The translations under genes and the position numbers were made by a program. A stretch of 62,528 nucleotides of DNA from Acidobacteriota bacterium. GTDB lineage: Bacteria > Acidobacteriota > Terriglobia > Terriglobales > Acidobacteriaceae. The notes beneath the pieces are model-generated. The model had not been told where the DNA came from. It worked only from the letters and a program-made list of their open reading frames with translations, and did no database searches. The stretch covers positions 1-62,528 of the forward strand of contig JAJZDM010000008.1 in assembly GCA_021806005.1 (NCBI GenBank), read 5' to 3'. Positions 1 through 62,528 of the stretch are shown one piece after another. The first letter of the stretch is position 1. Each line of letters opens with the position of its first letter.

Positions 1-507
1 TCCCTCCATCACGTAGAGCAACTCCACCCCCGGGTGATAGTGCGGCACGGCCTTCTCCTCCGGCCAGGGATGGAAGTGCGCCAGGTACCCGCTCAACTTG
101 CGCTCATTCACGCGAAAGTCCAGGCTCTCAAAATGCCATGGAACCTGTGCAGCCTTCGGATCGGAGGGAAACAGCATCCGCTCGCTGCGCCGCACCACCG
201 CCACCACATGGCGCTTTCTCGGATCGCTGAAAAAGTAGTCCAGGCCAACCCCGAAGACCAATGCGATTCTGGTCAACGTCGGCAGGGTCGGCACCAGCCG
301 TCCGTTCTCCAGCCGTGACAGCATGGCAGGGGAAAACCCCGTGTGCTCGGCCAACTGCGCCAGCCCCATACTCCGGCGCAGACGCAGGGTACGCAGCTTG
401 TCCGCAATCGCGTAGGGGCGAAGCGAGTCCTGAACCACTCCCACGTCAGTCGTTTTGCCTCTCGTCTTCGGCTTCACCGCAGAGGTCGTCGCTCGCTTGC
501 CGGCCAT
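1..507 (-). CDS. XRE-family HTH regulator with C-terminal cupin domain (partial, cut by window edge)
   Basis: The minus strand reads from an ATG at 505-507 without a stop to base 1, giving 169 codons, so the C-terminus lies outside the window. Residues about 35-90 form a lambda-repressor-type helix-turn-helix (LRLRRSMGLAQLAEHTG, then SPAMLSRLENGRLVPTLPTL). After a linker, the chain enters a cupin barrel (HYHPGVELLYVMEG) at the truncation point. Proteins with this architecture are usually local transcriptional regulators that bind a small ligand in the cupin; the ligand here cannot be read. The first 30 residues are basic and low-complexity. It follows gltB on the same strand but 337 bp away, so it probably has its own promoter. 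Family assignment is firm and the function is general only. Confidence 0.85.
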   Translation of the reverse strand, partial: MAGKRATTSAVKPKTRGKTTDVGVVQDSLRPYAIADKLRTLRLRRSMGLAQLAEHTGFSPAMLSRLENGRLVPTLPTLTRIALVFGVGLDYFFSDPRKRHVVAVVRRSERMLFPSDPKAAQVPWHFESLDFRVNERKLSGYLAHFHPWPEEKAVPHYHPGVELLYVMEG

Positions 508-844
508 AACCCAAGTTACGGCGAACCTTTACCTACAATCAAGAGGCGTTGCTTGTTGCGTTAAACCACCCAGAGCCATCGGAGGCCCATCGAACCTGGC
601 CGCCGATGGAAGGGATGAACTCTTCCTGTCGCTCCCGGTCACCGGCTTCGGCTTCAGATCCCCCTGCCGGCAGAGTAGGTCCAGGCCCTCCGCCAACTTC
701 TCGGCTCAGCCATCTCCTGACGGGTTCACAGCCTGCGTTGGGGCGCAAGCTGTGAACCCGGGTGTCTCTCTCGCAGGAACGCCGCTCACAGCGGTGCTCC
801 CATAAGATCCCGGCAGAAACCGATCCGCGAAGCTCCGCAGGGCT
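508..844. other. Intergenic stretch between gltB and the XRE/cupin regulator
   Basis: No convincing gene was found: the short open frames on both strands have no recognisable motif and no good ribosome site. It should hold the 3' end of the gltB transcript and the promoter of the regulator that starts at 507. The only clear structure is the long hairpin at 721-760, listed separately. Confidence 0.5.
721..760 (-). terminator. 17-bp hairpin downstream of gltB, no U-tract
   Basis: Arms 721-737 and 744-760 enclose a 6-nt loop. The arms differ at one position. In the minus-strand RNA (the gltB direction) this position becomes a G-U pair, whereas in the plus-strand RNA it would be a C-A mismatch, which argues that the structure acts in the gltB transcript about 85 nt after its stop. 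No run of U follows, so it is either a non-canonical terminator or a 3'-end stabiliser. Confidence 0.45.
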
Positions 845-3800
845 TTAGGCCTGCGGCTTGGGCGTAAACAGGATAAAATTTCCCGCACGCCTCTCCCACT
901 CCTGCAGCAGCCGCTCTCCCAGCCTGCTCGCCGAAAGGCGCACATGCTCTTCCAGCAGCGACCGCAACTCGTCCTGCCGCTCCGCAGTGGTCTCCGCAAA
1001 GGGCTGGGCCTCCAGAAACTCGGTATGATAGAGCGTCTCTGCGATCATGGTCTGCCGGGCGTCATACACCCAGGCCAACCCACCGGTCATACCGGCGCCA
1101 AAGTTAATGCCCACGCCGCCCAGGATCGCCACCATACCGCCGGTCATGTACTCGCAGGCATGATCCCCCACGCCCTCCACCACCGCCGTTGCTCCGGAGT
1201 TGCGCACGCCGAATCGCTCCCCCGCCCTTCCTGCAGCAAACAATCGCCCGGAGGTCGCGCCATAGAGCGCCACGTTGCCCAGCAGCACATGCTCCTCGCT
1301 ATGTTCGGCGGCGCTGCCCACGGCGCGCAGGATCAGGTCAGCGCCTGACAGTCCCTTGCCCACAAAGTCATTTGCCTGCCCAGCCAGAATCAACTTCATC
1401 CCCTTGCCGGCAAACGCGCCAAAGGACTGTCCCGCAATCCCTTCCATATCGAAAGTAACGTCCACATCCTCCAGCTCTCCCTTGGCCCGCAGCACGGAGA
1501 TCTCCCCGGAGAGTCTGGCGCCTACAGAGCGGTGTTCATTGCAAATCCCGCTGCGCACGGCAAATCGCTTTCCCTGTCGCGCCGCGTCCAGCGCCGGCTC
1601 CGTCCACGGGTCGTCCAGGGGATGATCTTCTCCCGGACGCTCATTCCGTCCGCCCATCCAGCGGGTCGGCCCATGGCCCTCCTCTGAAAGCATCGGCCTC
1701 AGATCCAGATTGCCGTCAAAACGCACCTGCTCCAGCAGATCCACGCGGCCGATCGCGGCCTCCAGACTGGGCAGACCGTAACGGGCCAGCAGGCGCTGCA
1801 GAGATGCCGCAAGCTGCTGGAAGTACGTCACAATCTGCTCCGGCTTGCCCCGGAACTTGGCTCGCAACTCCGGCTTCTGCGTCGCAATCCCTGTCGGACA
1901 GGTATTCAGATGGCACTGCCGTGCCATATCGCAACCCATGGCCACCAGCACGGCGGTACCGAATGCGTACTCGTCAGCGCCCAGCAGTGCGGCCACCAGC
2001 ACATCTCGTGCCGTGGCAATGCCACCATCCGTGCGCAGGCGCACGCGTTCGCGCATCCCCGTGCTGCGCAACTGCTGCTGCGCCTCGGAGAGCCCCAACT
2101 CCCACGGATTGCCGGCGTACTTGATGCTGGAGAGCGCCGCCGCCCCGGTTCCCCCGGTGTTTCCGGCAATCACGATGTAGTCCGCATAGGCCTTGGCCAC
2201 GCCCGCAGCCACAGTCCCGACGCCCAGCCCGGAGACCAGCTTCACCCCGATCCCGGCCCGCGGATTCACCCGCTTCAGGTCGTAGATCAACTGCGCCAGG
2301 TCCTCAATCGAGTAGATGTCGTGGTGCGGCGGAGGAGAGATCAGCGCCACACCCGGCTGCGCGTGGCGCAGTCGCGCAATCAACCCGGAGACCTTGTGTC
2401 CCGGCAGTTGCCCGCCCTCGCCCGGCTTGGCTCCCTGGGCCACCTTGATCTCAATCTCCTCGGCGTGGGCCAGGTACTCCGCCGTCACACCAAAGCGTCC
2501 GGAGGCAATCTGCTTGATCTTGTTGTTCAGCGAACTATGCACCACGGGCGCTGAGACGCGCTCCGCAACCGCCGCCACACCTCCCTTCCCGCTGACGCGC
2601 GCCGCCAGAGCGCCTCCATCTGAACCAGGCACGAGATGTGGAACCGCATCTGCGGCAGCCGGACGGTACACATCCGGATCCTCTCCACCCTCGCCGGTAT
2701 TGGATCGCGCTCCCAGCGAGTTCATCGCCTGGGTGATGGTCTGATGTGCCTCCGGGCTGATCGAGCCCAGAGACATCGCGCTGGCGATAAACCGTCGGCA
2801 CAGGCTCTCGCTGCTCTCCACCGTCTCAACCGGCAGCTCCGGCCCGGCCGGCCGCACCTCCAGCAGATCACGCAGCGACCTTGCCTCGCCCACGTCCACA
2901 TTGCGGCTGAAGATGGTAAACGCTGCCGCTGGATCCGCGCTCGCACTCACACCGCGAGCGCTGCCCACTACGGTCTGCAGAGACTTCACCGTGGGCGGCT
3001 GCCAGCGGTGTGACTCGGCAGCCTCGTCCTTCCGGAACCGGACCCAACCATAATCGGGAAGATCCGCTCCACGCTCTGCCCCATTCCCTGGATCAACTCC
3101 TGCTGCCGGTTGCCAGCCCAGGCGTATGCGCCGATCCAGTTCCGCAAAACCGATCCCGGAGAGCGGCGCCGGCGTATTCGTAAAGCACCGATCCACGACG
3201 CTCGAGTGCAGACCCAGGATGTCGAAGAGATGGGCCCCGCGGTAGCTGTCCACCACCGAGATTCCCATCTTGGACATCACCTTGGCCAGGCCGGCGTCCA
3301 GCGCCTTGAGCATCATCTTCTCGCCGTCCACACCCTCCGGCTGCAACGCTCGCGCCGTCTCCAGCGCCAGCCACGGGCAAACCGCCCCCGCGCCGTACCC
3401 AATCAGCACCGCGGCATGGTGTACGTCCCGGCAATCACCCGCCTCCACCGCCATGCCGCACAGCGTGCGCAGCCCGGCGGCCACCAGCCCCTGGTGCACG
3501 GCGCCAGTTGCCATAGCCATCGGAATCGGCAACTGGTTCGCACTGGCGCCGCGGTCGGTCAACAGCACCAGGCGGACGCCGCGTAACACCATCTCCACGG
3601 CTCGTCCGCTGAGATCTTCGATCGCCTGCTCCAGGCTCTTCTCCGCGGAGTACAGGCAGGGCAGCTCTTCCAGCCGCAGCACATCACAGTGCGGATACAC
3701 TCCCGCCCGCAGGGCCGCCATCTGCCCCAGGGAGAGGAACGGTGAACTCAGCGAGATGCCGGGCAGTGGCTCATTCTTCTCCAGCAGATGCGCCCAGGGG

Positions 3801-5452
3801 CCCAGCCGGGTTGAGAGCGAAACCACAATCGCTTCGCGCAGCGGATCAATCGCCGGATTGGTCACCTGCGCAAACCGCTGCCGGAAGAAGGCGTACAGCG
3901 GACGCGGGCTGCGCGCCAGAAAGGCCAGCGGCGTGTCGTCGCCCATCGACCACACAGGATCCTTGCCTCCTGCCGCCATCGGCTGCAGAATCATCTTCAC
4001 GTCTTCCTTGGTGTAGCCAAAACCGCGCTGGCAGGCCTCCAGATCGATCTCCGGCCCGCTCTCGGCGACCGGCAACAGCGGTGTCCCTTCGATCAACGAA
4101 GCGTAGGTTGCCTTGGCATCGAAGGCGTCCAGCATCTCGTCGTTGTGGTAGATGCGGTGCTCCTCGGTGTCTACCCCCAACATCTGCCCCGGCCCAAGGC
4201 GGCCGCTCTCAATCACTGTCGCCGGGTCCAGATCCACCAGGCCAATCTCACTGCCGGCTACCACCAGCCCATCGCTGGTGATCGCGTAACGGCATGGCCG
4301 CAGGCCGTTGCGGTCCAGCGCCGCGCCCACCACCACCCCATCGCTGTACGCAATCGCAGCCGGACCATCCCACGGCTCTGTGCAGCCCGCATGGTACTGC
4401 AGGAAGGGGCTCGGCCGGCTTACCAGCGCCGGCGGCAACAACATCCGTACCGCTTCGGAGATCGTCCGCCCGTTCTGGCTGATCAACTCCACCGTCTCAT
4501 CCAGGCTGGTGGAGTCGGTGCCATCCTTGGTCAGCACCGGCTTGCACTCCACCGGCAGCGTGGAATCCCGCGCCGTCATCCGGGAGCGATTTCCCCACAC
4601 CGTATTGATCTCGCCGTTGTGCCCCAGCTTGCGTCCGGGTTGCGCGCGATGCCAGGCCGGCGTCGTGTTGGTGGCGTAACGCTGGTGGAATACGGCGAAG
4701 TGTGTCACATACTCCGGAGACGCCAGGTCCGGATAAAACTCCGGCAGCAGCCGTCCCAGACACATCGACTTGTACACGATCGTCCGGCTGGAGAGCGAGC
4801 AGATATACCCCGTCACATCTCCCAGTTCCACGGCGCGCTCAAACTGCTTGCGCGCCAGATACAGCCGCCGCTCCATCGGATCGACGTCTTCCCCTGCCTT
4901 CCCGCCGGCCGCATCGGCCACCAGCACCTGCCGAATCTTCGGCATCGTGCTCAGCGCAATCCGGCCCAGAATCTCCGGCCGGGTCGGAACCTCCCGCCAG
5001 CCAAGCACCCGTAACTGCTGCGACACGAGACAACTCTCCAGAACACCGTCGGCCCGGGTCTCATCCTGCGGCCAGAAGACCATCCCCACTCCCAGCGCCT
5101 CATCCTCGCCCAACTCCAGGCCTATCGAGCGCAGCAGCAGCCTGCGCGGCGGTGCCGCCATCAGTCCGATGCCATCACTGCTCAGCCCATCGGCCGCCAC
5201 CGCCCCGCGATGCTCCAGGCGGGAGAGCGCCGTCAGCGCGTGCTGCAGAATCTCATGGCTCGACTTACCCAGAGCCGATGCAACAAATCCCACTCCACAG
5301 GAGTCCTGATCGAAGCGTGGATCGACCAGCGACGGGCTTGCCTCGCCCGCCCGCTGGCTCCTGGCCCCCTCCCGAGAGCCTCTCTGGCTGGACCACTGCC
5401 GGGCAGCCTCAGGCTGCCTACCCTCACCGCTCTGCACTTCCGTGATGCCCAT
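845..5452 (-). CDS. gltB: Glutamate synthase large (alpha) subunit
   Basis: GltB converts 2-oxoglutarate and glutamine to two glutamates using electrons from the small subunit or ferredoxin. The 1535-residue length fits the family. After an N-terminal stretch of 51 residues comes the class-II glutaminase nucleophile Cys52 (CGVGF). Next follow the central domain, the FMN-binding synthase domain with its Fe-S cysteine cluster (GCDMARQCHLNTCPTGIATQ), and a C-terminal GXGXG beta-helix with repeated Gly-rich turns. The pre-Cys segment is presumably removed as in other GltB proteins. No small-subunit gene gltD adjoins it: the downstream neighbour is a regulator. The start at 5452 has no Shine-Dalgarno sequence, but a TATATT hexamer lies 6 nt upstream (5458-5463), compatible with a leaderless message. 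It is divergent from argR. Confidence 0.96.
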   Translation of the reverse strand: MGITEVQSGEGRQPEAARQWSSQRGSREGARSQRAGEASPSLVDPRFDQDSCGVGFVASALGKSSHEILQHALTALSRLEHRGAVAADGLSSDGIGLMAAPPRRLLLRSIGLELGEDEALGVGMVFWPQDETRADGVLESCLVSQQLRVLGWREVPTRPEILGRIALSTMPKIRQVLVADAAGGKAGEDVDPMERRLYLARKQFERAVELGDVTGYICSLSSRTIVYKSMCLGRLLPEFYPDLASPEYVTHFAVFHQRYATNTTPAWHRAQPGRKLGHNGEINTVWGNRSRMTARDSTLPVECKPVLTKDGTDSTSLDETVELISQNGRTISEAVRMLLPPALVSRPSPFLQYHAGCTEPWDGPAAIAYSDGVVVGAALDRNGLRPCRYAITSDGLVVAGSEIGLVDLDPATVIESGRLGPGQMLGVDTEEHRIYHNDEMLDAFDAKATYASLIEGTPLLPVAESGPEIDLEACQRGFGYTKEDVKMILQPMAAGGKDPVWSMGDDTPLAFLARSPRPLYAFFRQRFAQVTNPAIDPLREAIVVSLSTRLGPWAHLLEKNEPLPGISLSSPFLSLGQMAALRAGVYPHCDVLRLEELPCLYSAEKSLEQAIEDLSGRAVEMVLRGVRLVLLTDRGASANQLPIPMAMATGAVHQGLVAAGLRTLCGMAVEAGDCRDVHHAAVLIGYGAGAVCPWLALETARALQPEGVDGEKMMLKALDAGLAKVMSKMGISVVDSYRGAHLFDILGLHSSVVDRCFTNTPAPLSGIGFAELDRRIRLGWQPAAGVDPGNGAERGADLPDYGWVRFRKDEAAESHRWQPPTVKSLQTVVGSARGVSASADPAAAFTIFSRNVDVGEARSLRDLLEVRPAGPELPVETVESSESLCRRFIASAMSLGSISPEAHQTITQAMNSLGARSNTGEGGEDPDVYRPAAADAVPHLVPGSDGGALAARVSGKGGVAAVAERVSAPVVHSSLNNKIKQIASGRFGVTAEYLAHAEEIEIKVAQGAKPGEGGQLPGHKVSGLIARLRHAQPGVALISPPPHHDIYSIEDLAQLIYDLKRVNPRAGIGVKLVSGLGVGTVAAGVAKAYADYIVIAGNTGGTGAAALSSIKYAGNPWELGLSEAQQQLRSTGMRERVRLRTDGGIATARDVLVAALLGADEYAFGTAVLVAMGCDMARQCHLNTCPTGIATQKPELRAKFRGKPEQIVTYFQQLAASLQRLLARYGLPSLEAAIGRVDLLEQVRFDGNLDLRPMLSEEGHGPTRWMGGRNERPGEDHPLDDPWTEPALDAARQGKRFAVRSGICNEHRSVGARLSGEISVLRAKGELEDVDVTFDMEGIAGQSFGAFAGKGMKLILAGQANDFVGKGLSGADLILRAVGSAAEHSEEHVLLGNVALYGATSGRLFAAGRAGERFGVRNSGATAVVEGVGDHACEYMTGGMVAILGGVGINFGAGMTGGLAWVYDARQTMIAETLYHTEFLEAQPFAETTAERQDELRSLLEEHVRLSASRLGERLLQEWERRAGNFILFTPKPQA

Positions 5453-5686
5453 AGTTCAATATACGTCCATTCCCGCGCTGGCGTTGGAGTTGCTTACTTC
5501 GAGGTACACTGCTCTCAGGATCGCGCCTCATACTCCGGCATACGGTCCCTGGAGCATCGGTTTCCAAGGAAAGCATTGGATTGAATCAGGTTCAAATAAC
5601 GGTCGAAACAAACAAAACAAGCGATCGATCAAAGCAGCAATGATTCAAGAATTGTCCTACAGCAGCTTCTTCTGGCGAAAGGTGCA

Positions 5687-5705
5687 CCCTGTCAGCTTGA
5701 CAGGG
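5687..5705. promoter_or_regulatory. Perfect inverted repeat overlapping the arg promoter -35
   Basis: CCCTGTCA, a 3-nt spacer and TGACAGGG form an exact palindrome with 8-bp half-sites. The right half-site contains the TTGACA -35 hexamer (5697-5702), so a protein bound here would block the arg promoter. The regulator is unknown. It could alternatively serve the divergent gltB gene or simply be a hairpin. Confidence 0.4.
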
Positions 5706-5725
5706 CTCCCATGTATATTTATACA
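5697..5725 (+). promoter_or_regulatory. Putative sigma-70 promoter of the arg operon
   Basis: TTGACA at 5697-5702 is a perfect -35 hexamer. Seventeen bases later comes TATACA at 5720-5725 as the -10. The predicted transcription start near 5732 gives a leader of about 85 nt before argR. The -10 lies inside the first ARG box. Confidence 0.55.
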
Positions 5726-5746
5726 TGGTTTATGTATTTTTATACT
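5712..5746. promoter_or_regulatory. Tandem ARG boxes (ArgR operator)
   Basis: Box 1 at 5712-5725 (TGTATATTTATACA) fits the ARG-box core TGnATwwwwATnCA at every defined position. Box 2 at 5733-5746 (TGTATTTTTATACT) fits at all but the last. The boxes are 21 bp apart start to start, the spacing of paired ARG boxes in Escherichia coli, where a hexameric ArgR binds both. Their position over the -10 and start of transcription predicts arginine-dependent repression of the operon, including argR itself. Confidence 0.75.
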
Positions 5747-5751
5747 AACAG

Positions 5752-5778
5752 CGTGACGCGCTAGGCGTCACGTTTTTT
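5752..5778 (+). terminator. Intrinsic terminator in the argR leader (possible attenuator)
   Basis: CGTGACGC (5752-5759), a 5-nt loop and GCGTCACG (5765-5772) form a perfect 8-bp stem followed directly by six T residues (5773-5778). It is a textbook rho-independent terminator on the plus strand. No plus-strand gene lies upstream, and it sits between the arg promoter and argR, so it would stop leader transcripts unless overridden. Confidence 0.7.
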
Positions 5779-5791
5779 CGTGTTCTCAGAT

Positions 5792-5807
5792 CCCGGTACG
5801 CACCGGG
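5792..5807 (+). promoter_or_regulatory. Second leader hairpin just before the argR start
   Basis: CCCGGT, a 4-nt loop and ACCGGG form a 6-bp perfect stem that ends 9 nt before the argR ATG. It may influence ribosome access; argR has only a weak, closely spaced AGG upstream of its start. Confidence 0.35.
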
Positions 5808-5816
5808 CAGACAGGT

Positions 5817-6251
5817 ATGAAAACTCAACGTCATCATGCAATTCGCGAGCTCCTGGACACCTCCACGGTCACCAACCAGGATGAACTGCGGCGCAAGCTC
5901 GCCGGTCGTGGCATCCATGTCACCCAGGCCACGCTCTCCCGTGACATCCGCGAGTTGAAACTGTTAAAGGGCCCTGCCGGGTACTCCCTGCCACTCACCG
6001 ACGAAGAGGATGAGCTGCCTGACATCTCCAGCGTTCTCAAGGACTTTGGACTTGAAGTGCGCCAGGCGCAGAACCTCCTCATCCTGCTCACCACCATGGG
6101 CGGCGCCCAACCGGTAGCCGCCAGCATCGACTCGCAGGATTGGACAGAGGTCGTCGGCACCCTCGCAGGAGACAACACCGTCCTGATCATCTGCCCGGAC
6201 AATCCCCGGGCCGAAGAGCTTCGCAACCGGATCGAGGCCCTCATTGCCTGA
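5817..6251 (+). CDS. argR: Arginine repressor ArgR
   Basis: ArgR is a 144-residue arginine-sensing transcriptional repressor. The N-terminal winged helix-turn-helix is visible in residues 1-70 (DELRRKLAGRGIHVTQATLS, then RDIRELKLLKG). The C-terminal arginine-binding and oligomerisation domain ends in an AGDNTVLIICPD motif typical of the family. It is the first gene of the arginine operon, downstream of two ARG boxes, so it should repress its own transcription together with argC-argH. The argC start codon lies inside its last codons (8-nt overlap). Length and motif order match full-length ArgR; the only unusual point is the leader terminator upstream. Confidence 0.95.
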   Translation: MKTQRHHAIRELLDTSTVTNQDELRRKLAGRGIHVTQATLSRDIRELKLLKGPAGYSLPLTDEEDELPDISSVLKDFGLEVRQAQNLLILLTTMGGAQPVAASIDSQDWTEVVGTLAGDNTVLIICPDNPRAEELRNRIEALIA

Positions 6252-7332
6252 CACAGCCTCCACCTCCCTCCACGGCAGCCTGCGGGTCGCCATCGCCGGC
6301 GTCAGCGGCTACGCCGGCGGCGAGTTGGCGCGTCTCCTGCTCAGCCATCCACGACTGCGCCATACCCCGCCCATGCTGCTGGGCAGGATGGGTGAGGACG
6401 ACGCCCAACCCGTCGCACTCACTCACCTGCATCCCCAACTCTCGGGCATCGGACAGGCCGACCAGTTACAGGTCATGCCCTTCACCTGGCAGCAGTTGCA
6501 ACACCGCTCCATCGACCTCATCCTGCTCGCCACACCCCACGAGCAGTCCCGTGCCTGGGCGCCCCAGGCCATCGCCCACGGCATGCGGGTCATCGACCTC
6601 AGCGGAGCATGGCGGCTGCAGCAGGAGCAGAACCGAGCCGTCTATCACCTCGAAGACGCAGATCCGTCCCTGGCTGACGATCTCCAGCGCGAGGCCATCT
6701 ACGGCTCGCCGGAACTGCACGCCCCAGCCATCCGCAGGGCCCGACTGGTGGCCAACCCCGGCTGCTACGCCACCTCCATGCTCCTCGCTCTGGCGCCTCT
6801 CGTGCGTTCCGGTCTGCTGGATCTGGACCACGGCATCATCTGCGATGCCAAATCCGGAGTCAGCGGGGCCGGCAAGGCGCTGGTGCCCAACAATCTCTTC
6901 ATGCACGCGGCAGACAATCTCTCTGCCTACGCCGTCTTCGGACACCGCCACACCGGCGAAATTCTCGAGCAACTCGGGCTCAGCGCGGAGCAGTTTCACT
7001 TCACCCCGCATCTTCTGCCCATTCCGCGTGGCATTCTCTCCACGCTGTACGTTCGCCTGCGACAGCGCACCCAGCCGCAGGCCATCCAGGCGATCCTGGA
7101 TCGCTTCTACGCAGATTCCCCTCTGGTCCGGGTACGGCCCTCGCCCCAGCTTCCGCAGATCCAGCACGTGGTGCGCAGCAACTTCTGCGATCTGGGATTC
7201 CATCTCGGGCCGGATGGCCGCACCATGGTCGTGGTCAGCTGTCTTGACAATCTATTGAAGGGCGCAGCCTCTCAGGCGGTCGAAAATATGAACCTGATGG
7301 CAGGCTGGGAACAGGCAGAGGGCTTGCAATGA
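6244..7332 (+). CDS. argC: N-acetyl-gamma-glutamyl-phosphate reductase
   Basis: ArgC makes N-acetylglutamate semialdehyde from N-acetylglutamyl phosphate with NADPH, the third step of arginine synthesis. The 362-residue protein shows the Rossmann motif GVSGYAGGEL near residue 20 and the catalytic Cys174 in NPGCYATS. A TTG start at 6244 is preferred because GAGG (6234-6237) precedes it at 6-nt spacing and no ATG is available before the Rossmann fold. It overlaps the argR stop by 8 nt, so translation is probably coupled. Type 1 ArgC by length. Confidence 0.95.
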   Translation: MPDTASTSLHGSLRVAIAGVSGYAGGELARLLLSHPRLRHTPPMLLGRMGEDDAQPVALTHLHPQLSGIGQADQLQVMPFTWQQLQHRSIDLILLATPHEQSRAWAPQAIAHGMRVIDLSGAWRLQQEQNRAVYHLEDADPSLADDLQREAIYGSPELHAPAIRRARLVANPGCYATSMLLALAPLVRSGLLDLDHGIICDAKSGVSGAGKALVPNNLFMHAADNLSAYAVFGHRHTGEILEQLGLSAEQFHFTPHLLPIPRGILSTLYVRLRQRTQPQAIQAILDRFYADSPLVRVRPSPQLPQIQHVVRSNFCDLGFHLGPDGRTMVVVSCLDNLLKGAASQAVENMNLMAGWEQAEGLQ

Positions 7333-7348
7333 AGACGGAGTGCCAGCT

Positions 7349-8131
7349 ATGAAATTTGTTGTCAAACTCGGAGGAGCAGCGCTGGAGAATCCCGAGCTCC
7401 TGCAACGCTGTGCGCGTGCCATCGCGGAGCTGGCCCGGGACGGCCACAAAGTCGCCGTGGTCCACGGCGGCGGCGTCCAACTCACCCGCCTGCTGGCTCA
7501 GATGGGCAAGAAGAGCGAGTTCGTCGCCGGTCTCCGCGTCACCGACGCCGAGACCCGCGATGCTGCGCTCATGGTCCTCGGCGGCCGGGTCAACAAGTCG
7601 CTGGTCGCCTCGCTGGGCCAGTATGGGCAGCCGGCTATGGGCCTGACAGGTGGTGACGGCCACGTCTTCCGCGCGCGCAAGAAGAAGACCATCCCCGACC
7701 TCGGATACGTGGGAGAGATCGCCGCCACCGATCCCCGCTGGCTGGACGCCATCTGGACCATGGGAGCCATCCCCGTCATCTCCTCCATCGCCCTCGGCTT
7801 CGACGGGGAGTACTACAACATCAACGCCGATGAGATGGCCGCGGCCTGCGCGGTCGCCACCAAAGCCGACGCCCTGGTCTTCCTCACCGATGTGCCCGGC
7901 GTCAAAGGCGCGGACGGGAACGTGATGCGCTGGCTCTCCCTGCAGCAGATCCCCGCCCTGGAGGCCCAGGCCGTGGTCTCCGGCGGCATGCTGCCCAAAC
8001 TCAACGCCTGCAGGGACGCGCTGCTGCACGGCGTCAAGCGAGTCCGCATCCTGCCTGCGGAATCAGCATCCGTTCTGCCCGACCTGCTCAGCTCTCGCGT
8101 CAATGATGGTACGGAGGTAATGGTCGCATGA
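7349..8131 (+). CDS. argB: Acetylglutamate kinase
   Basis: ArgB phosphorylates N-acetylglutamate, usually the controlled step of arginine synthesis. The 260-residue amino-acid-kinase fold begins MKFVVKLGGAAL and shows the glycine-rich VVHGGG motif and the nucleotide-proximal segment TDVPGVKGADG. The start at 7349 is chosen over an upstream GTG because GGAG (7337-7340) sits 8 nt before it. No long N-terminal extension of the kind linked to hexameric, arginine-inhibited ArgB is present, so feedback inhibition may be weak here (inference). It overlaps argD by 4 nt (ATGA). Confidence 0.95.
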   Translation: MKFVVKLGGAALENPELLQRCARAIAELARDGHKVAVVHGGGVQLTRLLAQMGKKSEFVAGLRVTDAETRDAALMVLGGRVNKSLVASLGQYGQPAMGLTGGDGHVFRARKKKTIPDLGYVGEIAATDPRWLDAIWTMGAIPVISSIALGFDGEYYNINADEMAAACAVATKADALVFLTDVPGVKGADGNVMRWLSLQQIPALEAQAVVSGGMLPKLNACRDALLHGVKRVRILPAESASVLPDLLSSRVNDGTEVMVA

Positions 8132-9424
8132 CCCAACACATCGATTCCCTGCAGCCCGCCAGCCTGAAGAACATTCAGGCTGCCGAGGCAAAACTCATGC
8201 TCCAGACCTATGAGCGCAACCCCCTGCTCTTCGTCTCCGGCCAGGGCGTGCACCTGCGCGACGAACAGGGCAATGAGTATCTGGACCTTCTCAGCGGCAT
8301 CGGCGTCTGCGCCCTCGGCTACCAGCATCCGGCTATCACCGCCGCCCTCCAGCAGCAGAGCCACAGCCTGCTGCACACCTCCAACCTCTTCTATCACCGC
8401 GGCACCAGCGAGCTGGCCCTCCGCCTCACCGAGATCACCGGCCTCGACCGCGTCTTCTTCTGCAACAGCGGTACCGAGGCCTGGGAGGCGGCGCTCAAGC
8501 TCGCCCGCGCTCACGCCGGCATGCTGCGCAGCCAGGGCAGAAACATCGGAACCCGTATTCTGGCCATGCAGGACAGCTTCCACGGCCGCACCATGGGCTC
8601 GGTCGCCACCACCCACAAGCTCAAGTACCGCGAACCCTTTGAGCCGGTCATGCCCGGCGTCTCCTTCGTCCCCTTCAACGACGTCGAAGCCCTCCGCGCC
8701 GCCTTCTCCACCGACGTCTGCGCCGTCGCCATCGAGGTCATCCAGGGCGAAGGCGGCATCCATCCCGTCTCCCCCCAATTCCTCGCCGCCGCCCGCGAAC
8801 TCTGCGACTCCACCGGCGCTCTGCTGCTCCTCGATGAGATTCAGAGCGGCATGGGCCGAACCGGCCGATGGTGCGCCTACCAGCACTACGGCATCCAACC
8901 GGACGTCACCACCCTGGCCAAGCCCTTGGCCGGCGGCGTCCCCATCGGAGCCATGCTCTGCACTGAGCAGGCCTCGCGCGCCTTCAATCCCGGCATGCAC
9001 GGCACTACCTTCGGGGGCAATCCTCTGGCCTGCGCCGTGGCCATCGCCGTTATCGACGAGATCAAACAATCCCATCTGCTCGATCACGTCGCCTCGCTGG
9101 GCCAGTACTTCCTCACCGGCCTGCGCGATCTGCAAACCCGCTTCTCCAGCATCCGTGAGGTGCGCGGCTTGGGCCTGATGATCGGCGTCGAACTCGAATC
9201 CGAAGCACTGGCACGGCAGATGCTCCAGGGCATGATGGAGCGCCGCATCGTGCTCAACCGTACCCATGAGACTGTTCTTCGCTTCCTGCCTCCCTTCATC
9301 CTCTCCCGCCGGGATGTAGACCTCACCCTCCACGCGCTCGGCGAACTGCTGGAGTTGTACAGCACCCCACCATCACAGCAACCCGAGGTGATGGCCGTAG
9401 AAACGATTCCGGGAGACAAGATTC

Positions 9425-9432
<8 letters not shown>
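8128..9432 (+). CDS. argD: Acetylornithine aminotransferase
   Basis: This PLP-dependent class-III aminotransferase (434 residues) converts N-acetylglutamate semialdehyde to N-acetylornithine. Family marks include CNSGTEAWEAALKLAR, the HGRTMGS segment, the LLDEIQSGMGRTG motif carrying the PLP-ring aspartate, and the Schiff-base lysine in TLAKPLAGGVPIGA. The start overlaps the argB stop by 4 nt. The enzyme may also serve as succinyl-diaminopimelate aminotransferase (DapC), which would link it to the lysine genes at the right end of the window; this is known for ArgD elsewhere and is only inferred here. Confidence 0.94.
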
Positions 9433-11930
<2,498 letters not shown>

Positions 11931-11934
11931 TCCG

Positions 11935-11974
11935 GTCCAGCAGCTGGCTGGCCTTGGCCGGCCAGCTGCTGGAC
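11935..11974 (+). other. 19-bp intercistronic hairpin between argG and argH
   Basis: Arms 11935-11953 and 11956-11974 pair over 19 bp with a 2-nt loop. The single non-identical position is a U-G pair in the sense RNA, so the stem is continuous in the operon transcript. No U-tract follows and argH continues in the same direction. It could be an RNA processing or stability element, or a partial terminator that lowers argH expression. Confidence 0.5.
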
Positions 11975-12088
11975 ACAAGATCCCTGGGCCCAAACTCACT
12001 GGACCCAAAAGGTACAGATCCAAAGCCGCCGGGCCAAGTCACCGGCCGGCATCACCGGGCCATCGCCCTGGAGGTAGCCTCTTTCACC

Positions 12089-13591
12089 ATGTCCAACCCG
12101 CCCGCCAAGATGTGGTCCGGCCGCTTTCGCGAACCTCTGGACAGAACCTTCGAGCAGTGGCAGCGATCCTTTCCCTTCGACTGGCGGCTGCTGCCCCAGG
12201 AGATCGCCGCCAGCTCCGCGCACGCCCGCATGATCGCCGCCGCCGGCGTGCTCACCGCCGCAGAGCTGGAGACCATGCTGCACGGCCTCGCCGCGGTCGG
12301 CGCCCAGGCGGAGGCATGGTCGCATCGCATCTCCGTCTCCTCGCCGGAGCCGGAGTACAGCGTCAGCACCCAGCAGATCGGCGCGGCCCTGGTCGCCTCC
12401 GCTCCGCAGGCGGAAGACATTCATCACTTCGTGGAGCTTCAGCTCACCCGGCAGATCGGCCCTCTCGCGCTCAAACTGCACACCGGCCGCAGCCGCAACG
12501 AGCAGATCGCCACCGACATGCGCCTTTTTGTGCGCGAAAGCATCGACGCCACCCTGCACGGCCTCGACCGATGGATCACCGCCCTGCTCTCTCTTGCAGA
12601 GTCGGCTGGAACCTCCGTGATGCCCAGCTACACCCACCTGCAGCGCGCGGAACCGGTGCTGGTGGCCCACTGGCTGCTGGCCTACGTCAGCATGGTGGAG
12701 CGTGACCGCTCCCGCCTGCTCGACGCTCGCCGCCGCATGAACCTCTGCCCCCTCGGCTCAGGCGCAGTCGCCGGAGCCACCCTGGCCCTGGATCGCACCA
12801 TCGCCGCCGCGGCCCTCGGCTTTGACGCCCCCACGCCCAACAGCATGGACGCCACCAGCGACCGCGACTTTGCCATCGAGTTCACCCAGTCCCTCTCCAT
12901 CCTCGGCCTGCACATCTCCCGCTTCGCCGAGGAGCTCACCCTCTACTCCACTGCGGAGTTCGGCTTCCTCGATCTTCCCGAGCGCTTCTCCACCGGCTCC
13001 AGCGCGATGCCGCAGAAGAAGAACCCCGATCTCACCGAGCTGATTCGCGGCAAGTGCGCGCGCCTCTCCGGGGCTGTCACCACACTCACCACGCTCGTCA
13101 AAGGCCTTCCCCTGGCCTACAACAAGGACCTTCAGGAGGGTCAGGAGCCGGTCTTTGACGCCGCCGATACCATCAGCGGCATCCTCTCCGTCCTGCCTGC
13201 CTTCACCGCGGCGCTCAACTTCCGGCTGGAAAAGATGAACCTCGCCGCTCAGTCTGGCTATCTAAACGCCATGGCCGCCGCCACCTATCTCACCTACAAG
13301 GGAGTTCCCTTCCGCAAGGCGCATGAGATCATCGGCAACGCCGTCCGCTTCGCTCTCGAGCGCGGTGTAGAGCTCAGCGCCCTCTCGCTCCCGGAGCTGC
13401 AGCAGTTCAGCCCAGCCTTCGGCCCGGACTTTGCCGCAGCCATCTCCCTTCAGTCCGCCGTGGACTGCCACGACGTCCTGGGTGGAACCGCAACTCCTCG
13501 CGTGCAACAAGCGCTTGCGGCCGCCCGCGAGCGCGCTGCGAATCGCGCCCGCGAGCCTCACCCCCCCACTGCGGAGGCCGCCCATGGCTGA
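12089..13591 (+). CDS. argH: Argininosuccinate lyase
   Basis: ArgH cleaves argininosuccinate to arginine and fumarate. From the ATG at 12089 the protein has 500 residues, beginning [18 protein letters not shown] as in the family. The fumarase/aspartase-superfamily signature [12 protein letters not shown] is present, as is the conserved [16 protein letters not shown] segment. The open frame reaches back to 11954, but that extension runs through the hairpin and has no homology-like features. GGAGG at 12070-12074 is a ribosome site at rather long spacing (14 nt). The C-terminus overlaps the next gene by 8 nt. Confidence 0.95.
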
Positions 13592-14135
13592 GGCTCGTAT
13601 CCACAAGGCTCGCCTGCAGGACGCGCGCAACATCTTCGACCTGGTCAACTCTCTCTCCGGCGACGGAACCCTCCTCCGCCGCAGCTACGCGGAGATCTGC
13701 GAGAATGTTCGGGACTTCACCGTCGCCGAGACCGAAGACGGCGAGTTCCTTGGCTGCGGGGCTCTGCATCTCTACGGCCCGCACCTTGCTGAAGTACGCT
13801 CCATCGTCATCAAGCCGGAGGCCAAGGGCCAAGGCGCCGGAGGCAAGCTCCTGAACGCTCTGGTCGCAGAGGCCGAGGAGCACGCCGTGGTCTCGGTCTG
13901 TCTCTTCACCCGGATTCCGACCTTCTTCGAGCACTACGGCTTCCGCATCGCAGACCGCGACGCTCTGCCGGACAAGATCTACAAGGACTGCCAGACCTGC
14001 CCGCGTCTCTACGCCTGTGACGAGGTAGCGATGGTCCGCGGCCCGCTGCCGCAGATCGCGGTCCTTGGCCCTAGAACCATCCAGCGCCCCGAACTGGTCC
14101 AGCTCCAACTCAGCTCCACCCTCCCCGGCCGCTGA
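13584..14135 (+). CDS. argA: GNAT acetyltransferase, probable short N-acetylglutamate synthase
   Basis: This 183-residue protein is a single GNAT domain. The acetyl-CoA pyrophosphate loop is visible in VIKPEAKGQGAGGKLL, followed by the family's FFEHYGFRI segment. The start at 13584 has GGAGG 6 nt upstream and overlaps argH by 8 nt, so it is the last gene of the arginine operon. Stand-alone GNATs at this position serve as N-acetylglutamate synthase (the short ArgA type), which fits because no argJ occurs in the operon. Substrate is inferred from context. A CQTCPRLYAC motif (three cysteines) near the C-terminus could bind metal; this is not typical of every family member. Confidence 0.8.
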   Translation: MAEARIHKARLQDARNIFDLVNSLSGDGTLLRRSYAEICENVRDFTVAETEDGEFLGCGALHLYGPHLAEVRSIVIKPEAKGQGAGGKLLNALVAEAEEHAVVSVCLFTRIPTFFEHYGFRIADRDALPDKIYKDCQTCPRLYACDEVAMVRGPLPQIAVLGPRTIQRPELVQLQLSSTLPGR

Positions 14136-14216
14136 TCGGGTGGCCCCCCATTTCTCCCTCTGCAACAATCTCAGGTGTCGGGTACCCGCACCCAGCCCTC
14201 CCCCTACCCCAATCAT

Positions 14217-14270
14217 GGGTGCCCTACATCTCGCGCTCTTCGAGATGTGGGTTCGCAGGATGCTGAATCG
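14217..14270 (+). repeat. Palindromic intergenic repeat, copy A
   Basis: A hairpin (arms 14222-14233 and 14241-14251, one bulged T) is followed by GTTCGCAGG and a TGCTGAATCG tail. The 18-nt core GAGATGTGGGTTCGCAGG (14242-14259) recurs exactly at 20920-20937. It lies between the convergent arg operon and Gfo/Idh genes, where it could also act as a bidirectional transcript end. Confidence 0.6.
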
Positions 14271-14347
14271 CCACAACCCAGATGGACACCACGGCAGCCG
14301 GTCCGCCCTCTCCAGCTTCACTCCGTAAAAGCAGTCTTTACCCACCC

Positions 14348-15430
14348 TCACCCAATCGGCGTGCCCGCCGCACGATAAATAGCCTCAATCGCCAGCATAT
14401 CCTTCAGCCCTTCCTCGCCCGGGGTCGCCGGCGTGCGGTTGTCCCGGACGCAATCGGCAAAGTGATCCGCCTCGGCGACAAACTGATACGGCAGCTTGTT
14501 CGGGCTTACGCCGCTCACGGGCCCGTGAATCGTACTGCCACGATACCGCAAACCATCATAGAGATAAGCCGGTTCCACCCATAGATTTCCCTCCGTGCCG
14601 TCCACGCTGAGGTAGGCCGGACCGTCTTCTCCATACGAGGAGCCGCTCGACGCCAGAATTCTTGAAGCGAAGCGCATGTTGAACTCGATGCTCTCTTCCA
14701 CCTGAGCAAAGCGCGGTCCGGGAATCTTCGTTGCCACCTGCGCGGCGAAGTGATCCGGCTCTTCACCAGAAAACCAGCGAATCGCATTCAGCGGATAAAT
14801 CCCCAGGTCCAGCAGGGATCCCCCACCCGCCAGCTTCCGATCCAGCCTCCAGCCGCTCATCTTGCTGCCGTAGAAGCCGCCCTGGAAACCCTGGATCTCT
14901 CCAATCGCCCCGCTCCGAGCCAACCGCCGAATCTCCTGCCACATCGGGTCGTAGTGCACCCGATAGGCGATCATCAGTTTTACGTTGTTCTCGCGGCAGG
15001 CGTCGATCATCTGCCGGCATTCTGCTGAGGAGATGGCCATCGGCTTTTCGCAGAGCACATGCTTGCCCGCCTTGGCCGCGCGAATCGTGTACTCGGCATG
15101 CATGCTGTTGGGCAGGCCAATATACACCGCGTCAATCTCTGGATTGTGGGCGATCTCGTCATAGTTGTCGTAGTCATAGACGTTCTTGGGCGAAACGCCA
15201 TACAGCGCCTCATACTTGGGAGCCTTCTCCGCGGCATGGCCCGTCACCAGCGCCGTCACCTTGCACTTGGTCGACTGCGCGCAGGCCTTCATGAAGATAT
15301 TTGAGATGGTGCCAAGCCCCACGGGAGCAAAGCGCAGCGGCTTTTGCGTCTCCCCCGATTGCGGCAGCGCTGAAGAAGCAGCGGCCATCAGCGAGAGTGT
15401 TGTGAAGGTGCGGCGGTTGATCATGGTCAT
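14348..15430 (-). CDS. Exported Gfo/Idh/MocA-family oxidoreductase (glucose-fructose oxidoreductase-like)
   Basis: The 360-residue protein begins MTMINRRTFTTLSLMAAASS, a short twin-arginine-type signal (NRRTF followed by a hydrophobic run), so it is probably exported folded with its nucleotide bound. After it comes a Rossmann domain (VGLGTISNIF) and the family motif LCEKPMAI with its conserved lysine, then the beta-sheet domain (GGGSLLDLGIYPLNAIRW). AGGAGG lies 5-6 nt before the start. Relatives include periplasmic glucose-fructose oxidoreductase and pentose dehydrogenases that yield sugar lactones. It precedes no other gene closely but lies next to the lactonase on the same strand, which suggests sugar-to-lactone oxidation. 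The sugar is unknown. Confidence 0.85.
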   Translation of the reverse strand: MTMINRRTFTTLSLMAAASSALPQSGETQKPLRFAPVGLGTISNIFMKACAQSTKCKVTALVTGHAAEKAPKYEALYGVSPKNVYDYDNYDEIAHNPEIDAVYIGLPNSMHAEYTIRAAKAGKHVLCEKPMAISSAECRQMIDACRENNVKLMIAYRVHYDPMWQEIRRLARSGAIGEIQGFQGGFYGSKMSGWRLDRKLAGGGSLLDLGIYPLNAIRWFSGEEPDHFAAQVATKIPGPRFAQVEESIEFNMRFASRILASSGSSYGEDGPAYLSVDGTEGNLWVEPAYLYDGLRYRGSTIHGPVSGVSPNKLPYQFVAEADHFADCVRDNRTPATPGEEGLKDMLAIEAIYRAAGTPIG

Positions 15431-15462
15431 AAGCTCCTCCTGGGAGAGTGCAACGTTGCAGA

Positions 15463-16518
15463 TCAGCGTCTGAAGACAGGCAGATATCCCTTCACCCGGG
15501 TCTGCAGGCGATACACGTGCGTGCGGGCTGTAATGTACAGAGTAGTGCCGTCCTTGCCGCCCCAGGCCAGGTTGGCAGCAACCTCCGGCAGCAGAATCCG
15601 GCCCAGCACCTTGCCCTCCGGCGTCACGATGCGTATGCCTCCCGGAGCCGTCGTCCATATGTCGCCGCGACTATCGATCTTCATCCCATCCGGTACGCCA
15701 GGTCCATCCTTGCTGGAGAAGTCAATCAAGTCATGCGGCGCGCCGACGGTTCCATCCGCATGCAGCGGATAGGCAATCACCCGCATGGCGGGCCCGGAGT
15801 TATTTACATAGAGCGTCTTGTCATCGGGCGAGAGGGCGATGCCGTTGGGAAGCGTCAGGTTCCGGATGATCGGCGTCAGCGCGCCATTCCTGACGTAAAA
15901 AACGCCGTCAAACTTCAGCTCCTTTGCCGGGTCATGATCGCCGCCCTTCAAGCCATACGGCGGATCGGTAAAAAAGAACGAACCATCGGGCAGAAACACC
16001 AGATCGTTGGGACTGTTCAGCCGCTTGCCATGGTAGCTATCCAGGAACGGAGCCACGCGCAGAGCCTCCGCCGGGCCCTCCAGTCGCACCACCGCTCGGC
16101 CATACTGTTCGCACATCACCACGGAGCCGTCCTTGGCGGTTGCCATGGCGTTGGGTCCGGTCTTCTGGCCGTCCGGCAACGCATATCTCCCGTGGCGAAA
16201 GTCCACCAGCACCGTATCCTCGCCGGAGGCGGTCAGGGCATGCACCCGGTCTCCCTCCTCGTCAGAGAACCACAGCCGTCCGCCCCGCCACATCGGCCCC
16301 TCGGTAAAGACATAACCTCCATGCACCATCTCCGGCTCTGCGCCCGGGGCAATCAACTCGTCCAGCGCCGGCGACAGGCGCATCACTTTTATGGAGTCTC
16401 CACTGACCGCCGGCTTGCGCGCCGCAGGCGAATAGCTTGCATCCTGCGCGGCGGATTTGATTTGATTCAGCAGCGAAACCAGGATCACAATCGCGAAAGC
16501 GCGAATCAACGGACGCAT
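15463..16518 (-). CDS. Secreted SMP-30/gluconolactonase-family lactonase
   Basis: The 351-residue protein starts with a clear signal peptide (MRPLIRAFAIVILVSLLNQI, ending near SAAQ). The six-bladed beta-propeller shows family marks: GYVFTEGPMW with the metal-binding glutamate, RLNSPNDLVFLPDGSFFFTD, and NGIALSPDDKTLYVNNS with the metal-binding asparagine and aspartate region. Such enzymes open sugar lactones to aldonic acids, using one divalent metal. GGAG precedes the start at 16518. It is 32 bp upstream of the exported Gfo/Idh oxidoreductase and probably co-transcribed, so both should act in the periplasm on the same sugar. Exact substrate unknown. Confidence 0.87.
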   Translation of the reverse strand: MRPLIRAFAIVILVSLLNQIKSAAQDASYSPAARKPAVSGDSIKVMRLSPALDELIAPGAEPEMVHGGYVFTEGPMWRGGRLWFSDEEGDRVHALTASGEDTVLVDFRHGRYALPDGQKTGPNAMATAKDGSVVMCEQYGRAVVRLEGPAEALRVAPFLDSYHGKRLNSPNDLVFLPDGSFFFTDPPYGLKGGDHDPAKELKFDGVFYVRNGALTPIIRNLTLPNGIALSPDDKTLYVNNSGPAMRVIAYPLHADGTVGAPHDLIDFSSKDGPGVPDGMKIDSRGDIWTTAPGGIRIVTPEGKVLGRILLPEVAANLAWGGKDGTTLYITARTHVYRLQTRVKGYLPVFRR

Positions 16519-16607
16519 AACACTCCTTCACCACAAGCAGAGAACACCATCCCGAGGAAGACCGAGGCATTGTTAATGTAGGGCCGGGGGGTGACGAATG
16601 GCAATTT

Positions 16608-16620
16608 AAAACGGTTTTAC
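16608..16620. promoter_or_regulatory. Palindrome in the divergent sugar-acid promoter region
   Basis: TAAAAC-G-GTTTTA is a perfect 13-bp palindrome in the 212-bp region between the divergent lactonase (starts 16518) and MFS gene (starts 16731). Its position suits an operator controlling both transcripts. The binding protein is not identified and no regulator gene is adjacent. Confidence 0.35.
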
Positions 16621-16730
16621 CCGTGCGTCTTCCGCGCGCCAGAGACCTGCAGAACGCAGTAAGATGGCTGGCGCAGGCGGAATCCTTTTTTTGAAGCGAA
16701 TCCGTGGCCGGCAGCGAAAGATATTCCTCT

Positions 16731-17996
16731 ATGCGAAGAACGTTCCTCCTCCCGGTCTTTTTCATCACCTATGCTCTCGCCTATGTCGATCGCGCGAACT
16801 ATGGCTTTGGAGCTGCCGCGGGCATGGCCCGTACCTTGCACCTTACGGAGAGCCGCTCGGCGTTGCTGGCCGCCCTGTTTTTTCTGGGCTACTCCGCCTT
16901 TCAGGTGCCCGGAATGTTGTTCGCGCGCAGATGGAGCGCCACGCGGCTCGCCTTTCTCGCACTTCTGCTTTGGGGCGTGCTGGCCTCGCTGACGGGAGTC
17001 ATTCGCAACTTTGCCTGGCTCGCGCTGGATCGCCTCCTGCTGGGCGTCGCGGAGAGCATCATCTTTCCCGCCATGCTGCTTCTGCTGACGCACTGGTTTG
17101 TGCGTGCGGAGCGTTCCAGGGCCAACACCGCACTGATTCTTGGCAATCCTGTCACCGTCTTGTGGATGTCCGCCATCACCGGCTATCTGATCGAATCCGT
17201 CGGATGGCAACGCATGTTTCTCATCGAGGGACTGCCCGCCGTGCTCTGGGCGTTCCTCTGGATCGCCGTCATGCGCGACCATCCCTCCCAGGCTCCATGG
17301 ATGGACCCGGAGCAGGCCGCGCGTCTGGAACTGGAGATCTGCGCCCAGCAGCCCGATCTCGCCTCGCCGGACGGCGAGCGCACTGCGCTCAAATCCATCC
17401 TGTTGCGGTGCGATGTACTGCAACTCTGCCTGCAATACTTCTGCTGGAGCCTCGGCGTCTATGGCTTTGTCCTGTGGCTGCCCACCATGGTGCGCCGTGG
17501 AGCTGATCTCTCCATGGGCCGAACGGGCTTGCTCTCGGCCGCGCCCTATCTTCTGGCCCTGCCGTTGATGATCCTCGCCGGACGCATCTCGGATCGCACG
17601 CTCCGCCGTCAGCAGGTGGTCTGGCCCTTTCTGTTGTTGGCGGGCATCGCGATGCTTGGGTCCTTCTTCTTTGCCGGGAACAGTTTCCCGCTGGCCTTTG
17701 TCTGTCTGGTGCTAGCCGGCGGCTGCATGTTTGCGCCCTATGGCCCTTTCTTCGCCATTCTGCCGGAACGCGTACCGCAAACGGTCCTCGGCGAAGCCTT
17801 CGCCCTGGTCAACAGCTTCGGTGCGCTCGGCGGATTTGCTGGTAGCTATCTGGTGGGCTTGCTCCATGCCGTCACCGGCAGGCAGACGGCGGGATACCTG
17901 TTGATGTCGCTCGCCCTGCTGCTCTCGGCACTGCTGGTCTTTCGGCTGCCGCGTGTCTCCGCTTCCTCTTCTGTCAGAGAATTGAATCATGCCTGA
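16731..17996 (+). CDS. MFS transporter, anion:cation symporter type (probable sugar-acid importer)
   Basis: The 421-residue protein has about twelve hydrophobic segments, starting [20 protein letters not shown]. The DRANYGFG sequence in the first loop is characteristic of the ACS family that imports galactonate, glucarate and other organic anions. It sits 7 nt into the start of the aldonate dehydratase gene (8-nt overlap), so the two are translationally coupled and the substrate is probably an aldonic acid. An upstream GTG at 16704 in the same frame is an alternative start. It is divergent from the exported lactonase, suggesting that acids made outside the cytoplasm are imported here. Confidence 0.85.
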
Positions 17997-19995
17997 GCGC
18001 AAACTCCTCTCCGCATCCGAGGTGCTTGAGTCGGATCCTTCTCTCTTTGCATCCGTCTCCACGCATGCGCGTGGCCCGGAAGGCACGCTGCCGATCTCCG
18101 CGGAGATGCTCCTCAGCGAGCCCTCCGGCCATCTCTTCGGACTCTCTCAGAACGCCGGCATGGGCTGGGAGCCACAGCGTCTGTGCGATCCTGAGTTCCT
18201 CATCCTCAGCACCCACGGCGGCCTGCGCGCCCCGGATGGAACGCCGATTGCCCTCGGCTTCCACACCGGCCACTGGGAGGTGGGTCTCCTGGTGGCCGAG
18301 GCTGCGCGCGAACTCCGCCGCTGCCATGCGACTCCTTTTGCAGGAGCCTGCACCGATCCCTGCGATGGCCGCACCCAGGGCACCGAAGGCATGCTGGATT
18401 CGCTTCCCTATCGCAATGATGCCGCCATGGTCCTGGGGCGGCTGATGCGCTCGCTGCCCACACGCCAGGGCGTACTCGGCATCGCCACCTGCGATAAAGG
18501 ACTTCCCGCCATGCTGATGGCGCTGGCTGGCTCGGGGATCTATCCCAGCGTGCTGGTTCCGGGCGGCGTCACCTTGCTGCCGGACACTACCGCAGACCGC
18601 CCCGCCGAGGATGCCGGCAAAGTGCAGACCATCGGCGCGCGCTTCGCCCGGGGCGAGATCACCCAGGCCTATGCGGCCGAGGTGGGTTGCCGGGCCTGCG
18701 CCAGTCCGGGCGGAGGCTGCCAGTTTCTCGGCACCGCCGCCACCTCGCAGGTGATTGCGGAGGCGCTTGGCCTCGCGCTGCCCCACTCCGCCCTTGCGCC
18801 CTCCGGCCACCCGGTATGGCTGGAAGCTGCGGCCCGCTCTGCGCGCGCCCTGCTGCGCATGGCGCAACTCGAGCTCGGTACGCAGCAGATTCTCACCGAT
18901 GCCGCCATCCGCAACGCCATGGTGCTGCATGCGGCCTTTGGCGGATCCACCAACCTGCTGCTCCATCTGCCCGCCATCGCTCATGCGGCGGGATTGCGAC
19001 GCCCCGCGGTGGAGGACTGGAAGATCGTCAACCGCGAGGTTCCTCGCCTGGTGGATGCTCTGCCCAATGGTCCGCATGGCTATGGGACGGTGCAGGTATT
19101 TCTTGCCGGAGGAGTGCCGGAAGTCATGCTGCACCTCCGCCGCGCCGGCCTGCTCGATACGAGCGTGCTGACGGTGAGCGGAGGGACGCTCGAGGATAAC
19201 CTCAACTGGTGGGAGGCCAGCTCGCGCCGGCGGGCGATGAAGACGCGCCTGCAGGCCCTGGATGGCGTGGATGCGGACGATGTCATCTTTTCCCCGGATC
19301 AGTCGCGCTCGCGCGGCATCGGACGGACGCTGTGCTTTCCAGTGGGAAATCTTGCACCGGAGGGCAGCGTCATCAAGAACACGGCCATTGATCCGTCTCT
19401 ACTCGACGCAAGCGGCAACTACTGCCACGCGGGCCCGGCGCGCGTCTTTGTCACCGAAGCTGCTGCGATGGAGGCGATCAAGGCCGGACGCATTGGGCAT
19501 GGCGATGTGCTGGTCCTCATCTGCGGAGGGCCCATCGGCGCGGGCATGCCGGAGACCTACCAGGTCACCTCAGCGCTCAAAAGCCTGCCCTTTTGCAAGC
19601 ACGTCGCGGTGCTCACCGATGCTCGCTTCAGCGGCGTCTCCACCGGCGCCTGTCTCGGGCACATCTCGCCCGAGGCCCTGGCGAGCGGGCCGATTGGGCG
19701 GGTACGCGACGGCGACTGGATCGAGATTCGCATCAACAGTGAAACCCTGGAGGGCAGCGTGCATCTGATGGGCGAAGATGGGCCCCAAGGGCCGGAGCGT
19801 TTTGAGCCCGAGGAGGGAGCGCGGCGGCTGGCCGCGCGCGTGCCTCGGGCCGACCTGACCTCCCATCCCTCGCTGCCTGCGCACACGCGTCTCTGGGCGG
19901 CGCTGGTGCAGGCCTCAGGCGGCGTATGGGGCGGCTGCGTCTACGATACCGACGCAATCGTGGCCCGGCTGGCAGCTCCGGCAAAACCAAAATAA
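17989..19995 (+). CDS. YjhG/YagF-type aldonate (probably D-xylonate) dehydratase, IlvD/Edd superfamily
   Basis: At 668 residues it matches the long YjhG/YagF branch rather than the ~570-residue IlvD. The cysteines expected to hold an Fe-S cluster appear in [13 protein letters not shown] and [20 protein letters not shown]. The C-terminal CHAGPARVF and GPIGAGMPE motifs of the superfamily are present. Such enzymes dehydrate pentonates (D-xylonate, and in some cases related acids) to 2-keto-3-deoxy acids in the Weimberg and Dahms pathways. It overlaps the transporter gene and is followed after 18 nt by the FAH-fold enzyme that would take its product. The exact substrate cannot be read. Confidence 0.87.
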
Positions 19996-20013
19996 CGCAA
20001 AGGGAAGGGCTGG

Positions 20014-20847
20014 ATGAAGATCTACAACACAACCAAGGGAATCTTTGCTGAAGACCAAGAGGGTAGCTGGAACCGGCTGGATCTGGCTGGCTGGGATGAT
20101 ATGGTTTCAAGCCCCAATCTGGCGGCCCGGGTGCGCGCCGCTGCGGGTCCGGCGCTGGCGCCGGGCAATGGACCGGGTCCGGGCGATTGGCTGCCGCCCA
20201 TTGGCAGCCAGGAGGTCTGGGCCGCAGGCGTAACCTACTTCCGCAGCCGCAGCGCACGCATGGAAGAGTCGAAGAATGCGGGCGGAGGCAGCTTCTATGA
20301 CCGCGTCTACTCCGCCGAGCGGCCGGAGCTGTTCTTCAAGGCCACGCCGCACCGTGTCGTCGGTCCGGGATCGGCGGTGCGTATTCGCAGCGATGCGCAC
20401 TGGTCGGTGCCGGAGCCGGAGTTGACGCTGCTGCTGAATCCGCGCGGCGAGATTGCGGGATACACCATCGGCAACGACATGAGCTCGCGGGACATCGAGG
20501 GAGAAAACCCACTCTACCTGCCACAGGCCAAGGTCTATGATGGCTCCTGCGCGCTCGGTCCCTGCCTGCTGGTGGCCGAGAAGCCGCTGCCGCGTTCCAC
20601 GGGCATCTCCCTGTCGATTGCGCGAGAGGGCACAGTGGTCTTTGCCGGGCAGACCACGCTGGAGATGCTCAAACGCGAGCCGCGCGAGCTGGCCGGCTAT
20701 CTCTTCCGCGAGGCCAGCTTCCCTTCCGGCGCCTATCTGATGACCGGTACGGGCATTGTGCCGGAGGACAGCTTCACCCTCGCGCACGGCGACCGCATCG
20801 AGATCTCCATCGACGGCATTGGGGTGCTGAGCAACGTTGTCGCATAA
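20014..20847 (+). CDS. FAH-family protein, probable 2-keto-3-deoxypentonate dehydratase
   Basis: This 277-residue protein has the fumarylacetoacetate-hydrolase fold: [16 protein letters not shown], then the metal-site acidic residues in [19 protein letters not shown] and [11 protein letters not shown], and the C-terminal [16 protein letters not shown]. Members beside YjhG/YagF dehydratases convert 2-keto-3-deoxy-pentonate to 2-oxoglutarate semialdehyde, the last specific step before an aldehyde dehydrogenase. No such dehydrogenase is encoded in the window. The start at 20014 follows AAAGGGAAGGGCTGG at suitable spacing. Function is inferred from fold and operon position. Confidence 0.82.
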
Positions 20848-20895
20848 GGAATCTCCCGACAAGGTCGCCCGATCGATTGAAGTAAAGAGATCGCC

Positions 20896-20948
20896 GTGTG
20901 CCCCAAATCTCACCTCTGGGAGATGTGGGTTCGCAGGTTGCCGAACCG
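20896..20948 (+). repeat. Palindromic intergenic repeat, copy B
   Basis: This copy shares the exact 18-nt core GAGATGTGGGTTCGCAGG (20920-20937) with the copy at 14217-14270, plus a degenerate left arm (GTGCCCCAAATCTC) and a related tail (TTGCCGAACCG). The palindrome is weaker than in copy A. It lies downstream of the FAH gene. An open frame through it makes the following sedolisin gene look 58 codons longer than it probably is. Confidence 0.6.
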
Positions 20949-21069
20949 GCGCCCATGCAGCCTGACTTTACCTCAGGATCAGTTGTCGAAGGCCTCTCGG
21001 CACTCCACCTCAAGGCAACCCCACCGGGGTTTTACCCCTCCAATTACCCGCATCACTCTGCGAGGTGAA

Positions 21070-22629
21070 ATGCCGTCTCTCTCTCCCCGAGTCCCACTTC
21101 CCGGCAGCCAACGCGGCGCGCACCCCAGCGCAACCGATGCCGGACCCGCCGCACCCAACCAGATCCTCAGCGTCTCCCTTCTGGTCCGCCGCAGAACACC
21201 ACTCTCCCTCGACGAACTACCCGAGGGCCGCGTCACGCGCGAGGAGTTCAACCGCAGATTCGCCGCCGACCCCGCCAGCTTCGCCACCCTGCGCCGCTTC
21301 GCCCATGAATTTGGCCTTACCGTGGACGAAGCCTCCTCCAGCCTGCCGCGCCGCACCCTGGTGCTCCGCGGGCCGGTGCGCAACCTCGAACAGGCCTTCG
21401 GAGTCCAGTTGCACAACTTCCAGGTCGAGGAGAGCCGCTTCTGCACCTTTACCGGAGAGATCTCACTACCTCAGGAGCACGCCGAGTTGGTCGAAGCCGT
21501 GCTCGGCTTGGACACACGCCCCCTGGCCCGGCCTCACATCCGAATCCTCAGCCCGCCCGAAAGGCTCCAGGCGCAACAGGCCGGAGCCAGCTACAACCCT
21601 CCCCAGGTCGCCGCGCTCTATAACTTTCCTGCCAGCGTCACCGGCGCGGGCCAGACCATCGGCATCATCGAACTTGGTGGCGGCTACAACCCCAGCGACC
21701 TCAGCACCTACTTCTCCAGCCTCGGCCTGGCCACGCCCACCGTCACCTCGATCTCCGTGGACGGCGGAGCCAACGCCCCCACCACCGCCAACAGCGCAGA
21801 TGCCGAAGTCGCGCTGGACATCGAGGTAGCCGGCTCCATCGCCAACGGCGCAGCCATCGCCGTCTACTTCACACCCAACACCGACCAGGGGTTCATCGAC
21901 GCCATCACCACCGCCATCCACGACACCACCCACAATCCATCTATCCTCTCCGTCAGTTGGGGAGCGCCAGAGGCAAGCTGGACCTCCTCCTCGCTCTCCG
22001 CGCTCAACGACGCATGCAAATCCGCCGCCGCTCTCGGCATCACCATCACCGTCGCCGCCGGCGACCAGGGATCCGGCGACGGCCTCAGCGGCAACAACGT
22101 TGACTTTCCCGCCTCCAGCCCCTACGTCACCGGCTGCGGGGGAACCCAACTCACCAGCAGCGGATCCACCATCATCAGCGAGGTCGTCTGGAACGATGGC
22201 AGTCAGGGCGGAGCCACCGGCGGCGGCGTCAGCAACGTCTTTCCCCTGCCCTCCTGGCAGGCCAGCGCCAACGTTCCCGCACCCACCACCGCCTCCGGCG
22301 GCCGCGGCGTCCCAGACGTCGCTGGCGACGCCTCACCAACAACCGGCTACAACATCCTCGTCGACGGCCAGCAGGAGGTCGTCGGCGGCACCAGCGCCGT
22401 CGCGCCTCTATGGGCCGCACTCGTCGCCCTCATCAACCAGGGCCGCGGCACCTCCGCCGGCTTCCTCAACCCCACGCTCTACGCCAATCCCGGCGCCTTC
22501 CACCCCATCACCTCCGGCAACAATGGCGCCTTCTCCGCCGGCCCCGGATGGAACGCCTGCACCGGCCTCGGCTCACCGATAGGACTAGCGGTCGCGAAGG
22601 CGCTGGGCGATTCCTCTTCAACCGCCTGA
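21070..22629 (+). CDS. Pro-kumamolisin / sedolisin serine-carboxyl peptidase (S53)
   Basis: The 519-residue protein has an activation pro-domain (residues ~30-165) and an S53 catalytic domain. The Ser-Glu-Asp triad is visible as Glu246 and Asp250 (DAEVALDIEVAG) and Ser442 (GGTSAVAPLWAAL), with the oxyanion Asp332 in AAGDQGSGDG. These enzymes are secreted acid endopeptidases that mature by removing the pro-domain. No classical signal peptide is seen, as for some bacterial kumamolisins. The ATG at 21070 is chosen because GAGGTGA lies just upstream and because the longer frame runs into an intergenic repeat. It stands alone; an acidic habitat would fit. Confidence 0.93.
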   Translation: MPSLSPRVPLPGSQRGAHPSATDAGPAAPNQILSVSLLVRRRTPLSLDELPEGRVTREEFNRRFAADPASFATLRRFAHEFGLTVDEASSSLPRRTLVLRGPVRNLEQAFGVQLHNFQVEESRFCTFTGEISLPQEHAELVEAVLGLDTRPLARPHIRILSPPERLQAQQAGASYNPPQVAALYNFPASVTGAGQTIGIIELGGGYNPSDLSTYFSSLGLATPTVTSISVDGGANAPTTANSADAEVALDIEVAGSIANGAAIAVYFTPNTDQGFIDAITTAIHDTTHNPSILSVSWGAPEASWTSSSLSALNDACKSAAALGITITVAAGDQGSGDGLSGNNVDFPASSPYVTGCGGTQLTSSGSTIISEVVWNDGSQGGATGGGVSNVFPLPSWQASANVPAPTTASGGRGVPDVAGDASPTTGYNILVDGQQEVVGGTSAVAPLWAALVALINQGRGTSAGFLNPTLYANPGAFHPITSGNNGAFSAGPGWNACTGLGSPIGLAVAKALGDSSSTA

Positions 22630-22724
22630 AGATCAGCTCAACCCCGCAGCGACGCCTCCCGGCTACCGGACCTCGCGCCCACGGCGAAGTAGCAACTCGC
22701 GCAGACTCGGGCAGCGACTGCCTC

Positions 22725-23297
22725 TCATCCGGCAGCGGCGGGCTTGGGCAGGTAGGTTCTGCTCACGTTGACGTAGCCCTCGCGCGCCACAATCTTTCCC
22801 CGCTCGCGATACATCGCCTCGTCCTGCGGCTGCACGGTTGCCAGGCCATCCACATAACGGTTGTACATGCAGAACGCGGCAGCGATTAGAACCGTATCGT
22901 GAATCTCAAGATCCGTCGCACCCAGGCTGCGCGCTCGCTCCACATCGGCAGCGGTCACCTTCTTGCCGCTCTGCTGCACCTTGGCCGCAATCACCAGCAG
23001 CGCCTTCAGCTTCTCGGAGATATGTGCGTGCTGGAAGTCCGCCTTCACCCGGCTCACCAACGCTTCATCCCCTTCCAGGTGTGCCGCCGCAATCGCCCCA
23101 TGAATGCTCTGGCAATAGTGGCAATCATTCAGGTAAGAGGTGTAGGTTGCGATCAGCTCGCGCTCTCCGGAGCTAAGCGTATGAGCATCACAGAGCAAAA
23201 CCTGAACAATCTCGTTCAGAGGCTTTGCCGTCTCGGGGCGAAACGCCATGGCGCTGCGAATACCATAGAGTCCATCAGGCAGGGTGATGTGTGGCAT
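22725..23297 (-). CDS. AhpD-like carboxymuconolactone-decarboxylase-family protein (peroxidase-related), paralogue 1
   Basis: The 190-residue protein is all-helical with the AhpD redox motif CHYCQSIHG (CxxCxxxH). This supports peroxidase or disulfide-reductase chemistry rather than lactone decarboxylation. It begins MPHITLPDGLYGIRS, as do two further copies at 34401-34940 and 35010-35582, with nearly identical ERELIATY and AAAFCMYNRYVDGL segments. The open frame extends to 23711, but homology to the paralogues sets the start at 23297. It stands alone between the sedolisin and the GH54 gene. Physiological reductant and substrate are unknown. Confidence 0.85.
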   Translation of the reverse strand: MPHITLPDGLYGIRSAMAFRPETAKPLNEIVQVLLCDAHTLSSGERELIATYTSYLNDCHYCQSIHGAIAAAHLEGDEALVSRVKADFQHAHISEKLKALLVIAAKVQQSGKKVTAADVERARSLGATDLEIHDTVLIAAAFCMYNRYVDGLATVQPQDEAMYRERGKIVAREGYVNVSRTYLPKPAAAG

Positions 23298-23705
23298 CTT
23301 CGTCAGTCCTTTGCAGTTTGGTTGGGAACCAGAGCGCCTTTGCAAGGGCTCCGTGTTCACGTCGAAGTCTAGCCTCACCTTGACGGAACTGCCATCCACC
23401 AAATGGAGGAGGCCCGACCAACCGACGTCTGGCCCCGCAGCGAAGGAAGCTATCGAAGACGCGGACCACCTCGACGTCAAAAGAACAGAGCACTTTAGCG
23501 ATACCATGGACTGCGAAGCCGACTGCTCGGCTGCGCGCTCGCGTATCGACAAAGCGATCCATGGTTGGCTACCATAGCCGACATCCGGGCTCAATCGTCC
23601 CGAGGCTCCATCGTCCTCGTGCTCAATGCGAGAGTTCCGCGGTCCGGATGGAACTGCTAGGCCGCCAGGACAAACCTCAAACGCAAACGAAGAGGCAAAC
23701 ATCCC
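23298..23705. other. 408-bp gap between the AhpD-like gene and the GH54 gene
   Basis: Open frames on both strands cover this stretch but none resembles a known protein and none has a ribosome site at a sensible place. It must contain the divergent promoters of the AhpD-like gene and of the arabinofuranosidase gene. No repeat or strong palindrome was seen. Confidence 0.45.
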
Positions 23706-24740
23706 ATGCAACTTCAGTTAAAGTTCCCTTTCGCCAAGGCCCCATGTTTCAAAGGAATCCTCCTCTTGCTCGCAATCGCCCAGGGCAGCATCGCTTCCGC
23801 GTATGCGTCCACGCGCAGACCCTGCGATATCTTCGCCCCCCAGACCCCCTGCGTGGCGGCCTACAGCACCACCCGCGCTCTTTATCGCAACTACACCGGC
23901 CCGCTGTACCAGGTCATGCGTCAGTCCGATAAAGCTTCCATCAACATCGGCCTTCTCCGCGACGGTTACGCCGACGCCTCCCGGCAGGATACATTCTGCG
24001 CCCACACCTCCTGCGCCATCCTCAAGATCTACGATCAGTCTCCCGGACATAACGACCTGATCCCTGCCCCTCCCGGCGGAGCAGCCCATGGTCCCGGACC
24101 CAACGGGTACGACCTCCCTGCTGCGGCCAACGCGCTTCCGCTCTCCATACACGGACATAAGGTCTTCGGCATCGCCATCTCTCCCGGAGAGGGCTACCGC
24201 GACGACGCCCCTGTCGGCACAGCGATCAACGGCCAGCCTGAAGGCGTCTACATGGTCACCTCCGCCCTCCATCTGAACTCGAAGTGTTGTTTTGATCTGG
24301 GGAACGCCGAGATCAACAACCTCGACAACGATGCCGGACACATGGACGCCATCAACATCATGTGCAAGGGTGACCCATGTCAGCCCAATGCCGGGCTTGA
24401 TATGGAGAATGGCATCTACGGCCATCTGCTGGTGCCTGCCGATACCAGCTTTGTCACTGACATGGGCGCCAACGACGGCCAGCACTCCTACGCCATCTAC
24501 CAGGGCAACGCCCAGTCCGGAAAACTGACGAGCACCGGCGCCATCCCTCTTCCCAAAGGCTACCAGCCCATGCTGCAGGAAGGAGCGATCATCCTCGGCA
24601 CCGGCGGCGACAACAGCAACTGGGCCTCAGGTTACTTCTTTGAGGGTGTGATGACCACAGGCATGCCAAACGCCGACGCCATGCAGTCCGTGCAACGCAA
24701 CATCGTAGACGCCCGCTACGCCGGTCAACTCAAGCCATAG
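23706..24740 (+). CDS. Secreted GH54 alpha-L-arabinofuranosidase, catalytic domain only
   Basis: A signal peptide (FKGILLLLAIAQGSIASAYA) precedes the GH54 start motif RRPCDIFAPQTPCVAAYSTT and TRALYRNYTGPLYQV, closely resembling fungal AbfB. The vicinal cysteines are Cys194-Cys195 (KCCFDLGNAE). The likely nucleophile is Glu234 (DMENG) and the likely acid/base is Asp302 (GGDNS), by comparison with the Aspergillus enzyme; these assignments are by eye. The enzyme removes arabinofuranosyl side groups from hemicellulose. At 344 residues it lacks the C-terminal arabinose-binding domain (CBM42) of fungal homologues. The released pentose could feed the sugar-acid genes a few kilobases upstream. GAGG lies 11 nt before the ATG. 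Confidence 0.9.
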   Translation: MQLQLKFPFAKAPCFKGILLLLAIAQGSIASAYASTRRPCDIFAPQTPCVAAYSTTRALYRNYTGPLYQVMRQSDKASINIGLLRDGYADASRQDTFCAHTSCAILKIYDQSPGHNDLIPAPPGGAAHGPGPNGYDLPAAANALPLSIHGHKVFGIAISPGEGYRDDAPVGTAINGQPEGVYMVTSALHLNSKCCFDLGNAEINNLDNDAGHMDAINIMCKGDPCQPNAGLDMENGIYGHLLVPADTSFVTDMGANDGQHSYAIYQGNAQSGKLTSTGAIPLPKGYQPMLQEGAIILGTGGDNSNWASGYFFEGVMTTGMPNADAMQSVQRNIVDARYAGQLKP

Positions 24741-24767
24741 AGCCACAGACCCGCACTCCTCCGAAAC

Positions 24768-24803
24768 CCGATGCAGTCGCAGCAAACGCTGCGACTGCAT
24801 CGG
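24768..24803 (+). terminator. 16-bp perfect hairpin after the GH54 gene, no U-tract
   Basis: CCGATGCAGTCGCAGC and its exact complement are separated by AAAC, starting 28 nt after the GH54 stop. No T-run follows, so termination would be non-canonical; otherwise it protects the 3' end of the message. Confidence 0.5.
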
Positions 24804-24962
24804 AGCCATGGAAGCCTCGCTGCCTGCCGGGGCCCTACAAGCCCTCTGAGCTTATTCCTTATCCAGCCTGCGAATGCTCCGCCATGGGGAGGCTACTCCT
24901 TGTGGCGGTCTTTTTCTGAGAACCGCAGGGTAGATCATGCTACTCAGCCTCTCTTTATAAGC

Positions 24963-24981
24963 AACAACCCCAAGGGTTGTT
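24963..24981 (+). promoter_or_regulatory. Small hairpin directly before a ribosome site
   Basis: AACAACCC, a 3-nt loop and GGGTTGTT form an 8-bp perfect stem that ends one base before the AGGAGAG ribosome site of the gene starting at 24994. It may modulate translation of the outer-membrane protein. Confidence 0.3.
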
Positions 24982-24993
24982 CAGGAGAGCTTG

Positions 24994-25758
24994 ATGGCAG
25001 CACCGCAGTTCGCCTTTCCGTCCGAGACCTTACGATCCCTGATCCTGGCTTGTACGGTTGCATGGATGGCTGGGCCTCACATAGTCGCTCAATCCGCTCC
25101 GCCAACGATCACGCGCCAGATGTTCACCCCTGAGACGGACATCTCCCTTGGCATATCGGGTCAGCTAACACCTACGCGCACCTCCTTGCAGTATGCTGAA
25201 TCTCTCTCCGGCCCCACGGTGTCCCAAACGACACAGGGCACATCTCCATCGGCGGGCGTCCTCGGCGTGATCCATCAGGCCATCTACTCATGGCTTGGCT
25301 ACAACATCAACCTTGGCTACAGCCGGTTTCCGGAGAGGTACTCGCGAGGGGAGGCCTCCAGACCCACGTCTCCCACCGAATATCCGCCCTCCAGCTTCTC
25401 CCAGGGCTCAATCCGGACGAACATGTATGAACTGACCATGGCCTATTCCATTCAGGGGCCGCGAACAGAGCGATGGAGTACCTCCGCGCAAGTCGGAGCC
25501 GGTGGCCTCTTCTTCCTCCCGATCCATAACCCCTCTCCTTTCGCCGTGCAATGTCGTCCGGCAATGGTCTTCGGAACCGGGTTCACCTACATGCTCTCGT
25601 CGCATCTCAGCCTCCGGGCGGAGTACCGCGGCCTCTTCTACAAGAACCCCACCTTTCACAACTCAAACACGTCTGTACCCATCTCAGACTTCTTTGTCGT
25701 CACCAATGAGCCTACCGTCAGCGTCGTCTACATCTTCGGCCACAAGAGCACGAGATGA
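24994..25758 (+). CDS. Predicted outer-membrane beta-barrel protein of unknown function
   Basis: The 254-residue protein has an N-terminal hydrophobic export signal (about residues 13-33, ending HIVAQSAPP). A chain of amphipathic strands rich in Tyr, Ser and Gly follows (YNINLGYSRFPERY, YELTMAYSIQG, MVFGTGFTYMLSSHLSLRAE). It ends with a strand VSVVYIFGHKSTR, the pattern of small OmpA-like or OmpW-like barrels. AGGAGAG is placed 5-6 nt before the ATG. It is 46 nt upstream of the sugar-phosphate transferase gene and probably in the same transcript, so a link to surface polysaccharide is possible. No specific family was recognised. Confidence 0.65.
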   Translation: MAAPQFAFPSETLRSLILACTVAWMAGPHIVAQSAPPTITRQMFTPETDISLGISGQLTPTRTSLQYAESLSGPTVSQTTQGTSPSAGVLGVIHQAIYSWLGYNINLGYSRFPERYSRGEASRPTSPTEYPPSSFSQGSIRTNMYELTMAYSIQGPRTERWSTSAQVGAGGLFFLPIHNPSPFAVQCRPAMVFGTGFTYMLSSHLSLRAEYRGLFYKNPTFHNSNTSVPISDFFVVTNEPTVSVVYIFGHKSTR

Positions 25759-25804
25759 CCCGGCAGATTCAACGGCTGTCACCCGCAATCGAGGACGCAA
25801 ACGC

Positions 25805-26701
25805 ATGGCTTTGAAACAAGGGAACGTCGATCTGTCGCATACTTCCCATCCAACCACCCTCTTTCTCATTCGCGGCGCCAAGCCACAGGCGGACATGCAT
25901 CAGGAAGATCTGAGCCGTTGGTCCCGTTCCTCCTTCAAACGCCTCTTTGACTGCATTTGCATCCTCTGCTCTCTCCCGGTCACGCTCCCCGTACTCATCG
26001 CCACCGCCATCGCGGTCAGGCTCGCCTCTTCGGGCCCTGTCCTCTTTCAGCAGATACGCGTCGGGCGCGGTGGAAGGCATTTTACGATCTTCAAGTTCCG
26101 CACCATGCCCGTCTCGTCAGGCTCGGATCCTCGCCCTGACGTGACAACCGTCGCCAATCAGCGATTCACGCCGATCGGGCGCTTTCTGCGGCGCTCGAAA
26201 CTCGATGAACTGCCCCAACTCTTCAACATCCTGCGCGGAGATATGAGTCTGGTTGGGCCACGTCCAAAGCTCCCCAGCCACCAGATGGACCCACTTTCCT
26301 GCCGCCCTGGCCTCACGGGACGAGCGACTCTCGCATTCTCCAAAGAAGAAGAAGCTCTTAGTTCTTTACCACACGCAACCTTGGACGCCTTTTATCGGAG
26401 CGTCGTTCTTCCGGTAAAGCAGACTTTGGACGCTCACTACATGCGGCAAGCAACCTTCCGGTCTGATCTCTCACTCATCTTTCGAAGCCTTGCCGCCAAG
26501 GATACCGGCCGGGATATCATCACTCTGCTCTCGCCCGGGATAGTCGGTGCCCATCCGGACAAACCAAGCGATCCAACCACAGCCCTCACTTTAGAAGCGC
26601 AATCGCGCGTCGATCTGGATGGACCGTGGACCGCCGGGCTCATAGAGGGAACTGGTCGAGCCGAAACTCTGGTTCAGCATCAGGGCAGCCTGCCCGAATA
26701 G
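25805..26701 (+). CDS. Bacterial sugar transferase (polyprenyl-phosphate hexose-1-phosphate transferase)
   Basis: The 298-residue protein fits the WbaP/EpsL-type catalytic domain that starts exopolysaccharide or O-antigen repeat synthesis on undecaprenyl phosphate. It has the membrane-inserted segment FDCICILCSLPVTLPVLIAT and the core motifs GPVLFQQIRVGRGGRHFTIF and FKFRTM. RRSKLDELPQLFNILRGDMS and LVGPRP follow. The chain then departs from the usual RPGITGWAQV (here RPGLTGRATLAF). GAGGA lies upstream of the ATG at 25805. Its last 37 codons overlap the convergent TonB-receptor gene by 111 nt, which is unusual. No other polysaccharide genes are adjacent. Confidence 0.87.
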   Translation: MALKQGNVDLSHTSHPTTLFLIRGAKPQADMHQEDLSRWSRSSFKRLFDCICILCSLPVTLPVLIATAIAVRLASSGPVLFQQIRVGRGGRHFTIFKFRTMPVSSGSDPRPDVTTVANQRFTPIGRFLRRSKLDELPQLFNILRGDMSLVGPRPKLPSHQMDPLSCRPGLTGRATLAFSKEEEALSSLPHATLDAFYRSVVLPVKQTLDAHYMRQATFRSDLSLIFRSLAAKDTGRDIITLLSPGIVGAHPDKPSDPTTALTLEAQSRVDLDGPWTAGLIEGTGRAETLVQHQGSLPE

Positions 26702-29700
26702 GAAGTCGGTGGTCACCGCATTCATGTAACCGAAGTCCGGATGATTGAACAGGTTGTAAGCCTCTCCACGCAGCTCAAGACCCAGCCTGCCTCGGATCGC
26801 GATCTCCTTGCGGAAGTCGATGTTGATTTGTTGCTCCCCAAAGCCACGCAGCTTGTTCCTGGGCGCATCTCCGGCCGAACCCGGCGCAGGCAGCACAAAA
26901 GCTGGATTCGCGGCGTTGGGGCCGCCATTGAACATTCGACCGCCAGGATACTTTGACCCATACAGGTAAAGTGGTCGTCCAGGGATCAGATCATCGCCGC
27001 TGTAGTAGCGGTTGCCCGTCGCAGGGTCCGAGTAGATCGTCCCCAGTGGCGTCACCGGGAATGCGGTTCGCAAGGATAACAGACCGTCTGCGCCCCACCC
27101 GCCAAGGACGCCCCTCCTCAACCAATTGCCAGAAAGCTTGCGCTCGGTCCACGAGACCGCTGCCTCCAGATTCTGCCGAACGTCGAACTCCGAATTGCTG
27201 CGGGTGAGCGGCCATGCGGGGTCCGTGGATCCGTAGTCCAGCGCGTGGGACCATGTCCAGTCCGCAAGCGCCTGTACTCCCGGGGAGATCGACCGCTGAA
27301 ACTTCACCTGCAGCGCCTGGTAATTCGAGGTGATTCCGTTCGGGAAGGAGATGACCTCACCAAACTCCGGATTCCCGGCGCTTACATTCGTACGCCGTTC
27401 CAGCAACAACCTGCGTCCGGCCGCACCAACCCAGGAGGCGGTGAGCGCCTGATCTTTTCCAAAGGCCTTCTCCACCGAACCATTCCACTGCAACACAAAC
27501 GGTAGCTGCAGGTGCTGTGGGAAGTCGAAGACCGGACTAGCGGTATACGGCGCGGCCGGAGCCGCAGAGAAATCGAGCTGAGCGGTTGTCACCGGCACGG
27601 GGACGTTCTCCAGATGCGAGGTCGCCGAAAAGCCCAGCGCGCTGAAAGCGCCCATCGCCGCGCGGTTATCCGTTTCGAAGAAGACCCCGCCGCCAGCCCG
27701 TAGCACCAACTCCCGGCCAGGATGCCTGTCCGCGCTCCAGGCAACCCCGAACCGAGGAGCAAAGTTGAGCCAGTTCGTCTTCCACAGCGGAGAGCCGCGC
27801 GGAGCAAGCTGCAGCGAAGCAGGAGAAGCCACGTCCCCACGCAGCGCGTAAGCATCGTTCCCTTCCCGTCCGTGCGGCGGCGGGTTCACCTCCCAACGCA
27901 CTCCCGGCGATAGCGTCACCTCTCGCGAAACGTGCCATTCATCCTCTACAAACCCGGCAAACTCGTTGAAGACCGGTGTCGCCTTTTCGGCCTTCGTGAT
28001 CGAGATGTCAGAGGCCAGATTCTGCAGAATCGACGGCTCATTGAAGTAATCCGCCTCAATCGTCAGCGAAGGAGGGTCTACAGTAGAGAGCAGATGCCGC
28101 ACATCCAACCCAAACTGCAGCAGATGATGCTCCCGCTGATACGCGATCGTGTCCCTCAGATTCCACTCGTCGAGCGACCCGGATGCCTCATCCGTATTGA
28201 CCTCAGAGCTGCCGGCTCCGGCGATTTGAAGAAAGAAATCGCTGCTCTCAGAGCTTGAACCCGACGGCGCCCCCAGCAACACATTCAAGGGAAACTTCTC
28301 GAAACCGTCGTAGATCAAATAGCCGATCGTCTGCGTCTGCAACAAGGAGTGAGTCGTTGCGTACCCGGCTCGCAGATCGTTGGCGATCGCCGAAGAGATC
28401 TGGGCCGTCCAGCCCGCGGTCAATGTCTGTGTATGGACGGAGTTGAGAGTCAGAGAGGCCAAGGATGCCGATTGGCTGTTGCTGGGTGTATTGCTGTACC
28501 GGATAAAAGCGGATGACCCGCGAGTGAACGTATGGTCGAGCCGGACGGCAACCGCATCCACACTGTCCGGATAAGGTGTTGGATTCTCACCCGCCGCACT
28601 GAGTCCCAAGTGGGGAACCGCCAACCTGAGGCTCGTCGTATTGTAGGCAAGTAGCGGAAGAATCGGTTCAAGCGCAGGTGGCGCCTCGGTGAACATCTCG
28701 CTTGAGGGCACAAACTGCACAAATAGACCCGTTGGCTGCTCAACCTGAAGCCCTTCATAGGAGAAAAAAAGAAACGTTCGGCTCAATCCATGGTCGATTC
28801 CAGGCAAGCTCAACGGAAACCCTAACGTACCGCCAAAATCATTCTGGTGGAACGGCATCGCGAAATATTGATAACGAAGGAACCCTGGATAGTACCGTAT
28901 AAACCAGTCAGCGGCGTCGGCCTCAAAGTTCCTGAAATAATCGAAGAATGCGCCATGGAACGCACTCGTTCCCGCCCGGGTGAGCAGACTGAACTGCCCA
29001 CCCGGGCCGCCGCCGTACTCCGCAGAGTACGACGAGCTGAGAACCCGGAACTCCTGCAGGGCGTCAACCGATGCAAGGCTCTGGGTCGTGCCGATAGCCG
29101 TTGTACCCGGCAGGTCGCCGGCGCTCGCAACCTTCTCATGCCCAGCCAGCGAACCGATGCCGATATCGGCAGACACGCCATCCACAGAGTAAGAGTTCGC
29201 CTCCGGCCGTTCGCCGTCCACGCTGAAATCTCCGTGACTCGCTCCCATCCCGGTAAAGTTCTGTGGCGTCTGCGTCAAGACCCCCGGCGTCATCGAGATA
29301 AGATCCTGAAAGCTGCGTCCGTCCAACGGGATGTTGGCCACAAACGTCCTGTCGACGATCGTGCTCATCGTGCCATCGACGGTGTTCAGCGCGAGCCCGG
29401 AACCATTCACCGTCACCGTCTGAAGGATGGAGCCGACCTGCATACGGATCAGAAGGTCTTTTGTCTCTCCAACATTCAGCGTCAAACCGGCGATCTGCAG
29501 CGTCCTGAAACCACTCCGCGCAATCTGCAGCACATACGTTCCCGGAAAGACGCCGGGGAGAAGAAAACCACCATAGCGGCTGGTCTCGCAATCATTCTCC
29601 GCTCCCGTCTGCGTATTGATCAGCTTCACCAGCGCGCTGCGAATCCGCGCTCCCGTCCCATCCTCCACCACCCCAGTTACATTCGCCGTACTCACCTGAG

Positions 29701-29749
29701 CCTGCACAGACCCGGCCAGCCATAGCATGGCCGATGCCAGCAGCCTCAT
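26591..29749 (-). CDS. Oar-like TonB-dependent receptor, partner of the sigma/anti-sigma fusion
   Basis: From the ATG at 29749 the 1052-residue protein starts with a signal peptide (MRLLASAMLWLAGSVQAQ). A carboxypeptidase-regulatory-like domain follows (NVTGVVEDGTGARIRSALVK, residues ~20-105), then a plug domain (SFQDLISMTPGV, VDGVSADIG) and a large beta-barrel with Oar-type features (GGPGGQFSLLTRAGTSAFHG; LRGEAYNLFNHPDFGYMN). It probably imports oligosaccharide or other large ligands across the outer membrane. It directly follows the sigma-factor fusion gene. A TTG at 29782 with GAGGG just upstream would leave a 7-nt gap and is an equally good start. The 3' end overlaps the convergent sugar transferase by 111 nt. 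Confidence 0.88.
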   Translation of the reverse strand: MRLLASAMLWLAGSVQAQVSTANVTGVVEDGTGARIRSALVKLINTQTGAENDCETSRYGGFLLPGVFPGTYVLQIARSGFRTLQIAGLTLNVGETKDLLIRMQVGSILQTVTVNGSGLALNTVDGTMSTIVDRTFVANIPLDGRSFQDLISMTPGVLTQTPQNFTGMGASHGDFSVDGERPEANSYSVDGVSADIGIGSLAGHEKVASAGDLPGTTAIGTTQSLASVDALQEFRVLSSSYSAEYGGGPGGQFSLLTRAGTSAFHGAFFDYFRNFEADAADWFIRYYPGFLRYQYFAMPFHQNDFGGTLGFPLSLPGIDHGLSRTFLFFSYEGLQVEQPTGLFVQFVPSSEMFTEAPPALEPILPLLAYNTTSLRLAVPHLGLSAAGENPTPYPDSVDAVAVRLDHTFTRGSSAFIRYSNTPSNSQSASLASLTLNSVHTQTLTAGWTAQISSAIANDLRAGYATTHSLLQTQTIGYLIYDGFEKFPLNVLLGAPSGSSSESSDFFLQIAGAGSSEVNTDEASGSLDEWNLRDTIAYQREHHLLQFGLDVRHLLSTVDPPSLTIEADYFNEPSILQNLASDISITKAEKATPVFNEFAGFVEDEWHVSREVTLSPGVRWEVNPPPHGREGNDAYALRGDVASPASLQLAPRGSPLWKTNWLNFAPRFGVAWSADRHPGRELVLRAGGGVFFETDNRAAMGAFSALGFSATSHLENVPVPVTTAQLDFSAAPAAPYTASPVFDFPQHLQLPFVLQWNGSVEKAFGKDQALTASWVGAAGRRLLLERRTNVSAGNPEFGEVISFPNGITSNYQALQVKFQRSISPGVQALADWTWSHALDYGSTDPAWPLTRSNSEFDVRQNLEAAVSWTERKLSGNWLRRGVLGGWGADGLLSLRTAFPVTPLGTIYSDPATGNRYYSGDDLIPGRPLYLYGSKYPGGRMFNGGPNAANPAFVLPAPGSAGDAPRNKLRGFGEQQINIDFRKEIAIRGRLGLELRGEAYNLFNHPDFGYMNAVTTDFLFGQAALMLNQSFGSTSSLYEPGGPRSIQIDARLRF

Positions 29750-29789
29750 CAGGACACGCTGACCAGCCCGAATCACCGGCAACTTACCC

Positions 29790-32700
29790 TCAGTGGATCG
29801 GTGCGGGTGACGAACGATCTTCAGCACGAATCCTGCCTCCACTGGCCCCCTCTCCCCCATCCTTCAGGTGCTCGGCAAAGCGCTCCATGCTGGCTGCCTC
29901 CGTCAGCGGAATCGAATCCGCCGAAGACTCCAGCACAGCCCTCGCGCCTTCTTCCGGGACCGCATTCATGTCTGACGCAAACGCTGCGTCGATCCGTCGA
30001 TTGAGCCTCTGCGTCTTGTTGAGCAGAGCCTGAGATGCCTGCGCGAACTCCGCCGGGCTGCTAATCCCGTCCGGCGCCGCCGAGGTCCCAGGCGCACACC
30101 GGATGCCGATGAGGTTCATCTCGCCCGCTAGCGCGCGCAACTCCCCCTCCAGCGCCGTCGCGTGACCCTCAACCATCTCTGCCCACTCACGGCGGGAGGC
30201 GCCATCCACCCGGTACAACTCCGCTGCAGTAAACTCATTGCCCAGACGGTCCAGAGCATAGGCGTGCTGCAGAGCGGCCTGTGCGTGGGTCAGCCCTTCA
30301 CCTTCAAACTTGGCGACCGCCGCATCCACCGCCAGATCGGGACGTGGGTGCTCTTCAAAGTACGCACGGAGCACGGGCTCCGCCAGCGGCGGTCGCGCCA
30401 CCAGCTCATACACCGTGGCGGACCGGGCATCTTTCTCCACATCTTTCTGCGTCAGCGCGCCCACCTCCGCCGGACTGTCAAGGTGAACTTCGAGCGCGCG
30501 TTGGTCGGGTAGCGATCGAAGTGAGGCCAGCAAATCATCCTTACGCTCTCCTCCAGAGAGAGATCCTGTCACGCGGATTCGCCCGCCAGGCACTCGTTCC
30601 ACCTGAATCGGCTCACCGGTATCCATAGCCAACTCATGCAGTTCGTAGAGGACCCCGATATCGAGCGCAGCCAGCCGCACGTCTTCCGCGGTGGAGAACC
30701 CGCCGCCGGCAGGGGCAATCGAAGAACGCGCGATGGGCTCTTCTTCCGATCTCAAAACACCCGGGTCGAAGACCTCCTCTGGAACCGAAGACGCAGGCTC
30801 CTCCTCCAATCGGGTCTGCATCAACCGAACCTCCCGAACGGTAGAGCCCGTGCGCATCCGCAGCAACTCTCCAACCGGCATCCAGCTCCGATTCAGGATC
30901 AGTGTGACGTACACCAGCGGCTGCTCCCTCCCTTCCTCTACGCCGCCAACCAGCCGATAGCCCTCGCGATCAGCCGTCACGCGAATCCGCTGATTCACAA
31001 TCTCGCGAAACGCGCTCGGCGACAGGCCCTGCTTCCAACCAGGATCAGAGGCCAGTAGACGATCTTCGCTCGGGGCACCCGGACGGATGGTCGCGGCATA
31101 CGACCCGGCAACATTACCCTTCCACTCCGCCGCCACCAGCCGATGATGGCTGTCATACAGTCGCCGCATGGATCGGCCAGTCACACCATCCCTCCACAGA
31201 TCGACTGAACCCTCAGCCACCGGCTGCCCTCCAGCTCCAACCTCCTCCAGGGAGATCTCCTGATGCTCTGCATGACCCGCAAGCATCCCCGCCTCAGCCC
31301 TCATCGAACGTTCCAGAATCGTCTGCGCATCCGGCGGACGATGCGTAGAGCGCCACAACAGATAGCCAACGCAGCAAAGCGCCGGCAGCGCCAATCCCCA
31401 CCCGAACGCCGGCCACAGATGTAGCCTGCGCCGCCTGGAACCCTCCAGAACCTCTCGTCCTCGACGCACCTCGGACGCCAAGCTGTCCCCTGCCGGCAGC
31501 GTCTCCTGCCTCGCGCCGTTCGCCGTCGCCTCAAGCTCCTCAACCTCATCCCCCGCAGCATTTGGCGCAAACGCACGATCAAAGTAGGACAACTCGCAGT
31601 TCAGCCCCAGGCCATCGAAGACCAGTCTCAGCTCCAGCCGGCGATCGTCGCTGAGTTCAACGCGCTGCTGGAGCGTGTGCGGCCCCGCCGGAGGGCGGTC
31701 ACGGATGGAGAGCATCGCCAGACGCACATTCTGCTCAGAGAACACCTCGACGAACTCCACGGAATCCTGTGAGCCTGCCCTTACCTCCAGGAGGCCAGAC
31801 TCTCCGCGGACATCGTGAGAGCCCACAATCCTTCCATTCACCGCGATGGATAGCGTACCGGGCCGGTGTTCACTCAGGCGGCGGAGACGCCCTTGCAAAG
31901 CTCCGATCCGCCCGCGCCCAGCGCCGCTTCCTCTCTTCACAACCAGTGTGGGCGAAGGATCGATGCCGTCCAAGGCATCACGCTGGTGCAGGGTCGGTCG
32001 GCGCAGGTGGCGATCCACCAGTTCCAGACAACGTTCGCAGCTCACAATGTGGGCCAACAGCGAGCACGGAAGCGGAGCCGGGTTGGCCGCACCGTAGTGG
32101 CCGAGCAACTCCTCCTCTGCAAGGCACTCCCCTCGCCGCGAAGCCAGAATGGCGCATCGCAACTCCCGGAACAACTCCTCCGACGGGATCGCCGTCCGCA
32201 TCCATGCAGGCCGTGGAGCCTCCCGCCGGTGGCCGATGCGAAGCTTCTCCGGCGCCTCCAGATGGATCCTCAACTCCGAGCGGGCAGCCTTCAACTTGTT
32301 GTAGATCGCCGCCAAAGGCAGGCACGCCAGCTCCGCAATCTCGCCATGAAAGTAGCCGTGAAAAAAATGCAGTATGAAATAGCTGAAACCCTTCGCCTGT
32401 TCCCTGCGCCAGATCGAGTAGGAACAGATGCGCCGCAGAACATTCTGGATCTCAAGCGAATCCAGCCGCTGACCCGCGTCCTGGGCAAAACGCAGGGAGT
32501 CGCAGTCCGCAACGCTCACAAAACGCACCGCCTCTCGCGATGCCCGTGCCAGCTTCGACACGTACAGGTGACGGAGACACGTATAGAGGTAACCTTCCAG
32601 GTTGGCTATCCGGCTGCAATCAGGCGGAGACAGCGTCAACTGCAGACAGAGATCGTGAACGATCTCCTCCGCCAGGACCTCATCGCCACGCGCCAGCACC

Positions 32701-32798
32701 CTGCCCCACATCTGGAGCTGGCCATAGCGGTCCTCCAGAAGCGTCTCGATCGGTTCGGAAGTCGCCGTGGCCGGCCATCTGGAGGTGCTCTTGTTCAT
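29790..32798 (-). CDS. Single-chain ECF sigma factor / zinc-finger anti-sigma / transmembrane sensor fusion
   Basis: The 1002-residue protein has several parts in order. Residues ~21-95 resemble sigma-70 region 2 (LAEEIVHDLCLQL, NLEGYLYTCLRHLYVSKLAR). Residues ~112-182 resemble region 4 (ILHFFHGYFHGEIAELACLP, AAIYNKLKAARSEL). His250-Cys254-Cys257 (LLAHIVSCERCLELV) matches an anti-sigma zinc finger. Residues ~310-410 are beta-rich. One transmembrane helix lies at ~461-483 (LWPAFGWGLALPALCCVGYL). The rest, ~500 residues, should face the periplasm and begins with a segment that could be a LolA/RseB-like fold (weak). GAGGGTG precedes the ATG at 32798. The next gene downstream is a TonB receptor. 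Sigma and zinc-finger calls are fairly secure; the periplasmic domains are not identified. Confidence 0.78.
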   Translation of the reverse strand: MNKSTSRWPATATSEPIETLLEDRYGQLQMWGRVLARGDEVLAEEIVHDLCLQLTLSPPDCSRIANLEGYLYTCLRHLYVSKLARASREAVRFVSVADCDSLRFAQDAGQRLDSLEIQNVLRRICSYSIWRREQAKGFSYFILHFFHGYFHGEIAELACLPLAAIYNKLKAARSELRIHLEAPEKLRIGHRREAPRPAWMRTAIPSEELFRELRCAILASRRGECLAEEELLGHYGAANPAPLPCSLLAHIVSCERCLELVDRHLRRPTLHQRDALDGIDPSPTLVVKRGSGAGRGRIGALQGRLRRLSEHRPGTLSIAVNGRIVGSHDVRGESGLLEVRAGSQDSVEFVEVFSEQNVRLAMLSIRDRPPAGPHTLQQRVELSDDRRLELRLVFDGLGLNCELSYFDRAFAPNAAGDEVEELEATANGARQETLPAGDSLASEVRRGREVLEGSRRRRLHLWPAFGWGLALPALCCVGYLLWRSTHRPPDAQTILERSMRAEAGMLAGHAEHQEISLEEVGAGGQPVAEGSVDLWRDGVTGRSMRRLYDSHHRLVAAEWKGNVAGSYAATIRPGAPSEDRLLASDPGWKQGLSPSAFREIVNQRIRVTADREGYRLVGGVEEGREQPLVYVTLILNRSWMPVGELLRMRTGSTVREVRLMQTRLEEEPASSVPEEVFDPGVLRSEEEPIARSSIAPAGGGFSTAEDVRLAALDIGVLYELHELAMDTGEPIQVERVPGGRIRVTGSLSGGERKDDLLASLRSLPDQRALEVHLDSPAEVGALTQKDVEKDARSATVYELVARPPLAEPVLRAYFEEHPRPDLAVDAAVAKFEGEGLTHAQAALQHAYALDRLGNEFTAAELYRVDGASRREWAEMVEGHATALEGELRALAGEMNLIGIRCAPGTSAAPDGISSPAEFAQASQALLNKTQRLNRRIDAAFASDMNAVPEEGARAVLESSADSIPLTEAASMERFAEHLKDGGEGASGGRIRAEDRSSPAPIH

Positions 32799-33053
32799 TC
32801 ACCCTCTAAGAGCAACCTTCCCCCACAAATCTACCCTCACCCTGTGGAAAATTACTCCATCTTCTTCCTCAAGGACGCCGGCACCAAAATCCCGGCCGGA
32901 ATGGCACAACTTCGTCCCGTTCCAATCAGTTCGTCCGGATGCTGGCTCGATTCTACGCCGCGCTCGCCCCTCCCAAACCAGGGCGCCCCCGCGCCCTCTC
33001 AAACAACCAACCGAAGATCCCGCGCTCCGTATCTGCTGTGCGGCACAGCGCAC

Positions 33054-34394
33054 TCACCCCACAACATCCTCGCCAGCCAGATCCAGCGGACCCTCCGCCC
33101 GGTCCTGCACCTCCCTGGATCCCGTATCCAGGGCCCTCGCCTCAGCGCTGGCGTAAGTCGGCAACATCAACATGCACAGCCCCGCAACCGCGGTCGACCC
33201 GGAAAAGATAGACACAATCACAGAATAGGATCCGGATACGTCATAAATGCGGCCCATCACCAGCGGCGCAATGGCTCCCGCCGTCGCATAGCCCGTGTAG
33301 AGCAGGCCAAACAGTGTGGAGAAGGAACGCATCCCAAAGTAGCGCTTCAGGATATACGGCATCAGATCGAACTCGCAGCCCATGCCCAGTCCAGCCAGCA
33401 AGGAAGCAACAATGGCCGCACGGAAGGAATGCGCATGGCCCAGCAGAAACAGTCCGGCCGCTGCCAACAACAGCGAGCCCGTCGCAAGGTACCAACCTTC
33501 AAGATAGTCCAGCACCCAACCCAGCAGCAGCCGCCCCGCCACGCTGGCGCCGGCCAGGAAGGAGACCACCAGCGCGGCGTCGGCTGCCGCCAGGCCGCGA
33601 TCGGCCAGCATCGGCGCAAGATGCACCGTGATCCCGTTTTCGGCCAGTGACATCGCGCACACACCCAGAGCCAGAAGCCAGAAGCTGCGGCCTGCAAGCG
33701 CCTGTCTCCAACCCATGCCTGGCACAACATCCTGCTTCCCTGCCTGCGATGCAAAGAAGGTTCGAGGTGAAGGCGCAAAGAGGAAGGTGAGCGGCGCACC
33801 CAGAAAGAGTGGCAGCGCCGCCAGCAGAAGCGTCGTACTCCTCCACCCATATGTCGTGATGCAGTGCTGCACCAGGGGTGGCAGGAACAGAGACCCCAAC
33901 CCCGACCCGGCTACCACAACAGAGAGCGCCGTACCCAGGCGCTGCTGAAACCAACTGGCTACGATGCGAGCATAGCCAAGCTGATACGTCCCAGTGCCCG
34001 TCAGACCCAAGAGGACTGCCGTGACATAAAGACGTTCGGTGGAGGGAGTCAGCCAGGCCAACGACGCAAACACCACCCCAAAGCTCGCCATCATGAAGGC
34101 AATCACCCTCCTTGGCTCGAACCGATCCAGCACCCTGCCCATGAAGGGCGAGCAGATGGCCACCGTAATCGCAGCAGTACTGAATGCCTGCGCAATCTGT
34201 TCCCTGCTCCACCCGAACTCAAGCTGCCATGGCCTCACAAACAGGGTAAAGATCGTGAAGAAGATCGTGGCGATCCCGGTCAAGACGCCAATCTGGCAGA
34301 TCACCACCACACGCCAACCCGGATAGCGCAGACTCTCCTCCGGGCAACTTTGCTCAACGGCCGAAGAGTTCAATGGGCGTCCCTCCCTTCTCAC
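33054..34394 (-). CDS. MFS transporter, monocarboxylate/oxalate-formate antiporter-like
   Basis: The 446-residue protein has twelve predicted helices, starting after a hydrophilic leader at YPGWRVVVICQIGVLTGIAT. The loop-2 motif GRVLDRFEPRRVI and the equivalent second-half loop GRLLLGWVLDYLEG are present. The helix-1 and helix-5 character (VVAGSGLGSLFLPPLVQ) resembles the oxalate/formate and monocarboxylate branch. The GTG at 34394 has GAGG nearby, and a TTG at 34373 with AGGGAGGG upstream is an alternative. It is 6 nt downstream of an AhpD-like gene and so belongs to a small operon with two AhpD-like proteins. Substrate unknown. Confidence 0.82.
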   Translation of the reverse strand: MRREGRPLNSSAVEQSCPEESLRYPGWRVVVICQIGVLTGIATIFFTIFTLFVRPWQLEFGWSREQIAQAFSTAAITVAICSPFMGRVLDRFEPRRVIAFMMASFGVVFASLAWLTPSTERLYVTAVLLGLTGTGTYQLGYARIVASWFQQRLGTALSVVVAGSGLGSLFLPPLVQHCITTYGWRSTTLLLAALPLFLGAPLTFLFAPSPRTFFASQAGKQDVVPGMGWRQALAGRSFWLLALGVCAMSLAENGITVHLAPMLADRGLAAADAALVVSFLAGASVAGRLLLGWVLDYLEGWYLATGSLLLAAAGLFLLGHAHSFRAAIVASLLAGLGMGCEFDLMPYILKRYFGMRSFSTLFGLLYTGYATAGAIAPLVMGRIYDVSGSYSVIVSIFSGSTAVAGLCMLMLPTYASAEARALDTGSREVQDRAEGPLDLAGEDVVG

Positions 34395-34400
34395 CGATCC

Positions 34401-34940
34401 TCATCGGGAGGGGTTCCTGTATCCGTGCTCAGCCAGGCGCTTGCCCATCTGCGCATACATCGATGGATCCTGTGGCTGCCACGTACCCAGGCCATCCACA
34501 TAGCGGTTGTACATGCAAAACGCCGCTGCGATCAGCACCGTGTCGTGAATCTCCAGGTCCGTCGCTCCCAGGCCGCGCGCCTGAGCGACATCCTCCTCGC
34601 TCACATTCTTTCCCCCGCTCTGCACCTTGCCCGCAATCTTCAGCAACGCCCTCAGCTTCGCCGAGACCGGTGCCGTCTCCAGATCTTCCTTCACCCTCTG
34701 CACCGCCTCTTCCCCTCCCAGGTGCGCAGCCGCGGCGGCTCCGTGGCTGGTCTGGCAGAAATAGCAGTCGTTGCGCGCGGAAACATAGGTCGCAATCAGC
34801 TCCCTCTCTCCCGGCGTAAGCGTCCCTGGCTCATGGAGCAGAATATGCGCCAACTCGCGCATCGGCTTGGCTGTTTCAGGCCGAAATGCAAATCCAGCGC
34901 TGATCCCCGGCAATCCTTCTGGTAAAGCAATATGTGCCAT
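34401..34940 (-). CDS. AhpD-like carboxymuconolactone-decarboxylase-family protein, paralogue 2
   Basis: The 179-residue protein begins MAHIALPEGLPGISAGFAFR and carries the redox motif CYFCQTSHG (CxxCxxxH). The conserved AAAFCMYNRYVDGLG near the C-terminus is shared with paralogues at 22725-23297 and 35010-35582. AAGGAG lies 6 nt before the ATG. It is 69 nt downstream of paralogue 3 and 6 nt upstream of the MFS gene, all on the minus strand, so the three are likely one transcript. It is the most divergent of the three copies. Expected role: peroxide or organic-hydroperoxide defence, or handling of a small organic acid exported or imported by the MFS protein (inference). Confidence 0.85.
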   Translation of the reverse strand: MAHIALPEGLPGISAGFAFRPETAKPMRELAHILLHEPGTLTPGERELIATYVSARNDCYFCQTSHGAAAAAHLGGEEAVQRVKEDLETAPVSAKLRALLKIAGKVQSGGKNVSEEDVAQARGLGATDLEIHDTVLIAAAFCMYNRYVDGLGTWQPQDPSMYAQMGKRLAEHGYRNPSR

Positions 34941-35009
34941 CTCTTCTCCTTGTTATATTGCGGCTCGCTGTTCTGCGACTCTGCCTGCTGCAACTCAGCA
35001 TGCTGCGGC

Positions 35010-35582
35010 TCAACGGGTTGAGGCCGCTGCCTGCCCGTAACCTTTGCCAGCGCTCACGTACCCCTCGCGTGCAACCTGCTTGCCGCGCTCCCTGTAACTG
35101 GCTTCATCGCGCGGGTATGTCGTTGCCAGGCCATCGACATAACGGTTGTACATGCAGAAGGCAGCCGCAATCAGCACCGTATCGTGAATCTCCACGTCCG
35201 TAGCCCCGTACTCGCGCGCCAGGCCAACGTCTTCGGCGGTCACGTTCTTTCCGCCTCTCTGCACCTTTGCCGCAATCGCCAGCAGTGCCTTCAGCTTCTC
35301 TGAGATCTCTGCTTGGCGAAAGTCCTCCTTCACGCGTCTCACCACCTCCTCATCGCCATCCAGATGTGCAGCCGCAATCGCACCGTGGCTGGTCTGGCAG
35401 TAATAGCAATCATTCAGCGACGAGACATAGGTGGCAATCAGCTCGCGCTCTCCGGCGGGCAGAGAATGCGGTCCGTGCAGCAGCACCTCTGCCAGTTCAC
35501 TCATTGGCCCGGCAATCTCGGGGCGGAAAGCCATTGCGCCGCGAATCCCCGGCAAACCCTCTGGAAGTGCGATATGAGGCAT
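35010..35582 (-). CDS. AhpD-like carboxymuconolactone-decarboxylase-family protein, paralogue 3
   Basis: The 190-residue protein begins MPHIALPEGLPGIRGAMAFR, with CYYCQTSHG as the redox centre. It is closer to paralogue 1 (22725-23297) than to paralogue 2: both share RERGKxVAREGYV near the C-terminus and have the same length. It is the first gene of the AhpD-AhpD-MFS group and lies 132 bp downstream of the Oar-like receptor gene on the same strand. The tail YGQAAASTR is variable between copies. Reaction unknown, as for the other copies. Confidence 0.85.
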   Translation of the reverse strand: MPHIALPEGLPGIRGAMAFRPEIAGPMSELAEVLLHGPHSLPAGERELIATYVSSLNDCYYCQTSHGAIAAAHLDGDEEVVRRVKEDFRQAEISEKLKALLAIAAKVQRGGKNVTAEDVGLAREYGATDVEIHDTVLIAAAFCMYNRYVDGLATTYPRDEASYRERGKQVAREGYVSAGKGYGQAAASTR

Positions 35583-35714
35583 TGGAAGTCATCCTTTCAA
35601 CCAGCAATGTATGCATCGGTCAAACACTCGATTCCCTGCGTAAGGCCCGGCTGCCGTTGGCTGCAGAGATTGCATCTCTGCCTGCCGCTCATCCCATACC
35701 GTCCCCCGCTCGGT

Positions 35715-38700
35715 CTAAAAGTAAAACTTCCCGGCAAGCTGAATGGCGCGCGCCGGCTGCGGATCGCCACTGGGGTTTACCGGCTGGTCCACGGAACTGA
35801 TCGCCCCGAATGCCGGGGCCCCGGCGCCATAGTTGCCATTCGGATTGGCGAAGTTTGCGTGGTTGAATGCGTTGTACGCCTCCAGACGGAGTTGCACGTA
35901 CCGGCTGGCCTCCGGTCCGCCAAGCGGGATATTTTTGTAAACCTCAACATTCGAGTAATTGAATCCCGGGCCATGAAAGAAATTCCGTTTCACGTTGCCG
36001 AACGTGCCAATAGGCTCCTGGGAGAACGTCGCCGGATTGAACCAGTAATTGCCCGGTCGCCGCGGATTCAGCGTCTTGATTCGGAAGGTCGATGTGTTGG
36101 GCACGTCCGGGCAATTCACGAAGCTGAACTCATCGCAATACAGCGAGTTGTACACTCCGCCATCGTAGATCGTCACCGGGAAACCGCTCTGAAGAGCGGT
36201 GATACCCGCGAAGTTCCACCCGCCTAGCAAGCCCCGCGCCAGCGGGCCAGCCCCCAGCCCATGCCACCACGGAAGAGCATAATCATACAAAGCCACCAGC
36301 CGGTGGCGAGCGTCATACGCCGAATCTCCATAACTCAAATGACGGAAGCCGGGCACGTAGTTCGTTCCATAGCCGTTGGCGACCGAATCCTCAAGGCTGG
36401 AAGCATCATCTAGCCCATGGCTGTACGTATAGGCAAGCGTGAAGTACAGTCCGTGCGTTGGCGCCTTCACCAGAGAGACTTGAAGCGCGTTGTAGTTCGA
36501 GGAGCCATTGGTAAACATGCCGCCGATCGACAGGTAATCGGGCAATCCGTTGGGAAACAGGCCTGGAACCTGCGAACCCGGTACCGTTGCAGGCTGAGTC
36601 TTGTCCCCCGGAAAGTAGAGCGACTGCACAGAGGCCAGTTGCACGCAGGTGAACGTGCTGCCCTCGAGTTGGATCGGCGCGCCTGTTCCCGTGCCGCTCA
36701 GGCAGGCGTCGTGTCCGGCCTGCGTAATCCTGTCGCCCTCTCCGGCGCGCATCAACCTCTGCCCCAGCGACCCCACATAGCCAACCGTCAGCACCATGTT
36801 GGCGGCCAGCGACCGCTGAACATTCAGGTTGAAGTTATACGTGTAAGGAACATCAAAGGCGGAGGTAAGATTGTCCATCTCCAGCGGATAGAGTGAGGCG
36901 AAGCTGACATTCTGGCCCGGTCCAGGAACTTGATACGGGAACGGATTCGCCGCATAGGATGCTCCCGGACGATCTGCAATGTCCGCAAACGGATTGGCAA
37001 AACTAGGACTACCACCCAGCCCCGCCGCGCCCACACTGTTCAGCGAAAAAGGAGGATCGTTCGAATTCTCCTGCGTACCCTCCGCCTGCGGCCGATTCCA
37101 ATACACCCCGAACCCGCCACGAAGAACGAACGCGTGCTCGCCCGGCGGTCCGAAGACCGGGCCCAGCGCCTTGGCGGGAGACCAGGCAAAGCCCACTCGC
37201 GGAGACAGATGGTCCCAGTGCGTCACCGGCCCGCCATTCCGGTTACATCCCGGATCGCCGGGATACAGCAGACCCGGCGGCGCATTGGTGAACACCTTGG
37301 ATTGAACATCGCTGGGCAGCCAGCAGGTAACACCCACACCGTCATATTGCAGATTCTCAAACGGAGTCTCGGTGTCATAGCCAAGGCCATATGCCAGCGT
37401 CAGCGTGTCGGAGACCATCCAGTGATCCTGCGCATACGCGTAGTATTGCGAGGCCCGCACGTCGACAAAGTAACCCGAGCCCTGATTGTAGGTAGCCGGA
37501 ATGCCAAGTAGAAAATCCGCTGCCGGATCGCCCGTGCTGTACGTTCCAGAGCCTACAAAACTGAAGGCGCCACTGTTGTCGGAGTAAAACGGATTGCTGA
37601 AGACAAACCGTTCGATGTTGGCTCCAAACTTCAGGCTGTGGCTCCCTGCCACCTTGCTGAAGTTATCGAAGTAGGTATAGTTCTCATCCTTGCGCGGCTG
37701 CGGCCCATTCGTGCTGAAGCCCAGCGCAAAGTATCCGGTGACATTGATGAAAGGCAGCGTGCCGGCCGCCGCGTCCTGAGGAACAATATTGAACCCAAAC
37801 GACGAAGGAGCCGCCAGCGTCGTCGGCGCCGGTTCCAGTTCGGCGTAGTTGAAACGGAAGTACCCCGCACGTAGTTCGTTCACCGTATTGCTGTTGATCA
37901 GCCGCGTCCACGATGCGTTGAAGATCTTGATGTGCGATGCATTGTCCGCCTGGAATCCCGGCAGGTTCGCCCCGGTCCCTGTCGACTCGGTTGATGGCAG
38001 CGGCAAGGTGTTCGTGCTTGGGCTTGAATCAAAGATCGTCGAGGCCCACAGTGCATCCTTGGAGGTCAACTGATCATCGATGCGGATAATCCCCTGATCG
38101 TCTCCCGCCGTATTCGGAGCATTGAAGTTGTAGTAGTTGATTCCGCCGCTCGTATAGTTCGACTTGGGGACATACTTGTTAAGCAGGTTCAGTGCGATCG
38201 AATTGAAGTCCGATACCGGCACCTGCGAGTTCGGAAAGCATGTGTTCCACGCTGTTCCTGCCGGACAAAACCCCGCCGGACCCTGCATACCGCCGGGAAA
38301 CGGAATCGGATTGCTCGAAAACCCTCCGTCGGAGGCAAAGTCGCCGCCTCTTTGCTGCGTGTCGAACACCTGCGTAAGCTGCGTCTGCGCAGTGCGGCTG
38401 CGCAGACCCTGGTACGCCACAAAGAAGAAGGCATGCCCTCTGCGGATGGGCCCGCCCAGAGTGCCGCCAAAGACGTTCTGGTGAAACACTGGCCGGGTTG
38501 CAGAGAAGTAGTTCCCATTATTCAGAAAGGTGTCACGATAGAACTCAAAGCCGTCCCCATGAAACTGGTTTGTCCCACTCTTCAACGTCTCATCCACAAT
38601 CGCTCCGGAGTTGCGGCTGAACTCCGGATCCAGCGTGCTGGAGATGATGTTGATCTCCGCCAGTGCATCCGGATTCACCGTAATACCCGGCTGGTTGAGC

Positions 38701-39320
38701 AGAATGTCGTTGATATCCGTTCCATCCAGTAGGTAGGAGTTCTCCTGCGTCTGGCTTCCATTGGTAGAGAATGTCCCCTCGCGATCATTGGACTCGACCA
38801 CTCCGGGCGCGGTCTTCTGCAGTTCCACCGCATCCCGGCCAAGCAGCGGCAACTCTTCAATCTCGGCTGCCCCCACCACATGCTTGAGCTGCGCATCCGA
38901 GGTCTCCACCTGCACTGCGGAAGAGTTCACCTTGACGGTCTGCGATGCGGCGCCGACTTGCAGCTTCCCATCGATCTCACGCTCCGAGCTCAGGTCCAAC
39001 ACAACGCCGCTCACGACCCGGGTTCGAAAACCCTGCGCCGCGATGGTAACGGTGTATGGCCCCCCGATATGCAGGTCGGGGAACATGTAGTATCCATCCC
39101 GATCGGTCTTTCGCACACTGGATATCCCGGTGCTGCCATTGGTCACTGTGACTGTAGCACCGGCAAGCAGCGCTCCCGTCGGATCAGCCACAATTCCATG
39201 GATAGAGGCGCTCGTCGCCTGGGCTTGAACCATCGTAGACGTTACAAACCCAGCTTCGCCTGTCAACAAGCAGAGTACGAAACAGACAGAGACACTCCTA
39301 AGGTTCCCTCTCAGGCGCAT
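35715..39320 (-). CDS. Oar-like TonB-dependent receptor with carboxypeptidase-regulatory-like domain
   Basis: At 1201 residues this is a full-length acidobacterial Oar-type receptor. A signal peptide (SVSVCFVLCLLTGEAGF) is followed by the regulatory-like domain (SIHGIVADPTGALLAGATVT, residues ~38-125). The plug has ELQKTAPGVVE and YLLDGTDINDILLNQPG. The barrel carries the typical AFFFVAYQGLRSRTAQT and GFAWSPAKALGP segments. The C-terminus LRLEAYNAFNHANFANPNG ends in a hydrophobic strand closing with Phe. Such proteins are thought to take up oligosaccharides or glycoconjugates; the ligand is not predictable. No sigma or anti-sigma gene adjoins it, in contrast to the receptor at 26591-29749. 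Confidence 0.9.
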   Translation of the reverse strand: MRLRGNLRSVSVCFVLCLLTGEAGFVTSTMVQAQATSASIHGIVADPTGALLAGATVTVTNGSTGISSVRKTDRDGYYMFPDLHIGGPYTVTIAAQGFRTRVVSGVVLDLSSEREIDGKLQVGAASQTVKVNSSAVQVETSDAQLKHVVGAAEIEELPLLGRDAVELQKTAPGVVESNDREGTFSTNGSQTQENSYLLDGTDINDILLNQPGITVNPDALAEINIISSTLDPEFSRNSGAIVDETLKSGTNQFHGDGFEFYRDTFLNNGNYFSATRPVFHQNVFGGTLGGPIRRGHAFFFVAYQGLRSRTAQTQLTQVFDTQQRGGDFASDGGFSSNPIPFPGGMQGPAGFCPAGTAWNTCFPNSQVPVSDFNSIALNLLNKYVPKSNYTSGGINYYNFNAPNTAGDDQGIIRIDDQLTSKDALWASTIFDSSPSTNTLPLPSTESTGTGANLPGFQADNASHIKIFNASWTRLINSNTVNELRAGYFRFNYAELEPAPTTLAAPSSFGFNIVPQDAAAGTLPFINVTGYFALGFSTNGPQPRKDENYTYFDNFSKVAGSHSLKFGANIERFVFSNPFYSDNSGAFSFVGSGTYSTGDPAADFLLGIPATYNQGSGYFVDVRASQYYAYAQDHWMVSDTLTLAYGLGYDTETPFENLQYDGVGVTCWLPSDVQSKVFTNAPPGLLYPGDPGCNRNGGPVTHWDHLSPRVGFAWSPAKALGPVFGPPGEHAFVLRGGFGVYWNRPQAEGTQENSNDPPFSLNSVGAAGLGGSPSFANPFADIADRPGASYAANPFPYQVPGPGQNVSFASLYPLEMDNLTSAFDVPYTYNFNLNVQRSLAANMVLTVGYVGSLGQRLMRAGEGDRITQAGHDACLSGTGTGAPIQLEGSTFTCVQLASVQSLYFPGDKTQPATVPGSQVPGLFPNGLPDYLSIGGMFTNGSSNYNALQVSLVKAPTHGLYFTLAYTYSHGLDDASSLEDSVANGYGTNYVPGFRHLSYGDSAYDARHRLVALYDYALPWWHGLGAGPLARGLLGGWNFAGITALQSGFPVTIYDGGVYNSLYCDEFSFVNCPDVPNTSTFRIKTLNPRRPGNYWFNPATFSQEPIGTFGNVKRNFFHGPGFNYSNVEVYKNIPLGGPEASRYVQLRLEAYNAFNHANFANPNGNYGAGAPAFGAISSVDQPVNPSGDPQPARAIQLAGKFYF

Positions 39321-39991
39321 GCAATCTCCTGGCGCGAGTCAGCGTTGACCGCGCGGACAAGTCATGATGGCAGGTGAGAAGACGATCCCCGTCTACATCA
39401 CCAGACAGAATGTTTGTTTGAATATCGGTTTCGGCAGGACAAAAATTACTGGGTAATAGTAGGTCCGGATCACGGTCGCGTCTTCAGAAAGATGGATGAA
39501 ATTGGCCCCCATCAATTGGGGGAGACACAGATCGAGAGATCTGCATCGACACGACCTCTGCGCAAACGACGCTCGCTCTCATAGAGCCTGCTCTGATGCT
39601 TGAACCGCCCCAGGGCGAAGACGAAGTGCCGCTCGCCCGCTCGACATCCAATCGGCGCAGAACAACATCAACGATTATCCTCAGCGAGTTTGAGCTGGAC
39701 CCGCGCTGAATATAGATCCCTCCGTGTGGATGAGTCTCCGGAGAGTGGCTGGCTGTGGCGCCTTCATCCCATCCCAATCCCTGCATGCAGACCTGCCGGG
39801 TACCTCTGGAATTTTTGAGGCACGTTCATCTATAAGTCTGTTGAAGGCGCGCTGAAGCAACCAGCGAGTCGCAGCATGGGATGTCCTGGTCCTCAGGTCC
39901 GCGCAAGGGATCGAGCGCCTTCCTGCCACAACGCTGTTTTCAACCAACTCCTGACGGCAAAGCACGGTATTACCCCTGCGCGGAAGAAACT
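39321..39991. other. 671-bp gap upstream of the Oar-like receptor, no gene recognised
   Basis: The part next to 39320 is relatively AT-rich and should contain the receptor promoter. The remainder has short open frames on both strands (up to about 100 codons), none with known motifs or good ribosome sites. One minus-strand frame (39681-39965) contains a helical, positively charged stretch that could be a decayed regulator, but this is not supported further. A short CCCCCA/TGGGGG inverted repeat near 39504-39520 is the only structure noticed. Confidence 0.4.
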
Positions 39992-41434
39992 CTAGCCTTC
40001 ATACACCGGCAGCGTAAAGCTGAACACTGACCCCTCGCCCAGGTGGCTGGTCACGGACAGCATCCCATGGTGCGCCTCGATGATCGCCCTGCTGATGGCC
40101 AGCCCCATTCCCGTTCCCCAACTCTGCTGACTGGGAACATTCGCCCGGTAGAACCGTTCAAAGATAAGGCTCTGTTCCGAGAGATCGATTCCCATGCCTC
40201 GATCGGCCACGCTCACGCTGACCATACCGTCCCTCAACTCTCCGGAGATGCAGATCGGTGTACCCACAGGCGAGTACTTCGCCGCATTTTCAATCAGGTT
40301 CGTCAGCACCTTGGTGATGTACTCCGCATCCGCCTTCACCGCCGGCAGGGTCGGCATATCCACCTTCACCTCGTTCTCGTTCAGCAGGCTGGAGCAGTGC
40401 GCCAGTGCCTTCTCCACCAGGGCCCCGATGGACGCCGGGGCAAAGGTCATATGAACCTCCTGGGTATCCAGTTGGGCCATCTCCACCGCCTCGGAGACCA
40501 GTTGGTTCAAACGGTCGCTCTCCTCATTGATCACCGTCAGTAACTCCTGCTGCTGCTCATGGTCCAGTGGCTCAGGCAGCAGCAGTGTCGAGGCGGCGGC
40601 TTTGATCGCTGTCAGGGGAGTTCGCAACTCATGGGTAATGGAATCAATCATCAGCGAGCGCAACCGCTCGCTCTCCTTGGCTGCCTCACCTCGGGTCAGG
40701 TCCTCCAGCGCCTGGGCGCGGTCGATGGAGGCCGAGATCAACCCCGCAATCGCCTCCAGCGTCTCGGCTGAGAGGCTGACACCATTGATCAGCAGCAGAC
40801 CGCGCGGCCGCACCCCCACACGCAGCGGAATCCGCGCCTGCTTGGTCACCGTCTCCGGCGACGGCAGCGTCTCCGCCAGTTGGCGCAGCGCAATATCATC
40901 CAGTTGAATCACCGAGCCGTCCCCGGCCATATACCGCCGGTCACCATCCAGCAGGTAGAGCACAATGGCATCGGCCCGGGTTACCAGCATGATCGCCGGG
41001 CTGATCGCGTTCAGCAGGCTGGGCACGTTCTCGGTCTGCAGAAGCTGCCGGCTCAGGCCGTACAGCACCTCCAGCTCTCCCTGGCGACGCCGTGCGTCCG
41101 CGCCCTCCTCCCGCACCCGCTCCGAAAGCCTGCTGCCGACCACGGCGACGGTCAAAAATGCGAAGATGTTCAGCCAGACCTGAGGATCATTGATCGTAAA
41201 CCGCTCAAGTCTACGCAAAAAATAGTAGTTATACGCAACGGTGGCCGCAATCGACGTCGCCAGAGCGTACCGCAACCCCCATCGCGCCGCCAAAAACAGT
41301 ACCAGCAACAGCAGCGTCAAGGCCACTGTCGTCGAGTTAAGGTGTACCCAGAGATGAAATACAGCTACAATTCCGGTCAGCATCGCTGCTGCGGCCGACC
41401 ACCGGAAGACTTCCACCAAGCGCTGAGCGTTCAC
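39992..41434 (-). CDS. kdpD: KdpD C-terminal half as a separate gene: membrane-bound histidine kinase
   Basis: This gene encodes only the second half of KdpD. It has the four-helix membrane domain (AMLTGIVAVFHLWVHL; VALTLLLLVLFLAARWG), a GAF-like domain (GELEVLYGLSRQLLQ), the HisKA box with phosphoacceptor histidine (SITHELRTPLTAIKAA) and a HATPase domain (NLIENAAKYSP, GMGIDLSEQS, GTGMGLAISRAI). The N-terminal KdpD sensor half is on the opposite strand, starting 17 bp away. The GTG at 41434 is chosen because it precedes the first helix; a TATACT hexamer 8 nt upstream suggests a leaderless message. An ATG at 41383 is an alternative. It should phosphorylate KdpE in response to potassium limitation. 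Confidence 0.85.
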   Translation of the reverse strand: MNAQRLVEVFRWSAAAAMLTGIVAVFHLWVHLNSTTVALTLLLLVLFLAARWGLRYALATSIAATVAYNYYFLRRLERFTINDPQVWLNIFAFLTVAVVGSRLSERVREEGADARRRQGELEVLYGLSRQLLQTENVPSLLNAISPAIMLVTRADAIVLYLLDGDRRYMAGDGSVIQLDDIALRQLAETLPSPETVTKQARIPLRVGVRPRGLLLINGVSLSAETLEAIAGLISASIDRAQALEDLTRGEAAKESERLRSLMIDSITHELRTPLTAIKAAASTLLLPEPLDHEQQQELLTVINEESDRLNQLVSEAVEMAQLDTQEVHMTFAPASIGALVEKALAHCSSLLNENEVKVDMPTLPAVKADAEYITKVLTNLIENAAKYSPVGTPICISGELRDGMVSVSVADRGMGIDLSEQSLIFERFYRANVPSQQSWGTGMGLAISRAIIEAHHGMLSVTSHLGEGSVFSFTLPVYEG

Positions 41435-41450
41435 AAGGAGATAGTATAAA

Positions 41451-42593
41451 TTGCAGGTCGACTCCACACCCCGCAAAACTCCCGAAGATTGGCTGATTGC
41501 CGCCGAGCCGGAGAAGACTCGTGGCCGATTCAAGGTCTTCCTCGGCTACGCTCCCGGCGTGGGCAAAACCTTCAGCATGCTCAGCGAGGGCATCCGCCGC
41601 CGCCAGCGCGGTGAGGATGTTGTCATCGGCGTCGTCGAATCCCACGGACGCAAGGTCACCGCAGAACTGGCCGCCCGCCTGGAACATGTCCCCACCCGTG
41701 AGATCGACTACAAAGGCACGCTCTTCCAGGAGATGGACGTGGACGCCATCATCGCCCGCCGTCCCCAAGTCGTGCTCATCGATGAACTCGCCCATACCAA
41801 CATCACCGGCAGCCGCAACGCCAAACGCTACGAAGACGTCTTCCTCATCCTCGACGCCAACATCGACGTGCTCAGCACCATCAACGTCCAGCACATTGAG
41901 AGCCTTACCCCCCGCGTGCAGAGCCTCACCGGAATCCCCGTCCGGGAGACTGTACCCGACTGGGTTCTCGACCGAGCTGACGAAATTGTCATCTCTGACC
42001 TCACCCCGGAGGCACTGGTCACCCGCATGAAGCGCGGGGATATCTACCCCGTGGACCGCGCCGAGCGCGCCCTGTCCAACTTCTTCCGCCGGGGCAACCT
42101 CATCGCCCTGCGTGAGATGGCGCTTCACCGCGTTACCCGCGCCGTGGACCGCACCCTGGATAACTACGTCAAGCGCAAGCAGCTTGGGCCCCACTGGTCA
42201 GTCTCAGAGAAGGTAGCCGTCTGCATCAGCTCCCGCCCCCAGGCACGCGACCTCATCGCCCGTGGAGCCCGTCTCGCCGAAGGTCTCGGCGGGGAACTTT
42301 ACGTACTTCATGTCCAGTCCCAGAGGGATGAACCGGCCGAGTGCAAGCGTAACCTGGAGGCCAGCATCAAGTTCGCCGAAAACCTCGGCGCCCACATCAT
42401 CCACCTCGCCCCCGGCAAGCACGTCGCCTCGGCTACGGCGGCTTTCATCACAGAGCACCGCATCACCCAGGCCATGTTCGGCCGCTCGGCTCTCCACGGA
42501 CTGCGCAAGTACCTGTACTTCTTCGCCATCCAGCGTTTTCTCTCCGAAGCCCCTCACGTCGACCTGCACATCATCAATCAGGAAGTCCATTGA
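41451..42593 (+). CDS. kdpD: KdpD N-terminal half as a separate gene: Walker-type and universal-stress sensor domains
   Basis: The 380-residue protein matches the cytoplasmic N-terminal region of KdpD. It opens with FLGYAPGVGKTFSMLSEG (Walker A) and VVIGVVESHGRK, continues with LIDELAHTNITGSRN, and ends with a universal-stress-protein fold (VAVCISSRPQARDLIARGAR to HLAPGKHVASATAAFI). It stops exactly where the membrane domain of a normal KdpD would begin. The TTG start at 41451 has AGGAG about 10 nt upstream. The kinase half lies divergently next door and kdpE follows 42 nt downstream, so the two halves must associate as separate proteins if KdpD signalling is retained. Confidence 0.88.
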   Translation: MQVDSTPRKTPEDWLIAAEPEKTRGRFKVFLGYAPGVGKTFSMLSEGIRRRQRGEDVVIGVVESHGRKVTAELAARLEHVPTREIDYKGTLFQEMDVDAIIARRPQVVLIDELAHTNITGSRNAKRYEDVFLILDANIDVLSTINVQHIESLTPRVQSLTGIPVRETVPDWVLDRADEIVISDLTPEALVTRMKRGDIYPVDRAERALSNFFRRGNLIALREMALHRVTRAVDRTLDNYVKRKQLGPHWSVSEKVAVCISSRPQARDLIARGARLAEGLGGELYVLHVQSQRDEPAECKRNLEASIKFAENLGAHIIHLAPGKHVASATAAFITEHRITQAMFGRSALHGLRKYLYFFAIQRFLSEAPHVDLHIINQEVH

Positions 42594-42635
42594 TCCTACG
42601 TCCGGCCTCTGGTCCGGCGCCCAACACCTGTCCCC

Positions 42636-43322
42636 ATGCGCATCCTCATCGTTGACGACGAACGACAGATCACCCGCGTCCTTCGCACCTCCCTGCAGAG
42701 TTGCGGCTATGAGGTCGTCGTGGCCAATAACGGCATGCAGGCCTTTGATCTCTATCGTTCCCACTCCCCGGATCTGGTCATCACCGACCTTGGCATGCCG
42801 GAGATGGGCGGTATCGAACTCACCCGGGCCATCCGCCGCATCGCAGAGACCCCCATCATCGTCCTCTCTGTCCGCGAGCAGGAGACCATGAAGATTGGCG
42901 CGCTCGACGAGGGAGCCGACGACTACGTCACCAAACCCTTCTCCATGCCCGAGCTTCTGGCTCGAGTCCGAGCCAATCTGCGCAAGATCGACCACACCGA
43001 TCCCCCTCCCGCGCAGGTCACCGTCGGCAGTCTCTTCATCGACACCGCCGCCCGCGTCGTCCGGGTCAACGCCGTCGAGGTTCACCTCACCCCCAAGGAG
43101 TTCGATCTCCTCCTCCTCTTCGCCAACAACCCCAACCGTGTCCTCGCTCACAAGTACCTCCTGCGCCAGATCTGGGGCCCCGCCGGCGAAGATCAACCCG
43201 AGTATCTTCGCGTCCTCATCGCCCAGCTGCGAAAGAAACTCGACCCCGCCGACAGCTCCCGTTTCATCGAGAGCGAACCCTGGGTTGGCTATCGGCTGCG
43301 CTCTGAACTTACAACTTCTTAA
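42636..43322 (+). CDS. kdpE: KdpE response regulator (OmpR family)
   Basis: The 228-residue protein has a receiver domain with the acidic pair (IVDDERQ), the phosphoacceptor aspartate (LVITDLGMPEMGG) and the conserved lysine (DYVTKPFSMPELLARVRA). A winged-helix DNA-binding domain follows (VHLTPKEFDLLLLFANNP; YLRVLIAQLRKKLDP). It is the usual partner of KdpD and activates the kdpFABC operon when potassium is scarce. It follows the sensor half of KdpD by 42 nt and precedes the kdp structural genes by 255 bp, where its binding site is expected. Confidence 0.94.
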   Translation: MRILIVDDERQITRVLRTSLQSCGYEVVVANNGMQAFDLYRSHSPDLVITDLGMPEMGGIELTRAIRRIAETPIIVLSVREQETMKIGALDEGADDYVTKPFSMPELLARVRANLRKIDHTDPPPAQVTVGSLFIDTAARVVRVNAVEVHLTPKEFDLLLLFANNPNRVLAHKYLLRQIWGPAGEDQPEYLRVLIAQLRKKLDPADSSRFIESEPWVGYRLRSELTTS

Positions 43323-43577
43323 CTACTTCTCTACAGACTTCCTACGCCCTCCGCCCTTTCAATGACAATCGGGGTTGGAATGAAAGCGATAACCGTCTGT
43401 CACGTAGCCCGCCGCATCCCGTCCGCCCACTGCGAACCCAGAGTCATCTCCGGCAGCCGCCATCCCCTCTCTGAAGTCTTCTCCCATCTCCGCCACCCCG
43501 GTGCCCATCAACGCCACTTTCTCACCAGCCACACCCAGCAGGATCCAAGACAACTCATCCGCTAACGGAGCAAACCC

Positions 43578-43673
43578 ATGGCCGACCTTCTGGCAATGTT
43601 CACCCTCGCCATCCTCTTCCCCTTGTCCATCCTCTACGTCCGCGGCTGCGAATATCTGAAGGGAGACCGGTAA
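43578..43673 (+). CDS. 31-residue membrane peptide at the head of the kdp operon
   Basis: An ATG at 43578 with GGAG 8 nt upstream encodes a 31-residue single-helix peptide (MADLLAMFTLAILFPLSILY, then VRGCEYLKGDR). Its stop codon overlaps the kdpF start (TAATG). Position, coupling and a conserved-looking VRGCEYL juxtamembrane end suggest a real small subunit or accessory peptide of the Kdp pump, distinct from KdpF itself. Similar small ORFs preceding kdpF/kdpA are remembered from other acidobacteria, but this was not checked. Confidence 0.65.
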   Translation: MADLLAMFTLAILFPLSILYVRGCEYLKGDR

Positions 43674-43759
43674 TGATCGAAAACGCCATCCTCCTGCTTA
43701 TCAGTACGCTCCTGCTCGTCTACCTCGTCTATGCACTCCTTCGCCCGGAGAAGTTCTAA
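43673..43759 (+). CDS. kdpF: KdpF small subunit of the potassium-importing ATPase
   Basis: This 28-residue single-helix peptide (MIENAILLLISTLLLVYLVY followed by ALLRPEKF) matches KdpF in length and in the LVYLVYAL...EKF pattern. KdpF stabilises the KdpABC complex in the membrane. Start and stop both overlap the neighbours by one base (TAATG at 43671-43675 and at 43757-43761), so translation is coupled from the preceding peptide through to KdpA. Confidence 0.88.
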   Translation: MIENAILLLISTLLLVYLVYALLRPEKF

Positions 43760-45537
43760 TGTCGCTTAACGGCTGGCTTCAAATCACGCTCTTCATCACC
43801 CTCATTCTGTTCCTTGCCAAACCTATGGGCCTCTACATGGCACGGGTCTTTGAAGGACGCCGCACCTGGCTGGACCCTGTTCTGGTCCCCTGCGAACGGC
43901 TCCTCTACCGCCTCACCGGCGTCGACCCCGGCGAGGAGATGCGCTGGACACAGTACTGCGTCGCCATGCTCGTCTTCACCGCGGCCACACTGGTGCTCAC
44001 CTACATCATCCAGCGCATCCAGTACTATCTCCCCCTCAACCCGCAGCACCTGCCCGGAGTCGCTCCCGCACTCGCACTCAATACCGCGGTCTCCTTCTCC
44101 ACCAACACCAACTGGCAGTCTTACACTCCAGAGTCCACCATGAGCTATCTCACCCAGATGCTCGGTCTCGCCACCCATAACTTCTGGTCTGCTGCCACCG
44201 GCATCGCCCTTGCCATCGCCTTCATCCGTGGCATCGCCCGCCGCGAGATGAAGACCCTCGGCAACTTCTGGGTAGACCTCACCCGCGCCACGCTCTGGAT
44301 CCTTCTTCCTATCTCCATCGTTCTGGCCCTGGTGTACACCTCCCAGGGAGTCATCGATAACCTCAAGCCCTACACCACCGCTACCCTCGTCCAGCCGATG
44401 ACGGTCACCTCCACCGGAGCCGACGGCAAGACCAGCACAACCACCGTGACCACGCAGACGATCGCGCAGGGGCCCACAGCCTCGCAGGAGTCCATCAAGG
44501 AACTGGGAACCAACGGCGGCGGCTTCTTCAACGCCAACAGCGCACATCCCTTTGAGAACCCCACTCCGCTCACCAACTTCCTGGAGATGCTCTCGATCTT
44601 CCTCATCCCCGCCGGCCTGGTCGTCACCCTGGGCAAGATGGTCGGCTCACCCAAACACGGCTGGGCGGTGCTGGCCTGCATGACTATCCTCTGGTTCGTC
44701 GGCACCTGCACCTGCTACTGGGCAGAGTCTCAACCCAACCCCCTCTACCACAACGTCGATCAGAACAACTCGTACATCCTGCAGTCCGGCGGCAACATGG
44801 AAGGCAAGGAGGTCCGTTTCGGCATCGCTGACTCCGCGCTGTTTGCCACCGTCACCACCGACACCAGCACCGGCGCCGTCAACTCCATGCATGACTCCTA
44901 CATGCCCCTCGGAGGACTGGTGCCCTTGACCAACATCCTGCTCGGAGAGGTCATCTTCGGGGGCGTCGGCTCCGGCCTCTACGGCATGATTGTCTTCATC
45001 ATCATTGCCGTCTTCATAGCCGGTCTCATGGTGGGTCGAACTCCGGAGTACCTGGGCAAGAAGATCGAAGCCTTTGACGTCAAGATGGCCATGCTCTTCC
45101 TGCTCATCTTCCCGCTCATCATCCTCGGCCTCTCCGCCGTCTCCATTCTCATGCCCACCCTCGGCCTCAACTCTCTGGCCAACCACGGCCCCCACGGACT
45201 CTCGGAGATGCTCTACACCTTTGCCTCCGCGGCGGGCAACAACGGCTCGGCCTTCGCCGGCATCAACGCCAACACCACCTGGTACAACTACGCCATCGCG
45301 GTCGCCATGTTCTTTGGACGCTTCATGATGATCGTTCCCATGCTGGCCATCGCCGGAAACCTGGCCGGCAAGAAGATCACCCCGGAGAACGCCGGCACCT
45401 TCCCCGTCACCACGCCGACCTTCACCGTGCTGCTCCTCTCGGTCATCATCATCGTCGGTGCACTGACATTCTTCCCAGCACTCTCTCTCGGCCCCATCCT
45501 GGAGCACCTGCTCCTGCACGCCGGTCACACCTTCTAG
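43759..45537 (+). CDS. kdpA: KdpA potassium-binding channel-like subunit
   Basis: KdpA is the potassium-selective subunit of the high-affinity P-type ATPase. The 592-residue protein has about ten membrane helices and selectivity-filter repeats, including [35 protein letters not shown] and [16 protein letters not shown]. The length is slightly above the usual ~560 because of an extra hydrophilic loop near residues 210-235 (Thr-rich, [19 protein letters not shown]). It starts on the last base of the kdpF stop codon. Confidence 0.96.
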
Positions 45538-45560
45538 GTGCATCTGCATTCGGAGATACC

Positions 45561-47615
45561 ATGTCCACTGCAACACACGCCAAAGGCCAGCGCCGCTCCC
45601 TCTTCGATCCGGCGATCACCCGCCGAGCATCCAAGGATGCTCTCATCAAGCTCTCTCCCAGCCACATGATGAAGAACCCGGTCATGTTCGTGGTAGAAGT
45701 CGGCAGCGTCCTCACCACGGTCCTGCTCTTCGCGGACCTGCTCACCCGCAAGGGACACTTCGTCTTCAACCTCCAGATCACCCTCTGGCTGTGGTTTACC
45801 ATTCTGTTCGCCAACTTCGCTGAGGCCATGGCGGAAGGCCGCGGCAAGGCCCAGGCTGACACCCTGCGCCGCGCCAAGTCGGAGACCACCGCCTACAAGA
45901 TCACCAAGTCCGGCTCGATCGAAGAGATTCCCAGCGCCCAGCTTCGCTCCGGAGATCTGGTCCGCGTCGTCGCCGGCCAGATGATTCCCGGTGACGGCGA
46001 GGTTGTCGAAGGCGTCGCCTCCGTCGATGAGTCCGCCATCACCGGCGAATCCGCCCCCGTCATCCGCGAGGCCGGCGGCGACCGCTCCGCCGTCACCGGC
46101 GGCACCCGTGTTCTCTCTGACGAGATCAAGGTCCGCATCACCTCCAACCCCGGCGAGACCTTTCTGGACCGCATGATCGCTTTGGTGGAAGGCGCCGAGC
46201 GCCAAAAAACTCCCAACGAGATCGCCCTCAACATCCTGCTCGCCGGCCTGACGATCATCTTCCTTCTGGCCGTGGTGACTCTCCAGCCTTATTCCATCTA
46301 CTCGGCCGCCCCGCAGACCGTCTTCGTCCTCGTCTCCCTGCTCATCTGCCTCATCCCCACCACCATCGGCGGATTGCTCTCTGCCATCGGCATCGCAGGC
46401 ATGGACCGTCTGGTGCAGCACAACGTCCTGGCTATGTCCGGCCGCGCGGTCGAGGCTGCCGGCGACTGCAACACCCTGCTCCTCGATAAGACTGGCACCA
46501 TCACCATCGGCAACCGCGAAGCCTGCGAGTTCATCACCGCTCCCGGCATAGCCAGTGATCAACTCGCCGACGCCGCGCAGCTCTCCTCGCTGGCCGACGA
46601 GACTCCTGAAGGCCGCTCCATCGTCGTCTTGGCCAAACAGCAGTTCGGTCTCCGTGGCCGCGAACTCGCTCACCTCAACGCTGAGTTCATCCCCTTCTCT
46701 GCCACCACCCGCATGTCCGGCATCGAGGTTGACGGCCGCAGCATCCGCAAAGGTTCCGTCGACGCCATCTCCAATTACCTCATCGAGCACGGCTCCCGGC
46801 TCCCTGACCAGGTTCGCGAGTCGGTCGAGAACATCGCCCGTTCCGGCGGCACGCCTCTCGTCGTGGCTGAGAACGGCCATGCCCTCGGCGTCATTCACCT
46901 CAAGGACATCGTCAAGGGCGGCATGAAGGAGCGTTTTGACCACCTCCGCGCCATGGGCATCCGTACCGTCATGATCACTGGCGACAACCCCCTCACCGCC
47001 GCTGCCATCGCCCGTGAGGCTGGCGTCGACGACTTCCTCGCCGAAGCCAAGCCCAAGGACAAGATGGACCTCATCAAGCGCGAGCAGGCGGAAGGCAAGC
47101 TCGTCGCCATGACCGGTGACGGCACCAACGACGCCCCTGCACTCGCTCAGGCCGACGTAGGCGTCGCCATGAACTCCGGCACCCAGGCCGCCAAAGAGGC
47201 CGGCAACATGGTTGACCTCGACTCCAACCCCACCAAACTCATCGAGATCGTCGGCATCGGCAAACAGCTCCTCATGACCCGCGGAGCCCTCACCACCTTC
47301 TCCATCGCCAACGACGTCGCCAAGTACTTCGCCATCATCCCAGCCATGTTCGCCGGCGTCTTCCCGGTCATGAACAAGCTCAACATCATGCACCTTCACA
47401 ACCCCCAGTCGGCCATCCTCTCCGCGGTCATCTTCAACGCCATCATCATCGTCGCTCTCATTCCCCTGGCTCTGCGTGGCGTCAAATACCGTCCCATGTC
47501 TGCTGCCGCCATGCTGCAGCGCAACCTCATCGTCTATGGCTTCGGCGGCATCATCGCTCCGTTCCTCGGCATCAAGCTCATTGACATGATCATCACCGCG
47601 CTCCATCTTGCCTAA
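45561..47615 (+). CDS. kdpB: KdpB P-type ATPase catalytic subunit
   Basis: The 684-residue protein shows all P-type ATPase hallmarks: the TGES loop (residues 161-164), the phosphorylated Asp309 in LLLDKTGT, the nucleotide-domain segment KGSVDAI, and the hinge [18 protein letters not shown]. KdpB hydrolyses ATP to drive potassium import through KdpA. Ser164 corresponds to the serine that is inhibitory when phosphorylated in E. coli KdpB (Ser162), so the same shut-off control is possible. It lies 23 nt after kdpA. Confidence 0.97.
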
Positions 47616-47624
47616 GGTGCTACC

Positions 47625-48188
47625 GTGAAAAAGATTCTCATCACATCCGTCCTCTACACCGCCGTCACAGCCATCCTCCTGGGCCTTGGTTATCCCTTGC
47701 TCATCTTCGGTCTGGACCACATCCTCTTCCCCCACCAGGCAGACGGCTCCCTCATCTCCCGCAACGGCCAGATCATCGGCTCCCGTCTCATCGGTCAACC
47801 CTTCACCGGCGACGCGTACTTCCACAGCCGTCCCTCCGCGGCTGGTAACGGCTATGACCCCACCGCTTCGGGCGGATCCAACCTGGGGCCCACCAGCGCA
47901 GCCCTCATCTCTCGCATCAACTCCAGCGTCGCTGCGGAGCAGATTGGGAAGGCGCCCGTCCCCGTTGACCTGGTCACCGCCTCCGGCTCGGGCCTGGATC
48001 CGGACATCTCCCCGGCCGCCGCCTACTACCAGGCCCCACGCGTCGCGCACGCCCGCCACCTCCCGGTATCCGTCGTCAATCACCTCATCGAAGACCACAT
48101 CACAGAGCGCCTCTTCGGCCTCCTCGGCGAACCCCGTGTCAACGTCCTGGAGCTTAACCTTGCCCTCAACGCGCTCTCGCCGCAATAG
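47625..48188 (+). CDS. kdpC: KdpC subunit of the potassium-importing ATPase
   Basis: The 187-residue KdpC has one N-terminal transmembrane helix (ILITSVLYTAVTAILLGLGY). The soluble domain carries family motifs (GSRLIGQPFTGDAYFHSRPS, ASGGSNLGPTS, GSGLDPDISPAAAYYQ) and the C-terminal VNVLELNLAL. It is a GTG start with AAGG about 8 nt upstream, 9 nt after kdpB. It stabilises the complex and raises ATP affinity. A strong hairpin follows its stop, marking the end of the kdp transcript. Confidence 0.95.
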   Translation: MKKILITSVLYTAVTAILLGLGYPLLIFGLDHILFPHQADGSLISRNGQIIGSRLIGQPFTGDAYFHSRPSAAGNGYDPTASGGSNLGPTSAALISRINSSVAAEQIGKAPVPVDLVTASGSGLDPDISPAAAYYQAPRVAHARHLPVSVVNHLIEDHITERLFGLLGEPRVNVLELNLALNALSPQ

Positions 48189-48198
48189 TTCAGTTTCA

Positions 48199-48235
48199 GC
48201 GCGGGGCCTGCGCAGAGATGGCGCAGGCCCCGCGC
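48199..48235 (+). terminator. 15-bp GC hairpin after kdpC, no U-tract
   Basis: GCGCGGGGCCTGCGC and its exact complement flank a 7-nt loop, starting 10 nt after the kdpC stop. The sequence after it is pyrimidine-rich but has no clear T-run. A possible in-frame ATG for the next gene at 48218 falls in this loop and is therefore unlikely to be used. Confidence 0.5.
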
Positions 48236-48271
48236 CATCCCGCCACTCTTCCTTTTCGGTTACCATGGCGC

Positions 48272-49693
48272 ATGGCCCCGCGACGATCCCCAGTTCGCAG
48301 AGCACCGCTCCCTTCCGGACACTTTGATCTTCCCGTTGTCTGCCTGGTCGCCAACGACCAGCCGTTTTTGGCTGACGTCTTCCCCGAACTCATCCCCTGG
48401 TTCCAGGTCGTCCTCCGTCACAGCTACCGCAACCTCGCCCGCTGGACCCGCGAAGCAGCCGTCCAAGCGGTCATCCTCGATCTGGATCTCGAACCTGATT
48501 CGGCCGGTCTGCTCCTGCTCAACGAGCTGCGCAAGCTCAATCCCGACTTCGTTCTTCTCTCCTTCAGCGCCTCCAGGTCGTCCGCGGCGCAACAGCAGGC
48601 TCTCCAGGCGGGTGCTGACGCCCACTTTTGCAGCCCGGTCGAGATCCGCGATCTGCGTCTCTCCCTGGCTGAACTCCTTCGCACCCGCAGCGCCGAGATC
48701 TCTCACCAGACCCTCCTTCGCCAGGCCCAGGAGAGCAGCCGGTTTCAGGACTTCATCGGCTCCAGCGAGCCAATGCGCGCCGTCTACGCCGCCATCCAGC
48801 AGGTGGCCGGCAGCGGCGTCAACGTCCTTGTCCGCGGCGAGAGCGGCACGGGCAAGGAGCTCGCTGCTCGCGCCATCGTAGCCTTGAGCCCTCGCGCCCG
48901 TCAGCCCTACATCCGCCTCAACTGCGCCGCCCTGCCTCAGGATCTCATCGAGAGCGAACTCTTCGGATCTGAACGGGGAGCATTCACCGGAGCCACGGAG
49001 CCCCGCCCCGGACAGATCGAGCTCGCCGACCACGGCACGCTCTTTCTTGACGAGATTGCGACCCTCACGCTTCCCCTCCAGACCAAACTCCTGCGGGTTC
49101 TTGAAGACCACATGGTGCAGCGCCTGGGCGGCCGAACGCTGCGCAAAATCGACTTCCGCCTGATCTGCGCCACCCATGAAAATCTGGAAGAGATGGTGCG
49201 CACCGGCCGCTTCCGCGAAGACCTTTACTACCGCATCCACGTCGTTCCCATCCAGATACCTCCACTGCGCCAGCGAGCCGGCGACATTTCCCTGCTCTGC
49301 GCCCACTTCCTCCATACCCACTGCATCGCCAACAACATCCCCCTGAAGCACTTTGACGATATGGCCCTCACGGCCCTCGAACAGCACGCTTGGCCTGGCA
49401 ACGTCCGTGAGTTGGAAAACCTCATTCAGCGTCTGGTCATCACCGTCAGCGGCGATGAGATTCAATCCACCCACCTCCCTGCGCAGCTTCTGGCTGGCAA
49501 CCTCGCCGCCAGCGAGGCTGCCCTGCTTCCTGACTCCGGAACAGACTTCGACGCCGCTATCCAGCAGATGGAGATCGCGCTTCTCTCCGCCGCCCTGCGT
49601 CGCACTCAGGGCAGCAAAGCCGCCGCTGCCCGTCTGCTTCACCTGGACGGCCAACGCATCAAGTACCTCTGCCGGAAGTACGACCTCAACTAG
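48272..49693 (+). CDS. Sigma-54-dependent NtrC-family regulator with degenerate receiver domain
   Basis: The 473-residue protein (from the ATG at 48272) has an N-terminal receiver-like domain, a sigma-54 AAA+ domain and a C-terminal Fis-type helix-turn-helix. The AAA+ domain has Walker A GESGTGKELAAR, GAFTGATE for sigma-54 contact and LFLDEIATL. The C-terminus contains SKAAAARLLHLDGQRIKYLC. In the receiver, an aspartate pair is present (VILDLDLEPDS) but the invariant lysine region reads AHFCSPVE instead of the usual KP motif. Phosphorylation-dependent signalling is therefore doubtful. No cognate kinase adjoins it. It follows the kdp operon but its targets are unknown. Confidence 0.9.
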   Translation: MAPRRSPVRRAPLPSGHFDLPVVCLVANDQPFLADVFPELIPWFQVVLRHSYRNLARWTREAAVQAVILDLDLEPDSAGLLLLNELRKLNPDFVLLSFSASRSSAAQQQALQAGADAHFCSPVEIRDLRLSLAELLRTRSAEISHQTLLRQAQESSRFQDFIGSSEPMRAVYAAIQQVAGSGVNVLVRGESGTGKELAARAIVALSPRARQPYIRLNCAALPQDLIESELFGSERGAFTGATEPRPGQIELADHGTLFLDEIATLTLPLQTKLLRVLEDHMVQRLGGRTLRKIDFRLICATHENLEEMVRTGRFREDLYYRIHVVPIQIPPLRQRAGDISLLCAHFLHTHCIANNIPLKHFDDMALTALEQHAWPGNVRELENLIQRLVITVSGDEIQSTHLPAQLLAGNLAASEAALLPDSGTDFDAAIQQMEIALLSAALRRTQGSKAAAARLLHLDGQRIKYLCRKYDLN

Positions 49694-50092
49694 AGGTGAG
49701 GTTTCAATAGGTTGCTGTCCATCTGACCGAGAACGATGAAGCTGGTTGTGTGGAGCAATCAGCTTCCTTGGATGTCAGTTGGACCATCATCATCCTGCCC
49801 GTTTGACGGTTCAGGCCGACAGCAACTGTGCTGGGCGGTCGTGGAGGAGCCCCATCCTGCGCAGCCTGAGCTGAGCCCGATGCACGCCCTCGAGCCTCGT
49901 CCGCTGGTGCGGCTCTACGAGCACGACGGCGGCCACCTGCGGCACCTCAACATCAAGAAACTGGGCCGGATCGTGCGGCCGTCGCACCGCGCCACAGGCA
50001 ACCGCCCCGACTGGGTCGAAGTCAGCAAGCTGTCGAGATGCCACAAGCACCCAAAGTTGAGGGGAGGTGAGATCTTTGGGGGGCGCAATCAG
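49694..50092. other. 399-bp gap between convergent genes, holding an IS481 remnant
   Basis: No intact gene is seen. The central part encodes a recognisable fragment of an IS481-type transposase (listed separately). The rest, including the sequence near 49700-49860, shows nothing identifiable. No terminal inverted repeats of an insertion element were recognised. Confidence 0.5.
49868..50027 (+). pseudogene. Fragment of an IS481-family transposase
   Basis: The plus-strand frame reads PMHALEPRPLVRLYEHDGGH followed by LRHLNIKKLGRIVRPSHRAT and GNRPDWVEV. This matches the segment of IS481-family transposases just before the catalytic core (typically ...YEREHPGDLLHIDIKKLGRI and PGHRVTGDR). Only about 50 codons remain: the N-terminal helix-turn-helix and the DDE core are missing, and the frame continues into unrelated sequence. 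It marks an old insertion next to the degenerate threonine-synthase homologue. Confidence 0.65.
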
Positions 50093-51298
50093 CTATACGG
50101 GGGTAATGATGCCACCCACGGGCAGGGACGAAGGCAGGCTTCCCGGCCGCCGTAGAGGCATCGCATGGGATATCGTGTCCGCATCCTTGAGACCAGCGGC
50201 GGTGTTCACCAGCACGATGCGTTGCCCAGGCTGAATCTCACCACTGGCCAGCAGCAAAGGATGGAGTGCCGCGGCCGCGGCGCCCTGCAGCGAAAGACAT
50301 ATGCCCTCCTTGCCAGCCCAGTCCAGCAGCGAAACCAGGTTCGCCCCGTCGTCCACAGCAACCACCCTTCCCCCGGAGGCAATAACGATCCCCAGAATCA
50401 TGCTCTCCAGTTCCGCAGCCAGTCCGGAGGTTGCGGTGCGGCCCACATACACCCGGGGACGCCTCCCGCTTACCCAGCCCAACGCCTCCATCTCCTCAAA
50501 CGCCTTCCATACGCCGATCAAACCCACAGCGTCGCACAGCGGGTAGAGCAGGGCATCGGGATACTGCCATCCGATCTGCTCCACAAGTTCATAACCCAGC
50601 GTCTTGTCGCCCTCCACCCGAAACGGCTCTCGTAGCGGGGACAGATCCATCCAGAGGTCTGTGGATGCCGTCCCTGCCGCCTGTTGCCGGCGATGGATCT
50701 CTTCCTCCAGACGAAGCCCGCACTCCCCAGGGGGCCCATCCACAAGATGCACCTCGGCGCCATGCACAACGGCCCCCAGATACTCCGGTAACGACAGATC
50801 CCGGGGCAGAAAAAGATGCGCCTTCATCTCTCCGGCTGCCGCGTAGGCCGCCAGCCCCCTGGACGAGGCCAGCAGATGAACCGCCCCTCTTTGCCCCGCA
50901 GCATGGTTTTCAGCCATGGAGGCGATCATCGCGACGGCCATCGCCATCCCTCTGGCCTCCCACGTCCCCGTCGGATTCGCGCCCTCATCTTTGATCATCA
51001 ACCCCGCGTTGCGCCGGCTCTGCAGCAGCGGAGTCCACCCCTCACCCAACGTTACCGGCGTCACATCCGGAAGCACCTCGGCGTAGCGCCACATCCCAAC
51101 GCTACTACCGCAGCGCGCGGCCAGCTCCGCGGCGTGCTCCCGGCGCACCGCCGTCCGGAGCGTCTCCATCGCATAACGCACCAGGAGCGCCCCGCCATCC
51201 TGCGGGCAGACGGAGGGTGGCATCGAAGCGTGATGCCGGGTCTCGATCGAGACATGATGGTGGCAACGGCTGCACTCCAGATAAGCAATGGCAGGCAT
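50093..51298 (-). CDS. Threonine-synthase homologue lacking the PLP-binding residues (probable pseudoenzyme)
   Basis: The 401-residue protein has a threonine-synthase layout: an N-terminal zinc-ribbon-like segment (CSRC, then C31), LGEGWTPLL, KDEGANPTG, GLIGVWKAFEEMEALGWVSG and the C-terminal ALHPLLLASGEIQPGQRIVL. The PLP lysine, normally in PTGSFKARG, is Glu114 here (PTGTWEARG). The SGNAG motif is replaced by ASSRGLAAYA, the glycine-rich phosphate loop GGGTG by LCDAVG, and the final NTGSG by NTAAG. Yet the frame is open and the length normal. The ATG at 51298 has AGGA 8 nt upstream; 51307 and 51355 are alternatives. Classic catalysis looks impossible; a regulatory or binding role is conceivable. 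Confidence 0.75.
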   Translation of the reverse strand: MPAIAYLECSRCHHHVSIETRHHASMPPSVCPQDGGALLVRYAMETLRTAVRREHAAELAARCGSSVGMWRYAEVLPDVTPVTLGEGWTPLLQSRRNAGLMIKDEGANPTGTWEARGMAMAVAMIASMAENHAAGQRGAVHLLASSRGLAAYAAAGEMKAHLFLPRDLSLPEYLGAVVHGAEVHLVDGPPGECGLRLEEEIHRRQQAAGTASTDLWMDLSPLREPFRVEGDKTLGYELVEQIGWQYPDALLYPLCDAVGLIGVWKAFEEMEALGWVSGRRPRVYVGRTATSGLAAELESMILGIVIASGGRVVAVDDGANLVSLLDWAGKEGICLSLQGAAAAALHPLLLASGEIQPGQRIVLVNTAAGLKDADTISHAMPLRRPGSLPSSLPVGGIITPV

Positions 51299-51386
51299 AG
51301 GCTTCATCCTAATCAAGTTCAGGACAGGGTGTCTGTTCCCAGGTGACAAGGTCAAGGAACGGGAAGATGGGCTACTCTAGATTTGG

Positions 51387-52337
51387 ATGCAACCCCGCAT
51401 TATCGCCATCGATCTCGACGGAACTCTGCTGAACTCCTCCGGCCAGGTGAGCCCCCGCAACCGCGCCGCGATCGAACTGGCCCAGAACTCCGGAGCCGAG
51501 ATCGTCATCTCCACCGGCCGCCGCCACAGCTTCGCCATGCATGTTCTGCGCGACCTCGGTCTCAAGCCAGATTCAGCCCTCATCAGTTCCAACGGCGCTG
51601 TCATCCGCACCATCGACGCTCAACTCATCCAACGAACCCACCTGCCGCTCTCCACCGCCCACTGGCTTTGCGCTCTCCTCAACGACTATCGCAACGGTCT
51701 GGTGCTCACCTTTGACCTTACGGGTCCAGACGGCAATGACTCTCGCGGAGCGCTGATCGTTCAGAACCTCGAAGAGATTCACTCCAGTATCGGCCGCTGG
51801 ATGCGCGCCAACCAGCAGTACATCCTTCAGGCAAACCCGATCGAAGAGGCCCTTCAGCCGGGCAGCGATCTGCCCATCCAGATGATGGTCTGCGGCCCCA
51901 TCGAACGCATGCTGCGCGCCGAAGAACGGCTGATTCAGCACCCCCTGGTGATTCCGGTGGGCGAGCAGAAGCCGGCACTTACCGCGAACGGCCATGAACA
52001 CCTGCAGGCCGAAGCCGAACTCCACCGCACCACCTACCCGGAGACCGATCTGACCCTGCTGGACATCCTGCCTGCCGGCTGCTCGAAGGCCTCGGCGCTG
52101 CGGAATCTGGCCGAACTCCGCGGCCTCACCTGTGCGGAGATCATGGCTGTCGGCGACAACTGGAATGATCTCGCCATGCTCCGTATGGCCGGCCAGCCGG
52201 CATTGATGTCCAACGCTCCCGAGGACCTGAGAGCCCTCGCCACGTCCAGCGGTTGGACGATCCTCCCCGGCAACGACGAGGACGGCGTCGCCACAGCCAT
52301 TGAAACCGCCTTCGCCGGCTCTCCGGTCTGGATCTGA
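51387..52337 (+). CDS. HAD-superfamily hydrolase, Cof/YkrA type
   Basis: The 316-residue protein opens with the HAD motif I DLDGTLLNS. It contains motif II (VISTGRRH), the C2B cap domain in the middle, the motif III lysine (AGCSKASALRNLAE) and motif IV (AVGDNWNDLAMLRMAG). These Cof-type phosphatases dephosphorylate sugar phosphates, flavin nucleotides or other small metabolites; the substrate is not predictable. The ATG at 51387 has no ribosome site, but TACTCT lies 8 nt upstream (51373-51378), consistent with a leaderless message. It is divergent from the threonine-synthase homologue, 88 bp away. Confidence 0.9.
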   Translation: MQPRIIAIDLDGTLLNSSGQVSPRNRAAIELAQNSGAEIVISTGRRHSFAMHVLRDLGLKPDSALISSNGAVIRTIDAQLIQRTHLPLSTAHWLCALLNDYRNGLVLTFDLTGPDGNDSRGALIVQNLEEIHSSIGRWMRANQQYILQANPIEEALQPGSDLPIQMMVCGPIERMLRAEERLIQHPLVIPVGEQKPALTANGHEHLQAEAELHRTTYPETDLTLLDILPAGCSKASALRNLAELRGLTCAEIMAVGDNWNDLAMLRMAGQPALMSNAPEDLRALATSSGWTILPGNDEDGVATAIETAFAGSPVWI

Positions 52338-52447
52338 CATCAGATCAAAACGGCAGCCAGCACCGAGACGTGGCAAGGCTTGACGAACCGCTCTGCCGTG
52401 CTGAAAGTCCTCTGTCTGTCTGGAGCCTCTGGATCTGCTCCGCTCGG

Positions 52448-52666
52448 TCAGCCTATCCAGACCTGTTCGGGCCGGGTTCGATGCTCCTCCCGCATCCGCA
52501 GCCGCATCCGCGTCCTGCACCGGTGGCAACGCCAGGGGAAGAGCCCGATACGGCTGAAAAAGTACCGGTCAATCAGCGTCTGTCTCGACCGGAAGATTCT
52601 GCCCTTACTACAGATGGGACACCGCATTCTACGCATACCTCCATGCGAGAGGATCACCGTCGGCAA
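52448..52666 (-). CDS. Small zinc-ribbon protein of unknown function
   Basis: This 72-residue minus-strand frame carries two CxxC pairs, MRCPICSKGRIFRSR and WRCHRCRTRM, separated by about 29 residues with a hydrophobic RYFFSRIGLFP stretch, the layout of a single zinc ribbon. It resembles small zinc-ribbon proteins with the pattern CPxC..(R)RS...LGLxPxRCxxC seen in soil bacteria. The start is uncertain: ATGs at 52666, 52636 and 52627 are all possible, and GGAGG at spacing 10 favours 52627. The basic C-terminal tail is unmatched. It could bind nucleic acid, but there is no direct evidence. Confidence 0.6.
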   Translation of the reverse strand: MPTVILSHGGMRRMRCPICSKGRIFRSRQTLIDRYFFSRIGLFPWRCHRCRTRMRLRMREEHRTRPEQVWIG

Positions 52667-52737
52667 TCGTTCTCTGAACGTGTTGCCTGTCAGGGTTCAA
52701 CCTCTGCTTCGAGCCCATTGCTGCCTTCAAATTTGCA

Positions 52738-53673
52738 ATGATAATCTCATCTGGAGTGCATATACGTCGATCAGGCCGTATCCGGTTAGGTTCCCCTCTT
52801 CTGCTCGCGGCTTCCCTCCTTCTGCCGGAGGCGCTGCTCAGCCCGGTCGCGCACGCCTTTCAGCGTGTAATCCTGCGCAGCGGCTTCTCCTATGACTGCT
52901 CCCGGTATGAGGCGGTCGACAGCGACCACATGCGCTTGTTTTTGATTCCCCGCCCTGGCGACTTTATCGACATCGCCCGCGGTCAGATCGTCCGCATTGA
53001 GAATCTGCCCGACCCTCCCCAGCCAGATCCGGCGCCGTCGAAGTCCGCACAGGCTTACACAGCCCGGGCTGCGACGGTGAGCGTGCCCGCGGCAGCCAAT
53101 ATTCCGCAACTCCTCTCCGCCGCCGGCCGACAGCATCGGATCGACGCCGCGCTGCTGGCCAGCATCGTCAAGGCCGAAAGCAATGGCCGCCCGGATGCGG
53201 TCTCGCGCGCCGGAGCCCAGGGTCTGATGCAACTGATGCCCGGAACCGCCCAGCAGTTGGGCGTAAGCAACGCCTTCCGCCCCGATGAGAACATCACCGG
53301 CGGCGCAGCCTATCTGGATGAGCTTCTGAACCGTTACGATCCGCACAACGACTCCCACGGACTCGCCTTGGCTCTGGCCGCCTACAACGCCGGGCCCGGC
53401 GCCGTCGACCGTTACCATGGCATCCCTCCCTATCCGGAGACCATACGCTACGTCAACCGCGTCATGGCTGAATTCAACCGGCGCAAGCTGGAGGTGCAAC
53501 GGCAGCAGGCTCTGGCGCACAGGAAGAGTTCCAGCACAGGCCAGGACCAGCCTGCGGCTGGAGGGGCGGACGCAGCCCGGCGTGACGCCGAGGCAGACGA
53601 CAACGCTGGCGAAGGCTCCGCGGAGAACTCCGGGAACATGGCCATCACCATCGCCTCGATCGGCAGCCGGTGA
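52738..53673 (+). CDS. Secreted lytic transglycosylase, SLT domain
   Basis: The 311-residue protein has an export signal (LGSPLLLAASLLLPEALLSP, ending VAHAF). A short N-terminal domain of 60-70 residues follows, then a lysozyme-like SLT domain at ~120-250. The catalytic glutamate is in SIVKAESNGRPDAVSRAGAQ, followed by GLMQLMPGTAQQLGV and ALAAYNAGPGAV. The enzyme cleaves peptidoglycan to anhydromuropeptides, for remodelling or for insertion of envelope machinery. The C-terminus is a low-complexity acidic/Gln tail. Its stop overlaps the next gene (TGATG), so the two are translationally coupled. Confidence 0.92.
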   Translation: MIISSGVHIRRSGRIRLGSPLLLAASLLLPEALLSPVAHAFQRVILRSGFSYDCSRYEAVDSDHMRLFLIPRPGDFIDIARGQIVRIENLPDPPQPDPAPSKSAQAYTARAATVSVPAAANIPQLLSAAGRQHRIDAALLASIVKAESNGRPDAVSRAGAQGLMQLMPGTAQQLGVSNAFRPDENITGGAAYLDELLNRYDPHNDSHGLALALAAYNAGPGAVDRYHGIPPYPETIRYVNRVMAEFNRRKLEVQRQQALAHRKSSSTGQDQPAAGGADAARRDAEADDNAGEGSAENSGNMAITIASIGSR

Positions 53674-54776
53674 TGGACCGTGCCGCCATGGCCACCAACA
53701 GCACTGGTCCAGACCCCGGGCCGGGCGCTGGAGAAAAGCCGACCAGGCAGCGTCTGTTTACGCCGCGCACCCTGATCCCGGTCATGGTTGTCCTGCTGGC
53801 GCTGTGTGCCTGGCTGGCGCGCGGACACGCCAGCTTCAACTGGTCCTCCCTGGCCCATCAGCTTCGCTCGGTCTCTCTCCCTCTGATTCTGGTGGCCTTC
53901 GCCTGCACCTACTTCGGCTACTGGCTGCGCGCCTGGCGCTGGAAAGTTCTGCTTTCGCCGCTGCATAAGACCTCCACCCGTCAGATGTTTCCGCCTCAGC
54001 TCATCGGCTTTACCATCGTTGGCTTGTTCGGCCGCTTCGCTGACCTGGGGCGTCCTTACCTGATCGCCCGCCGCCTGAAGACGCCCGTGGCGATGCAACT
54101 GGCTGTTTACTCGATCGAACGCGCCTTCGATCTGGCCTCAGCGGCTGTGATCTTCTCCACGACCCTGGCCCTGGCGCCCCGCAATATGCCTCACCATGAG
54201 GCGTTCGCCCGGGCCGGCGCACTCTCCCTGGCAGCGACGCTCTTCCTGGTGGTCTTCGCCGGATCGCTGCGCATGGCGGGCCACCAGATAGCCTCCCTTG
54301 CCCGAAAGATCCTTCACCCCCTTTCAGAGACTCTGGCCCACGCCACCTCCGAACGCATCCAGGAGTTCAGCCACGGACTTCGTATCGTCTCCACATTGGG
54401 GGAGTTCTTCTCCGCCTTGGCGATCTCCCTATTCATGTGGCTGATCATCGCTCTGATGTACCTGTGTACCGCCCACTCCTTCCGCGCGACTCCGGAGCTT
54501 GCAGGCCTGAGCTTTGCCGCTACCATGCTTCTGCTCGCCACCAGCCTGGGAGGATCTCTGTTCCAGCTTCCGATTCTGGGCTGGTTCACCCAGATCGCGG
54601 TGCTGACCGCAGCCCTGCACGGCTTCTTCAACGTACCCCTTGAGACCGCGACCGCCTGCGGGGCCGTCATCCTGGTGGTCGCCAACCTGGCCGTTATCCC
54701 CGCAGGCCTGCTGACCGCGCAGATCGAAGGCATCTCGTTGAACGAAGCCAGAAAGAGCGCAGAAGACGCTGGATAG
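53673..54776 (+). CDS. Lysylphosphatidylglycerol synthase/flippase-like integral membrane protein (UPF0104)
   Basis: The 367-residue protein has seven to eight hydrophobic helices and the family motifs WLRAWRWKVLLSPL, GFTIVGLFGRFADLGRPYL and YSIERAFDLA. The family resembles the membrane part of MprF and is often found with isoprenoid, lipid or peptidoglycan genes; a lipid-flipping role is assumed but unproven. No soluble aminoacyl-transferase domain is present. The start is the ATG at 53673, which shares bases with the transglycosylase stop; a GTG 3 nt earlier is possible. Confidence 0.85.
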   Translation: MDRAAMATNSTGPDPGPGAGEKPTRQRLFTPRTLIPVMVVLLALCAWLARGHASFNWSSLAHQLRSVSLPLILVAFACTYFGYWLRAWRWKVLLSPLHKTSTRQMFPPQLIGFTIVGLFGRFADLGRPYLIARRLKTPVAMQLAVYSIERAFDLASAAVIFSTTLALAPRNMPHHEAFARAGALSLAATLFLVVFAGSLRMAGHQIASLARKILHPLSETLAHATSERIQEFSHGLRIVSTLGEFFSALAISLFMWLIIALMYLCTAHSFRATPELAGLSFAATMLLLATSLGGSLFQLPILGWFTQIAVLTAALHGFFNVPLETATACGAVILVVANLAVIPAGLLTAQIEGISLNEARKSAEDAG

Positions 54777-54847
54777 AGGGTGCGGCAGCGGGCTTCCTTC
54801 CCCGTAGCCCCATACCAGGAGAACGTTGCTCTAAAATCAAGCCAGCC

Positions 54848-55375
54848 ATGAGATGCCCCTACTGCGGCTTCATCGAAGACAAAGTAATTGACAGCCGCGA
54901 GAGCAAAGACGCGGACTCAATCCGCCGCCGCCGCGAGTGCGTGCGCTGCCATAAGCGCTTTACAACCTACGAACGTCTCGACGAGATTCCCTACATGGTG
55001 GTCAAGAAGGACGGTCGCCGCGAAAACTTCGACCGCCAGAAGGTGCTGACCGGCCTGCTCCACTCCTGCCAGAAGCGCAAGGTCTCGGTCTCGCAGATGC
55101 AGGAGATCGTCGACGCCGTCGAGGCCTTCGTCGTCGATTCCCCCGAGCGCGAACGCTCGACAGCATCGGTCGGCGAGCTCATCATGTCTCGCCTCAAAGA
55201 GATCGACACCGTAGCCTACATCCGCTTTGCCAGCGTCTATCGAGATTTCAAGGACGTCAATGAGTTCAAAATGGAACTGGAGGATCTCCTGCGCAGCAAA
55301 GATCCCCGGCAACGACGCTCATCCGGCGCGCCAATGACTCACCACGCCACGCAGGCATCCAAAACATCATTGTGA
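54848..55375 (+). CDS. nrdR: Ribonucleotide reductase regulator NrdR
   Basis: NrdR represses ribonucleotide reductase genes according to ATP/dATP levels. The zinc ribbon is intact (Cys3, Cys6, Cys31, Cys34) and the ATP-cone follows (VVKKDGRRENFDRQKVLTGL, RFASVYRDFKD). At 175 residues it has about 20 extra C-terminal residues compared with most NrdR proteins (Ser/Thr/His-rich). TAAAAT sits 10 nt upstream of the ATG (54832-54837) with AGGAGAA further up, so either a leaderless or a normal start is possible. The next gene overlaps its stop by 4 nt. Confidence 0.95.
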   Translation: MRCPYCGFIEDKVIDSRESKDADSIRRRRECVRCHKRFTTYERLDEIPYMVVKKDGRRENFDRQKVLTGLLHSCQKRKVSVSQMQEIVDAVEAFVVDSPERERSTASVGELIMSRLKEIDTVAYIRFASVYRDFKDVNEFKMELEDLLRSKDPRQRRSSGAPMTHHATQASKTSL

Positions 55376-56133
55376 CCCTTCGCATTGCCTCCCTGATCGT
55401 GCTCTCCACACTGCCGCTCGTCGGTTGCCGGCAGACCGCCTCTCCGACCGTGCCCATCGTCTCTCATCCGGCCTCCCCGGCCGTTACTGCCACCGCGGGA
55501 GAGATCTCCGGCCTGGTCCTGTTTGCGGGCCAGGCTCCCTCGCGCGTCCGCCTGGACGTCTCTGCCGACCCAGGTTGCAATCAGGCCAACCTGCCCGCGT
55601 TCACAGAACAGATCGTCGTGAACGACCACCATCTGGCCAACGTCTTCATCTACGTCAAAGCCGGAGCGCCAGCCAGCTCCGCCCCCGCGGGCTCCTCTCC
55701 GGTCGTCCTCGACCAGAGAGGCTGTCGCTATATACCCCACGTCATCGCTGTCCAGCAGGGCGGTGCGGTCGAGTTCGTCAACTCCGATGCCACAGTGCAC
55801 AACATCACCACTGTCCCGTCCCAGGCCGGCAATCCGTCCGTCAGCTTCGCGGAGAACGCCAACTCCGCTCCGCGCACGGAGACCTTCAAAGAGCCCGAGG
55901 TGATGCTTCCGGTACGCTGCAGCTACCATCCGTGGATGAGCGCCTTTATCAACGTCGCCCCCAACTCCTGGTTTGACGTCACCGGCGCCGACGGTGCCTT
56001 CCATATCGCCGGACTTCCCCCCGGCACGTATACCTTGGCCGCGGTACAGGAGAAGTTCGGGGAGCAGGACATCCAGGTGACGATCGCTCCCCGGGCCGTC
56101 GCCAAGGTAAACTTCACCTTCCCGGCCAGATAG
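55372..56133 (+). CDS. Lipoprotein with cupredoxin-like and carboxypeptidase-regulatory-like domains
   Basis: The 253-residue protein has a lipoprotein signal with lipobox LVGC (Cys19). The middle contains a possible type-1 copper site: His in ATVHNITT and Cys-His-Met in VRCSYHPWMSAF. The C-terminus is a small beta-sandwich (FDVTGADGAFHIAGLPPGTY) like carboxypeptidase-regulatory domains. Related proteins occur beside respiratory and methylamine-type electron-transfer genes; no such genes are here. It uses a GTG that overlaps the nrdR stop by 4 nt, an odd coupling of a DNA-binding regulator and a periplasmic protein. Function unknown; copper binding is inferred. Confidence 0.78.
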   Translation: MTLRIASLIVLSTLPLVGCRQTASPTVPIVSHPASPAVTATAGEISGLVLFAGQAPSRVRLDVSADPGCNQANLPAFTEQIVVNDHHLANVFIYVKAGAPASSAPAGSSPVVLDQRGCRYIPHVIAVQQGGAVEFVNSDATVHNITTVPSQAGNPSVSFAENANSAPRTETFKEPEVMLPVRCSYHPWMSAFINVAPNSWFDVTGADGAFHIAGLPPGTYTLAAVQEKFGEQDIQVTIAPRAVAKVNFTFPAR

Positions 56134-56318
56134 AGCCTCTGTCCCGTTGCCGCGCACCCCGCAGCAGGGCGCAAGGCGCTTGAATGCTTCCCGCCCCGCA
56201 GGGTCGCTCCACGCAGCCGGCTTTCTCCTTTTCTATAGCCTCCGCTCTCACTTTCTTGTACTTTATGGCTAACGTCCAGTGCAGCCAGCAACAGACGCCC
56301 AGGAGCCAACCAACTGTC

Positions 56319-56630
56319 ATGACCCTCTCCATGAACCTGGCGACTCATACCATCCCTCTCTGGTTTCTGGTCCTCTCCCTTTTCTTTCCGCGCATCTGTA
56401 TCGCCCTGGCATGGATACAACACGACATGACGCGTTTCATTCCGCCAGTGGTGGGCCTGATTCCAATGATCGTCACGCTGCTCATTCCGCGGCTGGTGAT
56501 CCTCTTCTGGATCTACACCGATCAGGGAGTCGGCCTCTGGCTCCTGATCCATACCATCGCCCTGGTCAGTGCCTGGGGTGGCGGCGGCTCCCGCGTCTAC
56601 ACCCGCCGGCGCAGCCCCTACACCGACTAA
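56319..56630 (+). CDS. Small multi-pass membrane protein of unknown function
   Basis: From the ATG at 56319 the protein has 103 residues with three hydrophobic helices (IPLWFLVLSLFFPRICIALA; GLIPMIVTLLIPRLVILFWI; LWLLIHTIALVSAWGG) and a basic C-terminal tail. The frame opens at 56184, but the first ~45 residues are low in hydrophobic pattern and lack a ribosome site; starts at 56265 or 56331 are also possible. No family function is known. It lies 185 nt after the cupredoxin-like gene and 185 nt before asd. Confidence 0.6.
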   Translation: MTLSMNLATHTIPLWFLVLSLFFPRICIALAWIQHDMTRFIPPVVGLIPMIVTLLIPRLVILFWIYTDQGVGLWLLIHTIALVSAWGGGGSRVYTRRRSPYTD

Positions 56631-56815
56631 AGGAAGCCAGCACAAGGGCTGGGCTCCAAAGCTCCCACCCCTCCTGCAAACACCCCCTCGGACCCCGTCG
56701 CTTCTGCTCTCTTTGGCCACTGCTGCCGGGCTGTCGTTATTTGCCGCCAGCCGGGTATCTTTTGATGCCACAATCTTGTTTTCCTTCGCCAACTCGATCT
56801 TGTTATCCTTGATGG

Positions 56816-57955
56816 ATGGAACGGCGAAATGTAGGAATCCTCGGCGCTACCGGCATGGTGGGGCAGCGTTTTATTCAACTTCTGGAGAACCATCCCTGGT
56901 TCAACATCACCTGGCTGGCGGCCAGCGACCGCAGTGCCGGCAAGACCTATGCCGAGGCCTGCGCATGGCGTCTGGATACCCCCCTGCCGGAGCGCATCGC
57001 CGGCATGGTGCTGCAACCGAACACGCCTGCAGCCGCCGGTCCTGATCTCCCACGCATCGTCTTCTCCTCCGTGGATGCTCCCATCGCCCGCGAACTGGAG
57101 CCACTGTTCGCCGCCGCCGGCTGCGCGGTGATCTCCAACTCCTCCGCCTTCCGCATGGGTGCTGACGTACCCCTGGTTGTCCCCGAGGTCAATCACGGGC
57201 ACCTGGCGATGATTGAGCAGCAGACCACTCGCAGCGGAACCAAGGCCAGCGGCGGCTATATCGTCACCAACCCCAACTGCAGCGCCATCGGCCTGGTGCT
57301 TCCCCTGGCCCCCCTGGAGGCCCGTTTCGGGATCGAAAAACTGTTTGTCTCCACCATGCAGGCGGTGAGTGGCGCAGGTTACCCCGGGGTGGCATCGCTG
57401 GACATCCTCGGCAACGTGATTCCCTATATCAAGAACGAGGAAGAAAAACTCCAGGAAGAGGTCGCCAAGCTACTCGGTTCGGCCACAATCTCCGGCTTCC
57501 AACCGGCGCCGGTGACCGTCTCGGCGCACTGCAACCGGGTCGCCGTGCTGGAGGGCCATACCGAGTGCGTCAGCATCAAGCTTCGCAAGCCAGCCACCCA
57601 GGAGCAGATCCTCGGGGCCTGGAGGGAGTTCCAGCCGCTCCAAGGCAAGGGATTGAACGGGCTGCATCTCCCCTCCGCACCGCTCTTCCCGGTGGAGTAT
57701 GCGCCGGAGGACACACGTCCACAACCGCGCCTGGACTTGATGCGCGGCAACGGCATGACCACCACCGTGGGCCGACTGCGTCCGTGCAACCTCTTCGACT
57801 GGAAGTTCACCCTGTTCTCTCACAACACCATACGTGGAGCTGCCGGGGCCGCTGTGCTGAACGCCGAGATTCTGGCCGTGATGGGCAAGTTCGACTTCCG
57901 CGACTTTCCTCCTGTCGCATCCGGAGCCTCCTCCGCGGAGCTGATATCGGCATGA
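56816..57955 (+). CDS. asd: Aspartate-semialdehyde dehydrogenase
   Basis: Asd reduces aspartyl phosphate to aspartate semialdehyde, the branch point to lysine/diaminopimelate and threonine/methionine. The 379-residue enzyme starts MERRNVGILGATGMVGQRFI (Rossmann motif). It has the active Cys155 in TNPNCSAIGL and the substrate/catalytic residues near SAHCNRVAVLEGHTE. N-terminal and overall features resemble the archaeal/fungal-type branch rather than E. coli Asd. The ATG at 56816 has no clear ribosome site. It is followed after about 130 nt by the aspartokinase gene. Confidence 0.94.
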   Translation: MERRNVGILGATGMVGQRFIQLLENHPWFNITWLAASDRSAGKTYAEACAWRLDTPLPERIAGMVLQPNTPAAAGPDLPRIVFSSVDAPIARELEPLFAAAGCAVISNSSAFRMGADVPLVVPEVNHGHLAMIEQQTTRSGTKASGGYIVTNPNCSAIGLVLPLAPLEARFGIEKLFVSTMQAVSGAGYPGVASLDILGNVIPYIKNEEEKLQEEVAKLLGSATISGFQPAPVTVSAHCNRVAVLEGHTECVSIKLRKPATQEQILGAWREFQPLQGKGLNGLHLPSAPLFPVEYAPEDTRPQPRLDLMRGNGMTTTVGRLRPCNLFDWKFTLFSHNTIRGAAGAAVLNAEILAVMGKFDFRDFPPVASGASSAELISA

Positions 57956-58085
57956 CCCCTGATCCCTTCGCCGCCGGTCTCCGCTACCCAATGAAACGCT
58001 GCTCGTGCCGCCTGGTTCTGACCCCTGTGACTCTGGGTGCAACCGTGTGTGCGCAAACCGGAGCAGCCGCAGGAGAATGGATCCC

Positions 58086-59528
58086 ATGAGCACACCTCGC
58101 CGTCACATCGTCGTCATGAAGTTCGGTGGCACCTCGGTTGAAGATGCAGCCGCCATCCGCCGCACAACCGCTATCGTCGCCGGCCGCATGCGCAAGGGCC
58201 TGAGCCCGATCGTGGTGGTCTCCGCGATGGCCAGGGTGACCGACACGCTGCTGGCCGCAGCCGCCGCTGCTGGCCGCAACGCGCGCGAAGAAGCTCTTAA
58301 ACTCTCTGACGGGCTGCGCACCCGTCATCTGAACACCGCCGCGGAGTTGGTGAGCGACTCCGGCGAGCGCGGTGACCGCCTGACCTCGCTGCAGATCAAC
58401 ATCCATCACGAGTTTGACTCACTGGACGACCTGCTGCGCGGGATCGCCGCGGTGGGAGAGCTTACCGCGAGGTCTGCAGACAACGTGGTCAGCTTCGGAG
58501 AGCGCATCTCCTCGCTGCTCGTAACGGCTGCCTTTGCAGAGCAGTCCATCCCCAGCACCCACGTTGACGCCCGCAGCGTCATCCTGACCGACAACCACTA
58601 CAGCAAGGCCGCACCCCAGGAAGAGGCCATCGAGGCGGCCCTCATCGAGCAGGTTCTTCCCCTGATCGACCTCAACCGTGTCCCGGTCATGGGGGGCTTC
58701 ATCGGCTCCTGCAACGGCATCACCACCACGCTGGGCCGCGGTGGCTCCGACTACACCGGAGCTCTGGTGGGCGGCGGCCTGCACGCCGGCGCGATTGAGA
58801 TCTGGACCGACGTGGACGGCATCATGACCACAGATCCGCGCATCGTTCCGGAGGCCCTGCGCGTGAAGACCATCAGCTTTGAGGAGGCCGCCGAGCTGGC
58901 CTACTTTGGCGCCAAGGTGCTGCACCCGGCCACCATCCTCCCCGCGGTGCAGAAAAATATTCCGGTGTACGTCCTCAACAGCCGCAACGCCGAAAATGAG
59001 GGCACCAGGATCACCGCCACCCCGCCCCCCTGCGGGAGCCCCTTCAAGTCCATCGCGGTGAAGAAGAAGCTCACCATCATCGACATCGTGGCCAGCCGCA
59101 TGCTCCTGGCTCACGGCTTCCTGAAGTCCATCTTTGACGTCTTCGACAGGCACGAGTGCGCCATCGACATGGTCTCCACCTCAGAGATCTCGGTCTCTCT
59201 CACCGTCGACTCCCGCGAGGCTCTCCCGGCCATCTGTACCGAGCTGGGTAAGATCGCCGACGTCAAGTATGAAGGCAACAAGGCCCTCATCTGCCTGGTG
59301 GGCGAGGATATCCGAGGACAGGCCGGAATCTCCGGCCAGGTCTTCTCCTCCATCTCCCACATCAACGTCCGCATGATCTCTCAGGGCGCCAGTGAGATCA
59401 ACATGAGCTTCATGATCAATGAAGAGGACGTAGACGAAGCCCTCCGCTCGCTCCACCGGAAGTTCTTCTCCAACCCGGATCCCAACATCTTCGACGTGGA
59501 AGCCCGGCCCGCATCCACCAGCGCCTGA
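58086..59528 (+). CDS. lysC: Aspartokinase (monofunctional, LysC type)
   Basis: The 480-residue enzyme phosphorylates aspartate, the first step of the aspartate family. It has the amino-acid-kinase start VVMKFGGTSVEDAAAI, a substrate loop GGFIGSCNG, the nucleotide motif TTLGRGGSDYTGAL, and two C-terminal ACT domains (VASRMLLAHGFLKSIFDVFD; ISSINVRMIS-like segment) for allosteric control. AGGAG lies 10 nt before the ATG at 58086, which is preferred over an ATG at 58077. No homoserine-dehydrogenase domain is fused. With asd and dapB it forms a lysine/DAP synthesis cluster. Confidence 0.95.
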   Translation: MSTPRRHIVVMKFGGTSVEDAAAIRRTTAIVAGRMRKGLSPIVVVSAMARVTDTLLAAAAAAGRNAREEALKLSDGLRTRHLNTAAELVSDSGERGDRLTSLQINIHHEFDSLDDLLRGIAAVGELTARSADNVVSFGERISSLLVTAAFAEQSIPSTHVDARSVILTDNHYSKAAPQEEAIEAALIEQVLPLIDLNRVPVMGGFIGSCNGITTTLGRGGSDYTGALVGGGLHAGAIEIWTDVDGIMTTDPRIVPEALRVKTISFEEAAELAYFGAKVLHPATILPAVQKNIPVYVLNSRNAENEGTRITATPPPCGSPFKSIAVKKKLTIIDIVASRMLLAHGFLKSIFDVFDRHECAIDMVSTSEISVSLTVDSREALPAICTELGKIADVKYEGNKALICLVGEDIRGQAGISGQVFSSISHINVRMISQGASEINMSFMINEEDVDEALRSLHRKFFSNPDPNIFDVEARPASTSA

Positions 59529-59695
59529 CGCCCGAGGATCGTTGCCTGGATTCACCCGCTCGGCGCTACGGGAATTGAAGGCGAGTTCGTCTCCCGCTAT
59601 CCAGGCCGCGGCAGGCCCTCTCGATATCCGCCCTTCCCTCTCGAGCAGGTGCACTTCCCTGCCCACCGCCCGGCTTGTGGGTCTACACTAGCCAC

Positions 59696-60400
59696 ATGCG
59701 CATCCTTGTTTTAGGTTCGGGCAAGACAGGAAAGCTGGTTGCAGAGCTGGCCGCCGAGCGCAACCACACGGTTCGCGTCCTGGCCGCGGCGGAGAACGCC
59801 AACGCGAAGGCCCTTACTCCGGCTTTTCTCAAGGAGTTCGATGTCGCCATCGACTTCACCACCCCGGAGGCCGTCGTTGGCAACATGCGTGCCTGTCTCT
59901 CCCACGGCCTGCGCATGGTGGTGGGCACCACCGGATGGTACGACCACCTCCCCGAGCTGCGCGCTCTGGCGCAGAAGCATGGCTCTCCCCTGCTCTACGG
60001 CACCAACTTCAGCATCGGCATGCAGATGATGCTCAGACTCGCCCGGGAGATGACCTCCGCGCTGAAGGATGCCGGCTACAGCTTCAGCATCTCGGAGACC
60101 CACCACATCAGCAAGCTGGACGCACCCAGCGGCACCTCTCTGACCCTGCGTGATGTTGTTCTCCGCGCTGTCGGCGGCCATCCAACCAGCATGAACAACC
60201 TGGTCCCGATCGCCTCCCACCGCACCGGAGACGTTGAGGGCGTCCATGCTCTGATCGCCACCGGTGCCAACGACCGGCTCATCCTGACCCACGAATCAAA
60301 GTCCCGCCGCCCCTTCGCAGAAGGCGCGGTCCGGGCCGCGGAGTGGCTGGCGACTCATACTGGCGTCCACGACATTCAGGACGTCCTGAGCGAGCTCTGA
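59696..60400 (+). CDS. dapB: 4-hydroxy-tetrahydrodipicolinate reductase
   Basis: DapB reduces the cyclic dihydrodipicolinate precursor in the DAP/lysine pathway. The 234-residue protein has a short N-terminal nucleotide motif (ILVLGSGKTGKLVAELA), GTTGWYDHLPEL, and the catalytic His-His-Lys motif SETHHISKLDAPSGT. It is at the short end for DapB and its dinucleotide motif GxGxxG is slightly altered (GSGKTG), so cofactor preference may differ. The ATG at 59696 lacks a ribosome site, but TACACT lies exactly 6 nt upstream (59684-59689), pointing to a leaderless message. Confidence 0.93.
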   Translation: MRILVLGSGKTGKLVAELAAERNHTVRVLAAAENANAKALTPAFLKEFDVAIDFTTPEAVVGNMRACLSHGLRMVVGTTGWYDHLPELRALAQKHGSPLLYGTNFSIGMQMMLRLAREMTSALKDAGYSFSISETHHISKLDAPSGTSLTLRDVVLRAVGGHPTSMNNLVPIASHRTGDVEGVHALIATGANDRLILTHESKSRRPFAEGAVRAAEWLATHTGVHDIQDVLSEL

Positions 60401-60431
60401 CAGACCGGTGCGGAGCGTAGTGGCAGGCGCC

Positions 60432-60478
60432 AGGAAGAGGCGGACACCGGCGAGTTCCTGCACGGCGTTGCTCTTCCT
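60432..60478. other. 8-bp inverted repeat between convergent dapB and the TonB receptor
   Basis: AGGAAGAG at 60432-60439 and CTCTTCCT at 60471-60478 pair perfectly but across a 31-nt loop. It could serve as a bidirectional transcript end, but the long loop makes this weak. Confidence 0.25.
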
Positions 60479-62494
60479 CTACCTTCCGAAGTGAATCTGA
60501 AAGCCTCCCACGATCGATCGCCCCTGCATCTCCACTCCAATGATCTCCTGGTACCCCGTGTTGCTCAGATTGGTCAGAAGCAGATACGGCTGCACCCGCC
60601 CGCGCTCATACGCCACCGACGCATCCCAGATCGGCGAAACGCCCCGGTCCACACGATTCACCACGCGCAACCGCTGGCGCAGCAGCCACCCGCTGCGATA
60701 CTTCCGGACCCATTCCGCAACCGCGTTCTGCACCGGATAGTTGAAGACATACTCGGATTGGTACCCGTGCAGCGCCTGTTGTGCTCCGGCGATGGTCGTC
60801 ACGCCCAGACGGAACTCCTCACCCGTCACCGGCTGCCAGTTCGCCTCAATATCGGTGCCCGTGAACCGAACGCCATTCAGGTTCTCCGCCTGCCACGGGT
60901 CCGACGCGTTGGCCCGGACATAATCGATGGCATTGGTCTGGCTGGAATGAAATACGGTTCCACTGAGCGTGAATCGCGAACTGAGATACAGATCCACTCC
61001 CGCATCCTCATTCCACACCGACTCTGGCTGCAGATTAGGGTTTCCATACGTTCCCGGACTGCTGTAGTAGAGGTCCACATAGGTTGGCAGGCGAAATCCT
61101 CGCTCTATGGACGCCCGCAGCTTCACTCGGTGCCACAGCCAGAAACTGGCTGCAGCGGAGGGGGTTGTCACGTAGATTCCGCCGCTGAAGATCTCCTGGC
61201 GCACCCCGGCAGTCAGCGTACCCCAGGGCCTGCCCTTCAGTTCGAAGTCCACGTACCCGGCCTCGCGATTCCGTCCGTGGTCGCCCAGGTTGGTGCTGGC
61301 GATCTGGTCCGTCTCAACCTCCAGGCCCGAGTAGAGGGTTGTACCCCTCCAGGGCAGAGGGTCGCTGCGCCGCACCGCGCCCTGCCAGCTATAGTCGTCA
61401 TACTGGTTCTTGTAGAAGGAAGGATCATTGACGAAGAGCACGAAGAGATCGCTGTGCCTGCGGTAGTCCAGCACGACCTGGGTCAGGGGGTTCACCTGCT
61501 GATTGATCCCCGCAAACCACTCCTTGGTTCGCTCCCAGGAGTTGTAGTTCCCATAGAACTGGTTGGCCCCGAAGCTTCTGTCACTGCCGCCGAGGAGGAT
61601 GTCCGAGTCTCCCAGAACCGTATCGGCCCGGGTCTCCGCACTCGCCTCCTCAGAGCGGTACCCACGGTCGTACATGAAGCCGTCGGAGAAGTCTCTTCCG
61701 CCTCCGATCGTCTCACTCCATCGCCGCGCGCCCCACGAGGCGATCGCCATCTGATCATCCTGACCGTAGCTCCCCCCCTCCTCCTGCAGCTTGAGGTCGG
61801 GTCCCATGTGAGGTCTGGCGGTAAGAAATTCCACCACCCCACTCTCGGCATCCGAACCCCACAGCGTTGAGCCCGCTCCATGCAGAACATTCACACTGCT
61901 GATCATCTGCATCGGCACTACCAGATCGAGGTTGAAGTGCGAGGTCTCGGCATCGTTCATCCGCCAACCGTTGAGCAGCACAAGCGTCTGCTCGTAGGAG
62001 CTTCCCCAAATCGAAAGATCAGCCTGGACGCCACCGCCGCCACGCTCTTCCAGATCCACCGAAGAGTCGTCCCGGAGCAGGTCCCACAGGTCGGTGTAAA
62101 CCAGCGGATAGCGCTGCACCTCGAGCGTCTCGGTGGAGCGTGGTGACTCCTCCGGGGTCAGAGCATCCGGCGTCCCCAGCACCACCACCGATTGCAGCAG
62201 CCGGGGCAGAGCGGCCTTCGCTTTAGCACGAGCATCCTGCGAAGCCGGACCGGCCGTCTGCATCGCCCCTCCACTGGAGGTAGAGATCTGCCCGCCAGCA
62301 GCCCGCGCTGTGCCGGCCGCAGCCAGGCAAGCCGTGGCCCAGCAGGTCAGCAGGCACGCCACGCCTCGGGGTGCAATCCACCTGGCGCTACCAGGGCCGT
62401 TTCTTGAACCTCTGTACAACCTGATCCCAATCTTTCTCAAACGCAATCTCCTCACCCGTTGAGCTTCTCCCGGCAAGACCCATCCTGCAACCAT
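60479..62494 (-). CDS. TonB-dependent receptor, BtuB-like plug and barrel
   Basis: The 671-residue frame contains a signal peptide at ~45-65 (GVACLLTCWATACLAAAGTA), a plug domain (LVLLNGWRMNDAETSHF; NVLHGAGSTLWGSDAESGVV) and a barrel with the family's FRLPTYVDLYYSSPGTYGNP motif. It ends FQIHFGR, so the final residue is not the usual Phe/Trp. Unlike the two Oar-like receptors it lacks the regulatory-like N-terminal domain and resembles siderophore/cobalamin receptors; the ligand is unknown. The N-terminal 40 residues before the signal are unusually long, and a TTG at 62440 after GAGGAG may be the true start. Its promoter region lies at or beyond the window edge. Confidence 0.85.
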   Translation of the reverse strand: MVAGWVLPGEAQRVRRLRLRKIGIRLYRGSRNGPGSARWIAPRGVACLLTCWATACLAAAGTARAAGGQISTSSGGAMQTAGPASQDARAKAKAALPRLLQSVVVLGTPDALTPEESPRSTETLEVQRYPLVYTDLWDLLRDDSSVDLEERGGGGVQADLSIWGSSYEQTLVLLNGWRMNDAETSHFNLDLVVPMQMISSVNVLHGAGSTLWGSDAESGVVEFLTARPHMGPDLKLQEEGGSYGQDDQMAIASWGARRWSETIGGGRDFSDGFMYDRGYRSEEASAETRADTVLGDSDILLGGSDRSFGANQFYGNYNSWERTKEWFAGINQQVNPLTQVVLDYRRHSDLFVLFVNDPSFYKNQYDDYSWQGAVRRSDPLPWRGTTLYSGLEVETDQIASTNLGDHGRNREAGYVDFELKGRPWGTLTAGVRQEIFSGGIYVTTPSAAASFWLWHRVKLRASIERGFRLPTYVDLYYSSPGTYGNPNLQPESVWNEDAGVDLYLSSRFTLSGTVFHSSQTNAIDYVRANASDPWQAENLNGVRFTGTDIEANWQPVTGEEFRLGVTTIAGAQQALHGYQSEYVFNYPVQNAVAEWVRKYRSGWLLRQRLRVVNRVDRGVSPIWDASVAYERGRVQPYLLLTNLSNTGYQEIIGVEMQGRSIVGGFQIHFGR

Positions 62495-62528
62495 AGTTTG
62501 GTATCGCGCTAGATAGGGCAGGAGTGAG

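Follow-up and report, generated by a model that had tools for sequence, protein, structure and literature searches.

A candidate single-chain sigma/anti-sigma protein beside a TonB-dependent receptor in an acidobacterium

INTRODUCTION

IutY (ECF243) of Pseudomonas putida combines a sigma factor and a membrane anti-sigma factor in one chain beside the TonB receptor IutA, and proteolytic release has been demonstrated as its mode of activation (PMC5411451, PMC9249621). As described in these sources, IutY comprises 374 aa, its periplasmic part resembles FecR, and the receptor bears a signalling domain. In Actinobacteria, ECF52 (SCO4117) and ECF48/53 carry sigma factor, zinc finger, transmembrane (TM) segment and extracellular part on one chain; in the accounts cited, the extracellular part of ECF52 consists of a proline-rich stretch and a carbohydrate-binding module (PMC8999054, PMC5826349). 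In the FecI-FecR-FecA system, sigma factor, membrane anti-sigma factor and TonB receptor are spread over three genes, with a FecR domain and an STN domain. Clusters of the lasso-peptide isopeptidase Atxe2 bring together a peptidase, a TonB receptor and a sigma/anti-sigma pair (PMC9266682).

Here we analyse a window of 62,528 nucleotides from an Acidobacteriota bacterium, in which a fusion gene that appears to encode sigma factor and anti-sigma factor in one chain lies next to the gene for a TonB-dependent receptor. The bearer of the fusion gene is a soil bacterium. Like the FecI-FecR-FecA locus, this one holds sigma factor, membrane anti-sigma factor and TonB receptor in one place, but in two genes, and neither a FecR nor an STN domain was found by Pfam. 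The single chain adjoining a TonB receptor is shared with the described form of IutY, whereas the window protein is much longer (1002 aa), has a zinc-type Cys/His motif and no FecR match, and its receptor is without STN. By profile, motif and hydropathy, the fusion has the layout of ECF52/48/53; in the descriptions cited, these differ in that an outer-membrane receptor is absent, and no Pfam match to a proline-rich stretch or a carbohydrate-binding module was found in the window protein or in the 39 fusions of the family. The first-pass annotation had proposed a membrane-tethered sigma factor. The single-chain membrane layout is real, but it is a variant of an already known kind, since IutY and ECF48/52/53 already are single-chain sigma/anti-sigma proteins.

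RESULTS

The reading of a sigma factor, an anti-sigma-like part, a TM helix and a periplasmic part in one chain is borne out by profile, motif and hydropathy (Table 1). The open reading frame is free of internal stops over its 1002 codons, and the protein has a single TM segment, with its best hydropathy window at 464-482 (mean 1.61) and 517 residues, from 486 on, beyond it. The same layout beside TonB receptors was searched for in acidobacterial genomes, as had been suggested, and 39 fusions were found across 29 of the 398 family genomes, with the receptor gene next, on the same strand, in all 39; outside the family, two more fusions each have a receptor adjoining. These comparisons show a predicted ECF sigma module, a conserved Cys/His motif, a TM segment and a large presumptive periplasmic part that are kept in a single chain beside a receptor. 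Because many relatives share the arrangement, it gives the impression of a compact sensor for turning on uptake genes, and judging from sequence, the fusion is probably a single-chain sigma/anti-sigma regulator of the adjoining TonB-dependent receptor in a two-gene form of cell-surface signalling.

Table 1. Positions of the features of the locus within the window
Feature	Position	Strand	Basis
Single-chain sigma/anti-sigma gene, 1002 aa	29790..32798	-	ORF reading, NCBIfam, family profile
Sigma regions 2 and 4, about residues 17-186	32241..32750	-	NCBIfam match 38-180, family profile
Zinc-type anti-sigma motif C225 ... H250xxxC254xxC257	32028..32126	-	conservation across 39 fusions
Beta-rich cytoplasmic region, residues 296-404, tentative	31587..31913	-	secondary structure of low-confidence model only
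TM helix, about residues 459-482	31353..31424	-	hydropathy
Periplasmic part, residues 486-1002	29793..31343	-	location beyond TM helix; homologues encoded by stand-alone anti-sigma-like genes
BON-like alpha-beta-beta-alpha-beta stretch, residues 703-793, tentative	30420..30692	-	pLDDT about 60, weak Pfam
TonB-dependent receptor from likelier start	26591..29749	-	ORF reading, Pfam
CarboxypepD_reg domain of receptor	29438..29680	-	Pfam 1.6e-13, co-variation
Promoter-like motif AGGGTAGAT-N16-CTCTT ahead of fusion gene	32808..32837	-	motif search, upstream regions of relatives
Second motif copy, spacer 15	24927..24955	+	motif search, relatives
Outer-membrane-barrel-like ORF, predicted second target	24994..25758	+	homologues with motif in 4/8 genomes

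The listed receptor ORF begins at 29860 and overlaps the fusion gene; the likelier start would be M38, ahead of a signal-peptide-like stretch, leaving a gap of about 40 nt, in agreement with the earlier claim of a receptor directly downstream, on the same strand, within a few tens of bases. The Pfam matches of the receptor are OMP_b-brl_4 (2.1e-111) and CarboxypepD_reg. The latter had been claimed to stand instead of STN, and indeed no STN was found in this receptor at E<=1, nor at E<=0.01 in the 36 receptors scanned next to the loci (including that of locus L083, see below). The CarboxypepD_reg domain is not known to act in signalling, and the searched literature on TonB-dependent receptors and anti-sigma factors named no such role for it. 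Divergence of the periplasmic half follows that of the receptor's CarboxypepD_reg domain (partial correlations 0.46-0.48, calculated without L083, L016 and L081; 0 of 500 permutations as high), and divergence of the sigma half hardly does (run without L083). This supports the prediction that the periplasmic half communicates with the CarboxypepD_reg domain; alternatively, the co-variation may come from neighbouring DNA exchanged as a block.

FecR and LolA/RseB, profiles that the first-pass annotation had listed for checking, were dropped as identities of the fusion's domains, as neither found Pfam support; for FecR there was no match in the 1002-aa protein or the 39 fusions. The C-terminal domains had been described as matching nothing that could be named with confidence; the periplasmic part is no orphan, as homologues of it are present on separate anti-sigma-like genes at 22 loci of relatives. 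Both protein halves were modelled from two-row alignments (the window and L009), and mean pLDDT was 36.5 for the periplasmic model and 34.0 for the other half. Foldseek with the periplasmic model returned nothing at E<=0.001; the BON proteins DolP and BonA, which were among its weak matches, were not relied on. Weak BON-type Pfam matches occurred in 1-2 of the 39 fusions, and the sole, weak lead to a named fold in the periplasmic part is BON-like.

The same single-chain protein could instead sense envelope stress, a peptide or a lipid directly with its periplasmic half, the receptor then being a target and not the sensor. This would fit the size of the periplasmic part, the BON-like lead, the 36 scanned receptors without STN, and some split relatives in which a large lipoprotein-like ORF lies downstream in place of the receptor, but it seems unlikely in view of the receptor that comes next in every family fusion and of the co-variation with the receptor's periplasm-facing domain.

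A promoter-like motif suggests regulation by the fusion protein. Expectation maximization (EM) on 36 upstream regions, leaving out the near copies L016, L070 and L081 and the short L075, recovered GGTAGAT-N16-CTCTT with a log-likelihood of 86 versus 46-50 for three block-shuffled control sets, which were run with fewer starts and rounds than the real set. This result replaced an initial interpretation as an A-rich block preceding GGGTAGATT; the first genome pattern (GGGTAGATT...) recovered only the fusion gene's own site and missed the second one because that site reads GATC. In the form AGGGTAGAT-N15/16-CTCTT, the motif is nearly confined to this locus, where its second copy precedes the outer-membrane-barrel-like ORF (Pfam OMP_b-brl at E=0.009 only), and 4 of 8 close relatives also have it upstream of the homologous barrel gene, in three different arrangements. 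Strong forms of the motif are limited to the window's clade, and different conserved blocks occur in other clades. We infer that it is read by this sigma factor, and its shared presence supports the prediction that the fusion drives its own operon as well as the nearby barrel gene.

Searched alone, the 1002-aa protein does not reach the gathering cut-off of Pfam Sigma70_r2 (E=0.0043) or Sigma70_r4_2 (E=0.13), and its NCBIfam matches, TIGR02985 at 8e-6 (residues 38-180) and PRK12537 at 3.6e-5, fall below cut-off as well. Among the 39 fusions, 34 match Sigma70_r2 (best 7e-13) and 11 match Sigma70_r4_2 in Pfam at E<=0.1. The profile search proposed for the sigma domains, sub-cut-off for the single protein, becomes significant with the family profile, which matches PDB structures of ECF sigma factors (8.4e-9 for region 2, 7.2e-5 for region 4). 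Sigma regions 2 and 4 with no region 3, as defines ECF factors, are found in the fusion family, and the sigma part can be firmly predicted to be a divergent ECF sigma factor at the family level; for the single protein the call is weak. A membrane-bound regulator that is not released, or a sigma factor that no longer works, would agree with the weak match of the single protein and the low number of region 4 matches. We regard this as quite improbable, given a dN/dS of 0.14 in the sigma part (likewise 0.14 in the zinc-motif part), the conservation of V47, L75, F145, E153 and R173 in at least 90% of the fusions, and the motif shared with the barrel gene.

Regarding the claimed anti-sigma-like zinc finger, the HxxxCxxC motif (residues 250-257) stands, with H250, C254 and C257 present in all 39 fusions. 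A Cys occupies position 225 in 37 of them and a His in the other two, and all 39 thereby show the ZAS signature of HxxxCxxC plus an upstream Cys/His. The profile did not follow: Pfam zf-HC2 was matched by none of the 39 at E<=0.1. A single early zf-HC2 match belonged to L083 and was gone once this locus was removed; a split homologue, P0004, exceeds the zf-HC2 cut-off. The proposed central beta-rich domain likewise stands in part, with strands predicted at 314-404, but in a low-confidence model (mean pLDDT 34).

In the distant genome G729, the chain is split: one ORF encodes the zinc/beta/TM part and the ORF beside it the sigma part. Locus L083 (G122) was rejected as a fusion: its region-4 part lies in a different frame, and a split-type sigma factor runs into its anti-sigma factor. 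It was kept in the main alignment, the quick tree, the EM motif run, dN/dS and the STN receptor scan, and excluded from the co-variation, the careful tree, residue conservation and the repeated Pfam, PDB and motif counts of the 39 fusions. In the quick tree, the fused sigma parts are all found on the same side of a branch; the careful tree places one unfused sigma factor among them. That the window's fusion is itself an artefact of two genes joined by a frameshift, of which L083 is the one case among the loci, is hardly credible because a second full-length copy is 79% identical, dN/dS of the fusion gene is 0.25 and low right through the joint, and each of the 39 known fusions has its receptor.

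DISCUSSION

By analogy, the most likely mechanism would be an IutY-like cell-surface signalling with proteolytic release, in which a zinc-type anti-sigma domain replaces FecR. In the resting state, this domain would keep the membrane-held sigma part inactive. Once the receptor changes, a periplasmic protease would gain access to the periplasmic half, a protease of the RseP type would then cut within the membrane, and with the zinc-type domain removed or loosened, the freed N-terminal fragment could join RNA polymerase. Since the membrane cut would leave the sigma fragment attached to the zinc-type domain, a further step would be needed. Profile searches found members of the RseP and Prc families above cut-off in the genome. 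CarboxypepD_reg perhaps takes the place of STN in this signalling. It is possible, although we lean somewhat against it, that the locus represents a cell-surface-signalling class of Acidobacteriota. Sigma factor and zinc-type anti-sigma domain, joined in one chain, would then read the receptor through CarboxypepD_reg and drive a dedicated promoter common to the protein's own operon and the barrel gene.

Comprising two genes, with both a promoter and a second target predicted, the system makes receptor signalling directly testable, and also allows asking how a sigma factor joined to its own inhibitor gets switched on. The genome has many receptors of this barrel family (53 matches to OMP_b-brl_4 at E<=1e-20, including some that are fragments of one gene), and whether such receptors signal is the question at stake.

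No S9-type peptidase was found beside the window's operon. In some relatives, such a peptidase follows the receptor, with the Atxe2 model as top match, as in the lasso-peptide clusters described. In a check of 10 hand-picked downstream ORFs, the peptidases of relatives scored 64-160 bits against this model (cut-off 400), and the model also scores, below cut-off, in 11 of 14 control genomes.

Organization of the fused protein

The minus-strand frame in front of the receptor holds 1002 open codons. Against Pfam, the window protein matched Sigma70_r2 (E=0.0043) and Sigma70_r4_2 (E=0.13), both below cut-off, and the NCBIfam ECF models gave 8e-6, which was better than Pfam but also below cut-off. 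Among the 39 fusions of the family, Sigma70_r2 was found in 34 and Sigma70_r4_2 in 11 (Pfam, E<=0.1), and the family profile matched ECF sigma structures in region 2 at 8.4e-9 and in region 4 at 7.2e-5. Since relatives and family profile match sigma models and structures, the doubt on the sigma identity is removed, and the regions 2 and 4 assigned by the first-pass annotation, weak in the single protein, are supported.

C-terminal to the sigma part lie C225 and H250xxxC254xxC257. The H, C, and C of HxxxCxxC are kept in all 39 fusions, and position 225 holds C in 37 fusions and H in the other 2. The Pfam zf-HC2 model matched none of the 39; the zinc reading therefore draws on the motif and on separate homologues, one of which, the split homologue P0004, scored above the zf-HC2 cut-off. 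Of the zinc finger proposed earlier, the motif stood, and the suggested zf-HC2 profile search gave no match in the fusions. The motif is followed by a predicted beta-rich stretch, a single transmembrane (TM) helix, and 517 residues, in line with the approximately 500 extracytoplasmic residues described before; the gap between the stop codon and the likely start of the same-strand receptor (29749), 40 nt, likewise agrees with the few tens of bases reported. Features of the window are listed in the table.

Coordinates and strands of features in the window
Feature	Position	Strand	Remark
Alpha-L-arabinofuranosidase B catalytic domain	23706-24740	+	2.4e-105
Outer-membrane-barrel-like ORF (barrel ORF)	24994-25758	+	candidate second target
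Bacterial sugar transferase	25502-26701	+	Bac_transf 9.5e-49; directly behind barrel ORF; its end runs into that of the receptor, which lies on the opposite strand
TonB-dependent receptor	26591-29749	-	likely extent
Fused sigma/anti-sigma gene	29790-32798	-	
AhpD/carboxymuconolactone decarboxylase type, two similar adjoining small ORFs	34401-34940, 35010-35582	-	by eye; between an MFS gene and the second receptor
Second receptor	35715-39320		

Conservation and occurrence

A frameshift joining two genes, raised earlier as a possible cause of the long frame, was not borne out: genome G023 carries a 1004-aa copy that is 79% identical, dN/dS between the two is 0.25 overall, and 39 fusions were found. 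By part, dN/dS was 0.14 in both the sigma and the zinc part, 0.15 in the beta part, and 0.27-0.45 in the periplasmic parts; the highest value, 0.67, was obtained around the TM helix. A close search matched 8 of 61 relatives, mostly over part of the protein only. A profile built from three fusions, with two candidates scored per genome so that counts are lower bounds, had matches in 89 of 398 family genomes, many of them an ordinary sigma factor or the periplasmic half alone. Reading the loci individually gave at least 39 fusions (837-1027 aa) in at least 29 of the 398 genomes. Of 396 genomes sampled from the phylum, no fewer than nine carry a fusion, two of them (G631 and G695) outside the family. 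The copy in G190 is cut by a contig end, and G377, which is not counted in the 39, has a fragmented fused gene and a fragmented receptor. Another candidate, L083:1073-3694 (+), was rejected as a true fusion, as a shift within sigma region 4 joins a split-type sigma and anti-sigma.

Single-chain sigma/anti-sigma proteins have been described for IutY of Pseudomonas putida and for ECF48/52/53 (PMC8999054, PMC5826349), which likewise unite both functions in one chain. The window protein is therefore a new form of a known type, and its architecture may match a named ECF group of the 2021 classification. Among the literature titles searched, and judging mostly by title, none dealt with an acidobacterial fusion beside a receptor; in passages of an acidobacterial genome paper (PMC3174227), only separate sigma and receptor genes are named.

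Split relatives

A separate protein homologous to the periplasmic half occurs at 22 loci (21 of 581-658 aa, one broken), and in 21 of these it adjoins a sigma ORF; a receptor lies downstream in some split loci and not in others. In a careful tree, 41 fused sigma parts grouped in a clade with one unfused sigma (100/99) and the 23 split sigmas in a clade of their own (98/97); judged by this tree, the sigma factors of split loci are a lineage other than the fused ones. At six loci (L084, L086, L089, L091, L093, and L096), split sigma/anti-sigma-like genes are followed by an ORF of ~1306-1323 aa with a lipoprotein-like start and no receptor.

In genome G729, a 458-aa ORF with a 95-bit match to the zinc/beta/TM part is followed by a 195-aa sigma ORF (125 bits), and no receptor was seen adjoining the pair. 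By sequence homology, one chain in the window is two neighboring genes in G729, as the sigma/anti-sigma reading predicts. The G729 sigma falls among the fused rows, but on a long branch, and the fused sigmas alone form no clade in the careful tree; the pair may predate the fusion or may have arisen from it by a later split.

Receptor neighbors and co-variation

A search of acidobacterial genomes for the architecture beside receptors found a same-strand receptor after all 39 family fusions, with a spacing of -89 to +67 nt in 36, and after both fusions outside the family (-4 and +148 nt). At L056 the receptor starts at +329 nt, behind an ORF that is possibly its shifted tail, at L055 it lies within an over-long ORF, and at L051 it is cut by the contig end; the L070 receptor is a fragment, and those of L052 and L082 run off the contig. 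OMP_b-brl_4 and CarboxypepD_reg were present in all 36 receptors scanned (35 adjoining fusions and one adjoining L083), and STN was absent from all 36 at E<=0.01, which extends to the relatives the earlier observation of CarboxypepD_reg instead of STN.

Over 33 pairs, distances of the three periplasmic stretches showed rank correlations of 0.66, 0.58, and 0.60 with CarboxypepD_reg distances, compared to 0.26 for sigma and 0.18 for zinc/beta. Conditioned on sigma, zinc/beta, and barrel, the periplasmic partial correlations were 0.46-0.48 (0/500 permutations as high); those of sigma and zinc/beta were 0.13 (5/500) and -0.01. With the barrel, too, the first periplasmic stretch retains a partial correlation, though a smaller one (0.19, 0/500). 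This co-variation supports, without proving, a contact of the periplasmic half with the CarboxypepD_reg domain facing it, and is also compatible with exchange of the periplasmic half and receptor as one DNA block.

A promoter-like motif

The window's clade has 8 upstream regions, and in 7 of these the motif GGGTAG[AG]T[TC] lies 33-38 nt 5' of the start, followed after 15-16 nt by CTCTT or a near form; none of the other 32 upstream regions has it. In the eighth (L050) it lies just within the listed ORF, for which the true start is probably further downstream. A scan of the eight whole genomes of this clade for the exact pattern AGGGTAGAT-N14-18-CTCTT gave 11 sites, compared to 2 for the reversed pattern, both in G023; G226 has no exact match. 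Five sites precede a fused gene and four precede homologous barrel-like ORFs of ~255 aa; in G023 and G371, the site in front of the fused gene departs from the exact pattern. In the window, the CTC form occurs twice versus 0.04 expected (0/100 shuffles). Across the eight genomes, close homologues of the barrel ORF are limited to the four barrel-like ORFs preceded by a site (E<=1e-55, against E>=1e-12 for every other match), and half of the genomes have no such gene. Relative to the operon of fused gene and receptor, the barrel ORF is convergent in the window and G023; in G338 it shares the operon's strand and follows the receptor, and in G371 it is divergent. Of the remaining two sites, one is near the operon in G338. 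The other, in G365 (L144:741-769, +), precedes a surface ORF of 687 aa with Kelch/Ig repeats; the opening codons of this ORF are similar to those of the sigma gene, which gives the impression of a copied promoter and start. We infer that the sigma part of the fused protein recognizes the motif; that fused gene and barrel gene are co-regulated would be the smaller claim. Another fusion clade (L010, L051, L054, and L055) has its own conserved upstream block, GGCGAATAT...GATTCGC, with partly inverted symmetry.

Proposed release mechanism and possible ligands

The sigma part of IutY is reported to be freed by Prc and RseP once the receptor meets aerobactin (PMC9249621, PMC5411451). By analogy, release here probably proceeds as described for IutY: the zinc-type domain would silence the sigma part, the receptor would alter the periplasmic half, proteases would then cut the fused protein, and the sigma fragment would activate both operon and barrel gene. 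Prc and RseP family members are present in the window's genome. The weak point of this scheme is that the freed fragment would still carry the zinc-type domain.

Ten ORFs behind relatives' receptors were chosen by hand, and for nine of these (L064, L065, L066, L068, L072, L073, L076, L053, and L045) the Atxe2 lasso isopeptidase model was the first match, at 64-160 bits and below the cut-off of 400. Because 11 of 14 control genomes also gave sub-cut-off matches to this model, and the window's genome gave 13, the result is at most a hint that some members have a link to peptides, possibly to peptide uptake. A Pfam scan behind receptors found a thioredoxin-type ORF at L062 and L063, GDPD at L079, and PMT_2 at L047. 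By eye, the post-receptor ORFs of L120 and L123 resemble M16 peptidases.
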